In this document: one piece after another, positions 1 to 64,000 of the stretch
Numbering within the stretch: position 1 is the first letter of the stretch
Layout of the letters: every line of letters begins with the position of its first letter
Assembly: GCF_026151205.1 (NCBI RefSeq)
Contig: NC_087074.1
Location: 16,503,962 to 16,567,961, forward strand
Direction: 5' to 3'
Origin: Bolinopsis microptera
Taxonomy: Eukaryota > Ctenophora > Tentaculata > Lobata > Bolinopsidae
Length of the DNA stretch: 64,000 bases
Program-made: the position numbers and the translations under genes
The notes under the pieces: generated by a model
Databases searched by the model: none
Told to the model about the DNA's origin: nothing
The model's input: only the letters and a program-made list of their open reading frames with translations

Positions 1-3000
1 ATGGCCATTCCTAATGGTAAATTAGCAATGGTGCAAAGATGGCAGTGAAAGCTCAATAGTTAGGCCGTCATTATCTTGAAAATGAATCTGAGAGATTGAT
101 TTGAGATGCCTGTCACAATTATTCTAATTGTGCGACTCATGTTTCACTGCCATTAGAATCTCGCTATCTCTGTAACATTTTCTGTGGGCCTCCATTTACC
201 ACGGGGTTTTCTGTCTTCTCTTTAATTTTGAGTAAATACTTACTAGGTAATGCAAATTGTATTTTATTTCCCAAGTACCTCTATTTACCGTTCTGTTCTC
301 TCGTTTGCAATTGTAGCTTAAGTCAAACAATCTGTATTCTTGACGGCTCAACGAAATGTATAGGTTCATTTTAAAAGCCAAAACGCTTAAATTTTGTCGC
401 ATACACACTGTTCATGATCATGTGATTTGTCATTGAATTTCAACATTATCCTATTTCAGGGCAGTCGGCCGGGAAAACAAGAAGAGCGAGAGACATAATC
501 CCGAAAACGTGTACCAATGATGGTAGTCAGATAACACCAGATCCTGACGGACCTTCAAGGAAGAGAAGACGAACGAAAGTAGATTCATCCACGATGGTAT
601 CGAAATCGTTCGTCAAAAAGAATCAAGAGGTCCAGCAGCTTCTTGCATTGAAATCGATTGGCGAGGACGTAAGTCTAAATTATATGTACATTATGCATCC
701 TCAGTTTTGTAATTTCAATTTTGTTAATCGTACTACTGGATTTTTATAACGACCTACCGTTTCATGATACATTAGAACCACACCCCTGTCGTGCGATTCA
801 AGCACTAATAAAACTAGCGTGTCAAACTCGCTTGGTTGATTAGTGCACTCAAACATATTGGCATTGTCTTAATTTATTTATAATTATATCATGTAATGAT
901 TCAGTTTTCGCTTCAGAGCAGTTAATCAATAATCACATCACAATTGTTTAGATCAAGAAGTCTGATCATGCAACGGGTCAAGTCGATGGCTTCTCGTCAG
1001 ACCGAGATAAAGGGATCGTTATGGGTGCCATGATAAAGCAGGGAGACACAGTGAAGCATCATCCCATTAGTTGTGAGCCATCCCCTGGTGGTGATGCTGA
1101 GACTACTGCTGAGCACATCAAGTTGAAGATGAGAATTCTCGCTTGTCTCACTGCAGGTTTAACTCTTCAATTTTCAAAATTAAACCATAATTATACAGAA
1201 TTTTGATTCTCATCAGATTTTCACTTCAATATTCAAGAACTTGCTTTGATATTCAATTTCACTCATTCTAGAGGACCTAACCCCTGAGAAACTCCTGAAG
1301 AGTGTGAAAGAAGTCGCTGATAAGTTCAAATTCTGGGTAACTGATGGAGGTTTGTAACTCGTTATTTATCAAAATCCGAATTCAATTATAATGCTTTCAT
1401 TACTATGACTAATGGCTATTGTACATGCCATGCTACTTGTATTGAATATGTAACTTGAAAAGTCAGTAAGTAAAGAAACCGTTCCAGCTGCTCAGAATGC
1501 GTTAGTAACATAGGGAATGTATCGTGAAAAGTCGGCAGCTGAAGGTTATCTTGGCACAGCGAAATTAAATCCATTATATTCTCATATATATTATATCTTA
1601 GGCACAGGTTAGCTTGGTTGATATTAAGTTCTATTACACTGCTCGCAAACATTCACAAAAATTTGAACTTACAGGACCTCAAATGAAACCAGCAATGGAC
1701 CGGTTGAAGGAATGGAAACGGGACATGAATCTTGTTTTTGATGACATTTGGGTTCACTGCAATGCCCATATCGAACCCGCACTTGCAGCAGCTCTCACTA
1801 AAGTTTTGTTAGAAATCGAGGAGGTGCTTGGTGAGTCTGAATCCCCTTTCCTTTCCCCATGTTTTATTTCGGATATTATTTGAATCCCACAAGACTGCTT
1901 TGATCATATTCTCCTATGACGTAATGAAATTATGGCATGATCATAATCAAGTAGTTCCTGCTTTCCTGTTAATTTCTTTCAACTAGATTTCTCATCAGGA
2001 GTAAGAAAGTATGCTGTGGAGAGTTTCAACGCTAGCTTTTTCGGGAGCAATAGCTCCTGCATCCTAACAATGAGCTATGCGTTCATGAACATGCTGGGCA
2101 CATCCAAGCAGAATCAGGAATGGTCGCAGACGAAGAACTTCTCCGCTTTTCTGCGTCAAGTTGGAGAATTAAGGAATCATCTGCAAGATGCCAAGTCTTC
2201 TAGGTTCGGCAAATATCCAGAGTTTCTCACTCTATTCGCCTACCACTTCGAGTAAGTTAATCTAAGTTACTACTTGCTAATCCTGTTTTTACTTCTGTTT
2301 TTACTCACGAAGTACAATTAGTACATACTGAATTCATCATAAAAACTTTTTAAGCACGATGAAAATTATTATCGATGAAAATTATTATCGACATCGTGTT
2401 ACTTTTGATTTTCAGAACCATCAAGAAGTTCATGAATGAGCATTCCTTCACCGACAAGATGTTCTTGAGCTGTCAGCGCTATGTTAACTGCCCGTATTTT
2501 AAAGAGATTTGCGTCGCAGTTAGTGTTTTGTACTACCACATTTTAAGACCATTTCTTGTGGCAGTTGGTGCTGAAGGTGTCGAGGGTTACAAGCATCTCG
2601 ACCATCTTGAGCTGTGCTCTTTCTATCCTGGGATAATTTCCAGCTTACAAGAAGCATCAGCGGACGGTGCTGAAAGACTGCTCGTTAACAGACCTCTTGA
2701 TTATTTGGATGCCTTTCCAAGTTTAGCAAAGGTTAGTCACAAAGGTCACAAGGCCATTTTTGAGGCTATATACGGTGAGATTCAACTTCCCGAGCCGCCT
2801 TTTTCAATAAAGGTTGTCAAGAGGGTTGTTTCATTGATAGCCGAGGGTTATCAAGCTGTTTTCACCGCTCAAACTGCTGACCTCTATCTAGAGGGGGGAA
2901 AACTTAAAGAACTGCTCGATAACGACCCGAAATGCTTGGATGGTGTTCCGACAACAGCCTTAGCTGCAGAACACCAAGTTGCTGAGTTTCGACACGGTAA

Positions 3001-4027
3001 CAAGTTGGCGCGGACAGCAAAGATTCGCACGATTGGCATACAACAAATTGTTGCGAAGTCTTCGCACATGGAGAACTTGAGAAAGAAGAAGCTCAGTAAA
3101 GAACAGCTGCGACAAATGTTCAAGAAAGCTTGCTCCGATCAACGATTCAAAATGGCTAGTAAACTTTTAAGCATCAGTGATGCAGCTGCTCAACAGCAGG
3201 CTGAGAAACATTTGGCTGCTTCAAAGGACCGGAAGCTGAAAGCTGTTGAGAGAAAGAAGCAATCAATTGGTCGTTGTCAAGACAATCATGAGGGGCCAAT
3301 ACTGTCAGTTTCCCACTTGGACAAGATTTTGAAGCTGAAAAAGTTCAGAACCTCAGAGAAGGAGACCATCAAGATGTTGAGGCTAGAGATCTTCTACAAC
3401 AGGGACGTTGTATATGAAAGTGTCGTCGTTCCTGATAAGTCGATCTTTGTTGTTGGCAAAAAAAACGAGCTTGGACAGACTGCTCCAAAACCCAAGTCGG
3501 TATTGATCGATAATCTCCGCCAGCTGATCAATCCTGACTTTTTGCAGACGTCAACACCGACTCCTCCGTCAGAAGACCATCTTGAGGAGAAACTTGCTGA
3601 ACTGCACAAGAAGATGTCTGGATCTAATCTGCTGAAAGAGGTTCGACGGGCAACTGGTGACGCAAAACTAAAAGTTGGCGATTACACGGCCTGCTTTTGG
3701 CAAGATGAGAACGAACATAACACTTGGTATATTGGGAGGATCTCTAGAATCATAGCTTCCAGATCATGTAGAACTTGTCAGCAGAGTGGTCTTGAAGAGC
3801 TGAAGGATTCCTTAGATGAGCCTTGCTACGAGATGCATTATCTAACGGAATCAGACGAAAAATTCGTCCTCACTGACATTGAGGAGTACCATACTCTGGC
3901 AAGCCAGGTTCTCTGCAAAGTGAAGATCACTGCTTTGCCAAACTCGAACTACAGGCTTGATCATCCCGAGTATTCTGTTTTAGATTCGCTGATAAAAACA
4001 AATAGGCTTTTTTCAGCATTAGATTAG
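1..4027 (+). CDS. Unrecognised seven-exon gene, ~846-aa basic protein
   Basis: I do not recognise this protein. Seven exons join in one frame: 1-16, 460-668, 952-1156, 1272-1349, 1675-1830, 1987-2251 and 2416-4027. Every junction has GT-AG ends and matching phase (1,1,1,1,1... with phase 0 after exon 2 and phase 2 before the last). Exon 1 reads MAIPN and may be the true start or the tail of an exon that begins before the window. The N-terminal part is rich in Lys/Arg (SRKRRR near residue 40) and could be a nuclear signal. The middle is helical. Residues from about 500 form a long Lys/Arg/Gln-rich coiled segment. The end contains GDYTACFWQDENEHNTWYIG, which recalls Tudor/BAH-like chromatin folds but is not diagnostic. 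The single large last exon of 1.6 kb is unlike the small upstream exons. It could be a domesticated mobile-element protein or a lineage-specific gene family. The exon structure is well supported; the function is open. Confidence 0.75.
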
Positions 4028-6685
4028 TAAGAAAATGTTAAAATTTCTGTTTCATTCTTTTCAGTAAAACCTCAATTTGCCGGGGCTCTCCTTCTTCTCC
4101 CAAATATCAAGTTGTGTACGTGTAAGATAGTGTTATTCATATTTCTATTTTTATCACTTTCTATCCACGAAGACCCAGTAAATGGAGGTTTTACAGTATT
4201 TATTTCGAGAATGCAATATTTAGTTATTCATCTCAACTGTATGTGTGCACATTTTCAGGATGCTGCCTCGTGATCGTTTTGATATAGAGATTATTAAAGT
4301 GATGTTTCTGTGTTATTGTAATACATTCGCGTGCAATTTTGAAAGCCAACTCTACCAATTGAAAATATTATCAATTTGATCGATTAGTGCATTGTAGCAC
4401 AATATAATAACACATAGTATCAGAATGATTAGTGACCACAATGGCTTGATCATGAGAGCAGAGGACTAACTCCATGCATGGACAGCAGGAAAAACTTAAC
4501 AGGCTGCGGGTTCGAGTCTGGCCAGGGGTTGAAATCTTCGAAGATTTCAATCCCTGGCCAGACTCGAACCCACATCCTTTTGCTTTATCGATATTATTTA
4601 TAAATATAAGGTAAATACAATATCTTATTGAGATAAATAAAGTCAGTAGTTAGATTAAAACACGAACACAGATATAATCATTGACATTATTACTAATACG
4701 TAATTTGCCATAACTTAATAAACTGACGTGTCGATCAAAAAGTGTTTACTCTGACTAGAGAAATTTGTTTTATTTGTCGATTGGAGAAAAAGGGTATCTT
4801 TCAAATTCGCATTATTCTCATCTTTGAAATTCAGTCCCCAATTTGTGTCTGGATGTCGGCAGGTAAGGCGGGTGCAAGCCCCATATTCCTTATTGCAGAC
4901 TCCTCTACGATCATAAAAAGCAGCATGTAATAGGTTGTAGGGTACAGTAAAAATGTTGGAAAATTCTTAATGCCGGGGCAGGGTTCGAACTCCTAGGCTA
5001 TTGCTAGTTTTTCTGCTGGTTTTCCTGCAGTGAAAAGCTATTGCTAGTTTTTGGAGTATTTACATGATGAAAGTAGAAATTGTTAGCATTCACCTTGACA
5101 TAATTGTAGACTGTGACCGAAGTATTTGCCCCATTCGAATTTGAACAGTTAAAATTGAAATTTCTTCTGGCTGCGACCATTTCTTTGACCTCAGATGAAG
5201 CGACTGCCGATACTCTGGGCATCTACAAGTACTAGCCGCGCCAAATCTGCGAGAATAGGGAATTTGCGATCCTGATGTCGTATCCGAGAAATAAAGATGG
5301 ACCCCATAAGAGACCCAAGGATGTCTTTTTTAGCCATTTTTATGACTTTCAGCTCAAGGCATCAACTTTAAGAAACGGTCTATCCCGTTTGATCGATGCT
5401 CCTACCTATATCCTGGACGGAATAAAACCGTTTAGGCTTCTAGGCCAATTAAAAGTATGTTCCCATGTATAAAAGCTATATTGGTGTAGTTAGACCTGTG
5501 TGCCAATCGATTACCTTTCCAATGAGCCCTCACACAACTATGTACGCTAAAATTTGTTAATACTACAGGGTCCACTGTCCGCAAGACCCTGGGACCAAAT
5601 TTCACTGCCAAAACGCGACATAAAATTACGCGACGAGCGGATGGAACACCACTTAATAGTTTATTGCTTGCTTTTTAAATGAATTTGTGAGGAAGTTTGA
5701 AAAGAGCACTGCGCTTAGGAATTGGCCTGCCAGGTAAGTTTTGCGGCTGCGCGCGCCCGGAAGATTTGACGGTTTACTACGCTTACCTGGAACGCTCCCA
5801 CTAAGTCATATCCTGGATCCTGACGCAATTGCAACCCTTTTCGTTTGTAAGATTATAATCTAACAAGACGTGCGCCGAGTTGGACTCGTCGACGGTCTCG
5901 GAACAATATTTGGAACCGGTATTTATATTTTACCCGTTAAGGTTTTGACTTTTGTGCATCGATGTCATGATCTTACATAAATTTTGCTCCAAATGTAAAT
6001 TCCTGTTCCTGTCTCAGAGTTTAGAGAGGGGTATTTTCACCATTCACGTTCAAAACTTTGAGCATTGCCAATTCCAAATTATCGGAGATGCAATTTGCCG
6101 GATTTAATTTTACCTAATGCATTGTTATATAATATAAGTATTACCTAGTGCAGCGTTCAGTTCATCCAATGTAAATGACCTATTCGGTGACTCATTAGGG
6201 ACAGATTCCTCGGCTAAGGCTTCTTCATTCTTTTAAGACGATATACAGACGATTTCTGGATCACATGGCGATATAAAGTGTCTGACAATATACCAATACA
6301 GGGCGCAAATCTATTATCCTGTATTCTGTAAATCATCAGTTTTCATTGTGGGGAAATGTGGACCTTGCCACTTGCTATTTACCATGATTGTCTTACTGTC
6401 AGCATATCAATATTTCCCAATATTGCTGCAGCAGAATAACTGCATGATATACGAGTGAAGACCCAATATTGCTGCAGTGTAACACTTACGAACCCACGCA
6501 ATGAATCACACCTACGCTATTGTAAATATAACCCTTTAAGCGGGTTTAGACACTTTGTTTAGTTCTTGACAATTTGATCCCAGAAGTTTGCAGTAGTTCA
6601 TCGTTTTTATAAAGAAACATTTTTCAGCAATCATGGCAGGTATTACTAATCTTACTTTTTAATCTCTAGATAATACACTTGAATA
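4028..6685. other. Intergenic, AT-rich; hairpin but no convincing gene
   Basis: This follows the stop of the first gene. Short open frames (for example 4742-4930, 5275-5472) have no splice partners or family resemblance. It holds the 64-nt hairpin listed separately and a lone GGGTTCGAACTCC at about 4981 that matches a pol III B-box without a matching A-box. The stretch from about 6100 to 6685 presumably contains the promoter and 5' UTR of the next gene, but I see no clear core element. Confidence 0.5.
4508..4571. repeat. 64-nt near-perfect hairpin
   Basis: Two 32-nt arms are directly abutted, centre 4539/4540, with 31 of 32 pairs complementary and the single difference a G-T wobble. The outer part of each arm reads GGGTTCGAGTCTGG, which resembles a tRNA T-arm/B-box. 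No loop separates the arms, so the folded form would be a long snap-back stem. It may be a foldback element, a pre-miRNA-like hairpin or a pair of inverted tRNA fragments. Confidence 0.85.
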
Positions 6686-8823
6686 ATGGGAATTGCAAGA
6701 CAGACCCAGAACATTAACCCCAAACATTTTACAGCAGAGGTACAGAAAAACGTGGCAATATTTGACGATTTTATCTCTTCAAACAACACCAACGATGATT
6801 TCGATGAAATAACAGCAACTTTGGGAGATGTGGATGCTTACATCGAGCATCAGCAGAAGATGAAGTCAGGTAAGAACCAATTAAAATGTAATCGTCATTG
6901 TTTCATGTTTGTTTTAAATAATTATAAGTAATCACTTTGTTTATTTTACCTCAGTATCTTTTAAAGAGCTGCAATAATAACGAGTTATACTTTTAGAGCG
7001 AGGAGGAAAACGAGGAGGTCGAGGTGGTAAAGGTGGTAAAGGTGGTAAAGGTGGTAAAGGTGGAGACGGTGGCGATCAGGGAGGCGAGGGAGGACCAGGA
7101 GGCCGAGGAGGAGGCGAAGGTGGAAAACGTGGTGGCAGGGGAGGAGAAGCTGGCAGTCGAGGAGGTGGCGAAGCTGGTGGAAGAGGCGGCGGTGAAGGTG
7201 GAAGAGGCGGACGGGGAGGTGGTGAATCTGGTGGAAGAGGAGGCGGAGAAGGAGGAAGAGGAGGTCGGGGAGGCGGCGAAGGAGGCAAACGTGGAGGTGG
7301 TAGAGGTGGGGGAGAGGCTGGCCAAGGAGAGGGTGGAAAACGAGGTGGTGGTGGAAGAGGCGGCGGTGAAGGTGGAAGAGGCGGACGAGGTGGCGGCAAA
7401 CAAGGCGGCGGTGGACCCGGAGAAGGTATGATTATCTGATGTGCCGCTGATAAAATTATATTTGGGCTATTTATTTCAAGCATTTTACGAATATGACTGC
7501 ATTTAAAATGGAGTTTTCATAGAGACAAGTAAATCGGAAAGAGCCCAAACTTTATCCCGAAATTTGTCGAGGGGATTTCTCCTACTTTTCTAAGCTGTCT
7601 ATTCCCCAATCAAACAAAACGAAACCAAATTTCCAAAACGACTCAAAATTCCGATTTACTGATCTCTGAATTTTTCAGCCGAATTGCGGCACCGAGACAA
7701 TGTTGGTCCACCTGTTGATGAAATAGACAGACTAAAAAGGGAGGCTCACAGACTGGACCAGGGAGGTGAACTACATGAGGGACCCAGAGGAGACGGAGAG
7801 GGACCAAGAGGAGATGGCACGAAGAAAGGGAAGAGAGGGAAGGGCGGCCGAGGAGGGAAAGGAGGGAAAGGAGGTAGGGGAGGCAAAGCCGAGGCTAGTC
7901 TGAAAGGAGTGCTCATCATGCTGGCTGGAACTTTCTGTATGAGCGGTTCGATAATGACAATGAAACTGGCCTCTAAGGTAGCACCCATAGTTCAAGTAAG
8001 GTTCCTCCGTTCTCTTATCTGTCTCGTCCTAGCCGCAGTTTACGCTAAATCATTTAAAGGAATGTCCCTGAAACTATCAGAGATAGAGAATAAGAAGAGT
8101 CTTTTGATGAGAGTTGGAATGACTGTGTTCCAAACATTCGCTCAGCTTTACGTAGCTAGGAAACTACCCCTAGGACTAACAGCAGCTCTGATGGGTATGT
8201 CTCCGGTCACACAGTCTGTTCTAAACTGGCTTATCTTGAAGACAACCATGGACATGAAGCAGTGGACCTGTATTATAACGAGCGTTATCGGAGTATTCCT
8301 TATCTCTCAGCCTGACTTCCTGTTTGGTAGCGGAGATATCAACCAGTTCGAAGAGTTTGACAAGGAGAGGTACATCGCTATCGGACTTGCGATAACAATG
8401 AACGTGCTAAGAGCCCTGACCATGATCCTGAACAGAAAGATGATGATGGAGGGAGAGGGCAGACTACACTTCTCTCAGTTCACTTTCTACAACAATATCG
8501 TAGCCACTGTCCTCTGCATAGCATTGCTCCCATTCAAAGGAAATGTTGGGTATAAAATCATGGAATTACCCGGATGGGACGCTTTAGGTCTGATCACACT
8601 AGGCGCCCTCATGTTCTTTGGAAGGCCCCTCCTGATGGAAGTAGGACAAGGATCAAGACTTCCCGCCAGTATGATTACTATCCTGAGAACGTCAAGTATT
8701 GTCTGGGCCTTCACCTTCCAGCTGGTCCTATTCGGAGAGATCCCGTCCTACATGGAGACGGCTGGTATTTCTATTATTGTAGGCTGTGCTTCCATGATGT
8801 TCCAGCTGACTGGAAATGAGTAG
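6686..8823 (+). CDS. SLC35/EamA-type transporter with an RGG-rich N-terminal domain
   Basis: Three exons (6686-6869, 6997-7425, 7679-8823) join in phase 1 to give 585 residues. The upstream in-frame stop before 6686 supports that ATG. Exon 1 encodes an acidic, non-repetitive leader. Exon 2 encodes about 142 residues of almost pure Gly with Arg, Lys and Glu (GGRGG, GGEGG, GGKGG). The first 60 residues of exon 3 continue as GPRGD and KGGRGGKGG blocks. The remainder, from about residue 285, is a roughly 300-residue drug/metabolite-transporter fold. Hydrophobic helices begin LKGVLIMLAGTFCMSG, with internal motifs typical of EamA/SLC35G proteins (QTFAQLYVARKLPLGLTAAL, ITILRTSSIVWAFTFQLVLF). About ten membrane segments are predicted. 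Known SLC35G/F-like members sit in Golgi, ER or plasma membranes and move nucleotide sugars or metabolites; the substrate cannot be read here. The RGG domain fused to a DMT is unusual. Confidence 0.85.
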
Positions 8824-9161
8824 ATCTGGCACTTTGCCAACAAGGACTGAGTTTATTATTTGGTAAATTGTACAATTGAAAGGACTGAAGGAGCCTGCTG
8901 CATTCTTCTGGGAGCCTTCGGGTGATAACGCTGTAGAAATATTTATATGTTGTTTTATTTATTTCGTTGTATTTATATCACCTGTCAATTGTTATTGTAT
9001 GTATTGTTATTTGTACATTTGATCTGATTTCTGAATATACTGTTATTTTACTATGTTAAACGTTAACATCATCCCAGCATTCCAGTTTATTCGAATAGAA
9101 GGTTTTCTAACTTACCAATCTGTCACAAAGTATATAACACATTACCTCCAATCTCACACAG
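8824..9161 (+). other. 3' UTR of the transporter or intron before an alternative exon
   Basis: This AT-rich stretch after the transporter stop contains no reading frame with family resemblance. It is either the 3' UTR of the transporter transcript or part of an intron joining upstream RGG exons to 9162-9274. It ends in a pyrimidine-containing acceptor, ctcacacag. Confidence 0.5.
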
Positions 9162-9274
9162 GTCGCAATGGGGCTGAAGAAGAGAAGGGCAGTAATCTGG
9201 GACAGACCTTAGGAGTTGGAGCAGCTGCAGCTATAGGACTGGCAGCCTCAGCTTATTACGCTCTCTACATGTGA
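9162..9274 (+). CDS. Candidate alternative terminal exon encoding a membrane tail
   Basis: After a good acceptor (ctcacacag) at 9161 the frame encodes GRNGAEEEKGSNLGQTLGVG and then a hydrophobic, Ala-rich segment ending AASAYYALYM and a stop. Only a phase-1 donor gives this frame. Exon 1 (ending TCA G) and exon 2 (ending GAA G) of the RGG-transporter gene both fit. Splicing exon 2 here would make a short RGG-rich protein with a C-terminal membrane anchor in place of the ten-helix transporter. Otherwise this could be the last exon of a separate gene, although no other upstream exon is apparent. Direct transcript evidence is lacking. Confidence 0.5.
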
Positions 9275-9713
9275 ACTTAACGTGAAGTGAGATCACTTGA
9301 TCACCTCATAAGGTCCGGGAAATGACACTGATTATTTATTCATAATGGTCATTTCTCTCAGGGATTTAACGTTATTTGTTAATAAGGTATTTTTTATAAT
9401 TATGCCACTTTGGCTGGGCCCAGCTTTTTATGATTGTGAAGAATTTCGTGTTGATGGTATTTATTAATAAAATGGCAACAATTGTTTTAATACTATTAAA
9501 AACTGAAAAGAGCGCTTAAATCAAACTGAAATTCAATTAAGTATAAATTTACAAATAAACAGTTAAATATATCCATGCTCGAAAAAAAACCTATACCAAA
9601 AAATCCCACCGGGCGTTAATATCATAATTTCCAAATGGAATTGAAAAGTTTTGTCATCAGTTATTTGTTTGGCCAGCCAAGTAAATTGGATAATAAACGA
9701 AAACTACTCAACC

Positions 9714-12700
9714 TCACGACTGGGACGAAAACTTCTGAATAGCTTTACTCAGCTGAAAAAGTATAGGTCCAATTTCAGGATCGTCGCTAAAGTCCACAAT
9801 GGTAGCTTTCTTCTCCTCCAGATCCCGCATAGCGTCCAGGAACTTAGGGGTGAGGAGCGCTTTCTGAATCTCACTACGCTCCATTACCAGCTTGTAGAGA
9901 GGGTGGTCGCGTGGCAACGGGGTGTACATGTCGTTAGATCCTGTAGGCTCGTGTCTGTCTCCTGTTAAAGTAAGGTCGTTAGATCCTGTAGGCTCGTGTC
10001 TGTCTCCTGTTAAAGTAAGGTCGTTAGATCATGTAGGCTCGTGTCTGTCTCCTGTTAAAGTAAGGTTGTTAGATCCTGTAGGCTCGTGTCTATCTCCTGT
10101 TAAAGTAAGGTCGTTAGATCCTGTAGGCTCGTGTCTGTCTCCTGTTAAAGTAAGGTCGTTAGATCCTGTAGGCTCGTGTCTGTCTCCTGTTAAAGTAAGG
10201 TTGTTAGATCCTGTAGGCTCGTGTCTGTCTCCTATAGCTCTATAGTTACAGATCGTATAGTGGGGTTGGGTTACAGATCGTATAGTTTAACTCAAGATGA
10301 TTTTAACAGAACCCATTATTAATGTGCTCCAAACAAAAAAGTACAAACATCTTACTATAATATATAAAGCGAGACGATATAATATATGGATGGATGGATG
10401 GATCCGTGCCATTTTTCTGACACCACGGCATCAACTTTAACGCGAATTTCCGAAAAAACCGTAAAAGATATATAACTGAAACTTTTTTGACTGGGTCAAA
10501 TGCTTTAATTGCCTCCAAATCAGCATGAAAAAATAAAAAATTGGCCAAGGAATAGGTATTTTAGAGCCCAAAATTTGGACCCCCAAGTGGTGTCAAAAAC
10601 GCGAATTAAAACCATTTTAAGGTTATACGGGTTCCTGCTAGTGATTTTAAATCGTGGTTTTGGTTCACTAATTACTTTTGAATTATTTAAATAATCATCC
10701 TAACCAAGAAGGTAGCTGCATGCCTCCTGCTGGTTGTTCCTAGTGACCTCCAGAGCAGCTACAACCTCTCCCTCAGGGAAACCCATCTCTACAAGGTTCC
10801 TCACACAGTTCTGGTCTGCTTTAAACACTCCTGCAGGAACAGGGATAGGTTACTATGGTTACTAGGGGGGGGGGGGGGGGGGGGGATGGGGGATAGGTTA
10901 CAGGAAGGTGGGGATAGGTTACAGGAAGGTTGATACCCTTTTATATAATAGGGGGTGGAGGGGGGGGGGATAGGTTACAGGAAGGGGGGCTAGGTTACAG
11001 GAAGGTTTATACCCTTTTATATAGGAGGTGGAGGGGGGGGGGGGGGGGGAGACAAATATAATCTGGCACAACAAACAACTACCTCGTCTGCGTCTAGGTC
11101 TGTTCCTGTGGCTTCCTCCTGACCCTCCAGACCCGTTGTGATGTCCAGCTAATATCCACTCTATGGCAGAGTTTAGACTGTAGTTATTGGCCACCAGGGC
11201 CGCTTTGGCTTGCTCGTCCGTGAAACCCAAGTCAACAATCTGGGTGACGTCATCATCATTAAACATGACCTCGTTACTGTCCTCTTGTAGTCTGAGGAGT
11301 TAGGTTGTTGTGATGGGAAGATATTATGTTTCGTTAATAACGGATCCGTGAAACCTATTTTTGTTGGAAATTTCATACCTGCATAGCCACAACCACAATT
11401 ATTTCAGATCTAAAATTTTGTTTTTATTCAATCACTATCACTTTCCGATGGTTATAACAGAAATTACAACGAAGTTTTTAATATTTAGTTTTTAGGGAAA
11501 GATTAGACTTGGGCGTTGTTTTTAAATATCTCTTGTTGAACTTTTATTTAATAATAATAACATTACAATCAATAAGCGGACGTGCAGAAGTACCTGTCAA
11601 ACTGCAGCATCTCAGCGCAGTCCACCAGAGTAACTATGATCCTAGTGAGCAGCACGTGTGCCATGTTGTTGGACTCAGGTAGTTTCTCTGTAACCCCAGA
11701 TTTACCAGTGTTGTCTTTCTCTGGCAGCGACTTTATCACTTCCTCTATCACGTTATCTGGCACCTGTAATATTATTAAATAAACAACTGGCACCTGTAAT
11801 AACAACTAAACAGTTGTTATCTCTTTTTGAATGTGGCTAGGTGGCAGAGTGGTAGTACCTCAGTTTTTCAATCGATAGATTGGTGATTCGAATCTCTGTG
11901 TCACTTAGTCTAATGTTCTCATTACGTTAAAAGTCGTGAAAATTGTACGTGTGTTTTCAGGACATATTATCAAACGCCTATATAATCAACAACTTTCGGA
12001 AAAGCCAAGAATTTATGTTCATAACTATTGGAACTATTATATATAATATACACCCTGATATGATAATCTTCGAATGTCACTTAATCATGGAACACGTACG
12101 AGGAATATTTGCTGAATATTATCTGGAGAAATGTACAAATTTAATGAATAGGTTAAGATAGCATGTCTTGAGTCTCCTTTTTGTCAATTTCAATTGTTGG
12201 AGAAAAGAAATATTCAGAATTTTTTTACCTTTCTCTAAAAATGCATACTCATGCCCTGCCGGTTATATTTTCTAAGAGTGAGATTTGTGAATAATTATAC
12301 AGTTTCTAAGTATCTCTTATCCTCTAGACTATTTTTCTTTTTTCATCTAGTAACATTAATAATGGTCAACCCGTAAAAATTTTGTTTTTATTTATTTTAT
12401 TTATTAAACAAGTTTACATTCATTCGTCTAAGCAAAGCACTTGCACTTGATTAACATTTTAAAAAGCATACGTTACTTATAATCATATTATTCTAACGCT
12501 TACAAATACACATTGTTACCATGGTTACACGAATGTGAGCACGTAACCCATAAAAAGGTGTGTAATTTTAACAGAGCAAATGTTAAACATAACTATAACT
12601 ATAAATGTCCAATTATTGATTCAAAATGGTAGTTGCGCAGTGTCGAATTAAACTTTAATTGCTGCATGGCCAACGACGAATATCCAAAGACATAAATTAC

Positions 12701-15700
12701 GCTTAAAAGTTTATGACACAAATTATGCCATATTATAATATATTATGCACATGTTCAAAAGTTTATGTCACAGTCATTACTCACTTAACTACAATAATTG
12801 TAACTAGGAAAAAACTTGACTCACGTTGCGACCTTATATATTTTTCCATTAACTTATTTTTGTAAAAAAGGATAAGATGGTTAGAAGTGGTAGGAATTGA
12901 GGATGGGTATAGTAGGTAGGTAGGTTTTTCGTGGTGTCACAAAGCAAAACATGGGTAACTCGGTAATCTGCCGATGCACATCTGGGGCACACCTGGGGCA
13001 CACCTGGGGCACAAACTCGGGCACACCTGGGGCACATCTCGGGCACACCTCGGGCACAAAGCACACCTCGGGCACACCTCGGGCAGAACCACCTGGGGCA
13101 CACCTCGGGCACACCTCGGGCACATCTCGGGCACATCTCGGGCAAAATTCGGGCATGGTAATTGGGAAACCTTGGGAAAAGAACCTGGGCATATCTCGGG
13201 CATATCTCGGGCACATCTCGGGCACATCTCGGGCACACCTCGGGCAGAACCACCTGGGGCACACCTGGGGCACATCTTAGGCACATCTCGGGCAAAACCA
13301 CCTGGGGCACGGTCATTCGGGCAATGAATTATGGCTGGGGTACTAACCTCAATGATATCATTTATTACCTACTTATATTTGCGATAGTATTATACTAGTA
13401 TTATACTATCGCAATAATATATATGAGCAATATAATTTTCAGAGACACATATCTAATATCTATTTATTAACGAACAAGTGAAAAACACGATTGAATTGTC
13501 CATAACTGTACATAATAATTTCATTAAACTGTAAGCAATATATTACATAATCAATCGGTATATTTACAAAACTATTAAACACATTCTAATCAAAAATTCT
13601 ACGCATCAACTGCGGGAGCTCCTGGTTAAAATATCTTCTGACGGAAGGGCCGGAGCGGGTCAGGTGGTTCCTTCTCAGCCAGATAAATTCAGCGAGGGCG
13701 ATGTAGAGGGCTGAGGAGTCTCTTCGCGTCCTGCCGTGTCCTCGTAGCATGTGCCTCTTGGCGTGAAACCACATGCCCTCACATGTATTCGTATGAACAC
13801 CGGTGACGGGGTCGACGAAGCCTCTGCTGTGGTTTACGACCAAGTGGGTGTAGCCGTGGTGTCGGAGGGCGTTGTACCCCTTCCACTTGTCGGTAAGGAT
13901 GATGGTCCCAGGAGCGACGTGTTGCTTGATTAGACGAAGAAGAGTGTGGTGGTTCCGTTTGTTGTCTGTGCACTCCACCAAGAAGCATTCGCCGGTAGTT
14001 CTGCAGTAGCCTCCAACGATCCACTTCCCGATCACTCGTCGTCCACGGTGGTACTTCCGTTTGCCGAACTTCGACTCGTCGATCTCCACGATGTGCCCGC
14101 GTCCTCCAATCTTCCTCGTTGCTCCGTTCTCGAGAAGGTCCTCCACCATACACTGTCGAATAGCTTTGTAAAGGGATCGCACTGTTTTCTCGTTCATCGA
14201 CAGGATTCTGGCTGCATCAGCAACGCTGGTACCGTTGACGAAGATCCAAAGTAGGTGGAGGAAGTTGATAAAGGTAATGTTGCGGTTGTAGAGGACACTT
14301 CCTGCTCTGACAGAGAGGTGGTGCTGACCGCCAGGACAGGACCAACAGTAGCCATCGCTGTACTTTGTGGAGGCGCAGGATCGTAGCTCCATGTAGGTGT
14401 GGCACTCTGGACAGAAATGGTTAGGACGTAGGAGTTCCACATCGAGGCAGTACTGTAGAGCTGTGGCTTCTGAAGAGAGGACTCCAGTTCTTCTGAGATC
14501 TTCGTAGGAGAGGAAAGTGAGAGCCATATCGAATGATAGTATTAGCTGTTTGCTCATGTTTATATATCTCGACTGGAATTTTGACTGCTTGCTGGGACGT
14601 CACAGAAGAGTACCTTATATTTGTCACGATCGCAAGACTTTGTTGTTCTTCTTATCGCGTCACATAACTAGATCAAACATTCCGATTACCACCGAACAGT
14701 TGATGAGGCGAAGGCATTTTGATTTCTTGCCATAGCGTCACGTGAGAGGGGCTGCGAATACTCACCACGTGATCCATGTTATCGTGTTATGGCTACCATC
14801 TTGTAACTTGTTGGGCCATGCGATCCATGCGATCAATGCGATCCGAACCGTGAATTAACAAGCTCTGATCCCGAAACCCTCGGGTATAAAGGTTGTTATC
14901 ACATAGGTTCCTCATTCCAGTTTTCGTTCTACTACCACAACATATCTACTACTACTCATCATGCCTACACGATCCGGACTTCGACTATCCCGACCTATTC
15001 CTCCCCCAACTTGCAGTCATTGTGGCGCACGAGGTCACATCAACACAGTGTGTCCACGATCCTCCTACTCTCCTGTTATCCCAGCCCTCACCTGCCCCCA
15101 CTGCATCCGAACAGTCAGAAGTGGACAGAGTAACGAGCCAGACGGTACGCAGATAGTGGTTACGATAGACCCCTGCGATACACACTCCTCTCCTGTCGTC
15201 AGACCGTCTCCCCCTCACACCCCTGCTGCTCCTACAGCACCTGTGGTTCTTCCTCCTCCTCCCCCTCGACCTGTCGTTCCGGTAACCTCAGCACATGTTC
15301 CAGTTCCCGCTCCCGCTCCGGCTCCGGTTACTGTACCAGCTCCGGCTACTGTTCCTGCTGCTGTTCCGGCTGCCGCTCCTGTTCCGGCTCCCGCTACAGC
15401 TCCCACCGGTCCTGTTCCGGCCCATTTTCCTGGTTCGAGCCGCACCTTCACCATCGACGGAGAAGTTTCAAAGTACGACAGGATCCTGGCACGTGTCCGG
15501 AATGGTGCTACGAAGAAGGAGGCACTCGCTGCAGAGGGGATATCTGAGTCCTTTTTCGGCAGGAAGCGCTGCATAGCAGAGGCAGCGAGGATTGACCTAC
15601 CTTCTCTCCGACATGGACTCCTCCAGCTGATAAATCCCACGCTTAAAAACCTTCTACCAGTGGCCAGGGATATCTGCAACCGGAACCAAACTGTGCTTCG

Positions 15701-18700
15701 CACACTCCACGCTTCAGGAGAAGCACTCCCTCCCAAGAGGATATACTGATTTATTTTGTAGTTACAGTAATACTTATAGTTTTTAATGGTTATGAGATGT
15801 TCCGATTGATACTTTAATAATATAATATTGCTTACCTATTACATTTATTAGATACATTACGAACAGATCAATCGTATTTTTCAATTGCTCGTTAATAAAT
15901 ACATTTTTTTAATAATAAAATTGTGTCCCTGAAAATTATATTGCTCATACATATAGTTTAATACTGTCACCAATATAAGTAATATAAATAATGATATCTA
16001 TCATCATAGTAATAAATAATAATTCATATTGCCTGAATGACCGTGCCCCAGGTGTTTTTGCCCGAGATGTGCCCGAGATGTGCCCCAGGTGTGCCTGAGA
16101 TGTGCCCCAGGTGTGCCCGAGGTGGTTCTGCCCGAGATATGCCCGAGGTGTGCCTGAGGTGTGCCCGAGATGTGCCCAGGTTCTTTTCCCAAGGTTTCCC
16201 AATTACCATGCCCGAATTTTGCCCGAGATGTGCCCGAGGTGTGCCCGAGGTGTGCCCCAGGTGGTTCTGCCCGAGGTGTGCCCGAGGTGTGCTTTGTGCC
16301 CGAGGTGTGCCCGAGATGTGCCCCAGGTGTGCCCGAGTTTGTGCCCCAGGTGTGCCCCAGGTGTGCCCCAGATGTGCATCGGCAGATTACCGAGTTACCA
16401 AAACATGCATTAACCTCCGCATACGTTATTTTAATGCATATTCTCCGCGCGCAGAGCAGTTATGGTGTAGTCGCCATGGTTACCCTCCTGCCTCCGCATA
16501 CGTTTGCACGATTTGACGATTGATTGAATTACACTTTCAAATGCGCGGCGCCAAGCATACAACTTGAATTCTATGGTAATTGATTCGAATAACAAGCGAT
16601 TTCCCGGATTTTATACATGTGTTAAGTAATTCAAGCTTTTCTTTACTTGATCATTGATCATGATGCGGTACAACATACTAACTTCTCATTTTGTTGTGAG
16701 TGCTTGGTGCGACCACCGACTTGGCTCCCGATAATGATATTAGTAATCCGTTATATTGTTGAACAAATTATGATGCTGATATTATGTTGAACATGATTGT
16801 CGAGTGATTGATTTGTTATACGAAATGGACCATAAATGTTATTATGAGTTAAATTACCAACTACGGATTTCACGACTACCATTTTATTTAATCTAACAAC
16901 TTATGTAAACTTGTAAACAACCATGTAAAGATTTTAAATACTTCATGCAGGATGGATTAACTCTTTGGGATGATATTTTAGTATCGAAGTGCTAGAATAC
17001 AGTGTCATAAGTCTGCATTCACAAAATCCAAATAATATTAAGTCCAAATAATGCATGTGCAGCATTTGTGGCAATTTACAGCAGCATTAGGAACCGAACG
17101 GATATCCGGCTTTAATATCCGGTTCCGGTTCCGGTCTGGTTTCCAAGAATTTGCCCGGATATTTAACACATGGGTTACTTTAAGCACGGCTAACTGATGC
17201 TTAAGGGATTCCTTGACAGGATGACAAAAATGCGTAGCACAAAATAAGATTGTTCTATAAATAAATCAGAAAAACCCAGCTCTCACGTCGTTTTTCTAAT
17301 GGTATAATTGCATAATTTGCCTTTGTTTTAATTTTTGGTTTATGGGGAGTTATCAACGGGTTTGCTTGCCATAACAAAGCAGGAACGCTTTACGCTCATG
17401 AATAAAAAATTGTAATGTCATTGGTGCTTCGACTCCTTTCTTTGTGTTATAATTTAAACGGGTCTTCTAAACGGGTCTTTCATCTTATCTAATCAATAAA
17501 GGGACTACGGGTGGAAGATGAATAATTAAAATTCCAACAGCATCTTGTTCCCTTCATTGTGCTGATTCCGGGAAGTAATCTCTTTACGCTCTCATCATAC
17601 TGTAGAATGAGATATCGTTCATTTAAAATTGGGTAATTATAGGCCTGTCAAGGATTGCTGCCCAATTTAAAGAGCTGATCAATTGCAGCTACTTGTGCCA
17701 TATAAGGGATAACTGAGGGATAACTATCACGTGACCGCTGATCCTATTCTAAAATTGCTTTTCGCGTGCTTTTTTGGATTTGTATCTTTGTATACAAATC
17801 TCCTGGTCATGGTCCAGTTCCTGATTTTTTAAATTTTTCCTGGTCGATATCTATTTTCCTGGTAGAGTACGAACCCTGAAGGCAATTCACAGCAGCATGC
17901 TGGGTTTCAGATTGGTTTTATATTACAATATATTATAATAAATTATTACATTATATAGTGGGTCCATAGTTAAATAAGTGGCTACGCACACATATCATAT
18001 ATGATAAAGGTGTGCTGAAGGTAACGATAAGATATAAATTTCCGCAGTAAGATGGGACAAAACTCGTCTGTGAGGCTGATGACACAGTTACATTTAATTT
18101 ATCATTTCATGAGATGGTTATAATATGGTTAAGTTATTGTAACTGTATACTAGTTAGTCTATTTAGAAATTTTCTTGATATGACCTTTTTAGAAACATTG
18201 TACGTGACAAACTTGTGATTACACTTTATTTTTCCATCCTGCTCATTGTTAAGAAGACCTACTAACTACTCAGGAATCGCACTACTAAGAGCATATTATT
18301 ATAATTTGCGTTGATCCAAGCTAAACCAAAGTCATCCTTTTTAACAAGGTTTATTAGATTAATAAATTACCACGACATTATAATATAATATTATGTGCAT
18401 AAATTAGTCGTAGGCCCCGAAATATCCCATACCACTGTTTGTTTAGTCGGCCTTGGTCGGTTCTAATCAAGACTACAAACAAGTTATACTAAAAATCCCT
18501 CCAAGGTAGTAAACAACAACATGGTTATCATCAACACAGCGCCGTGGGCAGAAACAAACGGTACCACATCCTCCCAGGTGCCATTTAACCCCCCTCCACC
18601 GAAAGAGCTGGAGGGTAAGGTAGTAGATGAGCAATTGTTCCAGTTTCAGGACCTGGCAAGTGAGTATTACCAGGTTCTCCGTCAGAAGAACCGACCTCGC

Positions 18701-21700
18701 TGGTGTAGAATTCTGTGGGCTATTGTGGTGGCGGGTCTGTTCGTCATGACAGCCTACTTGATCTTCTCGTTAATACGAGATTACCTCAGATACGAGTCCT
18801 ATAACCAATCCTCAACGGAGTGGATGAACAAGGTAACTCTACCAGCGATCACTATCTGCAGCTCTAACTTCATAGACTACACCAAGATGAGGGAAAGCCT
18901 GAAGGAAGCGGAACCAGAGGTGCTCAAACAGTTTGAAGATGCCATGGAACTGCTGGAGAGGTTTGACGGAGTTACCAATGTTCTGGATGATATTGACATG
19001 ACTAAACTTGAAGCTCTGGCGGAATACGAGCGGGAGCGCGGTTCTCTGATCCTCCAGTTTGCTCTGGATGTGACCAGCATGATAATAGGAACACCCCACT
19101 ACTACTTCCAGCAAATAGGACGGAATGTAACAGACCCTAAAGCTATGATAACTGCAACTCAGATGGGACTTTGTCTGGATATAAACAATGATGGAGCTCT
19201 ACAGCAGTCAGTGGGGGGAGCCAGAGGAGGGTTTACTATAGACCTCAACACCAACCTGGAGAACTACCTCCCGACTACTTCATCTCACGGCTTCATCCTC
19301 TTCATCCGGGATCAAAAGGAAGTGTTGATGCTAGATAACGGAGGATATGTGGTCGCCCCGGGAACGGAGACTTCAGTTAAACTAAAGTCCAGGTATGTGA
19401 CGAGACTGGGTCCCCCTCACGGTACGTGTATTGATGTGGAGAGTAGGTTCGGAAAGACTGGGTCACACTTCGAGTCGGTACAGGAATGTCAGGAGAGACA
19501 GGCTATACACGCCATGATTAGGAGGTGTGGCTGCATTCCTCAGTTCTTCGCTGCCACAATGTGGTTTTCAGGCAATATCGATATTTTGGATGAGGCATTG
19601 GAGCTTATAAAAGTTGGAAGGACTGAGCATAATACTCACCCTCTGTTCCAGAATTATGATCCAGATGAGGACACATCAGAACACAGACCAAAGAGAGCCT
19701 CAATGAAAAGCGATGTCCACATCTCAGATGACGAGTTTGTCGGCTACACAATGTCACCCTACTTCAAGCAATCCTGCGGGATAATCCAACAGCCAGCCTG
19801 TGAAGTACTCGTACAAAACATGATCACTAAAGGAGAGATCCAGTTCTCCACATGCCCGGAACCCTGTGAGTACCACGAGTGGGAGGGAGCAGTTGCCTCC
19901 TCTCCTTTCCCGCCAACAAACCAGTACTTCGAGAAGTTCCTGAAGAGCGGGAAACTGCAGACATTTGAACAGGCTAGGGAGAGTGTTACCAGGCTGCACG
20001 TGTACTATGATGAGATCAGGGTTATTAATGAGCATCAGATCAAGTCGTATGAGCCCCAGAACTTAGTGGCTGAGTTTGGAGGAACTGTGGATTTGTTTAT
20101 AGGATTCTCCTTCTTCACCATTGTGCAGCTCATTGAAATTGGGGTGGCTTCATGCTATTTCAGATTTAAACATTATAGGAATAAGTAGGAGGTTGAGTTT
20201 AAAGTTTGAGTAAGTTCATTGCAACAATCGTCATAGCAACAATCGTCATAGCAACAATCGTCATAGCAACAATCGTCATAACAACAATCGCCATAGACTA
20301 ATAGGGTTGAAATGAGTAGGAACTATTAGAGGGTTGTAATGAGTAGGAACTATTAGAGGGTTGTAATGAGTAGGAACTATTAGAGGGTTGTAATTAGTAG
20401 GAACTATTAGAGGGTTGAAATGAGTAGGAACTATTAGAGGGTTGTAATTAGTAGGAACTATTAGAGGGTTGTAATTAGTAGGAACTATTAGAGGGTTGTA
20501 ATTAGTAGGAAATATTAGAGGGTTGTAATGAGTAGGAACTATTAGAGGGTTGTAATGAGTAGGAACTATTAGAGGGTTGTAATTAGTAGGAACTATTAGA
20601 GGGTTGTAATTAGTAGGAACTATTAGGGGGTTATAATTAGTAGGAACTATTAGAGGGTTATAATTAGTAGGAACTATTAGAGGGTTGTAATTAGTAGGAA
20701 CTATTAGAGGGTTGTAATGAGTAGGAACTATTAGAGGGTTGTAATGAGTAGGAACTATTAGAGGGTTGTAATGAGTAGGAACTATTAGAGGGTTGTAATT
20801 AGTAGGAACTATTAGAGGGTTGTAATTAGTAGGAACTATTAGAGGGTTATAATTAGTAGGAACTATTAGAGGGTTATAATTAGTAGGAACTATTAGAGGG
20901 TTGTAATTAGTAGGAACTATTAGAGGGTTGTAATGAGTAGGAACTATTAGAGGGTTGTAATGAGTAGGAACTATTAGAGGGTTGTAATGAGTAGGAACTA
21001 TTAGAGGGTTGTAATTAGTAGGAACTATTAGAGGGTTGTAATTAGTAGGAACTATTAGAGGGTTATAATTAGTAGGAACTATTAGAGGGTTATAATTAGT
21101 AGGAACTATTAGAGGGTTGTAATTAGTAGGAACTATTAGAGGGTTGTAATGAGTAGGAACTATTAGAGGGTTGTAATGAGTAGGAACTATTAGAGGGTTG
21201 TAATTAGTATGGCTCTTTTGAGCTTTAGACCATTTGATAAAATTATACGGCCAATGTGAAACGTTAAACAGATAAACCGTGTAAAAATGTTTTTAAAAAA
21301 TTTTAATTTATTAAAAAATCTATTGTTTTAAAATCAACAAATTGGGCCGATTTTATGAAAGTTGAATGATTATTGATTACATTACATAACTGCATTATGT
21401 TTTAACTTTTATCACACTATAAATTATAACAGAAAACCCGGAATTTAACTTGTATACTGTTCTAACCTCAGGTACAGGTGTATCCTTCTCGGTATTATCA
21501 CTCGGCTCCTTTAACCTCCTCCTAATCAGGATCAGCTCATCCTTCTCTTTTATCAACTCCTCTTGTAACGTCTTCTCTCCGTCCAGTGAACGTCCTTGAA
21601 ATTATATATATATTGTTTGTCGTCGCCGCAATTTTTACATTCAGATCTAATAGATTAGGAAGATATTGAACATATACTGGTCAACAGGGGTTATTAGCAA

Positions 21701-22021
21701 TAAAGAGTTGTACCACCGCTGCAATGCAGTCCCAATCACCGAGACTGTAAGAAAAGCAAGGTGGACATTACTTGGCCACATTCTTCGCATGTTAGACTTA
21801 CAGTTTTATATATAATATTATATCGTGTTAAGACTTAAGATTGGCAATGTTTTATCTCAGTGTTGCAAACCTGAGATGTGAATAAGGCGGGTAGTGTCGA
21901 TAGTTTGCGGAGTGTCCAGTTTGTGCAGCACTAGCTGGTGCAGGGCAGACACCAGCTCAGTGCTGTCCAGCTCCTGCTTCACCTGGCACCCGTCCAGACT
22001 GCTAACTGTCACCTGTACCAT
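9714..22021 (-). CDS. UBAC1: UBAC1-like ubiquitin-associated protein (KPC2 subunit), six exons
   Basis: Exons on the minus strand are 22021-21871, 21594-21467, 11763-11594, 11291-11083, 10830-10705 and 9961-9714; all phases fit and the sum is exactly 344 codons. UBAC1 (KPC2) binds ubiquitinated proteins and partners the RNF123 E3 ligase in the KPC complex. In order, the protein shows an N-terminal ubiquitin-like domain (MVQVTVSSLDG ... TTRLIHISG then KDELILIRRR), a helical segment (LTRIIVTLVDCAEMLQFDR), UBA1 (VTQIVDLGFTDEQAKAALVA), UBA2 (CVRNLVEMGFPEGEVVAAL) and an STI1-like tail (TPKFLDAMRDLEE, DDPEIGPILFQLSKAI). This is the order of vertebrate UBAC1, which is about 405 residues. The roughly 9.7-kb intron 2 holds a Merlin transposon and an opposite-strand channel gene. 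The start codon lies at a LINE insertion, and the last acceptor lies in a tandem repeat. Confidence 0.9.
9931..10245 (-). repeat. UBAC1: 45-bp tandem repeat built from a UBAC1 splice acceptor and exon start
   Basis: Seven units of 45 bp begin at 9931, 9976, 10021, 10066, 10111, 10156 and 10201. On the minus strand each contains ctttaacag followed by the first bases of the last UBAC1 exon (GAGACAGACACGAGCC), so the acceptor and exon start are multiplied. 45 is divisible by three and the unit reads GDRHEPTGSNDLTLT in frame. The third unit has a C-to-A change at 10031 (plus strand) that makes TGA on the coding strand. Hence only acceptors in the units nearest the exon can give a full-length product. 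The last unit diverges. Confidence 0.9.
10350..10641 (+). mobile_element. Non-autonomous Helitron-like element, copy 1
   Basis: It begins TCTTACTATAATATATAAAG and ends GGGTTCCTGCTAG, inserted between an A and a T as Helitrons do. A second copy with the same two ends lies at 42766-43135 and is clearly similar through the shared block (ACACCACGGCATCAACTTTA and onward). There is no coding capacity. It sits in the last UBAC1 intron. Confidence 0.8.
10861..11052. repeat. G-homopolymer runs and duplicated GGATAGGTTACAGGAAGG blocks
   Basis: Runs of about 20 and about 18 G flank several copies of a short block containing ATAGGTTACAGGAAGG and ATACCCTTTTATATA. This is in the UBAC1 intron between the two UBA exons, so the transcript would carry C-runs. 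Local duplication plus slippage explains it. Confidence 0.8.
11764..12953. other. UBAC1 intron 2, 3' part; weak tRNA-like sequence, no gene
   Basis: AT-rich intronic sequence between UBAC1 exon 3 and the Merlin element. Apart from the tRNA-like segment listed separately I see no coding or structured feature. Confidence 0.5.
11834..11906 (+). ncRNA. Degenerate tRNA-like segment (possible SINE head or tRNA relic)
   Basis: It has a pol III A-box-like GTGGCAGAGTGGTAG and, about 35 bases later, a B-box-like TGATTCGAATCTC, in tRNA order and spacing. The ends do not form a good acceptor stem, so a functional tRNA is unlikely. A tRNA-derived SINE fragment or decayed tRNA gene is more plausible. Confidence 0.35.
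12954..13450. repeat. Left Merlin terminal inverted repeat with 11-bp minisatellite
   Basis: The outer end is unique for about 35 bp, then come roughly 30 short units of the type GGGCACACCTC or GGGCACATCTC, broken once by a segment containing ATTGGGAAACCTTGGGAAAA. The right TIR has the same order in inverse orientation, including that interruption, so the pair has stayed homogenised. Confidence 0.9.
13586..14557 (-). CDS. Merlin (IS1016/IS1595-type) transposase
   Basis: A single 323-residue frame with the ISXO2/IS1595-like DDE fold used by Merlin elements; it cuts and pastes the element by recognising the TIRs. Visible features are a zinc-ribbon-like region (CPEC at 49-52, CWSC at 71-74), a helix-turn-helix-like stretch around SVADAARILSMNEKTVRSLY (111-130), and the catalytic core with acidic residues in HIVEIDESKFGKRK (D160), IILTDKWKGYNAL (D223) and NTCEGMWFHAKRHM (E260). 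The frame has no interruption. It starts 403 bp from the divergent partner gene, so the two probably share a central promoter region. Confidence 0.93.
   Translation of the reverse strand: MSKQLILSFDMALTFLSYEDLRRTGVLSSEATALQYCLDVELLRPNHFCPECHTYMELRSCASTKYSDGYCWSCPGGQHHLSVRAGSVLYNRNITFINFLHLLWIFVNGTSVADAARILSMNEKTVRSLYKAIRQCMVEDLLENGATRKIGGRGHIVEIDESKFGKRKYHRGRRVIGKWIVGGYCRTTGECFLVECTDNKRNHHTLLRLIKQHVAPGTIILTDKWKGYNALRHHGYTHLVVNHSRGFVDPVTGVHTNTCEGMWFHAKRHMLRGHGRTRRDSSALYIALAEFIWLRRNHLTRSGPSVRRYFNQELPQLMRRIFD
14558..14960. promoter_or_regulatory. Divergent promoter region of the Merlin element
   Basis: This is the only sequence between the two outward-facing Merlin genes. On the plus strand GGGTATAAAGG at about 14881 is a good TATA-type box about 80 bp upstream of the ATG at 14961. 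No equally clear box is seen for the transposase. Confidence 0.45.
14961..15749 (+). CDS. Merlin accessory protein: zinc knuckle, proline/alanine-rich linker, basic C-terminal domain
   Basis: A 262-residue intact frame. Residues about 17-31 form a CCHC-like knuckle (CSHCGARGHINTVC), with a further CPHC nearby. The middle, roughly 80-155, is low-complexity Pro/Ala/Val. The C-terminal 110 residues look folded and helical, with SKYDRILARVRNGATKKEAL and GISESFFGRKR, which resembles a DNA-binding helix-turn-helix. Many Merlin elements carry only a transposase, so a second gene is notable. It may bind transposon ends or RNA, or modulate transposition. I do not recognise a named family. The proline-coding segment is GC-rich, unlike its surroundings. 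Confidence 0.7.
   Translation: MPTRSGLRLSRPIPPPTCSHCGARGHINTVCPRSSYSPVIPALTCPHCIRTVRSGQSNEPDGTQIVVTIDPCDTHSSPVVRPSPPHTPAAPTAPVVLPPPPPRPVVPVTSAHVPVPAPAPAPVTVPAPATVPAAVPAAAPVPAPATAPTGPVPAHFPGSSRTFTIDGEVSKYDRILARVRNGATKKEALAAEGISESFFGRKRCIAEAARIDLPSLRHGLLQLINPTLKNLLPVARDICNRNQTVLRTLHASGEALPPKRIY
15920..16399. repeat. Right Merlin terminal inverted repeat
   Basis: Reverse complement of the left TIR, with the same unit order and the same ATTGGGAAACCTTGGGAAAA interruption. The outermost base is 16399, followed directly by the target duplication AAAACATG. Confidence 0.9.
16408..18520. other. UBAC1 intron 2 between Merlin and the DEG/ENaC gene
   Basis: AT-rich sequence with no open frame of note. 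A short run of CCGGTTCCGGTTCCGGT near 17120 is a local repeat. The promoter and 5' UTR of the DEG/ENaC gene must lie in its last few hundred bases, but no core motif stands out. Confidence 0.5.
18521..20188 (+). CDS. DEG/ENaC-family sodium channel subunit, intronless
   Basis: One uninterrupted frame of 555 residues, the usual size for degenerin/epithelial Na+ channel/ASIC/FaNaC subunits, which form trimeric cation channels in the plasma membrane. TM1 is at about 62-86 (WAIVVAGLFVMTAYLIFSLI) and is followed by the family's VTLPAITICSSNF motif. The extracellular domain is Cys-rich (CGCIPQFF, CEVLVQN, FSTCPEPCEYHEW). TM2 near the C-terminus contains GGTVDLFIGFSFFTIVQLIE, where GFS occupies the G-x-S selectivity-filter position. 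Both termini are short and cytosolic. A charged insert of about 30 residues before the CGIIQQPACE motif is atypical. The gating stimulus cannot be read from sequence. The gene lies on the opposite strand inside a UBAC1 intron, and its lack of introns may reflect a retrocopy origin. Confidence 0.93.
   Translation: MVIINTAPWAETNGTTSSQVPFNPPPPKELEGKVVDEQLFQFQDLASEYYQVLRQKNRPRWCRILWAIVVAGLFVMTAYLIFSLIRDYLRYESYNQSSTEWMNKVTLPAITICSSNFIDYTKMRESLKEAEPEVLKQFEDAMELLERFDGVTNVLDDIDMTKLEALAEYERERGSLILQFALDVTSMIIGTPHYYFQQIGRNVTDPKAMITATQMGLCLDINNDGALQQSVGGARGGFTIDLNTNLENYLPTTSSHGFILFIRDQKEVLMLDNGGYVVAPGTETSVKLKSRYVTRLGPPHGTCIDVESRFGKTGSHFESVQECQERQAIHAMIRRCGCIPQFFAATMWFSGNIDILDEALELIKVGRTEHNTHPLFQNYDPDEDTSEHRPKRASMKSDVHISDDEFVGYTMSPYFKQSCGIIQQPACEVLVQNMITKGEIQFSTCPEPCEYHEWEGAVASSPFPPTNQYFEKFLKSGKLQTFEQARESVTRLHVYYDEIRVINEHQIKSYEPQNLVAEFGGTVDLFIGFSFFTIVQLIEIGVASCYFRFKHYRNK
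20221..20295. repeat. 15-bp tandem repeat, five copies
   Basis: The unit GCAACAATCGTCATA is repeated five times directly after the DEG/ENaC stop, and the last copy is slightly altered. It is probably in the 3' UTR. Confidence 0.9.
20305..21209. repeat. 27-bp satellite, about 34 copies, with higher-order structure
   Basis: The unit is AGTAGGAACTATTAGAGGG followed by TTGTAATG, TTGTAATT or TTATAATT. Variants recur in a fixed order of eight units in the second half, giving a 216-bp higher-order period. It lies in UBAC1 intron 2, just downstream of the DEG/ENaC gene. Confidence 0.92.
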
Positions 22022-22022
22022 G

Positions 22023-23196
22023 AATACTACATTATTATATATACTATTATAGATAGACAGAATGCTAGCTGTCACCTAAACACGCAAATGTACTGTATGA
22101 TTGATTGATTGATTGAGGAGCACTACCCAGATGCATTACTCGGCACTAACGCCTTAAAATCTTTAATTACAATCAAATATAAATATATGCACACAATGTA
22201 TAAAATATGAATAATGTATAAAATATGATTACGCTATTAGCAAATTTGAATAGTACTACTATTAAGAATTTCTAAATAACTCTTATCTCTTGACATAAAT
22301 TTAGAACAGCGACACAGGGTCTGAAGAATGCGCGGTGATATTTTTGTTTTGTAAATGACAGTGAAATTGCGCGGTAGCGATAGCATTGTAGAAAATGCTC
22401 GAAGATAGTCATATTTCGTTATGAGGTTAAAGTTTTGTTGCTCGTTATTATCAACGTATGTTGTACCAAATTATTTAAATTTCTAAAAGTACGAAATTTG
22501 AGTTGTTCCAGTCCTTGTCATCCGGGTTAAGTGCTTGTGCAGTAAGCACATGCTTGCTGACTGTAGACTTGAATGAATTTAGGAATTTGTCTTGTAGGCA
22601 AGTCGTGACATATTTTATGTCCTTGTTAATAATGTTGACTGTTTTGTTATATAACTTAGGCCCAATGTAAGAAATGCTCTTGTCTGAATTACATAAACGG
22701 TTAAATGGTACTGCAAAGAACTCAGGTTCTCTTCTAGGTGCGTTTAAGTTTGAAACAGTGAACATTTTTATAATATTTGGTGGTGCAGTGTTAGAATAAA
22801 CTTTGTGCATTAAGCATAATATACATTTAGCTATCACGTTCGGTAAAGCTAATACTTCTAGTTTATTGAAAATTTCCTTTGTGTGTGAAGGTGTACTGTT
22901 CAGATCTTTGTCATAAAAATAGCGGTGGTATTGGTTATCTGCAGCGCGAATGCCCTTTTTCTGGGCCGAGAAGACTCTTTTAACGGAGTTTAGCGATCGT
23001 GTTCCCCAAACTGTGCAGCAGTAGTACAAGTGAGACTGAACAAAGCTGTTGTATATCAACTTGAGTGCTTTGTTAGGTACAGAGCCTTTGAGTTTGTAGA
23101 GTATGCCCGCATTTCTAGATACTTTAGTGAGTAAGTATTAAGAACTAAATATTATATATAGTTTTAGGTAGTATTAAGTATTAAGTATTAAGTATA
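22023..23196 (-). mobile_element. 5'-truncated CR1/jockey-group LINE fragment inside UBAC1 exon 1
   Basis: A roughly 195-residue open frame (23059-22475), extendable upstream, matches the region after the reverse transcriptase fingers and palm of jockey/CR1-type LINEs (IYNSFVQSHLYYCCTVWGTR, then the QKKGIRAADN-type segment). The reverse transcriptase itself is missing, as expected for 5' truncation. A (CAAT)n-like tail at about 22100-22115 marks the 3' end region. The insert is bracketed by an identical 27-bp sequence at 21996-22022 and 23197-23223 that includes the UBAC1 ATG. A diverged third copy at about 22053-22075 complicates the exact 3' boundary. Confidence 0.75.
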
Positions 23197-23223
23197 AGAC
23201 TGCTAACTGTCACCTGTACCATG

Positions 23224-24209
23224 CTGCCTGCTCGGGCTCGCTTCACTTCTCTCAGCTCTCAATCGGGTACTGGGATAACTGGGGGAGGGGAGGGGTGTTA
23301 GGGATTTTAACACGTATTCAATTAGTATATTTAATTAGCTAATTGGTAAATCGTAGAACTAATTAGATTATAATTGTAATCTAAACCACTGAAACCATGA
23401 CCAGATAAACAGTAATTATCATTAGAGGGTAAGTAAGGGTGGATAATAATAGTTTACAATACCTGAACAAAGATTCTAATGTTGTGCGATGAAGTGTAGT
23501 GTGAAGGTTCTAATAGTGGGGCCCGCTGTAATCCAGATCACATGCTACTGAGGGTGGAGGATTGTAGTACTATATTGTATACTATATTATTATATGCTAC
23601 TGAGGGTGGAGGATTGTATTACTATCATTATATATACTATATTATTATATTATTACATAAAAGTTCAATATGTAGTATAACAGTGCACCAAATCCACAAT
23701 GCAATGGTGCATGGCAGTGCGTATTGGTTACTGAAGTTACTAGTAAGAAATATTGTTTAATAAATAAATTGTTCTGCAACAGCCGTAAATTATTAAGATT
23801 TTATAAAGGAAATGAGAAGTAACAGAGGTGAATCATCCAAAGAAACAATTATTCAATTATTGTAAACAGAAATATTAACAATATTTTGACAACAGAAAAA
23901 CATGAACAAATCAGAATCGAAAGTAAGTCCAAATCAAGCAAAAATCAATTTTATCACTAAGAAAATAAACATTCACAGTATTTTCAATCAACAACATTTA
24001 ACAATCCTATTTACTACGTAACCTTACCGAAAGTTTTCTCTAAATATAACCGAACAAAAAATAAACTTAATAAACTTTCACAAAACCAGCCAAGAACCTA
24101 CCAAGCGAATAATAAATGCCCAATTAAGTTCTCAATGATCTTAGTAACTAGATCTAGTAACTACTACAGATCTTAGTAAGTAATATCATGAACCTCCCAA
24201 TACATTGTC
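23224..24209. other. Intergenic between PI4KA 3' end and UBAC1 5' end
   Basis: About 1 kb with no supported gene. The part next to 23223 should hold the original UBAC1 5' UTR and promoter. An imperfect duplication around GCTACTGAGGGTGGAGGATT occurs near 23550 and 23597. Confidence 0.5.
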
Positions 24210-27200
24210 TCAGTGAGCAATCTCGTTCTGGTAGTACTGAATCTTATCGTAGATAACAGTTCTCTTGTTCAGCAGATTGTCCCGGATCATCTTCTTGGCA
24301 TGGTTTGCCGCGTCTCTGTCCGAGAAATGGGGCTGGAACCTGAATAAATAACAAATAACTTACCAATAAACTGACTGATATAACTGATTGTATAGATCGC
24401 GTTCTGTTCAGTACAATCGAGTCGTAAACGAAACTTTCGAACTGAATTGAATTCAATCACAACTTTAGCGAATCAAATTTAAATTAAAATCTGCAAAAAA
24501 ACCGTCAAATAACTATGGTGAATCTAACAAAAATCAAAAACAGTAAGGGTAAAATCAATTAGATATTTATTACTCGCACCTGTTCCTCAGTTTCCTGAGA
24601 GCGTCATCCCTAAAGCAGGGTAAGTTGGTGCCCATCATAAGAGAAACAAGGGTGCAGATAGCTTCACAGTACGGCCGGACCGCCAGAAAGCCGCGCACTA
24701 CTAGCTCTGAGAACCGCTTGAAGGGCGCTGACTCAGAACCCCCTGGAAAGGTAGATATTGGTGAGTTATGTAGTAGTTGTACAGTAATACTAAGGTAATT
24801 ACTGTACAACTTATACAACTACTACAGAAGTAATCCCGATAACACTCGACACTCTGTTATATAAGGGATGGTTACCAAATAACTGATATTCAGTGATATG
24901 CTATGCAGTACATGCAATGTGCATGTGACATAATTATTACAAATTTTGTTCAAGTAAGTGTTAAGAATTTAAGTTTCTTTAAAAGCCGAGATTCTAAAAT
25001 TAAAGATACAAGATGATATTGATAAGAAAATGTATGGTCATTATTGTTTACCCATGATCTGAATCATTTCCTCCGTCAGCTTGATATCAGGTTCAAATCC
25101 CATGTTCCCACCAGGCGAGCTCTCAAACAGGAACCCAAAGTCAATGTGAATGATGTGCCCGGTGTTGCTTATCATAATGTTTCCATTGTGCCTGTCCTTT
25201 ATCTGCAGCAACCACGTGACTATACTATAACCCGCCATACTCTTCACAAAGTTCTCTCGGGCGTTCTGGAAACCAACTGAGTTCTCGTCACCGTACGTCT
25301 GGGAGTGTTAAGGAACGTTAAGGAACGTTAAGGAACGTTAAGATGTTAAGGAACGTCAAGGAACGTTAAGATGTTAAGGAACGTTAAGATGTTAAGGAAC
25401 GTTAAGGAACGTTAAGAGGTTAAGAAAAGTTAAGGAACGTTAAGGAACGTTACGGTACATTAAGGAACATTAAGGAACGTTACGGAACGTTACAGAACGT
25501 TAAGGAACGTTAAGATGTTAAGGAACTTTAAGGAACGTTAAGAAGTTAAGGAACGTTAAGGAACGTTACGGGACGTTAAGGAACGTTACAGAACATAACA
25601 TAACGTTACGGAACGTTAAGGAACGTTAAGAAACGTTAAGGAACGTTAAGGAACGTTAAGGAACGTTACGGAACGTTAAGGAACGTTAAGGAACGTTAAG
25701 GAACGTTAAGGAAGGTTAAGGAACGTTAAGGAACGTTAAGATGTTAAGGAACGTTACGGAACGTTAAGGAACGTTAAGGAACGTTAAGATGTTAAGGAAC
25801 GTTAAGATGTTAAGGAACGTTACGGAACGTTAAGGAACGTTAAGGAACGTTAAGATGTTAAGGAACGTTAAGATGTTAAGGAACGTTAAGATGTTAAGGA
25901 ACGTTAAGATGTTAAGGAACGTTACGGAACGTTAAGAAACGTTAAGGAACGTTAAGGAACGTTACGGACCGTTAAGGAACGTTAAGGAACGTTAAGGAAT
26001 GTTAAGATGTTAAGGAACGTTAAGATGTTAAGGAACGTTACGGAACGTTAAGAAACGTTAAGGAACGTTAAGGAACGTTAAGATGTTAAGGAACGTTAAG
26101 ATGTTAAGGAACGTTAAGATGTTAAGGAACGTTAAGATGTTAAGGAACGTTACGGAACGTTAAGAAACGTTAAGGAACGTTAAGGAACGTTACGGACCGT
26201 TAAGGAACGTTAAGGAACGTTAAGGAATGTTAAGATGTTAAGGAACGTTAAGATGTTAAGGAACGTTACGGAACGTTAAGAAACGTTAAGGAACGTTAAG
26301 GAACGTTAAGGAACGTTAAGGAACGTTACGGAACGTTAAGGAAATAGGAGTGGTTTTAGCAATATTAACTAATAAACCTGCTCGCATAATATAAGGCTAA
26401 TGGACATTGGACAGGACACCGTGTTGTCTGTTAAAGAATTGAATTAGAAAATATGCTCTTTGATCACGTTTAATTGCACTAAAGAAGACAGTAAAACTGT
26501 ATTGATATAATAATAATAAATAATACATTTGTAGTAGTGTAGGATTGTTTGAATTTTTTTTTGCTAGGTTTTATAATATTTATTTGTATAATTTGTGATT
26601 GTTTCTCCCGGTTTTCTTCCCTTGCGTAGCAAGCCCTGTCTCTTGTAAAAACAACCTCGAAAGATTTGTAGATACACATAGTCTCTACACCTTTACCCTC
26701 TGGTCCCTAGGGTCAGCTGATCCCGGGCCAGAGGGAAACTACCGACTGCCAAGGTTTGACGCCTAGGCAGTCGAGACCTCTTATTGAGACCCTTTATAAT
26801 AATAATAAGTAGGAATTTATACATCGCTTTATAGCCATAAAGAACTCAAAACCCAAAGATTCAGTTCAAACCATCTAAAGCGACTCATGAGTAACATGTA
26901 CATAAGAACTTATTTTTATGAAGTATGGATTTTATGAGAAAGGTAATACATGATACCTATACAAATACGTTTAGTTAGATAACACACCTTGATGAAGTGA
27001 TGATATAGAGTCTCGTCAGTCTTCTTGCCGAGTTCATCTCTAGTTTTAGAGTCAGGTACCACCTCAATAACACCTGACCCAGGAGCAGTAGCCACCACTC
27101 GGTACGGTTTCAGGTACACTTCCATGCCTATAGATTGGAACGCCTGCAAACCAAGGTGTGTTACCAAGTTAACCAAGGTGTGTTATGCTCCAACAAGAGT

Positions 27201-30200
27201 AATGCAAGATTGTCATGTTTTTCAGAAACGTTCAGACACGAAATGCCCCAAATATCAAAGCACTTGAAAATAAGAGAGATCTCGGTACATACCTTGAGGA
27301 GTACAGACTACTGGTACATACCTTAAGATTCCTGAAGTCTTAGTACATACTTGAAGTCTTAGTGCTATACATACCTTGAGGAAGAACTCTATTATTTGCA
27401 GCGCCAGGATATCCTGTCTCAAATCGTCTCCCTCTTTGAAGATACAGGACTTCCTGGTCACTCCCACGTGTAGATTTGCTTTCTTAGCATCAAATGATTG
27501 CATCTCCGTCACCTTGAAATTAGGAATACAATTATAAACTTTGAAAAAACGGTTATTTGGGCTAAGATTGTTGTAATTTTAAAGTAAATAAACAAGCATG
27601 GTAGAGTCGGGAAAGCTAACACTAAAGATCTGAGGGCTTCCTGAGTGCTGTTTTTAATAATGTCGTTTCTCTCTTTAATATCAGCTGTATTGTATAATAT
27701 GTATAATATATGTATAATATATGTATAATATATGTATAATATGTATAACATGCTGTATTATATAATATGTACTATTTGTGAAAGTTTACCGGACAGTCCT
27801 TGACGATGAAGGTGGCGAGGAAGGGAGCCTTAGCAGCGCTCTGCATAGGTTTACCAGAGGTGTAGTCGATACCAATAATAACAGAGTCAGGGTTACTGGG
27901 CAGGTATGTGCCGAATCTGTTCGGTTTTATGTCTTTTAAAGCCCGCAGACACTCCGCGTTACGCTCCGGGCCCTGGAAACATCGAGCTGTTACATTACAA
28001 CTTGAGTAAATTGGGTAATTTATTATTTTTTGTACAACTTTTTTTAAAAGAAAAACCTTTTAAACCTAACATAGATCATATTGTTATCATCGTCAGTAGT
28101 GCAGTTTGAGTTAGTATGTTTATTAAAGCTACCTTGGGGTAGGGTTTGATAATAGAAGAGACTTCAGTGACAGAGTCGAAGAAATCAAACTCTCTGTTGT
28201 AGAATTCTAAGAAGCTGCCGCTCATAGTACTCTTAATGTCCTGGATATACTCGTTCAACGTGCTCCCAATTATTGGATCCTGGAATACAATGAAAATTAA
28301 GTAACGTCCTCAATTTTAAGTACGCATCATCAGAAGATTAAAGACTTCACATTTAGAAGAGAAACATGTTTTCCATGTTGTTGCCTCACAGAAGATATTG
28401 TGGTCTTTTCTAAATATAACTGTAATACATTGATGTAAAGTTTATTTAATTTTGAAATTTAAAAAATAAAAAAATGATCTGTTTTTAAAAGATATAATAC
28501 AATTTCACTTTAACATACGATTTGTTCAGCCTCCTCATCGAGGAACATGTTAGTCTTCATGTTCCAGATAACTTGGTGGGTTACGATAGGTGACAAGGTG
28601 GCAATCCAGTAGATGATCTGGCGTACGTAGCCGTACGCGTCGTGTCGTATAGCCTGTACTATCTGGGGAACCAGGAACAGCAGGGTCTCACAGGGGTAGC
28701 TCTGTATACTTTGTAGGGCGTACATCCCAGTTATTGGGTTCTGTGGAGGAGGCGTTAGTTTTGTTTGTCATACTCTAGAAAAGTAGAAAAGGTAAATTTA
28801 AGTATTAGTTTATAGTGGAGGTCAAAAAGCGAAAATCTTAGATAAAACCCAATTTATTTGGCGATCACTATCAGCTCTTTTAATATGTGATCAGCTTCAA
28901 CAAAAACCTAAAATATGTCAAAGTTTCAAGACACTGTTCTTAACTTACCTCCTGGTACTCTTTAGAAAAGTAAGTGAGGACTTCGAGGGGGGAGGCGGGG
29001 GTCCAGGCTAACATGTGGACCAGTTGAGGTAGATCGTGTTTAACATTCTGGGGAGTTGCTATGAAGGGGAGCGCCTCCACACAGTCGTAGAAGTTAGCAG
29101 GGGCACTCTTTACAAACAGCCGGATAGATCTGTATATAGAGTCTGGGGGAGTGGGGTATCAGTATTGTATGAGATAAGTATGGTTCAGGAATCAGAATCC
29201 TTCAGTCAAGCTTTGCACTGTGCATGTGCATTTAGCAGTAAGATAATTAACAACCCGTTGACAGTGTGTCCAGGTTTAAATAATAAACATTCCCTTTCTC
29301 ACCCGAACTTCTGACTCTAAGAGCTAGAGAGAGGGCGACCTTGGGATGGCATGTCCAGGCTAGATGCATGTAGTCATTCCACGATTTCTCCGAGAAGTTC
29401 TTGTAAACAAAGTTGGTCTTTTTCTCGTCTGAGGAGGAACAATCAGATCATTATTTCAATTTAGACATCAAACAACGCAGCAGTCTTATTAAACAATGCA
29501 GCAAGTATTCCTGCCAATTTACATATTTTAATAGAAGAAATGGCTTAAAAAAGGAAATCTTATCCTAGTTCGATTTACAAATTAATATTTAAAATTGAAA
29601 GAGATTCCTCACCACTGGGAGCGCTATCAGATAGAGGTTGCGCCCATGTGTAGAGTCTCTCTATCTCGTGGTGGATCAGGAACAGAATCAGGTTCCTCTT
29701 CTTCAGGTGATACTTACTCTTATAGTCTCCCATCTGGTCAGGGGAGGTATGTGAGGTCTGACACACGTGGTGTCACGCTTCATGTCACGTGGTGATCATC
29801 CAATATTGTGATTTTTTTGGGAACATTTTTGTTGATGATTTATTGTTCGTTCTTACGATAATAATAATGCGATATGCGATATTATGCGATGTCAGTTTTG
29901 TTAAGAGTATTATGCAGCAGTGTGCTGGGATTTGCTCAGAACAACACAGGCTTACCCCTGATTATCTTACTAAAACAGCTTTAATGCTAGTATATTATAG
30001 TACAAGGTGCTATATAATTATTATTACATTATTATATTAGCAATTAGCATACTTTACTTTAAATAGATAGAGATTAGTAGAGGTAATGCTTTGGAAGCCA
30101 GATAGTTGATAAAATGTTTAGTAACCATCTAGCGCTGATTGCTAAATTTGTAAACTACAGCTGTTAAGATATAAGCAGAACAGTTAGTGTAATGTGGTAA

Positions 30201-33200
30201 CATCACACTACAGATATAAGCAGAACAGTCTTATCATACAGAGATAAACAAGGGTTCAAATTGAGAGAAATTGAAAAAGTTTCAAATTAAAAGCGAAAAA
30301 GGTGAATCATAGCCACAACAAAAACGCAGATTTTAACGGATCATCACACAGGATGACAGGTATTTTTATTAAAATAATGCCAGTCATTTAGCGCATTTAT
30401 TCATCGATTTTTCTCAGGCAAAAATCATTACATCACGAAATCACATTCACGCACGAGCCATATATAACACAGTAACATGCTGAGTACGAATGCGCCCCGG
30501 TCAGTGACGTAACGTTACAATTTGTCCGATCTTTTGATGCCCTTCTGCCCCCGATATTGTTCCTGAGATTTCCCCCCCACCCCCACCTCCCTCTGAATCC
30601 CTATCTATATTCTGTATCTACATCCCAGTTAGTTACGCCACTGTAACCCCTAGTTGTGGCACTGTTACCATTAGTTACGCCCCTGTAACCCTTAGTTACG
30701 CCCCTGTTACCATTAGTTACGCCCCTGTAACCCTTAGTTACGCCACTGTTGCCAGGGCAACACCTCGTACCACACCGTGTATGTAATCTCACCACAGCAC
30801 GGCTGTGCAGGGAGGGTTGTCTTCCAGGCACCACCAGGGAGGATCTGGTGGAGGGGGCGTTCTCACTGCAGTGCTCTCGGAAACTGGACTAAACGGCTTA
30901 TTTTAGAGTTGAGCGGGTAAAACGAGCGGGGAATTAGAGGTTTTATTATCGAGTTTATTGCGATATGTATTATTGGGAATGCAAGAAAAGTTGTATCACC
31001 TTCGTCGTTGCTGTTTTTTTCGTTCTTTCAAAACGTAATCAGGCATGTTTAGTATCTAATCAGGCATGCATGTCCAAACACACACCAGTCACCACATTGA
31101 ATAACACTGTTCTACAAAAAAGTGACACTAGTTATTCCCCAAACAAGACAACAGAAACTTTATTTTCTCAGGAAAACACTCACAACTCATTCAAACCACG
31201 TACAAGGATAGTTCCCCTATTTCTGCTACCGATAGTATCCTCTCAGAATCAACGAGAAACAACTGCTCTCACTTGGTATACATTTTATAGATTATGGTTG
31301 CGCATCTAATAATAGCTTAAAAGACATTCTGTCGAATGCTGTAAAAATATGCCAGAAAGTGAAAACAGTATAAGTGAAGCCCAGCTTTCCCTTTCGCTTT
31401 CTGGTATCCCAACAGTGACACTCCAGCATTCTCTTTCAGTTTCATAACTTTAACTACAACCAGCAGAATTCAACTCAGAGAGAAGCGGCTGGAGGTATTC
31501 AGAGACACTGAACAAGCGTGCCTCCCGTAAAAGAGCAAGGTAACCATAGTAACCAGGTGGAACCTGTTTAGCAGCGGAGTTTAAGGACAGGAGGTTAGGC
31601 AGACTCGTTAGTGAGATACTCCTCCTGTGGTTGTTGTCCGGAACAGCCAACTTACCGTTCGGTGCTGTCTGGGTGGGAGGCAGCTAGTATTTCCGTTTTA
31701 AGTCTTGTAATTCGTTCTTAATTAATTTACAGTTATTTTGTAAGGGGTTTAAGTTAAACTAGGGTCTAGGTTAGTGTTCCCGTCCATTTAAAATCCTATT
31801 TATTCTCAATATATTTTGCAGTCGAAAGGTAACGGCCAAATTTTAATGTTTTCATCGCTCCCATCCAAAATTTCCAATATCCTTTACCTTGAAAGTTGAA
31901 ATGAACTGCGACGTGGCTTACTCCTTGCTTACCCAAATAGAAGGTCCACATTTACCACTCTTTACACAGTCAAACAGAAGTACAGACACAGTGTTACACA
32001 AGACAGTGTTACAAGTTGCTACAAGAGACCACAGTGGCCCAATATCTACACATACTAACCAGTGTGGGACCAGCGCCCTCAATCAGTGGTTCCACCGGGC
32101 GTCGGAGGGACCCGAAACTAGCGGACTTAGAGAGGGAATTGTGAAAACTCAACTTTATAAGGTCCACGCCCATACTCGAGGACCGGGGCATGGTTCGCGC
32201 GCCTTCTGAAATCTATTGCTGCCTAGGTGAACTATCTACTGTTGAGATCTATCACTTATAGTTGCTATGTGCCTCTAATCTATCTTAGACTTGTGAAACG
32301 TTTTTACCTAAATTTCATCGTCGATCAAGTTTATAAGACGTATTAATACCTTGCTTGTTTTCTTCATAACGACACTGTTTGCTTTAGATCTCTCTACACT
32401 TAAGCTTCTGGAACGGGATGAGGGGCTGTTCGTTCCATCTATATTGTACATGTTGGGCCCCAGCATACCTGGAAATAACCAAAATTAAAGTTGAAATAAT
32501 GTGCTTAGAAGGGAGAAGTTTAATTTTACGAAAAGTGTTATAATACTTATAATAAGTATAATACTTATAATAAGTGTATATATAATATATATTATATTAT
32601 AAATATAAGAATATTTAAATTGAGACTTTTCGGAAAAAGGGATCTTCAGACTGAGAGTAGAGTCCCTCCCCCTGAAGGCTGAGAGTAGAGTCCCTCCCCC
32701 TGAAGGCTGAGAGTAGAGTCCCTCCCCCTGAAGGCTGAGAGTAGAGTCCCTCCCCCTGAAGGATGAGAGTAGAGCCCCTCCCCCTGAAGGATGAGAGTAG
32801 AGTCCCTCCCCCTGAAGGATGAGAGTAGAGTCCCTCCCCCTGAAGGCTGAGAGTAGAGTCCCTCCCCCTGAAGGCTGAGAGTAGAGTCCCTCCCCCTGAA
32901 GGATGAGAGTAGAGTCCCTCCCCCTGAAGCTCTGAAGGCTGAAAGTAGAGTCCCTCCCCCTGAAGGCTGAGAGTAGAGTCACTCCCCCTGAAGGATGAGA
33001 GTAGAGTCCCTCCCCCTGAAAGCTGAGAGTAGAGTCCCTCCCCCTGAAGGATGAGAGTAGAGTCCCTCCCCCTGAAGGATGAGAGTAAAGTCCCTCCCCC
33101 TGAAGGATGAGAGTAGAGTCCCTCCCCCTGAAGGCTGAGAGTAGAGTCCCTCCCCCTGAAGGATGAGAGTAGAGTCCCTCCCCCTGAAGGATGAGAGTAG

Positions 33201-36200
33201 AGTCCCTCCCCCTGAAGCTGAGAGTAGAGTCCCTCCCCCTAAAGGATGAGAGTAGAGTCCCTCCCCCTTAAAGGCTGAGAGTAGAGTCCCTCCCCCTGAA
33301 GGATGAGAGTAGACTCCCTCCCCCTGAAGGATGAGAGTAAAGTCCCTCCCCCTGAAGGATGAGAGTAGAGTCCCTCCCCCTGAAGGCTGAGAGTAGAGTC
33401 CCTCCCCCTGAAGGATGAGAGTAGAGTCCCTCCCCCTGAAGCTCTGAAGGCTGAAAGTAGAGTCCCTCCCCCTGAAGGCTGAGAGTAGAGTCCCTCCCCC
33501 TGAAGGATGAGAGTAGAGTCCCTCCCCCTGAAAGCTGAGAGTAGAGTCCCTCCCCCTAAAGGATGAGAGTAGAGTCCCTCCCCCTGAAGGCTGAGAGTAG
33601 AGTCCCTCCCCCTGAAGGATGAGAGTAGAGTCCCTCCCCCTGAAGGATGAGAGTAAAGTCCCTCCCCCTGAAGGATGAGAGTAGAGTCCCTCCCCCTGAA
33701 GGCTGAGAGTAGAGTCCCTCCCCCTGAAGGATGAGAGTAGAGTCCCTCCCCCTGAAGGATGAGAGTAAAGTCCCTCCCCCTGAAGGATGAGAGTAGAGTC
33801 CCTCCCCCTGAAGGCTGAGAGTAGAGTCCCTCCCCCTGAAGGCTGAGAGTAGAGTCCCTCCCCCTGAAGGATGAGAGTAGAGTCCCTCCCCCTGAAGGCT
33901 GAGAGTAGAGTCCCTCCCCCTGAAGGATGAGAGTAGAGTCCCTCCCCCTGAAGGATGAGAGTAGAGTCCCTCCCCCTGAAGTATGAGAGTAGAGTCCCTC
34001 CCCCTGAAGGCTGAGAGTAGAGTCCCTCCCCCTGAAGTATGAGAGTAGAGTCCCTCCCCCTGAAGGCTGAGAGTTGAGTCCCTCCCCCTGAAGGCTGAGA
34101 GTAGAGTCTCTCCCCCTGAAGGCTGAGAGTAGAGTCCCTCCCCCTGAAGGATGAGAGTAGAGTCCCTCCCCCTTAAAGGCTGAGAGTAGAGTCCCTCCCC
34201 CTGAAGGCTGAGAGTTGAGTCCCTCCCCCTGAAGGCCCAGTATTAAACCCACAACTTACCGTTGTAGGGATCTGAAGGGTGCAGGGGGGGGGGGGGGGCC
34301 GGGGGCCGGGGGGGGGGGGGGGGGGGGGGTATTTATGGAGGCCCAGTATTAAACTCACAACTTACCGTTGGTCATCTGGATAGAGTCAGGAGATATTGTA
34401 GTGGGAACCAGGATACTCTTTAAATACTTCTTATCCTGCAGAAGAGTGTGTAACGCGGAGGATATTGGTAACTATGGTAACTAGTAGTGTAACTATGGTA
34501 AATTATTGGTAAATTACAAACCCTTTGGATAGGGGGGGGGGGGCCAAGTGGATATTTGTAGATATTTGTAGATTAATGTAGAATGGATAATCCACGAAAA
34601 AAGTGGATGACATTCTACAAATATCTACATTTATCTCCAAAAATTCAGTAGAATTTCTGGGCATTAACTTCAATTTCATCACGTTTTATATATGCTAAGT
34701 GATTTAATGATATTATCTGACTACTTGCACAGTTCTTCTATGTTTATTTGAGTGTATTTACATGGAGATTATGGTCCATAAACACTATCATATAGAGAAA
34801 AGCAATGATCTAAAAGGGTGGAACTATCTAATTTAATGTTGCATATTATGGGGGGGGGGGGGGGGGGGGGGGGGGAGACTAAAGTTCTGATCTCTACCGG
34901 TGCTGTCAGTCTGAACTTCCAACCATGCCATCCGCCTGACTAGGGAGAGATAAAAGAGGTACTGTTAAATATGGCAAAATAAAATTGTCACAAGGTGGAA
35001 TGAGGAGGAGGAGGTGGAAGAGGAGGCTAGGAGGACTGTGGAGAAGGAGGGGACTGAGGAGAAGGAAGAGGAGAACTGAGGAGGAGGACTGAGGAGAAGG
35101 AGGAAGAGGATGAGGACTGAGAAGGAAGAGGAGGAGGAGGATGAGGACTGGGGAGGAGGAGGAGGACTAAGGAGGAATATTGAGGAGGATGAGGATCACT
35201 GATCGGCTTAGGGCGAGGCCGAGGGGTACTTTTTTAGCTTAATAGCCGAGGCCGAGGAGTGCCATCTTAGTTAAGACCGAGGCCGAGGGAAGCCGTGGGG
35301 TGCTTTTTTGACCGAGGCAGAGGTCTATCCTAGTATATGCCCTTTGAATAAACGCCATCATGTAATTAGGAAAAAAATTAGGAATACTGTTTTCAGAAAT
35401 GAGAAATGAGAATGTGTCGTACATATAAGGACTGAGGAGGAAGAGGATGACTGAGGAGGAGGAGGACTGAGGAAAAAGCTTAGTTGTAGTGAACGCTGAA
35501 CTTAGTCGTACTGAACGTACGTTCCAATCATTTTGTAGTGAACGTTTGTGAACGTTAGTGAACGTTGGTCAATATTTTGATAATTTTTCCGATAGTTTTT
35601 AACTTTAGATGGATACAATGAGATAAAACCATGTTGTCGGAATTAGACAGTAAATAAACAATAATGAATAAAAATAAGTCACTAGTATAGCAAATAGTAA
35701 TGAAATTATTGCTCCTTAATTCGTGAATTGTTCATAAGACGCAAATTGAGCATAAATAGTCGACTTCTATCCAGAAATGGGGGTCAAACACTAAATCTTT
35801 AGCGCACTCAAACAAATTCTTGTATGCATTACTTTTATTGCTAACAGACTCAGTAAGGGTTGGATCAATATAAGTCTTAATCAAAGTATCCTTGGAACCC
35901 TTCAGTCTCGATCTAACATAATAAACTGGGTGGCAAACCGAGTTTCCCCTGGTTTTAGCAAATTGACATGAGAATGGGTTCTTAACGTTTTTAGAATCAT
36001 GTCGTGATTCTTCACATTTGTAACTATTTTGTTACAATTCGACAATGTCTCCTTGGTCCAGCTCAACTTCCCGACATCCTCGGCAAGTAGATCGAACTGG
36101 TGGGTTACAGAGCATGATCCTATGATGTGTTCATAATCAGCTTCGATTAAGCGTCGTAGAGATTTATTGACATTTGGATTGTCTGTTACAACGTGGCAAA

Positions 36201-39200
36201 TCCTGTCGGCAAGTGGCAATGGAAACGCTAGTACTTTGCCGGATAATTGGGCTATGTCTGGCATTTAAATTTCATAATAGCAATTAACGTTCCTTATGTT
36301 CCGAACGTTCAAATCTTTTAGCGAACGCGTTCACAAACTATTTTTAGTGAACGTTCCGTACGTTCACTACAACTAAGGGAAAAAGAGGAGTGAGAAAGAG
36401 GTGGAGGAGGTTGAGGAGGACTGAGGAAGAGGAGGACGGAAGAGGACTGAGGAGGAAAAACAATCAAGAGGATCAGTAGGACTGAAAAGGAGAGGACTGA
36501 GGAGGAAAAGAGGAGGATAATGACTGGGGAGGAAGAGTTAGGAAGGGGACTGAGGAGGAAGAATCAGAAGGAGGGGGACTGAGGAGGAAGTGTTAGGAGG
36601 AGGGGGACTGAGGAGGAAGATTAAGGAGGAGGTGGACTGAGGAGGAAGTTAGGAAGAGGAGGACTGAGGAGGAATAGTTAGGAGGATCAGGAGGGGGACT
36701 GAGGAGAAGGACTTAGGAGAAGGAGGACTGAGGAGGAGGATGAGGGGAAGGAGGAAGAGAAGGAAGAGTAGGGGAGAAGGAAGCATCTAAATTTTATTTC
36801 CGTAACAGTTTTTGTCCGTTTTTGTCCATTTTTGTCCGCTTGCGGATGGGGTGACGGAGGACTGAGAAGAAACTGTACAAGCGAGGACTGAGGAGAACTG
36901 AGGAGGAAAAGGATAACTGAGGAGGAGGACTGAGAAAGAAGAGGACTGAAGGTGAGGTGGAGGGGGAGGAGGTTGAGGAGGACCGAGGAAGAGGAGGAGG
37001 AAAAATACTCAGGAGGATCAGTAGGACTGAGAAGGAGAGGACTGAGGAGGAGGAGGACTGAGGAGAAGGAGAATGACTGGGAAGAAGGAGGACTGAGGAG
37101 GGGACTGAGGAGGAGGACTTAGGAGGAGGTGGAGGACTGAGGAGGATGATGGGGGAAGGAGGAGGAGTGGAGAAGGAGGAGGAGGAAGCATCTAAATGTT
37201 ATTTCCGTGAGAGTTTTTGTCCGTTTGTATCCGTTTATGTCCGTTTTTGTCCGCTTTCTGAGGAAGAGGATGCGGATGGGGAGACGGAGGACTGAGAAGG
37301 AACTGTACATGCGATGACTGAGGAGGACTGAGGAGGAGGAGTTTGAGGAGGACTGAGGAGGAGGGAAGGAGGTTGAGGAGGACTGTGAAGAGAAGGACTG
37401 AGGAGGAAGAGTTAGGAGGAGGACTGAGGAGGAAGAGTTAGGAGGAGGGAGACTGAGGAGGAAGAGTTAGGAGGAGGGGGACTGAGGAGGAAGACTTAGG
37501 AGGAGGAGGCCTGTAAAAATGTCCGCTTTCTGAGGAGGAGGATGCGGATGGGGAGACGGAGGACTGAGAAGGAACTGTACAATGTACATGCGATGACTGA
37601 GGAGGACTGAGGAGGGAAGGATGACTGAGGAAGAGGACTGAGGAAGAGGAGGACTGAGGATAAGGTGGAAGAGGGTGAGGAGGACGGAGGAAGAGGAGGA
37701 CTGAGGAAGAGGAGGTCTGAGGAGGATGATAAGGAGGAGGATGGGGGGGGGGGGGGGGAAGGATGTCAGGATGAGGAAGAGGATGAGTAGGAACACTGAG
37801 AAGGATGAGAAGGAGGATGAACCATCTAAATGTCATTTCCGTAACAGTTTTTGTTCACTCCGGACTGCGGAGGAGGATGATTGAAGAATGAAGAGGAGGA
37901 GGAGGTTGAGGAGGACTGAGAAGGAGAAGGACTGAGGAGGAGAAGGACTGAGGAGGAGAAGGACTGAGGAGGAGGAGGAGGTGTAGGAGGACTGAGGAGG
38001 AGGAGGAGGAGGAGGATAAGGAGGTGGAAGACTTGGGAGGAGGAAGAGGACCAAGGAGGAGAAGGAGCAGTGTGGTTGACTATTTCGTAATCACCTCATG
38101 GGCAAGAGATCATTGCTTTGTGAAATTAGTATGAATTTATCTTGAGCCGTCCTGCAGGACATGCAAACTTTGCTGGAGTATAGTTTTTGAACTCCCTCAG
38201 CTTCGCTTTCTTGATCGAAAGCTGATGCTAAAATCCCCCCCCCCTCCTGAAGAAGAGGAGGTCTGAGGAGGATGATAAGGAGGAGGATGTCAGGATGAGG
38301 AAGAGGATGAGTAGGAACACTGAGAAGGATGAGAAGGAGGATGAACCATCTAAATGTTATTTCTGTAACAGTTTTTGTTCGCTCCGAACAAATCATGAAC
38401 ATTTGAACTCTCTCAGCTCCGCTTTCTTGATCGAATGCTGATGCTAAAATCCCCAAAATTAGTTTTTCCGGCCCCGTTCAGCAACAGAGTTTCTGCCGAT
38501 CTTATGTCGATCGTTCCGAAGAGGGTTGTGCTGACCTCAGTTGCTGCCTCCGAATCTGCTTCCTCCGATTCTAACATATTATAAGTATCATCAGTGCAAG
38601 TGGGACAGTCCACTTCATCATTCTCACACTCAGTCAACTCTGCAGGGTCATTTATATCCTCCTCTCATTCAATCGGATGATGTTTTCATCTTCAAATATT
38701 TGCAGGAAAGGTAACTTGAACTTCTTACCATCGTCCACGACAGCCTTGGTACCTCGTTCCATGGCTTTCTTCAAGCTATCTATTTTGATGTCACTTGAAC
38801 TCAAATCGTGGACCTCCTTCGTATCATTCTTCCATGTCTCGTGTGGTAGTGGAACTTCTTCCCTGAAAATACTGCGTCCACGGGAATGGGCATAGGCTGT
38901 CATGTCATCTGCAAGAGCGAGCTCTGAGCGAAGATTTCTTTTCTCGCAGCCGTATGCTAAAGTTATGGCATCGAGATTTGTGCGGCGACCAGCAAAGATA
39001 CCAGTTCGAATCCAAGCAAAGAGTTGTTCATTAGCATCAGATCCTAGTAGGTATGTTGTTACTTTTGCAGAAAAAGGAGATAGAGAATGAGTCCACTGTC
39101 CATCGCAAGTACATTTCAGATCTTTAAACGTCTGCCAAGTTATAAACTGACAACTATCAGTTATATTAGATTTCCAGAGAACAAAAAAAGACTTGCAGTA

Positions 39201-42200
39201 CCAAGCCTTTTCTACTCTCTGCTCTGGACTAAAATCCTTGTCCAAGAAAGCCTCAGCTAGAAAATGGATACTCTTCAGAAAAAGTCCTGTGGCTGAATAT
39301 CCTTCTCTCAAAAAATACTAGTATAAGCAGGACAGATCCAGAACAAGTGAAGGATCTTGACGGTCAGTCAGATTCAAAGCACTGAGAGAAGTATAGGCAA
39401 GCATATAGGGGTTGTCCTTGATGAAATTATAGATGAGTGGTTACATCAAATATGGAACCTAATGGATAAGAAATCACACAAATTTCTATACATTTTTTGT
39501 AGATAAATGTAGATATTTGTAGATTATTGTCAATGGATAATTCACGAAAAAAGTGGATGACATTCTACAAATATCTACAAATATCCACTTGGCCCCCCCC
39601 TGGATAATTAAAGCGCGATAATTTTATTATTGGGTCAATTTTAATAACACGCACTCTAAAGGCTTTGTTTTGTAAACTTTTGCATTCAACATCAAAATTA
39701 TTTAGGCCCTTTGAAAGAAGACGCTGTTTAAATTTAATTTTAAATTAAAAATTATCTAAAAATTAAATTGCAGTTCAAGGGGCCCTTTTTCTGACAGACA
39801 TGTTGTTACATAATGTTAACATAATGAAGGTGCTTAATTAATTATTGCTTATTACTATACAACTGACATTATCTTTGCAAGAAGCGCGACTAGACCCGAC
39901 TAGACGCCCCCGATCTGTGCTCCAGTGACTAGTTTTCCATTCACAGTGCATGATAATTACAAACTTTACAACAGAGTGGCTCTAATTATTTCTTCTAAAA
40001 ATGTCTTAACCAAAATTACAATTCCACGAAATAGGCAGTAAGTCATAATTACAATCACGCCTAACTGGAAACTACCTGACGTTTAGTGACTAACAACAGA
40101 GTGATAAAGGTGCCAGGGACAATGCACCAACATGGGGGAGGGAGGGGAACTCCATAAAAGCTCGCACATAGTAGATAAGAGGACCAGCTCAGAACCGTTT
40201 TATTTAAATTTCAACTTTACCTAAAACTTCCCAATCTACAAGATTGTTTGTTTTTTTCGAGACAACCGGAAAATGAAGTTGATTGTCGTGATCCTAAGTT
40301 TAGTTCATCTTGCAACTTGTGATGACAGCACCTATATTGATGACATTGACGACAATTTGGAAGTAGAGCTAGATGACGAAGACGATAAAGGAATGGATGA
40401 CGAGGAAGAGCCTGACAGCACAGAGGATCTACCAGAAGAGCTGGATCTGAGAGATAAAATGGTGATACATGAAGCTATCCACCAGGGATTAACCTGTAAT
40501 TCGTGTGGCTGGGTCCACGGTACTCAGGCTCTTGAAGCTAGGATAGGCTTTGTCTCGGAGAACTATATCCCTTACTCTATCCAGAACTTCATGAACTGTG
40601 CTGGGAGGGTATGTATCGGGGCACAACCCTACAGCGTGACAACCGCAGCCAAGAACAGTGGAGTTATTGTCTCTGAAAGCGAGATACCCTACAGACAGAT
40701 GGAATGTCTTAGGGAAGGAGAGGGGAAGACGGCATGCTTTAAAAAATGCGGGAAATTGCATCGTGGAAGTTTCAGTAACACCCTTGATGACCAGTTCGTC
40801 GTGATCGCCGGAACTGGACTTGCCACAACAGAAGCGTCGCTGATGAAAGCCCTCCAAGATGGTCCTGTAACTACTTGCTTCAGCAAGAAGAAGGTGGAGG
40901 AGGCAGAGAGGTGCTCCAACGGGTGTACCCATGCTAACACTATCATAGGATACACCAAACACAAATGGTTACTTCAAGAGAGTTATGGGAAATATTGGGG
41001 TAAGTTCGACGACGGAAGTTGGTTGACAACCAGAGGCTCTATTTGTGGTGATGCTGTCAACAAGAAAGCAGCCTTCCCCAGGATCTTCTATGACTACGAC
41101 AGAGCAAATGCCTTCTACACCCCAGAGGAAGGTGGTGTGAGTGAAGAAGAGCTGCAATTTGTGGAGGATGGGGTTACAGATGCTGACAGGAAGAATGTGG
41201 GAACTGCAAAGAACAAGTGCGCGTTCCTTGGCTCAGCTTGTAAAGGAGTAGTCACACTTTCTTCTGGTGCCTCTGAGCTTGTCTCCGACTTTGGGGCCGG
41301 TTCAAGTATGAAAGGAAAGAAAAAAGGAAAAGAAACAAAAATAAACAAAAATAAAGGAAACAAAAAGGAAACATCCAAGAAGATGCAGATAGTCACACTT
41401 TTCTCTGGTGTTTCTGAGCGTGTCGGTTCAAGCGGAGATCAAGTTGCATTCAGGAAGGTGCAAATGGTGGTCTACCTAAAACATGAAGGATCAGGAAAGT
41501 ATATCGGATTAAAGAAGACAAAGAGGGGCTTGTATCTGGTAGCAGTAGATCAGGACAGAGCAGCTCCATTCTTTACCAGCTACGCTAGGTTCATTTCCTT
41601 CCAATACCCCACTTATCACCTGGTGGAGAGCAAAATGGAGCTCATACAAGGAGGGATCCCCGATATCGACGTCATGAAGTCCTGGACCCTTAAAAATTGC
41701 AATATCTACAACGATGTAAGTGGAAATTCCTTTGACTTAATCCACGCTGGCAAAGGAAAGATTTACCTGGGAGGAAACAAGTACGACGCTTTGTCGACCT
41801 CTCAAAGGTTTGACATAGGGCTGTCTCGTACATGGGAACTTAGATCAACTGAGCTGGGATTACCACTAGCTGGACGCAAAAAAGGGTCTAACGTGGATGT
41901 TAGATTTATGGATGATAGCAAGGCTTCCATACAGAGGTTCCAATGGAATGCCCGGCAGATCATAAATAATAAAGCACATCCCTACACTACTGATATGAAG
42001 ATTTCCACAGCAGACTTCAAGTTCGAGAATACGGAGAACGCTATGAGACCTCGAAATTGTGGGATATCTAAACTCATCCCCATGGGCTGGGAGGATTATC
42101 TTGCTATGGAGGGTGGCAAGATAGTGATGAGCTCAAACCAGGACAGCAGTTGGACATTTGAATATGGAGATTTGTGAGATATGTCAAGTATTGGAGGGAG

Positions 42201-45200
42201 GCAAGTATTGGAGGGTATCTCAAACAGAAAAAGTATATTTCAAAGCTTTGTGTTTTGAATATATATGATTGTTAGACGTGAGTGTATAGTGATTTTGATT
42301 GCATGATTTTTGGAAGGAGAAAATGTTGGGAGTGCCAGCCAGTATCTCTGTCAAGTGAACAGCCCACTGAGGAGTGGGTGAGCGCAAACGCGAGAAGTGA
42401 GAACAGAATATATTTCGAAAGTTTAAAACATTATGTGATAGGCTGCGTTTTACTTTTCCTTACTTGGGGGGGGTTATGAGAATTTTTGAATCTGAGATTT
42501 TGAGAAATTCAGCATGGATTTCTCATTTTCTCAAAAATTTTCCACTCAAAAATAGTGATTTACCAAATCATTTTTCATATCAGAGCTCAAAATACTCGAA
42601 ATCAATTTTTTGAATGAGTTTTTCGTCCCTCGTGGAAACTTGTCTCAAAACAATCAAAAATAATTTTTGAGAATGAGAATTTGGCCATTTTTGTCGGGAC
42701 TCTCAAAAATACTCATGACCCACCACCCCTACTTCGTCTAACTGACATATATGTCAGTTAAATTATCTTACTATATATAAAGCGAGACGATATATATATA
42801 TATATATATTTTGTAGCTGTACTCCTACACATTAAAAGTCGGTGTTATATATATATATTTATCCGTGCCATTTTACTGACACCACGGCATCAACTTTAAC
42901 ACGACTTTCCGCAAAAACCGTAAAAGATATACAACTGAAACTTTTTTGACTGGGTCAAATGCTTTAATGGCCTTCAAATCAGCATGAAAAAATAAAAAAT
43001 TGGCCAAGAAATAGGAGTTTTAGAGCCTAAAATTTGGACCCCACAGTGGTGTCAAAAACGCGAATTAAATAGGTAATAATTATTTTAGTCTCTTGAGTCT
43101 TGACACCACTTTAGGGTTAGACGGGTTCCTGCTAGTTTGATCTATTAACTGCTTTTGGGTTAAAGTTACTTTAAAATGCTCTCGGAAACCGTGTCCAGAA
43201 CAGAATGGGACTAGGCTCCCAGTCCCACCTGAACAGCTTTCCACCAAATAATTTATTACAAAATATACGTTTTTTAGATCGCCATATCTGCTAGGGCGGC
43301 CTCGTGCCCACATAAATCTACTGAAGTTTGAATTTAAGATTAAGTTCATTGTCACAGTCATGTTCAACGTTAGTACAATAAATTCGCGTAAATTATAAGC
43401 TCAACTTTGATGGCGAGCTCACCTTTTATAGTTTTATGCGAGCCCATTCTCATTTAAACAAAACACTCCCATGCCCCTTATTATCATTATCCTTGTGCAG
43501 CAAATTTAATATAAACAACTCAGACATATAATTAAAAGTGAGAACTAGAGAAACATTAAATGCTGACACTGACGGTTGGACTGAGATAAAACAATCGTTA
43601 CCATGGTGATTTCTCAAACGAAATTTTCAAGATTATTTTTTATGCTAATAGGTCATTGTTTGCTGCCGAAAAAAGCAATTGTTCGAAAATCCGGTAGGGA
43701 AAAAATGATGATTTCATAGAACGCGCTGAAACAAAATGGAGACATGTAAAATAAATATAATAAAAGAAACGTAAAAAGGTAAAACTAACGTGGAAGAGAG
43801 TGTCCCAGAATTTATTAAGCACTCCAACATCAGTGAGACACTCCGCAGTGGTGTAACATGGCCACTGGGTGGGCACGCAGAAGTAGTCCAATATAGCAGT
43901 GTACAACCGCTCTCGGAGGATACTCTGATTCAGCTCGTTACTGAAATAAAACAGTCGACTCAGTGGGAAGTATGATGTGTGTGGGTGACTTACTGGGGGG
44001 GGGGGGGGGGGGATGGGGGTCACTTACTGGAACATAGGCCATAGGGGGGAGGTCACTTAATGGGAAATAGGAGGGGGAGGGGCGGGGGTCACTTACTGGG
44101 ACATAGGGGGTCACTTACTGAGACATAGGGGGTCACTTACTGAGACATAGGGGGGGGGGGGGGGGGGGGAGGTGACTTACTGGGACATAGGGGGTCACTT
44201 ACTGAGACATAGGGGGGGGGGGAGGTGACTTACTGGGACATAGGGGGTGGGGGTGGGGGTGACTTACTGGGACATAGGGGGGGGGGGGGTGGGTAATATC
44301 AATACGGTAATAGGGGGGGGGGGGGTGATATTAATACGAGAAATTATATAAAATAGAAGGACGTGCACATACATTGAATCAGATTGAAAGACAAACGTTG
44401 ATAAGCAAGATTACGTCAGAATGACTATTTAAATCTAATTAAATTATTGGCTAACTGAATGGCGCACTGAAGGGCCATTATTCGTCAATTTATTGTAAAT
44501 CTGCAAACTCTTAAGAAGTGCTGAACATCTCAGTCAAGACTCAAAGAGGTACGTGATACAAACTGAGGACAAGAAGAGACAGATAGGTTTCAGGGTGAAA
44601 TCAGTAGATCATGGTATCAAAATAACGACAGTTCTTTATTGGCATCATGCAACAGTTACTATGGCAATTACATTCATCTTACAAGTCATGAAGGTCAAGT
44701 AAAACCCATTCGTTTCTTTCTCGCGGCTTGTTAGTTGCCGCGCTTCCTCTGCAGTGATGTACGTGACTTCCTTATTTGGTCATCACGTGACTTCCTTATT
44801 TGGTCATCACGTGACTTCCTCATTTGGTCATCACGTGACTTCCTCATTTGGTCATCACGTGACTTCCTCATTTGGTCATCACGTGACTTCCTCATTTGGT
44901 CATCATGCAACTTCCTTATTTGGTCATCACGTGACTTCCTTATTTAGTAGTTACGCAACTTCATTATTTGGTCATCACGTGACTTCCTTATTTGGTAACC
45001 ACGTGACTTCCTTATTTGGTCAATGTTCATCACGCAACTTCCTTATTTGGTCATCACGCAACTTCCTTATTTGGTCATCACGTGACTTCCTTATTTGGTA
45101 ATCACGTGACTTCCTTATTTTTTCATCACGTGACTTCCTTATTTGTTCATCACGCAACTTCCTTATTTGGTCATCACGTGACTTCCTTATTTGGTCATCA

Positions 45201-46012
45201 CGTGACTTCCTTATTTGGTCATCGCGTGACTTCATTATTTGGTCATCACGTGACTTCCTTATTTGGTCATCACGTGACTTCCTTATTTGGTCATCACGTG
45301 GGTATGACTCTCTCGCATATCGTTCGAACACGTTTAAAAAGTGGTAGAATACTCAACTGAACACAACATCATGCAATCAGATTACTGTTAACCAGATAAC
45401 CCTTTTTTACAACAACTTGCTGTGTGGGAAAGTTCCACCTATTTCATGTTTTAAGACAAAAGGGATGTGATAAAAATCAGATTGAGCGCTTCTTTTGCTG
45501 TGATTGTTTCGCAACAACCGTACTGTTGTTACTGTGACAACCGTACCTGATTATATCATTCTGAAGTAGAAGCAGTCCCAGATGGAGGAACTCGAATCTG
45601 GGTCCGATAGCGGAGACGTGGTTAGAGAGGATGGAAGTGTTGTGAGCGGTGAGGGGCAGGGTGGTGTGGAACAGAGAGGTGAACAACTCCACCTGCTTCG
45701 CTGACTTGTACTTTATTACCTGGGGGACAGCAGTTATGCAGCAGTGCTTCTATATAATATATTAAGTTTGAATATCGCACATTTGAATGAAATATTAGAC
45801 TTGAAAAGAAAGAAACTTTATTCATCTTCATCACCAGATGATTTTCTCTAAGTTAGAAGACTTACCTCGAAACGCTGGGTTAGGAAACGTATCCACAATC
45901 TATGAGGTTCACAGTTAGGCGCCAGAGAGGAGAGTTCTTGTAGTTTATTGTCTGTAACTACCGGTCTCTTACACGGTACTGTTGGGGAGAACAGTCCAAT
46001 ACGGTGATTTAC
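24210..46012 (-). CDS. PI4KA: Phosphatidylinositol 4-kinase alpha, C-terminal 828 residues (5' end outside window)
   Basis: Sixteen minus-strand exons fit in phase: 46012-45866, 45719-45547, 43940-43790, 34435-34366, 32468-32350, 29733-29613, 29428-29303, 29142-28949, 28740-28519, 28279-28133, 27972-27790, 27512-27375, 27143-26988, 25298-25052, 24742-24580 and 24339-24210. PI4KA makes PI4P at the plasma membrane in a complex with TTC7 and hyccin. Upstream exons encode helical-solenoid sequence ([35 protein letters not shown]). Middle exons carry the lipid-kinase-unique region ([38 protein letters not shown]). The kinase core has [34 protein letters not shown], the catalytic loop [11 protein letters not shown], the activation motif [18 protein letters not shown], and the C-terminal [12 protein letters not shown] tail. 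All key catalytic residues are present. Introns hold large tandem arrays, a DNA transposon and an opposite-strand gene. Confidence 0.95.
25303..26343. repeat. 10/8-bp tandem array (GTTAAGGAAC / GTTAAGAT) in a PI4KA intron
   Basis: About 1 kb made of GTTAAGGAAC, GTTACGGAAC and the shorter GTTAAGAT, arranged in larger blocks that repeat (for example around 25740-25990 and 25990-26260). It begins a few bases from the acceptor of the catalytic-loop exon, which starts at 25298. Confidence 0.92.
26344..26987. other. PI4KA intron with a possible retroelement tail
   Basis: There is no gene. The stretch 26680-26812 (CCCTCTGGTCCCTAGGGTC ... GAGACCCTTTATAATAATAATAA) is moderately GC-rich and ends in an (ATA)n run, like the 3' end of a LINE or SINE. 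This is a weak call. Confidence 0.4.
29734..32349. other. PI4KA intron with 21-bp repeat and a doubtful nested frame
   Basis: The intron between the [14 protein letters not shown] exon and the [11 protein letters not shown] exon. The flanking exons join directly in phase 0, so nothing here is needed for PI4KA. A 21-bp tandem repeat with unit AGTTACGCCCCTGTTACCATT lies at about 30628-30752. The two putative exons between 31450 and 32207 are listed separately. Confidence 0.55.
31450..32207 (-). CDS. Possible small nested two-exon gene or optional PI4KA exons
   Basis: Frame 32207-32057 (after acceptor GATTTCAG; contains [20 protein letters not shown] and ends GAGPTL before the donor gttagt) and frame 31676-31450 (after acceptor CCACCCAG; contains [20 protein letters not shown] and [20 protein letters not shown], then a stop) join in phase 0. 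Together they would give about 125 residues with Ser/Arg-rich, phosphosite-like sequence. The first frame cannot follow the upstream PI4KA exon in frame. I do not recognise the product. It could be a nested gene with an ATG at 32191 or chance frames. Confidence 0.3.
32651..34234. repeat. 28-bp minisatellite, about 56 copies, in a PI4KA intron
   Basis: The unit is approximately ATGAGAGTAGAGTCCCTCCCCCTGAAGG, with A/C and other single-base variants. Blocks of several units are themselves repeated with the same variant order (for example CTGAAGCTCTGAAGGCTG at 32927 and 33437), indicating segmental duplication within the array. It stays open on the minus strand ([15 protein letters not shown]), but this is a property of the unit, not evidence of coding. 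Confidence 0.92.
34260..34271 (-). CDS. PI4KA: Candidate 12-nt PI4KA microexon (DPYN)
   Basis: On the minus strand a long C-rich tract and cccttcag precede ATCCCTACAACG, followed by gtaagttgtggg. The twelve bases keep the phase-1 frame between exons 34435-34366 and 32468-32350, adding four residues (DPYN). Its donor region repeats the donor region of the upstream exon nearly base for base, so a duplicated donor seems to have created it. Confidence 0.5.
35479..36377 (-). mobile_element. hAT-like element remnant, 17-bp TIRs, 8-bp TSD GGAAAAAG
   Basis: The ends read CTTAGTTGTAGTGAACG in inverted orientation, and GGAAAAAG flanks both sides (35471-35478, 36378-36385), the 8-bp duplication usual for hAT. 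The minus-strand frame 36264-35902 (120 residues) has [16 protein letters not shown], the [18 protein letters not shown] stretch and GETRFATQF, matching the middle of hAT transposases (DUF659-type). Termini and catalytic parts are missing, so it is non-autonomous. It is nested in the purine array of the G-tipped element. Confidence 0.85.
36380..38080. repeat. Purine-rich (GAGGACTGAGGAG)n satellite with recurrent cap block
   Basis: The plus strand is almost pure A/G, built of GGAGGAGGACTGAGGAGGA variants. At intervals it is broken by a conserved block starting CATCTAAATGTTATTTCCGT and continuing AACAGTTTTTGTCCG (about 36785, 37188, 37826, and 38346 just outside). The same satellite and cap occur at 48422-50340. 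Confidence 0.9.
38413..39311 (-). pseudogene. Broken transposon protein of the G-tipped element (putative transposase)
   Basis: Frame 39311-38652 (219 residues) contains [32 protein letters not shown] and [20 protein letters not shown]. Just before its stop a one-base shift leads into the next frame, which runs on through 38637-38413 (CPTC motif and acidic Ser/Glu-rich tail). About 50 bp of the following sequence (CTTTCTTGATCGAA region) is duplicated at 38190-38240 and 38405-38455 on either side of a purine-array segment, so the satellite expanded inside the original reading frame. The spacing of [16 protein letters not shown] loosely recalls the C-terminal part of P/THAP9-type transposases, but this is weak. 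The start is missing. Confidence 0.6.
39607..40272. other. PI4KA intron and upstream region of the papain-like gene
   Basis: AT-rich and non-coding. GGAACTCCATAAAAGCTCG at about 40146 contains a TATA-like CATAAAAG about 120 bp upstream of the ATG at 40273, in a suitable place for the core promoter of the nested plus-strand gene. Confidence 0.5.
40273..42177 (+). CDS. Secreted papain-family-like protein with altered active site and C-terminal beta-rich module
   Basis: A single 634-residue frame. Residues 1-16 form a signal peptide ([16 protein letters not shown]), so it is likely secreted or lysosomal. A 35-residue acidic stretch follows. Residues 57-270 resemble peptidase C1: [10 protein letters not shown] matches the start of the mature enzyme, [10 protein letters not shown] (71-80) the active-site Cys region, [10 protein letters not shown] the His region (H220), and [20 protein letters not shown] the Asn region. 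Two departures are visible: the Cys is followed by Gly-Trp rather than Trp, and the catalytic Asn position is Glu (E236). The enzyme may be inactive or changed. A Lys-rich linker (about 343-380) precedes a roughly 250-residue region with [16 protein letters not shown], suggestive of a fascin/ricin-like beta-trefoil. The gene is intronless and nested opposite PI4KA. Confidence 0.75.
   Translation: MKLIVVILSLVHLATCDDSTYIDDIDDNLEVELDDEDDKGMDDEEEPDSTEDLPEELDLRDKMVIHEAIHQGLTCNSCGWVHGTQALEARIGFVSENYIPYSIQNFMNCAGRVCIGAQPYSVTTAAKNSGVIVSESEIPYRQMECLREGEGKTACFKKCGKLHRGSFSNTLDDQFVVIAGTGLATTEASLMKALQDGPVTTCFSKKKVEEAERCSNGCTHANTIIGYTKHKWLLQESYGKYWGKFDDGSWLTTRGSICGDAVNKKAAFPRIFYDYDRANAFYTPEEGGVSEEELQFVEDGVTDADRKNVGTAKNKCAFLGSACKGVVTLSSGASELVSDFGAGSSMKGKKKGKETKINKNKGNKKETSKKMQIVTLFSGVSERVGSSGDQVAFRKVQMVVYLKHEGSGKYIGLKKTKRGLYLVAVDQDRAAPFFTSYARFISFQYPTYHLVESKMELIQGGIPDIDVMKSWTLKNCNIYNDVSGNSFDLIHAGKGKIYLGGNKYDALSTSQRFDIGLSRTWELRSTELGLPLAGRKKGSNVDVRFMDDSKASIQRFQWNARQIINNKAHPYTTDMKISTADFKFENTENAMRPRNCGISKLIPMGWEDYLAMEGGKIVMSSNQDSSWTFEYGDL
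42466..42729. mobile_element. 264-bp G-tipped MITE, TSD TACTT
   Basis: The left end is GGGGGGGGTTATGAGAATTT. The right end, reversed, is GGGTGGTGGGTCATGAGTAT; both continue TTTTTGA. TACTT lies at 42461-42465 and 42730-42734. The inside is AT-rich with several further TGAGAA/TTCTCA inverted stretches and no coding potential. It sits about 290 bp after the papain-like gene. Confidence 0.65.
42766..43135 (+). mobile_element. Non-autonomous Helitron-like element, copy 2
   Basis: It has the same ends as copy 1 (TCTTACTATATATAAAGCGA to CGGGTTCCTGCTAG) and the same A|T insertion context. Its internal TA-microsatellite replaces the GGAT repeat of copy 1, and there is an extra segment of about 45 bp before the 3' end. 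Confidence 0.8.
43985..44330. repeat. G-rich minisatellite (TCACTTACTGGGACATAGGGGG)n in a PI4KA intron
   Basis: Units of about 22 bp of the type TCACTTACTGGGACATAGGG are repeated with expanding G-runs of up to about 19. It lies 45 bp from the acceptor of exon 43940-43790. Confidence 0.85.
44757..45302. repeat. 24-bp tandem array, ~23 copies, most with TCACGTGA
   Basis: The unit CGTGACTTCCTTATTTGGTCATCA, when joined head to tail, creates the palindrome TCACGTGA at most junctions. A few units have CACGCAAC instead. It lies in the PI4KA intron between exons 45719-45547 and 43940-43790. Confidence 0.92.
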
Positions 46013-46379
46013 CTGAAATACAGGGACAATGATTAGATGTTGGGCAACTTTAATTCACAATTCAGTGGTTCACAATGTCTGAATGATTTTCTTTGCAATT
46101 TCAATTTTAGTTCAGAGTAAGTTCAGTGCGGGAGTGAATATGATGTGACACTAACAATAATTGCTTAATACTTCTTTTTGCCCGTTTTAGAAAGATCTCG
46201 AAGTTTTCAGTCTATTGTTATGTAGAGTGATTAAGCACGGTCTGTTATATAATAAAACTCAGTTTTCTGCAGAGCTACCCATCCACATTTACCAAACACT
46301 GACGTAAGACGGGTAACGTATTACTCTATCCCTCTATGATTACATTATAACTTTATATTTTTGGTCTTCCAATGGTTGT
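46013..46379. other. PI4KA intron, no feature
   Basis: Non-coding sequence between the most upstream PI4KA exon in the window and the start of retroelement-derived sequence. The next PI4KA exon upstream was not found, so this intron probably extends through the retroelement block or beyond the window. Confidence 0.5.
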
Positions 46380-47116
46380 GTGAAGGTTAGGTGGCCCAAA
46401 GTGTCACTGCTGGATAGAAACCCTGTGCTGCCGTGAGGTTGTCAGAACTTTGAAAAGGGGTATCCCTGTGGTGCCTCCTTCCAGTTAATCATCAGTCAAC
46501 ATGATGATAGCCACTCCACATCAAGTCCTCCCCTGCTACCTCCACGTGGTGAAGACTGGAAACTGGGCTGTGTCCAGGCTAAATACAGAAAGGGAAACTC
46601 TGAGTCCCGAGGAGCTCAATCACAAAACGTCATTGACTCCTAAACTCTTGGCTCACAAAGGGCTCGGAGACTCATAAATCTTTACTGTGGATTGCACAGT
46701 AGTTAAAGAGGTGTAGGCTGTTACCCTCCAAACCTATTCTACTACGACCCAGTCAGACTGGACCACGCTCTGTTAGATAGGATACAGCTCCCTGTGCCAG
46801 GGTAACCGGTAGTCAGAGGGAGAGTTAGCCCTCGTCAAAGCGGAAATTTTTGTTTCACGCCCTTACTCCCGTACGCTTTGGGTCATAAGCTTAAGTCCTG
46901 CATGGAGCAGGTGAAGATCGAGTAGAGTAAAGTTGAGTGCTAGTGATACAGCCTGATAAACGTTATGTTCACATGTGGTTAACGTTTACATGTTCGAGTT
47001 GGTAAAATGTTCCTGCGGTTTTCCCCAATGTTCCGGTGGCGTGGCATTGGGATTAGTGACCATTTGCCACAGTGAAGGGGACTTCACTGGGTCACTTAGC
47101 CTTTTGAAAAACAGAT

Positions 47117-47740
47117 ATGGTTACAACCAAAAGCACTAGGGTTCAAGCCCCTACCAGGCCTATCGAGGATCAGTACAGTTATGACTCGGTTGTCCTAAAC
47201 CCACATAGTGGACGGGCAGCTGATGATGTGTTTATGAATCCTAGAAAGCCAACAGAAAACATCAAAAAACAAAAAAATAGTGGAGGAGTAGTAAGTTGTA
47301 CAAAGAAGAGTATCATTGGGATACTTAATGTCCGTACTGTGAGGGAGTTTTCTAAACGGCTTGAAATGGTTACTCTTTTCTTGCGCAGTCAGATATCTGT
47401 CCTTGCAATACAAGAACACCGAGTTGTACATGATGAAGAAGTCAAGATAGAGAGGCACAAGAAGGGAGTTCACCTAATATCAACTTCAGCATAGAGAAAC
47501 AGAGCACAAGCGTCTACAGGAGGAGTGGGATTCCTGCTGACTAAACAAGCCTTTAATGCAGTTAGTCTTATCAAGACCTATAGTAAGCGCTGCATGCTTG
47601 TGTCGTTGGACGGAAACCCAAGATTAACCATAATCTCTGTGTATAGTCCAACGGAATCCGCAACTGTCGAAGAAGCCGAAGAGTTTCACGACTGCTTGAG
47701 AGCAGCAGTAAGGGAGGTCCCCTCTCATCATCTACTACTT
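47117..47740 (+). pseudogene. LINE endonuclease, N-terminal half
   Basis: APE-type endonuclease start in two frames separated only by an in-frame TAG at 47492-47494, where a sense codon is expected. It ends at the codons for HHLLL, where the G-tipped element interrupts it, and resumes at 50872 with VVGDLKVNAHLSK after removal of the insert and one target copy. Confidence 0.8.
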
Positions 47741-50700
47741 GGGGGGGGGGGGGGGGGGGTCCAACCCGATCAATTCCGATCATTCCGATCCCGATTTTGG
47801 CCTCATCAACCCTCATATCGGAAAAATCGGGAAAATTTAAATCTTCCCTCTGAGGTTTCTAGGCGATATAGGTAGCTATTTCTGTACTTAAATATGACAA
47901 GAAATCGATTGGTGGTGGTCCCAGAACCCCAAAACGGTATCTTGTTCCAAACAAGAATCGTTTCGTCCGAAAAACAACACAATGTCGTACCAACTCTTGT
48001 TTGACAGAAACATCCACCCCGGTCCACAATTGAAAGAGGTACGGTTGGTAATAACAATCGTAACAAATAGCGAACGCTTTAGTAACTTTTGATTTAAATT
48101 GTCTCCACAATTTGTAACAGGCTATCTGCAGAAATAGGTAGCACGGTTAATGACTATGGTCCTTTCTCAAACTTCCAATCCTCAGTTAGATACAAAGAAT
48201 AGTCTACACAATTTTCAATAACATTAAAAGGGATGAAAATCACTTTATTTATCAAAATCTTTATTTATCATGTAACAACTTTTCCATAGTACTGGAGAGT
48301 AAAACTCTGTTAAACAAAAAAATTCTCGGGCACATTTTGAGTCAGTAACAGTAACATGTCAATATGTTACAGACTCAAATGCGTTTAAAAACATTTTAGT
48401 AACAATAAATTGTGTAAACTGATGAGGAGGAGGAGGAGGACTGAGGAGAAGGAGGACTGAGGAGGACAGAGGAGGAAGACTGAGGAGGACCAGGACGAGC
48501 ACTAGGAGGATGAGGACGAGGAGGATGAGGACGAGGACTAAGGACGATGAGGACGAGGACTAAGGACGAGGAGGAGGACGACTGAGGAGGAGGAGTGATT
48601 AGGAGGAGGACTGATTAGGAGGAGAAGGAAGAGAAGAAGGAGGAGGAGGATGAGGAAGAGAAATGAGGAGGAGGAGGAAAAGGAGGAAGACTGAGGAGAA
48701 AGAGGAGGACCGAGGAGGACTGAGGAGGAGGAGGACTGAAGAGGAGAGGGAGGACTGAGGAAGAGGAGCAGGATTGGTGTGGAGGAAGACGAGAAGGAGG
48801 AGGACGAGAGCGAGGACGAGGAGGAAGACTGAGGAGGAGGACTGTTAAAAAGGAGAAGGACGAGGACTGAGGAGGAGGACTGAGGATGAGGAGAAGGAGG
48901 ACTGGGGGAGGACTAAGGACGAGGAGGACTGAGGAGGAGGACTGAGGATGAGGAGGAGGACTGAGGATGAGGAGGAGGAGAAGGAGGACTAGGGAGGACT
49001 GAGGAAGAGGAGGACTTAGGGAGGACTGAGGAGGAGGAGGACTGAGGAGGATGATGAGGAGGAGGACTGAGGATGAGGAGGAGGAGGACTGGGGGAGGAC
49101 TGATGAGGAGGAGGACTGGGGGAGGACTGAGGAGCAGGAGGATGACTTAGGAGTAGGAGGAGAAGGAGGAGAAGGAGGAAAAGGATGAGAGGGAGGAGGA
49201 GGACTGAGGAGGAGGAGGAGGACTTAGGAGTAGGAGGAGAAGAAGGAGAAGGAGGACTGGCGAGGAGGAAGACTGACGAGGAGGAGAAGGACTGCGGAGG
49301 AGGAGGAGGACTGAGGAGAAGGAGGAGGAGGAGGACTGACGAGTAGGAGGAAGAAGAGGACTGAGGAGGAACAAGATGACGACTGAAGAGGATGAGGAGG
49401 ATGAGAAGGAGGACTGGAGGAGGACTGAGGAAGAGGAGGACTTGGGGAGGAGGATGAGGACGATGAGACTGATGAGGAATGAGGAGGAAGACTGAGGAGG
49501 ATGAGGACGAGGACTAAGGACGAGGACTAGGAGGATGAGGACAAGGGCTAATGAAGAGGAGGAGGACGACTGAGGAGGAGGACTGATTAGGAGGAGAAGG
49601 AAGAGGAGAAGGAGGAGGAGGATGAGGAGGAGGACTGAGGAGGAGGATGAGGAGGATGAGGACTGAGGAGGACTGAGGAGGAATACTGAAGAGGACGAGG
49701 ACTAAGGACGAGGAAGAGGCGGAGGACGACTGAGGAGGAGGATTGATTAGGAGGAGAAGAAAGAGGAGAAGGAGGAGTAGGAGGAGGAGGAGAAGGAGGA
49801 GGATTAGGACTGGGGGAGGACTGAGGAGGAGGATAAGGAGGAGGAGGACTAAGGACGAGGATGAGGACGAGGACGATTATGAGGAGGACAGAGGATGAGG
49901 ACTGATGAGGAGGAGAAGGAGGAGGATGAGGAGGAGAAGGAGGAGGAGGACTGGGGGAGGACTCAGGAGGAAGAGGATGATGACTGAGGAGGAGGATGAG
50001 GACTCAGGAGGAGGACTCAGGAGGTGGACTCAGGAGGTGGAGGAGGATGAGAAGGACTCAGGAGGAGGAGGACTAAGGAGAACTGATGGGGAGGAGAAGG
50101 AGGATCAGGAGGAGAAATGAGGATGAGGAGGAGGAGAAGGAGAAGGAGAAGGACTGGGAGTAGGACTGAGGAGGAGAAGGGGATTGAGGAGGAGGGTGAG
50201 GAGGACTGAGGAGAAGGACGAGGACGAGGAGTCAGGAAGAGGACTGAAGAGGACTGAGGAGGAGAAGGACTCAGGAGGAGGAAGACTTAGGAGGAGGAGG
50301 AGGAGGACATCTAAATGTTTTGTCTGTTTTTGTCCGCCCTACTTTTTGTCCGTTTTGAAAATACAGGGTACCGAACGGACACAAAACATGATCCCCCAGC
50401 CAAGCATGTGTTACGATACAAATGTACTTGACTATACATTTAAGGTGCAGTGTACTAGTGATATTATGGTATGTTTAAAGACCGGACCACAAAATATAAC
50501 CCTAGTGTTGTACTAATACATAATAACAAGTAACAGGGATAAAATTAATGAGCAGAAACAATCGATCTCACGTCAAGAGGCCAAAGCACTCGGGTCTGGG
50601 AGTACATGACAACTCCAACTAGTAGTGAGCATACTAGCCCCTGCAGTGGAAAACACATAAAACATACTATTGGAATGTCCAATTAGTTCGTTTTCTCATA

Positions 50701-50864
50701 ACAATATAGCATATGTAGGGGTTTTTTATCACTTCCTCACTTCTGAGAGGTTTTAGAGATCGATTCTCTAAAATTTCTCAATTTTCCGATTTTTCCGATT
50801 TTTCCGATTCCGATTTTGGCCTCATCAACCCTCATATCGGACATCGGGTTGGACCCCCCCCCCC
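47741..50864. mobile_element. 3.1-kb G-tipped non-autonomous element, TSD ACTACTT
   Basis: The left end is 19 G followed by TCCAACCCGAT. The right end, reversed, is 11 G and TCCAACCCGAT. ACTACTT flanks it at 47734-47740 and 50865-50871. Removing the element and one target copy restores the LINE endonuclease frame exactly. A direct repeat of CCGATTTTGGCCTCATCAAC occurs just inside both ends. The core is the purine-rich satellite at 48422-50310. No protein of its own is visible. Confidence 0.88.
48422..50340. repeat. Purine-rich satellite within the G-tipped element
   Basis: About 1.9 kb of nearly pure A/G on the plus strand (GAGGACTGAGGAGGAGGA types), ending with the cap block CATCTAAATGTTTTGTCTGT seen in the satellite at 36380-38080. 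Open frames through it are repeat artefacts. Confidence 0.9.
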
Positions 50865-50871
50865 ACTACTT

Positions 50872-52906
50872 GTAGTAGGAGATCTTAAAGTTAATGCTCA
50901 CCTCAGCAAGTTGAATGGTGAAGATACGGGATGGTACTGGCATCAAGTGACCAATCGTAATGGTCATCTGCTCAGGGATACACTGCTGGAGGGAGAGTTA
51001 GAGGCGACGAATCATCGTTTTCAGAACAGTCCTGGTAAGCAGTGGACTCACCTCTCAGATGGAGTACTAACTAGGAGCCAGATTGACTATGTCCTGGTAC
51101 GGAAGAAGTGGAGGAGCTCAATAAAGAACACCGAGCCATGCAACTCTTTAAATTCCCTGGGCTCTGACCATCGGGCAGTACTCGCAACTGTAAAGCTCAG
51201 TCTTCGAAAGAGCATAAGTCCACCACGGGTCACACGTTACGACTTCAGTCGTCTCAAAACTGATCAAGAGTTACAGATCAAGTATGGAGTTGAAGTTAGA
51301 AATAGGTATAGAGGTATAGTGCACTCTTGAGTGAGGAACAACTAGATCTAGGTCCTACTAATGACGTCACCACTAAGTATGGAAAGTTTATTGAAGCAGT
51401 GAAGTATGCAAATAGGAAGCATCTTCCACATAAACCTAAGAAGCGGTATGACGATCCTGCCAACGACCCAAGAGTAGAGGAAGCCAGAAGCAAATTGTTT
51501 GCTGCCAAGGAGACCTACCATCTGGATCCTTGTGAAGACAACAGACAGACAGTTGCCGAGGAGAAAGACACTCTCTCTGCATGCTACCGTATTGTGGAGG
51601 AAGAGCTGCTTAAACAGAAAATAAGTAAAGCTGAAAACGCAGCCGATAGATGCAAGAACAAATGGGAGTCAGTGGGAGAAAGAAGAAGCCATGTGGTCTT
51701 GTAGAAGGAGGTAGTAGAGAGGGTAGATTGAGAGCCTGGAAAGACTACTTTACCAAGCTACTTGGACAACCTCCAGTAGTTCCAAACGAAGAAGTGGACA
51801 TACCAGCCGTACATCCACCACAAAACATCAGTGTGGATAAGTTCACCAAGACCGAACTGGAGGAGGCTACGAAATCGATTAAAGAAGGAAAGGCATTTGG
51901 AGAGGATGGAGTTGCCCCTGAAGTACTGAAGAGGGTAGATGTTGATGATTTGATCCTTGACTTCTGCAATAAAGCACTAGTTGATGGCGATGTTCCTGAC
52001 CAATGGAAGCACCTTAACATCGTGCCTGTTCCAAAGAAAGGGAATTTGACCAAAGTAGATAACTACAGAGGTATTGCACTGACATCTATAGTGAGTAAGA
52101 CTCTCAATAAGATGATACTGAACAGGATCAAACCTGCCATGGAAGACATCTTAAGGATCAATCAGAACGGATTCAGAGAGAGTAGGTCAACAACTAGTCA
52201 TATTCTTGGCCTGAGAAGGGTATTCGAGGGAGCCCGGGATAAAGATCTGACCGCGGTAATGCTCTTCATTGATTTCAAGAAGGCATTCGGCAGCGTACAC
52301 CGTGGACACCTCATGAAGATCCTCCTGGCATATGGAATTCCCAAGGAGATTGTAGGCTTGATACAAAGAATGTATGCAGATACATTTGCTCGTGTGATTA
52401 CCAATGATGGTCTGAGTGAAGCATTCCTCATTCTAGCAGGAGTGATGCAGGGAGACACTTTGGCGCCTTACCTATTCATAATCGTAATTGACTACATTAT
52501 AAGGGTGTCCCTAGAGGGTAGGGACTTTGGGTTTACTCTTCACCCTAGAAGAAGCTGTCGCTATCCGGCTGTCAAGGTCACTGATGCGGACTTTGCTGAC
52601 GACCTTGCTCTTATAACAGATAGTGTTGCGGAGGCACAAGATTTCCTCAGGAGTCTGGAACTGGCGGCCAACTCAGTTGGACTCCACCTCAACGAGGGGA
52701 AAACTAAGTACATGGGAATCAACATAAGAGATGATGATAACCCGACTCTGGTTGCTGGGAGTGGGAAGAACATTGAGAAAGTCGATGACTTTGTATATTT
52801 GGGTAGTAGAATGAAGAGTTCGGAGAAGGACTTCGAAGTGAGGAAAGCTAAGGCATTGGGGAGCGTGTCACCAGATGAAACTTGTATGGAAGTCGGATAT
52901 GCGTAG
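50872..52906 (+). pseudogene. LINE endonuclease C-terminus and reverse transcriptase, frame-broken
   Basis: Three overlapping frames (50911-51330, 51327-51704, 51650-52906) together cover the rest of the endonuclease, the linker and reverse transcriptase motifs 0-7. The FADD box at about 52590 is intact. The C-terminal part after RMKSSEKDFEVRKAKAL ends early near the MITE insertion, so no full polyprotein can be made. Confidence 0.85.
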
Positions 52907-52934
52907 AGATCTCAAGATACGAATAGATTGTTTG

Positions 52935-53064
52935 CAGGGACAAAAGGAAATCGAGGCATGTGCGGGATCGCGATTTTTCCCATTCTTTGCGACACATTTT
53001 ATGTCGTCTGTTTGGCTCTACCGCGATTTTTGACCAAAATAATCGCGATTTTCTTTTGTCCCTG
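52935..53064. mobile_element. 130-bp hAT-type MITE, TSD ATTGTTTG
   Basis: The ends CAGGGACAAAAG and CTTTTGTCCCTG are inverted repeats with the CAGGG start usual for hAT. The 8-bp duplication ATTGTTTG lies at 52927-52934 and 53065-53072. The interior includes a further inverted stretch around ATCGCGATTTTT and no coding sequence. Confidence 0.9.
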
Positions 53065-53072
53065 ATTGTTTG

Positions 53073-53507
53073 TACATTTTCTGTTTGTTTGGGGACCAGC
53101 TTTTGGTACACTGGTTAAATGTTTACTAATATTGAAATATTACATTAGAATTAGATAAATATAGATATCTGTAATAGAACATACCACTATTTCCAAAAAA
53201 TGAAACGCTGTACCGTAGCACACAACACAAAAAGTAAAACTACTGGTAAGGCGTCCTCAGAAAAAGAAAACCCTACATATACATTATACCTAGCCTTGAT
53301 GAGACCTGCTCCGCGATTGCTATTCAGCGATGTGTGCTCCACAAGTTATCACATACCTGAGTTACAATCACGGTTGCAGTTTTATAACTCTAAATTAAAA
53401 TTTCTTCGTTATCGGTCGAAATTAACAAATACACGCATCAGCTATAAATAAGATCCATACACACATTTAAATCAAAGTAATTATATAGATATAAAAAACA
53501 CTGGATG
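53073..53507. other. Retroelement 3' region and unassigned AT-rich sequence
   Basis: The first 40 bases continue the RTE-like LINE. The rest has no recognisable feature; the short frame at 53200-53451 has no family resemblance. Confidence 0.45.
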
Positions 53508-54488
53508 TTACACCTTAATCTTATCTACACTGAAAATCTTGCCGTCTCTAATATAATGATACTTTGTTGGCTGAGCAGTGATCATTTCCTCTACTTTGAC
53601 AACAAGTTTCTGATGAGCTGCTCTCTCCTCCTTGCTTCTGTCAGGTGTGATGTACCATGTGTAGTACGCTGTACATTTAGATTTCTTTAAATTTCTTGCT
53701 CGAGCAAGAACCATTTTTACTGATTCCGCACAAGCCAATGTCACTTTTATCGGTCTCGGTTTACCACTGCCTGAAGTTGTTTTAGTCCCTATCGAATGTG
53801 CTGCCACAACTTTAGGATCACATCCTGATGATTCCCAAATCAATTCAATCACCTCTTCTGCCACTAAGTGTGGATCAGGGGAGTAATTCTCCGGTACATC
53901 GTAGATAATGAAATTCTAACTACTGATGTCATATTCAACTACGGTTTTTACAGCTGTCTTTATACTGTTGATCGACGGAGTACTTGTAGATATCTTGCAG
54001 TTCTTCTTCACGATGTCGCTCGCGCTCCAGGCTGTTTTCATCTCGGTATGAACAGTTGTTTTAGAAGAGTCGAGTTGCTCCTGATGCTGTTTGATCTGGT
54101 CTTTCTGATAGTTAAGCTGATCTGATTTAAGTTTGTCTATCGTACTGGCCGCACTTTCACATAGTTCAAGATTACTAGTCATCAGCTTAGAAAGATTCTC
54201 AACTGCAGTAGCCAAGGGATCTTTATTTACGGCCATCAATATCGAATGGTTCAGTTCTGTAACGCTTTGTCCTTTTGACATCTTCAAAATCTCATTCATC
54301 GCTAACGATAACTCCTTTTCAAATCTGTTCAGATGTTCGACGGAAAAATCCATTTTACAAAAGGTAAGGCGTACAGCACGACGTGTCGGTGTAACAGCAA
54401 GTTGAGATAACACTACCGACAACAGAGCAATTAAAGTGTTGCAAAAGCTAGAATAAAATATTGTAACTGTATACCGTGTACGATGCAT
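53508..54488 (-). pseudogene. L1-type LINE ORF1 with an internal stop (antisense to neighbours)
   Basis: A minus-strand frame runs from 54488 to 53916, reaches TAG, then continues in the same frame to 53508. The N-terminal half is a coiled coil (ENLSKLMTSNLELCESAAST). After the TAG comes IYDVPENYSPDPHLVAEEV, then an RRM-like fold (RPIKVTLACAESVKMVL) and the typical ending YHYIRDGKIFSVDK. This is the layout of L1/jockey ORF1 proteins that chaperone the retroelement RNA. The matching ORF2 is absent, so it is a fragment. Confidence 0.75.
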
Positions 54489-54517
54489 TTTCCGCTACCG
54501 AGTGAACACTTGGAATC

Positions 54518-55396
54518 TTGGATATTATGGTAGATGAAACAGCTACAGACAGCCGAATGTTCAGGAAAGAAAAAATAGCAGATGCGACTAAAATCATAGA
54601 ACTACAAGAGAAGTTACTCTCTAAGCAAGAAGAAGACATGGCAAAAATCAGTGATTTGCAGGAGAAGTTAGCTTTGAAGAAAGATGAATCGCAGCTGCCC
54701 AATTTACGGCTTGATGAGATCTGCAGCTTGCTAAAACTTGGAAAATGCCCACACGGTGTCAGTGGTAAAACGCCAAGTAATGATCAATCAGCATGCAAAA
54801 TGTTCCACCCTCCACGCTGCTCTAAGTTCATTAAAAATAGTACCCACAGAAAGTTTGGCTGTAGGCGTGGTGATAAATGCAAATTTTTTCATCCCCAACA
54901 CTGTCCAACATCCTTGTCTGATAAGTCTTGTTACGATGAGGAATGCTTATTAGTTCACACTGTTGGTACTAAACGACACAAACCCAAGGAGCGTGATTCC
55001 TACAGAAGAGACATCTCTGATAACAGAACTTCCAATGATCAGAAAAATAAAGAGAATAACAACAATAAAAGGACGCGCTCTTCTTCTCAGTCTCATACTA
55101 AGTCAACACCCCATCATGAGAACAAGGATTTTTTAGAGATTCGATCCCTTCTGACGAACTTCCAGACCACTTTTCAGAAAGAGATCGAAAACATAAAATC
55201 CAGTATTGTGACTCAGGAGAACAGAATTGCCTCGCTCTTCCCCAGTGCCAACCAGCACATCATCAGGCAGTTCGTCCCTCACGGTCCTCCAAGCCAGAAC
55301 ATCATGTTCCAACATCCTGTTCCCCAGTTCCAACCGCAGAGTCGTTTTCCTCCTCCCCAAGCGAACTGGTCGAACATTCTAGCATCTGGCTGCTAA
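54518..55396 (+). CDS. LINE ORF1: coiled coil plus CCCH-type zinc fingers
   Basis: 292 residues, uninterrupted. Residues 15-60 form a heptad-rich coiled coil (IIELQEKLLSKQEEDMAKIS). Residues about 75-150 contain Cys/His clusters (CPHGVSG, CKMFHPPRCSKF, CRRGDKCKFFHPQHC, CYDEECLLVH) typical of CCCH RNA-binding fingers found in some LINE ORF1 proteins. A basic, Asn/Ser-rich linker follows, then another helix and a Pro/Gln-rich tail. The likely role is RNA binding and particle assembly. Its stop overlaps the ORF2 frame by a few bases. Confidence 0.8.
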   Translation: MDIMVDETATDSRMFRKEKIADATKIIELQEKLLSKQEEDMAKISDLQEKLALKKDESQLPNLRLDEICSLLKLGKCPHGVSGKTPSNDQSACKMFHPPRCSKFIKNSTHRKFGCRRGDKCKFFHPQHCPTSLSDKSCYDEECLLVHTVGTKRHKPKERDSYRRDISDNRTSNDQKNKENNNNKRTRSSSQSHTKSTPHHENKDFLEIRSLLTNFQTTFQKEIENIKSSIVTQENRIASLFPSANQHIIRQFVPHGPPSQNIMFQHPVPQFQPQSRFPPPQANWSNILASGC

Positions 55397-58300
55397 ACAT
55401 TCAATCATTTAACCCTAGCGCCCATAGCACCTCCAGATGGAAAGCCTCTTACCTTGAAGACGAATTAAGAAAGGAACAAGCCAAGAACCACACTGTTCCA
55501 TTAATCGCCTTTAACAGAGACATGGCTTAAGTCTTACATTGAGGATGCTCAACTTGAAATTCCGGGTTACTCTCTGTTCAGAAGTGATAGAGAAGCTAGG
55601 GTTGGAGGTGGAGTTTTACTTTATACACATGATGAACTCCCCATAACTAACGTCCAGACATATGATGATAGATACTGTCAGGCTTTGATGTGTACCAGCG
55701 AATCTGAAAAGTCGATCATTTGTGTTCTATATCGCCCACCCGAGTGTCCAGTTCCCAGTTTTAAATCATGTTTGGACTTCATTGACCAGTACATTGCCAG
55801 TGGCGATGGCGAATACCGGCTATCACTTCTTGGAGACTTTAATATTCCCCTCATTGGCTGGTCCACTAATTCTATCTTACCCGGTGGTTCCTCATGTTCA
55901 ACTTACAGTGCAGCTCTTTTACTTGACTTCATGTCTGAGAATCTATGTACTCAACATGTGCTGGAACCCACCCGACTCAGAAATGTATTAGATCTGTACA
56001 TTTCAAACTCAGAGGATCTAGTTTCTCACGTCTCTATTTCGGACACTCCACTATCAGATCACAGACGTGTAGAGATATTTTTGTCTTACAATCCTTGTTC
56101 TCCTACTCATTCAGATCCTCCGGATTTCATTGATTCTTCGTTTAGAAGCTTAGACTTTAATAAAGCAGATTTTTCATCGATCAATGACATGCTCTCATCT
56201 GTTGACTGGGCTCAACTCATCAACCTTTGCGACAAAGAGGATTTTCCAGAGCTATTCACTCTTATTACTCTACAAATCTGCCAGATTGGCTGTCCGAAGA
56301 AGATCCCTCCCAAAACCCAAACTCGCTCATCTGTGCGCATCCCCTCTCGCAGAAAACGAAAGCTTCAAACCCAGCTAGAGGCTGCAAAAATTAATCCTCA
56401 TAGCCCTCCCACACAGATTGAATCTTTGAACCGGAAACTTGCTCTCGCTCATATGGATATTCGTGATGCCATCAACCAGGATCTCCTGTACCGTGAACAG
56501 CAAGCCGTAAGCAAGGTAAAAGAAAATCCCAAGTATTTCTATAGTTACGCTAAGAAATTTTCGAAGAAGAAAAGCAACATCAGCATGCTTTTTGATGGAA
56601 ACGGTGCCATCAAATCAAATCCAAAAGATATTGCCAACCTCTTGCAGAATCAGTTCTTGTCAGTATTCAGTGATCCTTCGAAAACTCGGATCGACTCTGC
56701 TTCTTTCAGTCCCCCTCCAATCAAGCATCCTTTTACTGACGATATGCTGAATTTCTCCGTGGACGACATCATTAAGGCCATTGAAGACATCAAACCTAAT
56801 GCTGCATCAGGTCCTGACGAAATTCCAGTCACCCTTCTCAAGAACTGCAAGAAAGCCCTAGCAGAACCAATGCACATCATCTGGTCCCGCTCTTTAGTTA
56901 CTGGGGAGGTCCCTAGTTTCTATAAGTTCTCACACGTATTTCCTCTCCACAAGAAGGATAGTCGAGCCAAACCAGCTAACTACCGACCTATATCACTCAC
57001 CTCTCATGTGGTTAAAGTATACGAGAGGGTGATAAGAAAAAAGCTGGTAAACTATTTGGAGATCAACAACCTCATATGTAGTAAGCAGCACGGATTTAGA
57101 TCTGGCCGGAGTTGCCTTACTCAACTTCTCCACCATTTTGATGACGTTTTGGATTCTCTGAGCAACAATTCAGATTTTGATTCAATATACCTCGACTATG
57201 CCAAGGCTTTCGATAAAGTCGATCACAAACTCCTACTGAGAAAGCTCCAACTCTATGGAATCCATCCTAAAATCATAAAGTGGATAGAATCTTTCCTCTC
57301 AGACCGGAAACAAGCAGTTGTTGTTGACGGTCATCTGTCCATCCTTGCACTGATAATCAGCGGAGTTCCACAAGGTACTGTTTTGGGGCCGATCCTTTTC
57401 TTGATTTTTATCAATGATATCGAACATTGTATCATGCACTCTATAATTCGATGTTTTGCTGATGACACTCGCATATCCATTGCTATCAAATCGGAGCATG
57501 ACGTCAAGCTCCTCCAAGAAGATCTGCAAAATGTCATTGACTGGTCTGAAAGAAATAATATGGCCCTTCACAAAGACAAATTTGAGTACATGTGTCATAA
57601 ATTCAACCACCAATATGTACTATCTGAACTTCCATTTGTGGTTGAACACTATCAATACTCAGTTTCCAAAGACACTATACTTGAGCCAATACATCAGCTC
57701 AGGGATTTAGGCGTCATAGTGTCAAGTGATCTCTCTTGGTCCCCTCACATACGAGCCATTGCAGATAAAGCTCGCCAAAAAGCATCATGGGTTCTCAGTG
57801 TATTTCACACACGATCTCACTCCATCATGCTGACGCTATACAAATCAATGGTTCGAAGTCTGATTGAATATTGCTGTCCATTATGGCATCCCTCAAAAAT
57901 CAGCGATATCCAAGAACTGGAGAGTGTACAGAAAGCATTCACCGCCAGAATATCAGGAATGCGCGATCTCCACTACTGGGATCGCCTGGTCTATCTATCT
58001 CTGATGTCTCTTCAACGAAGGCGGGAGCGATTCATCATTCTCCATATGTGGAAAATCCTCCACGGAAAGACCAGCAATGATCTGAACGTTCTATTTGTTT
58101 CACGCCCAAGGCTTGGAAACCTTGCAGTAATTCCATCAAAACGTAGAACCAGTTCAACAGCAAACCTCACCTTGTTTGACAACTCATTTGCAGTTCAGGG
58201 ACCTAAATTGTGGAATGCAATCCCCTACCATCTGAATGTCATTCAAGATCTAGAGCACTTCAAAGATAAGCTCACAAAGTTCATGTTGTCTCTCCCTGAT

Positions 58301-58402
58301 AAGCCGCCGATCAGGGGATATACTCCTCCAAATACGAACTCTCTGCTGTGCTGGCGCAACGAGCGAGACTCTACTTCGCTATGGGGTGGTCAGAAGATGT
58401 GA
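55373..58402 (+). pseudogene. LINE ORF2: APE endonuclease and reverse transcriptase, one frameshift
   Basis: The frame begins around SSIWLLNIQSFN. At about 55511 an extra A in TTTAACAGAG breaks it, and the rest, with ETWLKSYIEDAQ, is in the next frame. Endonuclease motifs are visible in LLGDFNIPLIGW and PLSDHRRVEIF. The reverse transcriptase has NYRPISLTSHVVKVYERVI, SKQHGFRSGRSCLTQLL, DSIYLDYAKAFDKVDH, GVPQGTVLGPILFLIFINDI and CFADDTRISIAI. The tail is CR1-like (VRSLIEYCCPLWHPSK, ESVQKAFTARI). From the frameshift onward 905 residues and more are open, so decay is recent. Confidence 0.88.
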
Positions 58403-58466
58403 TGGCCCCGTCAAGTCTTGACGAAACTCAACATAGGTCACATAGGTAGGTCATGAGATTGGAACT

Positions 58467-58810
58467 GTGAGAAGTGCAGCTCAGAAAGAGATGAAGAACT
58501 TTTCGTCTGTGTTGAAAAACACGTGCAAAAACGCCTTTGCACCGAAGAAGATCCAAGCTGCAGTGAAAAGGGTTGCCCTAGAAGAGTATCGAAGTAAAAG
58601 TCTGATCATCTTTTGGCTTCCAGAGACTGACGAGAACCTGGATGCTAAGGTATCTGGTATTTTGTTGGACCATCTCAACAAAAAATTGAAAATCTTGAGC
58701 TGTAAACGAGTTTGAAAGGACACAAGTGAGCAAGTCAGGCCAGTGAAATTCACTTGCCAAGCTCAGATCAAGCTCGTACCATCTTGAGCAAGACTAAGCT
58801 ACTAAGACAT
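58467..58810 (+). pseudogene. LINE ORF1 relic
   Basis: The frame 58467-58715 has YRSKSLIIFWLPETDENLDA, matching the RRM start of L1-like ORF1 proteins. It then breaks: the same frame continues past a TGA with KDTSEQVRPVKFT, and a further shift gives SSDQARTILSKTKLL. It seems unrelated to the CR1-like LINE directly upstream. Confidence 0.65.
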
Positions 58811-59148
58811 GTCTGCTGTTTTCTGACAAAATTGCTTTAACATTTTGGAAATTTCGGGTTTTTTGGTCTAACTTTTGTTTTTGGGTCAAGAACTATCCCT
58901 TAGGACCATTGGATACATTCGCCGACCCCCCGAAACCCCCTTTTTGGAAACCCCTAAAATGCAAAACATTGTAATTTTTCTGAGAAAAGTGTTTAAGTAA
59001 CATTTTGGAAAACAGGTGCCGTTTATCTTAAAAATGGTGCTATTTCAGGAACTGAAAATGGTGCCATTGTTTTTTACGTCCAAAACTGGCCTAGTGACGG
59101 CAATTTGGTGATCGTGGGTCTTTTGGCCTGGAAAAAACAATTTATTGC

Positions 59149-59208
59149 ACTTAAGCACTTTTGTGAAAACGAGCTCGTTTTCTCACAAAAGTGCTTAAGT
59201 GCCATTAT
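59149..59208. repeat. Inverted repeat with CTTAAGCACTTTTGTG arms
   Basis: Arms of about 27-30 nt (GCACTTAAGCACTTTTGTGA ... AACGAG and its complement) abut at GAGCTC with a two-base length difference. It is composed of the same CTTAAGCACTTTT motif found singly elsewhere in the region. Confidence 0.8.
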
Positions 59209-59251
59209 ACTTTTAATTAAATGTTGATTCTGTCAACTGAAGCTATATAAA

Positions 59252-59307
59252 AAATTTAGATTTGTAAGTACCGATTATAAATAATCGGTACTTACAAATC
59301 TAAATTT
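59252..59307. repeat. Perfect 26-bp hairpin with 4-nt loop
   Basis: AAATTTAGATTTGTAAGTAC... at 59252-59277 is exactly complementary to 59282-59307, with loop TAAA. There is no mismatch, so it is recent or maintained. Confidence 0.92.
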
Positions 59308-61592
59308 TCATGACGGATCGATTAGTGATGGTCACAAACTTCAGAAACGCTAGCTTCACCGTCAAAATTGCCGATTTGTCAATGCAGAACTTTTCAAAAT
59401 ATACTTCAAAGTTCAAAATTTGCTTAAAAATTTTTATTCTCTAATCAGTTGAGACTGCAGAGTTTTAGCTTGCCTGACCTAAAATGAAGCAAATTTTCGA
59501 TTGGTTTTCGTATCCGAATCAGAAATTATGGATTTTTTCGTCAAGTTTTAAATATAAATAGATATATTCTCGATAGTATTGCCTGAATAAATAGTATCTG
59601 GAGAGAAGATTTGTAGGATACAATACTTGAGTAGGAACAGTGTGCCTCGTGACGTGTAAAGCTGTAGGTACTTCGCACGACAATAGCTGGATAACGCAAC
59701 ATCGTTCACACACGTTTCGTGTACCTTCTTAGCTTATCACTTTATCAATTACAGTGAATGGGATATTGACTTTGAGTAGGGAATGTTAGGACATGATTGG
59801 ATCTTTTGATGTAAAGTAAGAATAGCTCATCGCATGTAATACTCAACAAGCTAGTATATTTTTACTACAAGCTTACAGGAAAAATGTTTCATCCTCGATA
59901 GACTCGGCCTGGGTCAGCTGCCTTATAGAGAGAAACATATCTATTCATTACTATAGCTCATCTTATAAATACCTCATATTCACGTTGTTATCAATCTACC
60001 TTTTTGTTCGTATTGATTCGTGATTAAAGGGACAGTTTCAATATTCCGTATTATTACAACCTGTTCCTGACCATACATTTTTCTTGTACGATTTTAAAGC
60101 TTTTTTCGAATATGAGTGTTGTGCGTTATAATATGGTAAACACTTAGTTATCTGCTTACCTAGCTCATAGGCTTCCTCAAACCTGTACATCCGCTAGCTG
60201 AACGCTTTATTCAAAGAAATTTAAAATCAGTTATGTTATAGTTTCTTGTTATCATCTATCTATTTATGATCTAGCTCCGTAATATAAATTGTATGGATTT
60301 TTATTTGCTGATAACGATTTTATTCTCTAATCTATACTTTTACCGCATCAAAAAGCATCAATCACAACCAAAGTTATGGGTAGTCAATAGTCATAGCGTA
60401 AATTGTAATGTGAGCTTGTTATGACGTATCATAGAGCATGACAACGCGCGTTGCTAATCTGTTCTTGCTCGCGCACGTGCAATCTCTTGATGTTCCTAAG
60501 CAACGTCGCCGTTTATCTTTGCTATTTAATAACGCCATTATTCTAATGTTTATTTTACCTCACTTCCGACGTTGATTATAGAAAATCTAAAGCCTTAATC
60601 AAAATTCTAAGAATGCTATAGCCTATTCCTATCATTTTTTTACAACCCTGCTAAAAATGGCGAGGTTTCAACTCCATTTGCGAGCTGAAATTGGTCACGC
60701 CAGAGGGTAATTTTTAGGTCGATTTTCAGTGTTTTATATTCTATGTCAACGTTGCCGGGGGGATTTAGTCAAGTTTAAAATATAATATAGATAATTCGCA
60801 AAACCTTGGCCTTTATGAAGAAAGCCTCATCTGAGTTCTTAATATAATTTCTAAAGAAAGAAGCTTATTTATTATTATCCCGTACTATCACCAATCGACT
60901 CTTCATCAAAACAAGCGTCAAAATGCTAGTAGAATTCCGATTCGAAAACAAAATTTTATAAGGAATTGCAACGTTTCATTCCCGCTCGTTGCCACTAGTT
61001 TTTAATCCGCTGAGGAGAAGGGAGTGTTTTGGTGTTCTTAAACCATCACCAATAAATTTGTCGTAAAATATTAGGGTCAGAATGATTGTAGATAAAGTTC
61101 CCACTAATGTTGGTGCACTTAAGCACTTTTCTCAGAAAACGAAATTTTCAAATTTTTAATTCAGCGTGTCCCAATATTACAACCAGTGTTTCATCACAAC
61201 AGTTTAAGGCCAATTTTTCGTCTTATTTTCGATGACCAATGGTTTGAACGGGTCATTTTCATCAGAACGTGGAGTTTTTGCCGATGTGGCTGTACTTAAG
61301 CACTTTTCTAAGAAATTCAAACTATTATTTGTGATTTTGAGCTTAGTGGGTCAATACGTCAAAAAAGCTTACTTGGGTACGCGTACCACCACAATTTCAG
61401 TCGGTACGCGCAAATACGGCAATATACGCGCACCCGTTCCCAGTGCAGATACGGGTACGCCAAAATTAAAAAGCAAACGAATTCACTTATCTCAGAGACA
61501 AAATAAAAGACAATAGTAAATATTAAAAATGGAATTCAACAATTACACATCCGCAAAGATAACACAGTTCATCAAACAGTGTCATCAAAAGT

Positions 61593-61652
61593 AATTATAA
61601 AGTCTGTAACAAACCACAGGTCTTCCACCCGTTTGTTACAAACTTTATAATT
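61593..61652. repeat. 22-bp hairpin with 16-nt loop
   Basis: AATTATAAAGTCTGTAACAAAC at 61593-61614 pairs with 61631-61652 with one mismatch. It is embedded in the GGTACGCG-rich segment and could be the centre of a foldback element. Confidence 0.85.
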
Positions 61653-62253
61653 GCAAGCCGCAAAGTTATTAGAGGTAAAAATACCCACGAGTGGCGCGCA
61701 CGCGTTTCTAAATTTCAATTTAAATTTGAAAAATTCAAATTCACTTTTGAGTTTTCGGGTGCAGGTGCGGGTATGCACGTACCGCTATCGGGGCCAGAAC
61801 TCGGTACGCGCGTACCCGTACCGGGTGCGAATACGTATCGACCAACTAAGATTTTGAGGCACTTTCTGAGAAGTTAGGATGATGAAACCTTGTCATAAGT
61901 CTCAAAAGTCGACAAAGCACTTTATAAAAATAGTGGGTGCAGTTTAAATTTGACAGCAGCTAGCCCAGAGCAATTACAGAATTGAAATCTTTAAAGTCAA
62001 TTTGCACAAAATGAACTTTGTGTGACACAATCTGACTTAACCAGTTTTGTCAGAAAACGGCAGATAACACCTTAAAATGCTTCCTTTTAAAGTTATGGTA
62101 AAAAAGTAATTTTTTATCTGCAAAGCCAAAAAAATCACATTTTCTCTCATAACTTTAAAAGTTTCACATAAATGCTATAGGAATAGATATAGCGCAAATT
62201 GAGCTAATACAATATAGAGTAATTTCCGCTAATTTTTTTCGTACTCTAGGTTT

Positions 62254-63772
62254 ATGGCTACACCAATTGAGTACAACGCTGACAATGCGTCAAGCGATCT
62301 TGTAACTTTATCGATCGGGTCAAACGATATTGAACCTTCACTGACGGAGTTTAACGCTGGCAATGCGTCAAATGATCTTGAAACTTCAGCAATTGAGTAC
62401 AATCCTAATAATGTGCCAGATCATCTTGGAACTGGTAGCAATGGTACATTGGTATATCGCGGCAGATTCACAAGGAAAGTGACTGGTAGAGTTGAAAACG
62501 TAGCTGTCAAGCAAATCATAATAATACCGGATAAAGGGTTACAACTATTACGGGAAATTAATGCATTACAAGACCTTTCTCATAAACATGTTATCAAATA
62601 CTTTGATGTAGAGAAAAGAGGCCAGTTTGTTTTAATTGCTCTGCAGTTATGCAAAGGATCACTGGTAAATATTGTAACACCCTCCCTCAAGAAGGACATT
62701 TAATTTTTTAATTGATGGTAAACCATTTAAAAAGTATAAAACTCATTTATGGTCCACCAGAAAAAGTTTACTATTAGGTGTTGCTAATGGCTTGGAGTAC
62801 ATTCACGAGAAGAACATAGTTCATAGAGATCTAAAGCCTCAGAATATTCTTGTAACTGTGGATGAAAGTAATACCGGTTTGCTAAAGGCAGTGATATCAG
62901 ATTTTGGTCTTTGCAAAGAATTCGACAAGTCTGAAAAATTTAAGCCTTCACGGAGTCTGATTGGAAGTAATGGATGGATGCCAAAAGAAATATTGTCGGG
63001 AAGGAAAACTCTCCTAACACCCACTGCTATGGATATCTTTGCTTTTGGATGTATTGTCCATTTTTTTATGTCTTTCAAGAGATCTCGAAGTGGTCAAATT
63101 CATCCCTTTGGAGAGGACGATGTAAGAAATCACAATATAAGGGAATCAGATAGAGTTACATATTTATATGAAAATATGGACCCACATCATACCTTTTATG
63201 GGGACACCATTTTAGCTGACATACTTATCGATGGTTGTGTTAGCTCTGATCCAAAAATCCGTCCTACGGCTGACGAGATTTTGAAGCATCCGTTCTTTTG
63301 GAGTTATGCCGAGAGAAAGAAATACGTCGGTGAGCGTTTCAACGTCTTTAAGGACTACTCCAGGTCGAAGCCACCTATCCCTATAACCATGCTTCGATCA
63401 CTATGGAAAGACCTATGTTCTGGCAAGGAGTTTCATAACGATATATCAGAGGTTTGGAAGTATGTAGAGTTGTACAGCAAAAGTTTAAAGAAGCCCACAC
63501 CTGATTATTGGAAGTCGAATATTTTTAATGGTGTAATGAGGACAATTCGGAACCTTTCAGAACATTGGACCAGTGCAGTTTCACTACATCCACCACTTCG
63601 CGACCTCTTTGGTGGGTGTGTTGATCTTGAAGGTAACACTGACTATGACCATGAAAAAATGGGTAGGTATTTTTTTGAAAAAATTCCTCAATCATTCCCA
63701 ATCATTTATGCTAGTTTCAAAAAAGATAAATTAGCTAAGCAGACTCTAGAAAGAATTTTGAGACCAGCTTAA
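62254..63772 (+). CDS. IRE1/RNase L-like kinase with KEN endonuclease domain, one frame break
   Basis: Two frames (62254-62703; open from about 62690, main part 62792-63772) make one protein of about 500 residues. In IRE1 and RNase L the kinase domain controls a KEN RNase that cleaves RNA on dimerisation. N-terminal residues 5-55 are three imperfect repeats (IEYNADNASSDL, TEFNAGNASNDL, IEYNPNNVPDHL). The P-loop is LGTGSNGTLVYRG, the lysine lies in VAVKQI, the catalytic loop is VHRDLKPQN, and ISDFGLCKEF is IRE1-type. The APE motif is changed to MPKE. The KEN end has HPFFWS and IRNLSEHW, keeping Arg, Asn and His at the spacing of the IRE1 nuclease residues. There is no signal, luminal, membrane or ankyrin part. 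A one-base shift near 62690 separates the frames; it may be real decay, a sequencing error or a very short intron. Confidence 0.75.
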
Positions 63773-63783
63773 CCAGATGACTT

Positions 63784-63903
63784 GAAATCAGCTGACTTGA
63801 AGCCAGGTTGCAGCTGACTTGAAGCCAGGTTGCAGCTGACTTGAAGCCAGGTTGCAGCTGACTTGAAGCCAGGTTGCAGCTGACTTGAAGCCAGGTTGCA
63901 GCA
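63784..63903. repeat. 22-bp tandem repeat, about five copies
   Basis: The unit CAGCTGACTTGAAGCCAGGTTG begins 12 bp after the kinase-nuclease stop codon, probably in the 3' UTR. The frames through it are repeat artefacts. Confidence 0.9.
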
Positions 63904-64000
63904 GAGTAAGTAACTGCATTCATAATAGAGAACTGACAAGTTAGAGTCATAATTTGATAACTTTTAAGTGTTTTTCTAAAGTTACACTTCAAAACATGTT

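Follow-up and report, generated by a model that had tools for sequence, protein, structure and literature searches.

Near the start of UBAC1 in the ctenophore Bolinopsis microptera lies a candidate intron that, on a judgment leaning only slightly in its favor, was gained by an insertion that duplicated its own 27-bp target and was later entered by a young LINE. The window, that is, the whole stretch of 64,000 nucleotides that was analysed (contig NC_087074.1, positions 16,503,962 to 16,567,961), carries UBAC1 on its minus strand, and coordinates below are those of the window unless another contig is named. The splicing of this intron, its newness and the repair mechanism behind it are three separate matters, each of which we infer from the DNA sequence. 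Two steps would have been involved. In the first, about 142 bp of AT-rich, partly low-complexity DNA would have entered UBAC1 within its first coding codons, leaving a 27-bp direct duplication of a target containing AG|GT; the most likely route would be a double-strand break with widely staggered ends that was repaired with filler DNA. The upstream duplicate would then give the donor and the downstream duplicate the acceptor, so that a 169-nt intron could be removed and the protein left unchanged. In the second step, a 5'-truncated LINE would have entered this intron at a later time and lengthened it to 1,201 nt.

The duplicated target is the 27-mer CATGGTACAGGTGACAGTTAGCAGTCT (minus strand), which the preliminary description had already reported on both sides of the insert and which is indeed present in two exact copies, A (23223-23197) and B (22022-21996), 1,201 bp apart from start to start. 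Judged by the exact repeat and by the splice-site scores given below, copy A would carry the start codon, the codons for MVQ and the donor ATGGTACAG|gtgaca, and copy B the acceptor catggtacag|GTGACAG along with a second start codon. With up to two mismatches allowed, the 19-mer core of this sequence occurs only as copies A and B across the 264.65-Mb genome, and for a 16-mer search with up to three mismatches the number of chance matches expected within the window is 0.33. The third, diverged copy noticed earlier is also real: copy C, AGGTGACAGCTAGCA, lies at 22059-22085 (minus) and agrees with the 27-mer at 19 of 27 positions overall, at 14 of 15 in the core and at 17 of 20 in a wider frame, and not one of 2,000 dinucleotide shuffles of the spacer attained either of these last two levels. 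All three copies share the core of 15-20 bp in the same orientation. A chance origin of the repeat is ruled out by the 16-mer expectation, the genome search and the shuffles. Across donor A and acceptor B the in-register repeat measures 27 bp (10+17), compared with a mean of 3.2 and a maximum of 8 in 30 control introns. Its age is less easily read, since coding and splicing leave only about 18 of the repeated bases unconstrained; by our arithmetic the probability that all 18 remain unchanged at 0.17 substitutions per site is about 5%, so that the identity of the copies, with zero changes fitting anything up to ~0.17 substitutions/site, bounds the age weakly.

Predicted intron 1 (22013-23213, minus) has its GT-AG boundaries at the repeat and comprises 1,201 nt with the LINE and 169 nt without it; the latter is an ordinary size, as 24 of the 30 control introns are 106-276 nt long. 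Splicing from A to B would join the predicted coding part of exon 1 (23214-23222, minus; ATGGTACAG, translated as MVQ) to exon 2 (21871-22012, minus; VTVSSLDG... to LIHIS, placed by spliced alignment and translation). The predicted product, MVQVTVSSLDGCQVK..., restores MVQVTVSSLDG exactly and in frame, and in alignment its beginning corresponds to strand one of the ubiquitin fold. Read without splicing, the frame from copy A meets a stop after 13 codons; copy B by itself has a complete MVQVTVSSLDG reading frame. Exons 1-3 match the UBL_UBAC1 and ubiquitin-fold profiles, the N-terminal UBL of UBAC1 (PF23326) giving E 7.9e-6 but 26.2 bits, just under the 27-bit cut-off; a UBA domain is matched downstream (E 2.3e-8). 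Neither a second UBAC1 copy nor an empty haplotype was found in the assembly.

To score the splice sites we employed a matrix built from the 30 control introns, all from the same genome. These were obtained by spliced alignment to human EEF2, CCT1, CCT2 and UBAC1 sequences, which served as alignment guides only; an intron was kept only if both CCT references or high identity supported it, and UBAC1 intron 2 was kept as well. Donor A scores 5.1 (control donors, 0.3-10.5) and acceptor B 4.1 (control acceptors, 0.2-14.6), which places both in the weak quarter of the control sites, usable but weak, and about 6.5% of all GTs or AGs in the window score as high. From 23300 to 21996 no GT outscores donor A, which shares the top score, and among the AGs within 22105-21985 acceptor B scores highest; stronger acceptor-like AGs, up to 7.8 (at 22684), are found inside the LINE, and splicing to the spacer AGs at 22093, 22044 and 22027 would break the frame. 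The restoration of MVQVTVSSLDG by splicing between the duplicates, as it had first been proposed, is thus borne out as a prediction, with scores at the low end of the control range. Copy C contains a weak possible acceptor, tttag|GTGACAG, and was rejected as the main one: its use would keep the frame with 21 extra codons, but it scores only -2.0. The 63 nt from copy C to the splice point in copy B (22013-22075, minus) are open and in phase with UBAC1, giving a potential frame-keeping alternative acceptor.

The animal is a ctenophore whose genome has spliced-leader genes, and trans-splicing upstream of copy B is therefore a serious competing reading. A spliced leader would be attached at an AG either inside the LINE or in the stretch from there to copy B, and UBAC1 would be read from the ATG of copy B; the insert would then act as an outron, with copy A left over as a relic. 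The start codon lies within the duplicated 27-mer, so expression of UBAC1 could in this way start from copy B as well, and both the complete frame that starts there and the AGs internal to the LINE would serve such a mechanism. At least 56% of the mRNAs of Hormiphora are trans-spliced (PMC8527503). Moreover, the Bolinopsis genome has a cluster of leader-like genes on contig C13, at about 12.79-12.89 Mb (e.g. CAGTTTTAATTCTTTTCAACACTACTATATAACAAATTAATTTGAG then GTAAGATTAAG), which closely match the spliced leader published for Hormiphora and end in AATTTGAG|GT. However, the acceptors in the spacer just upstream of copy B are poor (2.8, -0.5 and -3.7), and the DNA before copy A is GC-rich, ATG-free and exon-leader-like, with better acceptors upstream of it. 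A candidate 5' leader of UBAC1 exon 1 (23223-23278, minus; 56 nt, no upstream ATG, in a region of 57% GC) is preceded there by a pyrimidine-rich AG (cccctcccctcccccag) that is a potential cis or spliced-leader acceptor; the acceptor-like AG at 23279 scores 3.3 and a stronger AG at 23463 scores 11.5. The weak acceptors on the one side and the exon-like leader on the other make the spliced-leader route the less likely one, and we would call it unlikely while leaving it an appreciable share of the probability.

More than 30 copies in the genome, compared together with their flanks, set the limits of the LINE. So defined, it is a 5'-truncated element of 1,032 bp (22098-23129, minus, sense to UBAC1) with a (CAAT)n tail. 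There are 40 matches to it in the genome, the nearest copies being 99.2-99.6% identical; the start of every long match falls on 23129 or shortly after it, and beyond the CAAT tail, where the matches stop, the DNA is unrelated. A longer genome copy encodes RVT_1 (E 1.1e-38), which identifies the element as a reverse-transcriptase LINE. Against all 11 nearest copies the UBAC1 element has private differences at just 2 sites in its 1,032 bp, and so seems to have inserted late, into a spacer that was already there. In the preliminary description a LINE of ~1.17 kb filled the space between the repeats and was credited with making both repeat and intron. Neither claim survives the true ends of the element: non-LINE DNA, unique and AT-rich, parts it from the 27-mers by 67 bp on the 5' side (23196-23130) and by 75 bp on the 3' side (22097-22023). 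In addition, no target duplications were detectable in this LINE family when the flanks of 20 relatives with mapped 5' truncation points were compared, the flank matches averaging 6.6 against 5.8 for mismatched pairs (control maximum 10) and the single match of 15 bp being a CTC microsatellite. Because the spacers intervene and the family shows no duplications beyond chance, the 27-mer is not the target duplication of the LINE, which is rejected on these grounds as the maker of the repeat. The locus does resemble introns gained when a transposon inserts at AGGT (PMC3443670), in that AGGT is present on both sides, the duplicate supplies donor and acceptor, and restoration by splicing is exact, but it differs from them in that the element stands clear of the duplicate and belongs to a family that makes none that can be detected.

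The 5' spacer (23130-23196, minus; 67 bp, 16% GC) is (TACTTAA)n-like and is placed outside the LINE by the start of the LINE copies at or after 23129; the only genome matches to it lie in another low-complexity microsatellite array of the TACTTAA type, on contig C13. The 3' spacer (22023-22097, minus; 75 bp), likewise non-LINE, contains copy C and is single copy in the genome. GC content falls from 57% ahead of the intron to 16-29% within the spacers and is back at 58% in exon 2. No source for the spacers, either as a repeat family or as a local copy, was found in the genome by a search that skips simple repeats, and their best window matches to the 5' flank and to exon 2 are no better, or barely better, than those of shuffles. 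A resemblance between the 5' spacer and the stretch of 3' spacer beyond copy C was rejected, as 63 of 1,000 shuffles aligned as well.

Tandem genomic duplication, a documented mechanism (PMC3443670; PMC4974935), could account for three same-orientation copies of a 15-20 bp core, and the use of a duplicated AGGT exon sequence for both splice sites is indeed shared with introns of that origin such as the one in the potato RdRp gene (PMC4974935; PMC3443670). Unlike those introns, the UBAC1 interval is not copied from neighboring sequence: the spacer has no match to the 5' flank or exon 2 beyond shuffles, and to place a decayed spacer beside 27 untouched bases requires uneven decay. We therefore hold this origin to be improbable. 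The earlier suggestion that the third copy leaves room for a tandem-duplication history pointed in the right direction, towards some other duplication history, but a plain tandem duplication does not fit a spacer that is no copy of its flanks. That the spacer is single copy and not copied from nearby DNA also argues against an introner. The candidate shares with introners (PMC9860276) an intron-creating insertion in an aquatic animal, but its spacers are single copy, again by a search that skips simple repeats, and no family of similar introns was found.

A single LINE insertion might also have made the whole 1,174-bp insert and the 27-bp target duplication, and hence the intron, if the 67 and 75 bp were template-switch and read-through sequence carried in by the LINE. 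The repeat does flank the insert and has the AGGT, and the LINE is both young and 5'-truncated. Nevertheless, the genome has no other copy of the 3' spacer and hence shows no source element with such a flank; in more than 30 relatives the LINE stops at the CAAT tail and gives way to unrelated flanks; the family shows no target duplications; and copy C consists of local sequence, something that read-through at a different locus would not provide. This history we regard as distinctly improbable. The poorly bounded age of the repeat would also accommodate an old intron in which one end later replaced the other by copying or conversion, so that the repeat records no intron gain, but such copying would have had to fall exactly in register with both junctions over 27 bp, where controls reach at most 8, and it is very improbable indeed.

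A two-step gain begun by break repair has counterparts in Daphnia, where the end repeats of new introns are 4-12 bp long and are attributed to staggered breaks, and where 61% of these introns have internal direct repeats (PMC4202315). The UBAC1 candidate is like the Daphnia break-repair introns (PMC4202315, PMC3443670) in its insertion into an exon, in the recurrence of the exon end at the opposite end of the intron (27 bp, compared with 8 or less in controls), in its internal repeat and in its preserved frame. The internal direct repeat is copy C, perhaps a templated piece of the filler DNA or else the trace of a second break. The candidate differs from the Daphnia introns in the length of the end repeat (27 bp vs 4-12 bp), in its occurrence in a ctenophore, in that no intron-absent allele is seen in the assembly, and in the LINE that has since inserted. 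Counting against the two-step gain are the weak splice sites, the stronger AGs within the LINE, this greater length of the repeat, its weakly bounded age, the lack of a second allele in the assembly and the failure to find a source for the spacer.

Clear cases with a readable footprint of intron birth are few, and a literature search for such a footprint in a comb jelly found no report. If relatives lack the intron, UBAC1 would provide a directly testable case of an intron gained along with a 27-bp target duplication, in a lineage that relies heavily on spliced leaders. It is conceivable, though rather unlikely, that this ctenophore intron is polymorphic or species-specific and has been caught soon after its birth; with the start codon inside the duplicate, two redundant routes, one by cis-splicing from duplicate to duplicate and one by a spliced leader that makes use of the second start codon, could have carried the gene through until the intron became established and received the LINE. 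The locus also shows how a nearby transposon can wrongly get the credit for making an intron.

Several other open frames were seen in the window. A 27-bp tandem repeat in a UBAC1 intron (20276-21292, minus) forms a 338-codon open frame of NYNPLIVPT units, each unit being a whole number of codons. On the opposite strand of what appears to be a long UBAC1 intron, a 573-codon frame (18467-20188, plus) looks by eye like a DEG/ENaC channel and would be a nested gene. Also within the apparent UBAC1 span is a frame of 337 codons (13586-14599, minus) that by eye is like an ISXO2-type transposase. Finally, a 965-codon frame (55505-58402, plus), endonuclease- and reverse-transcriptase-like by eye, seems to belong to an intact LINE of another family.
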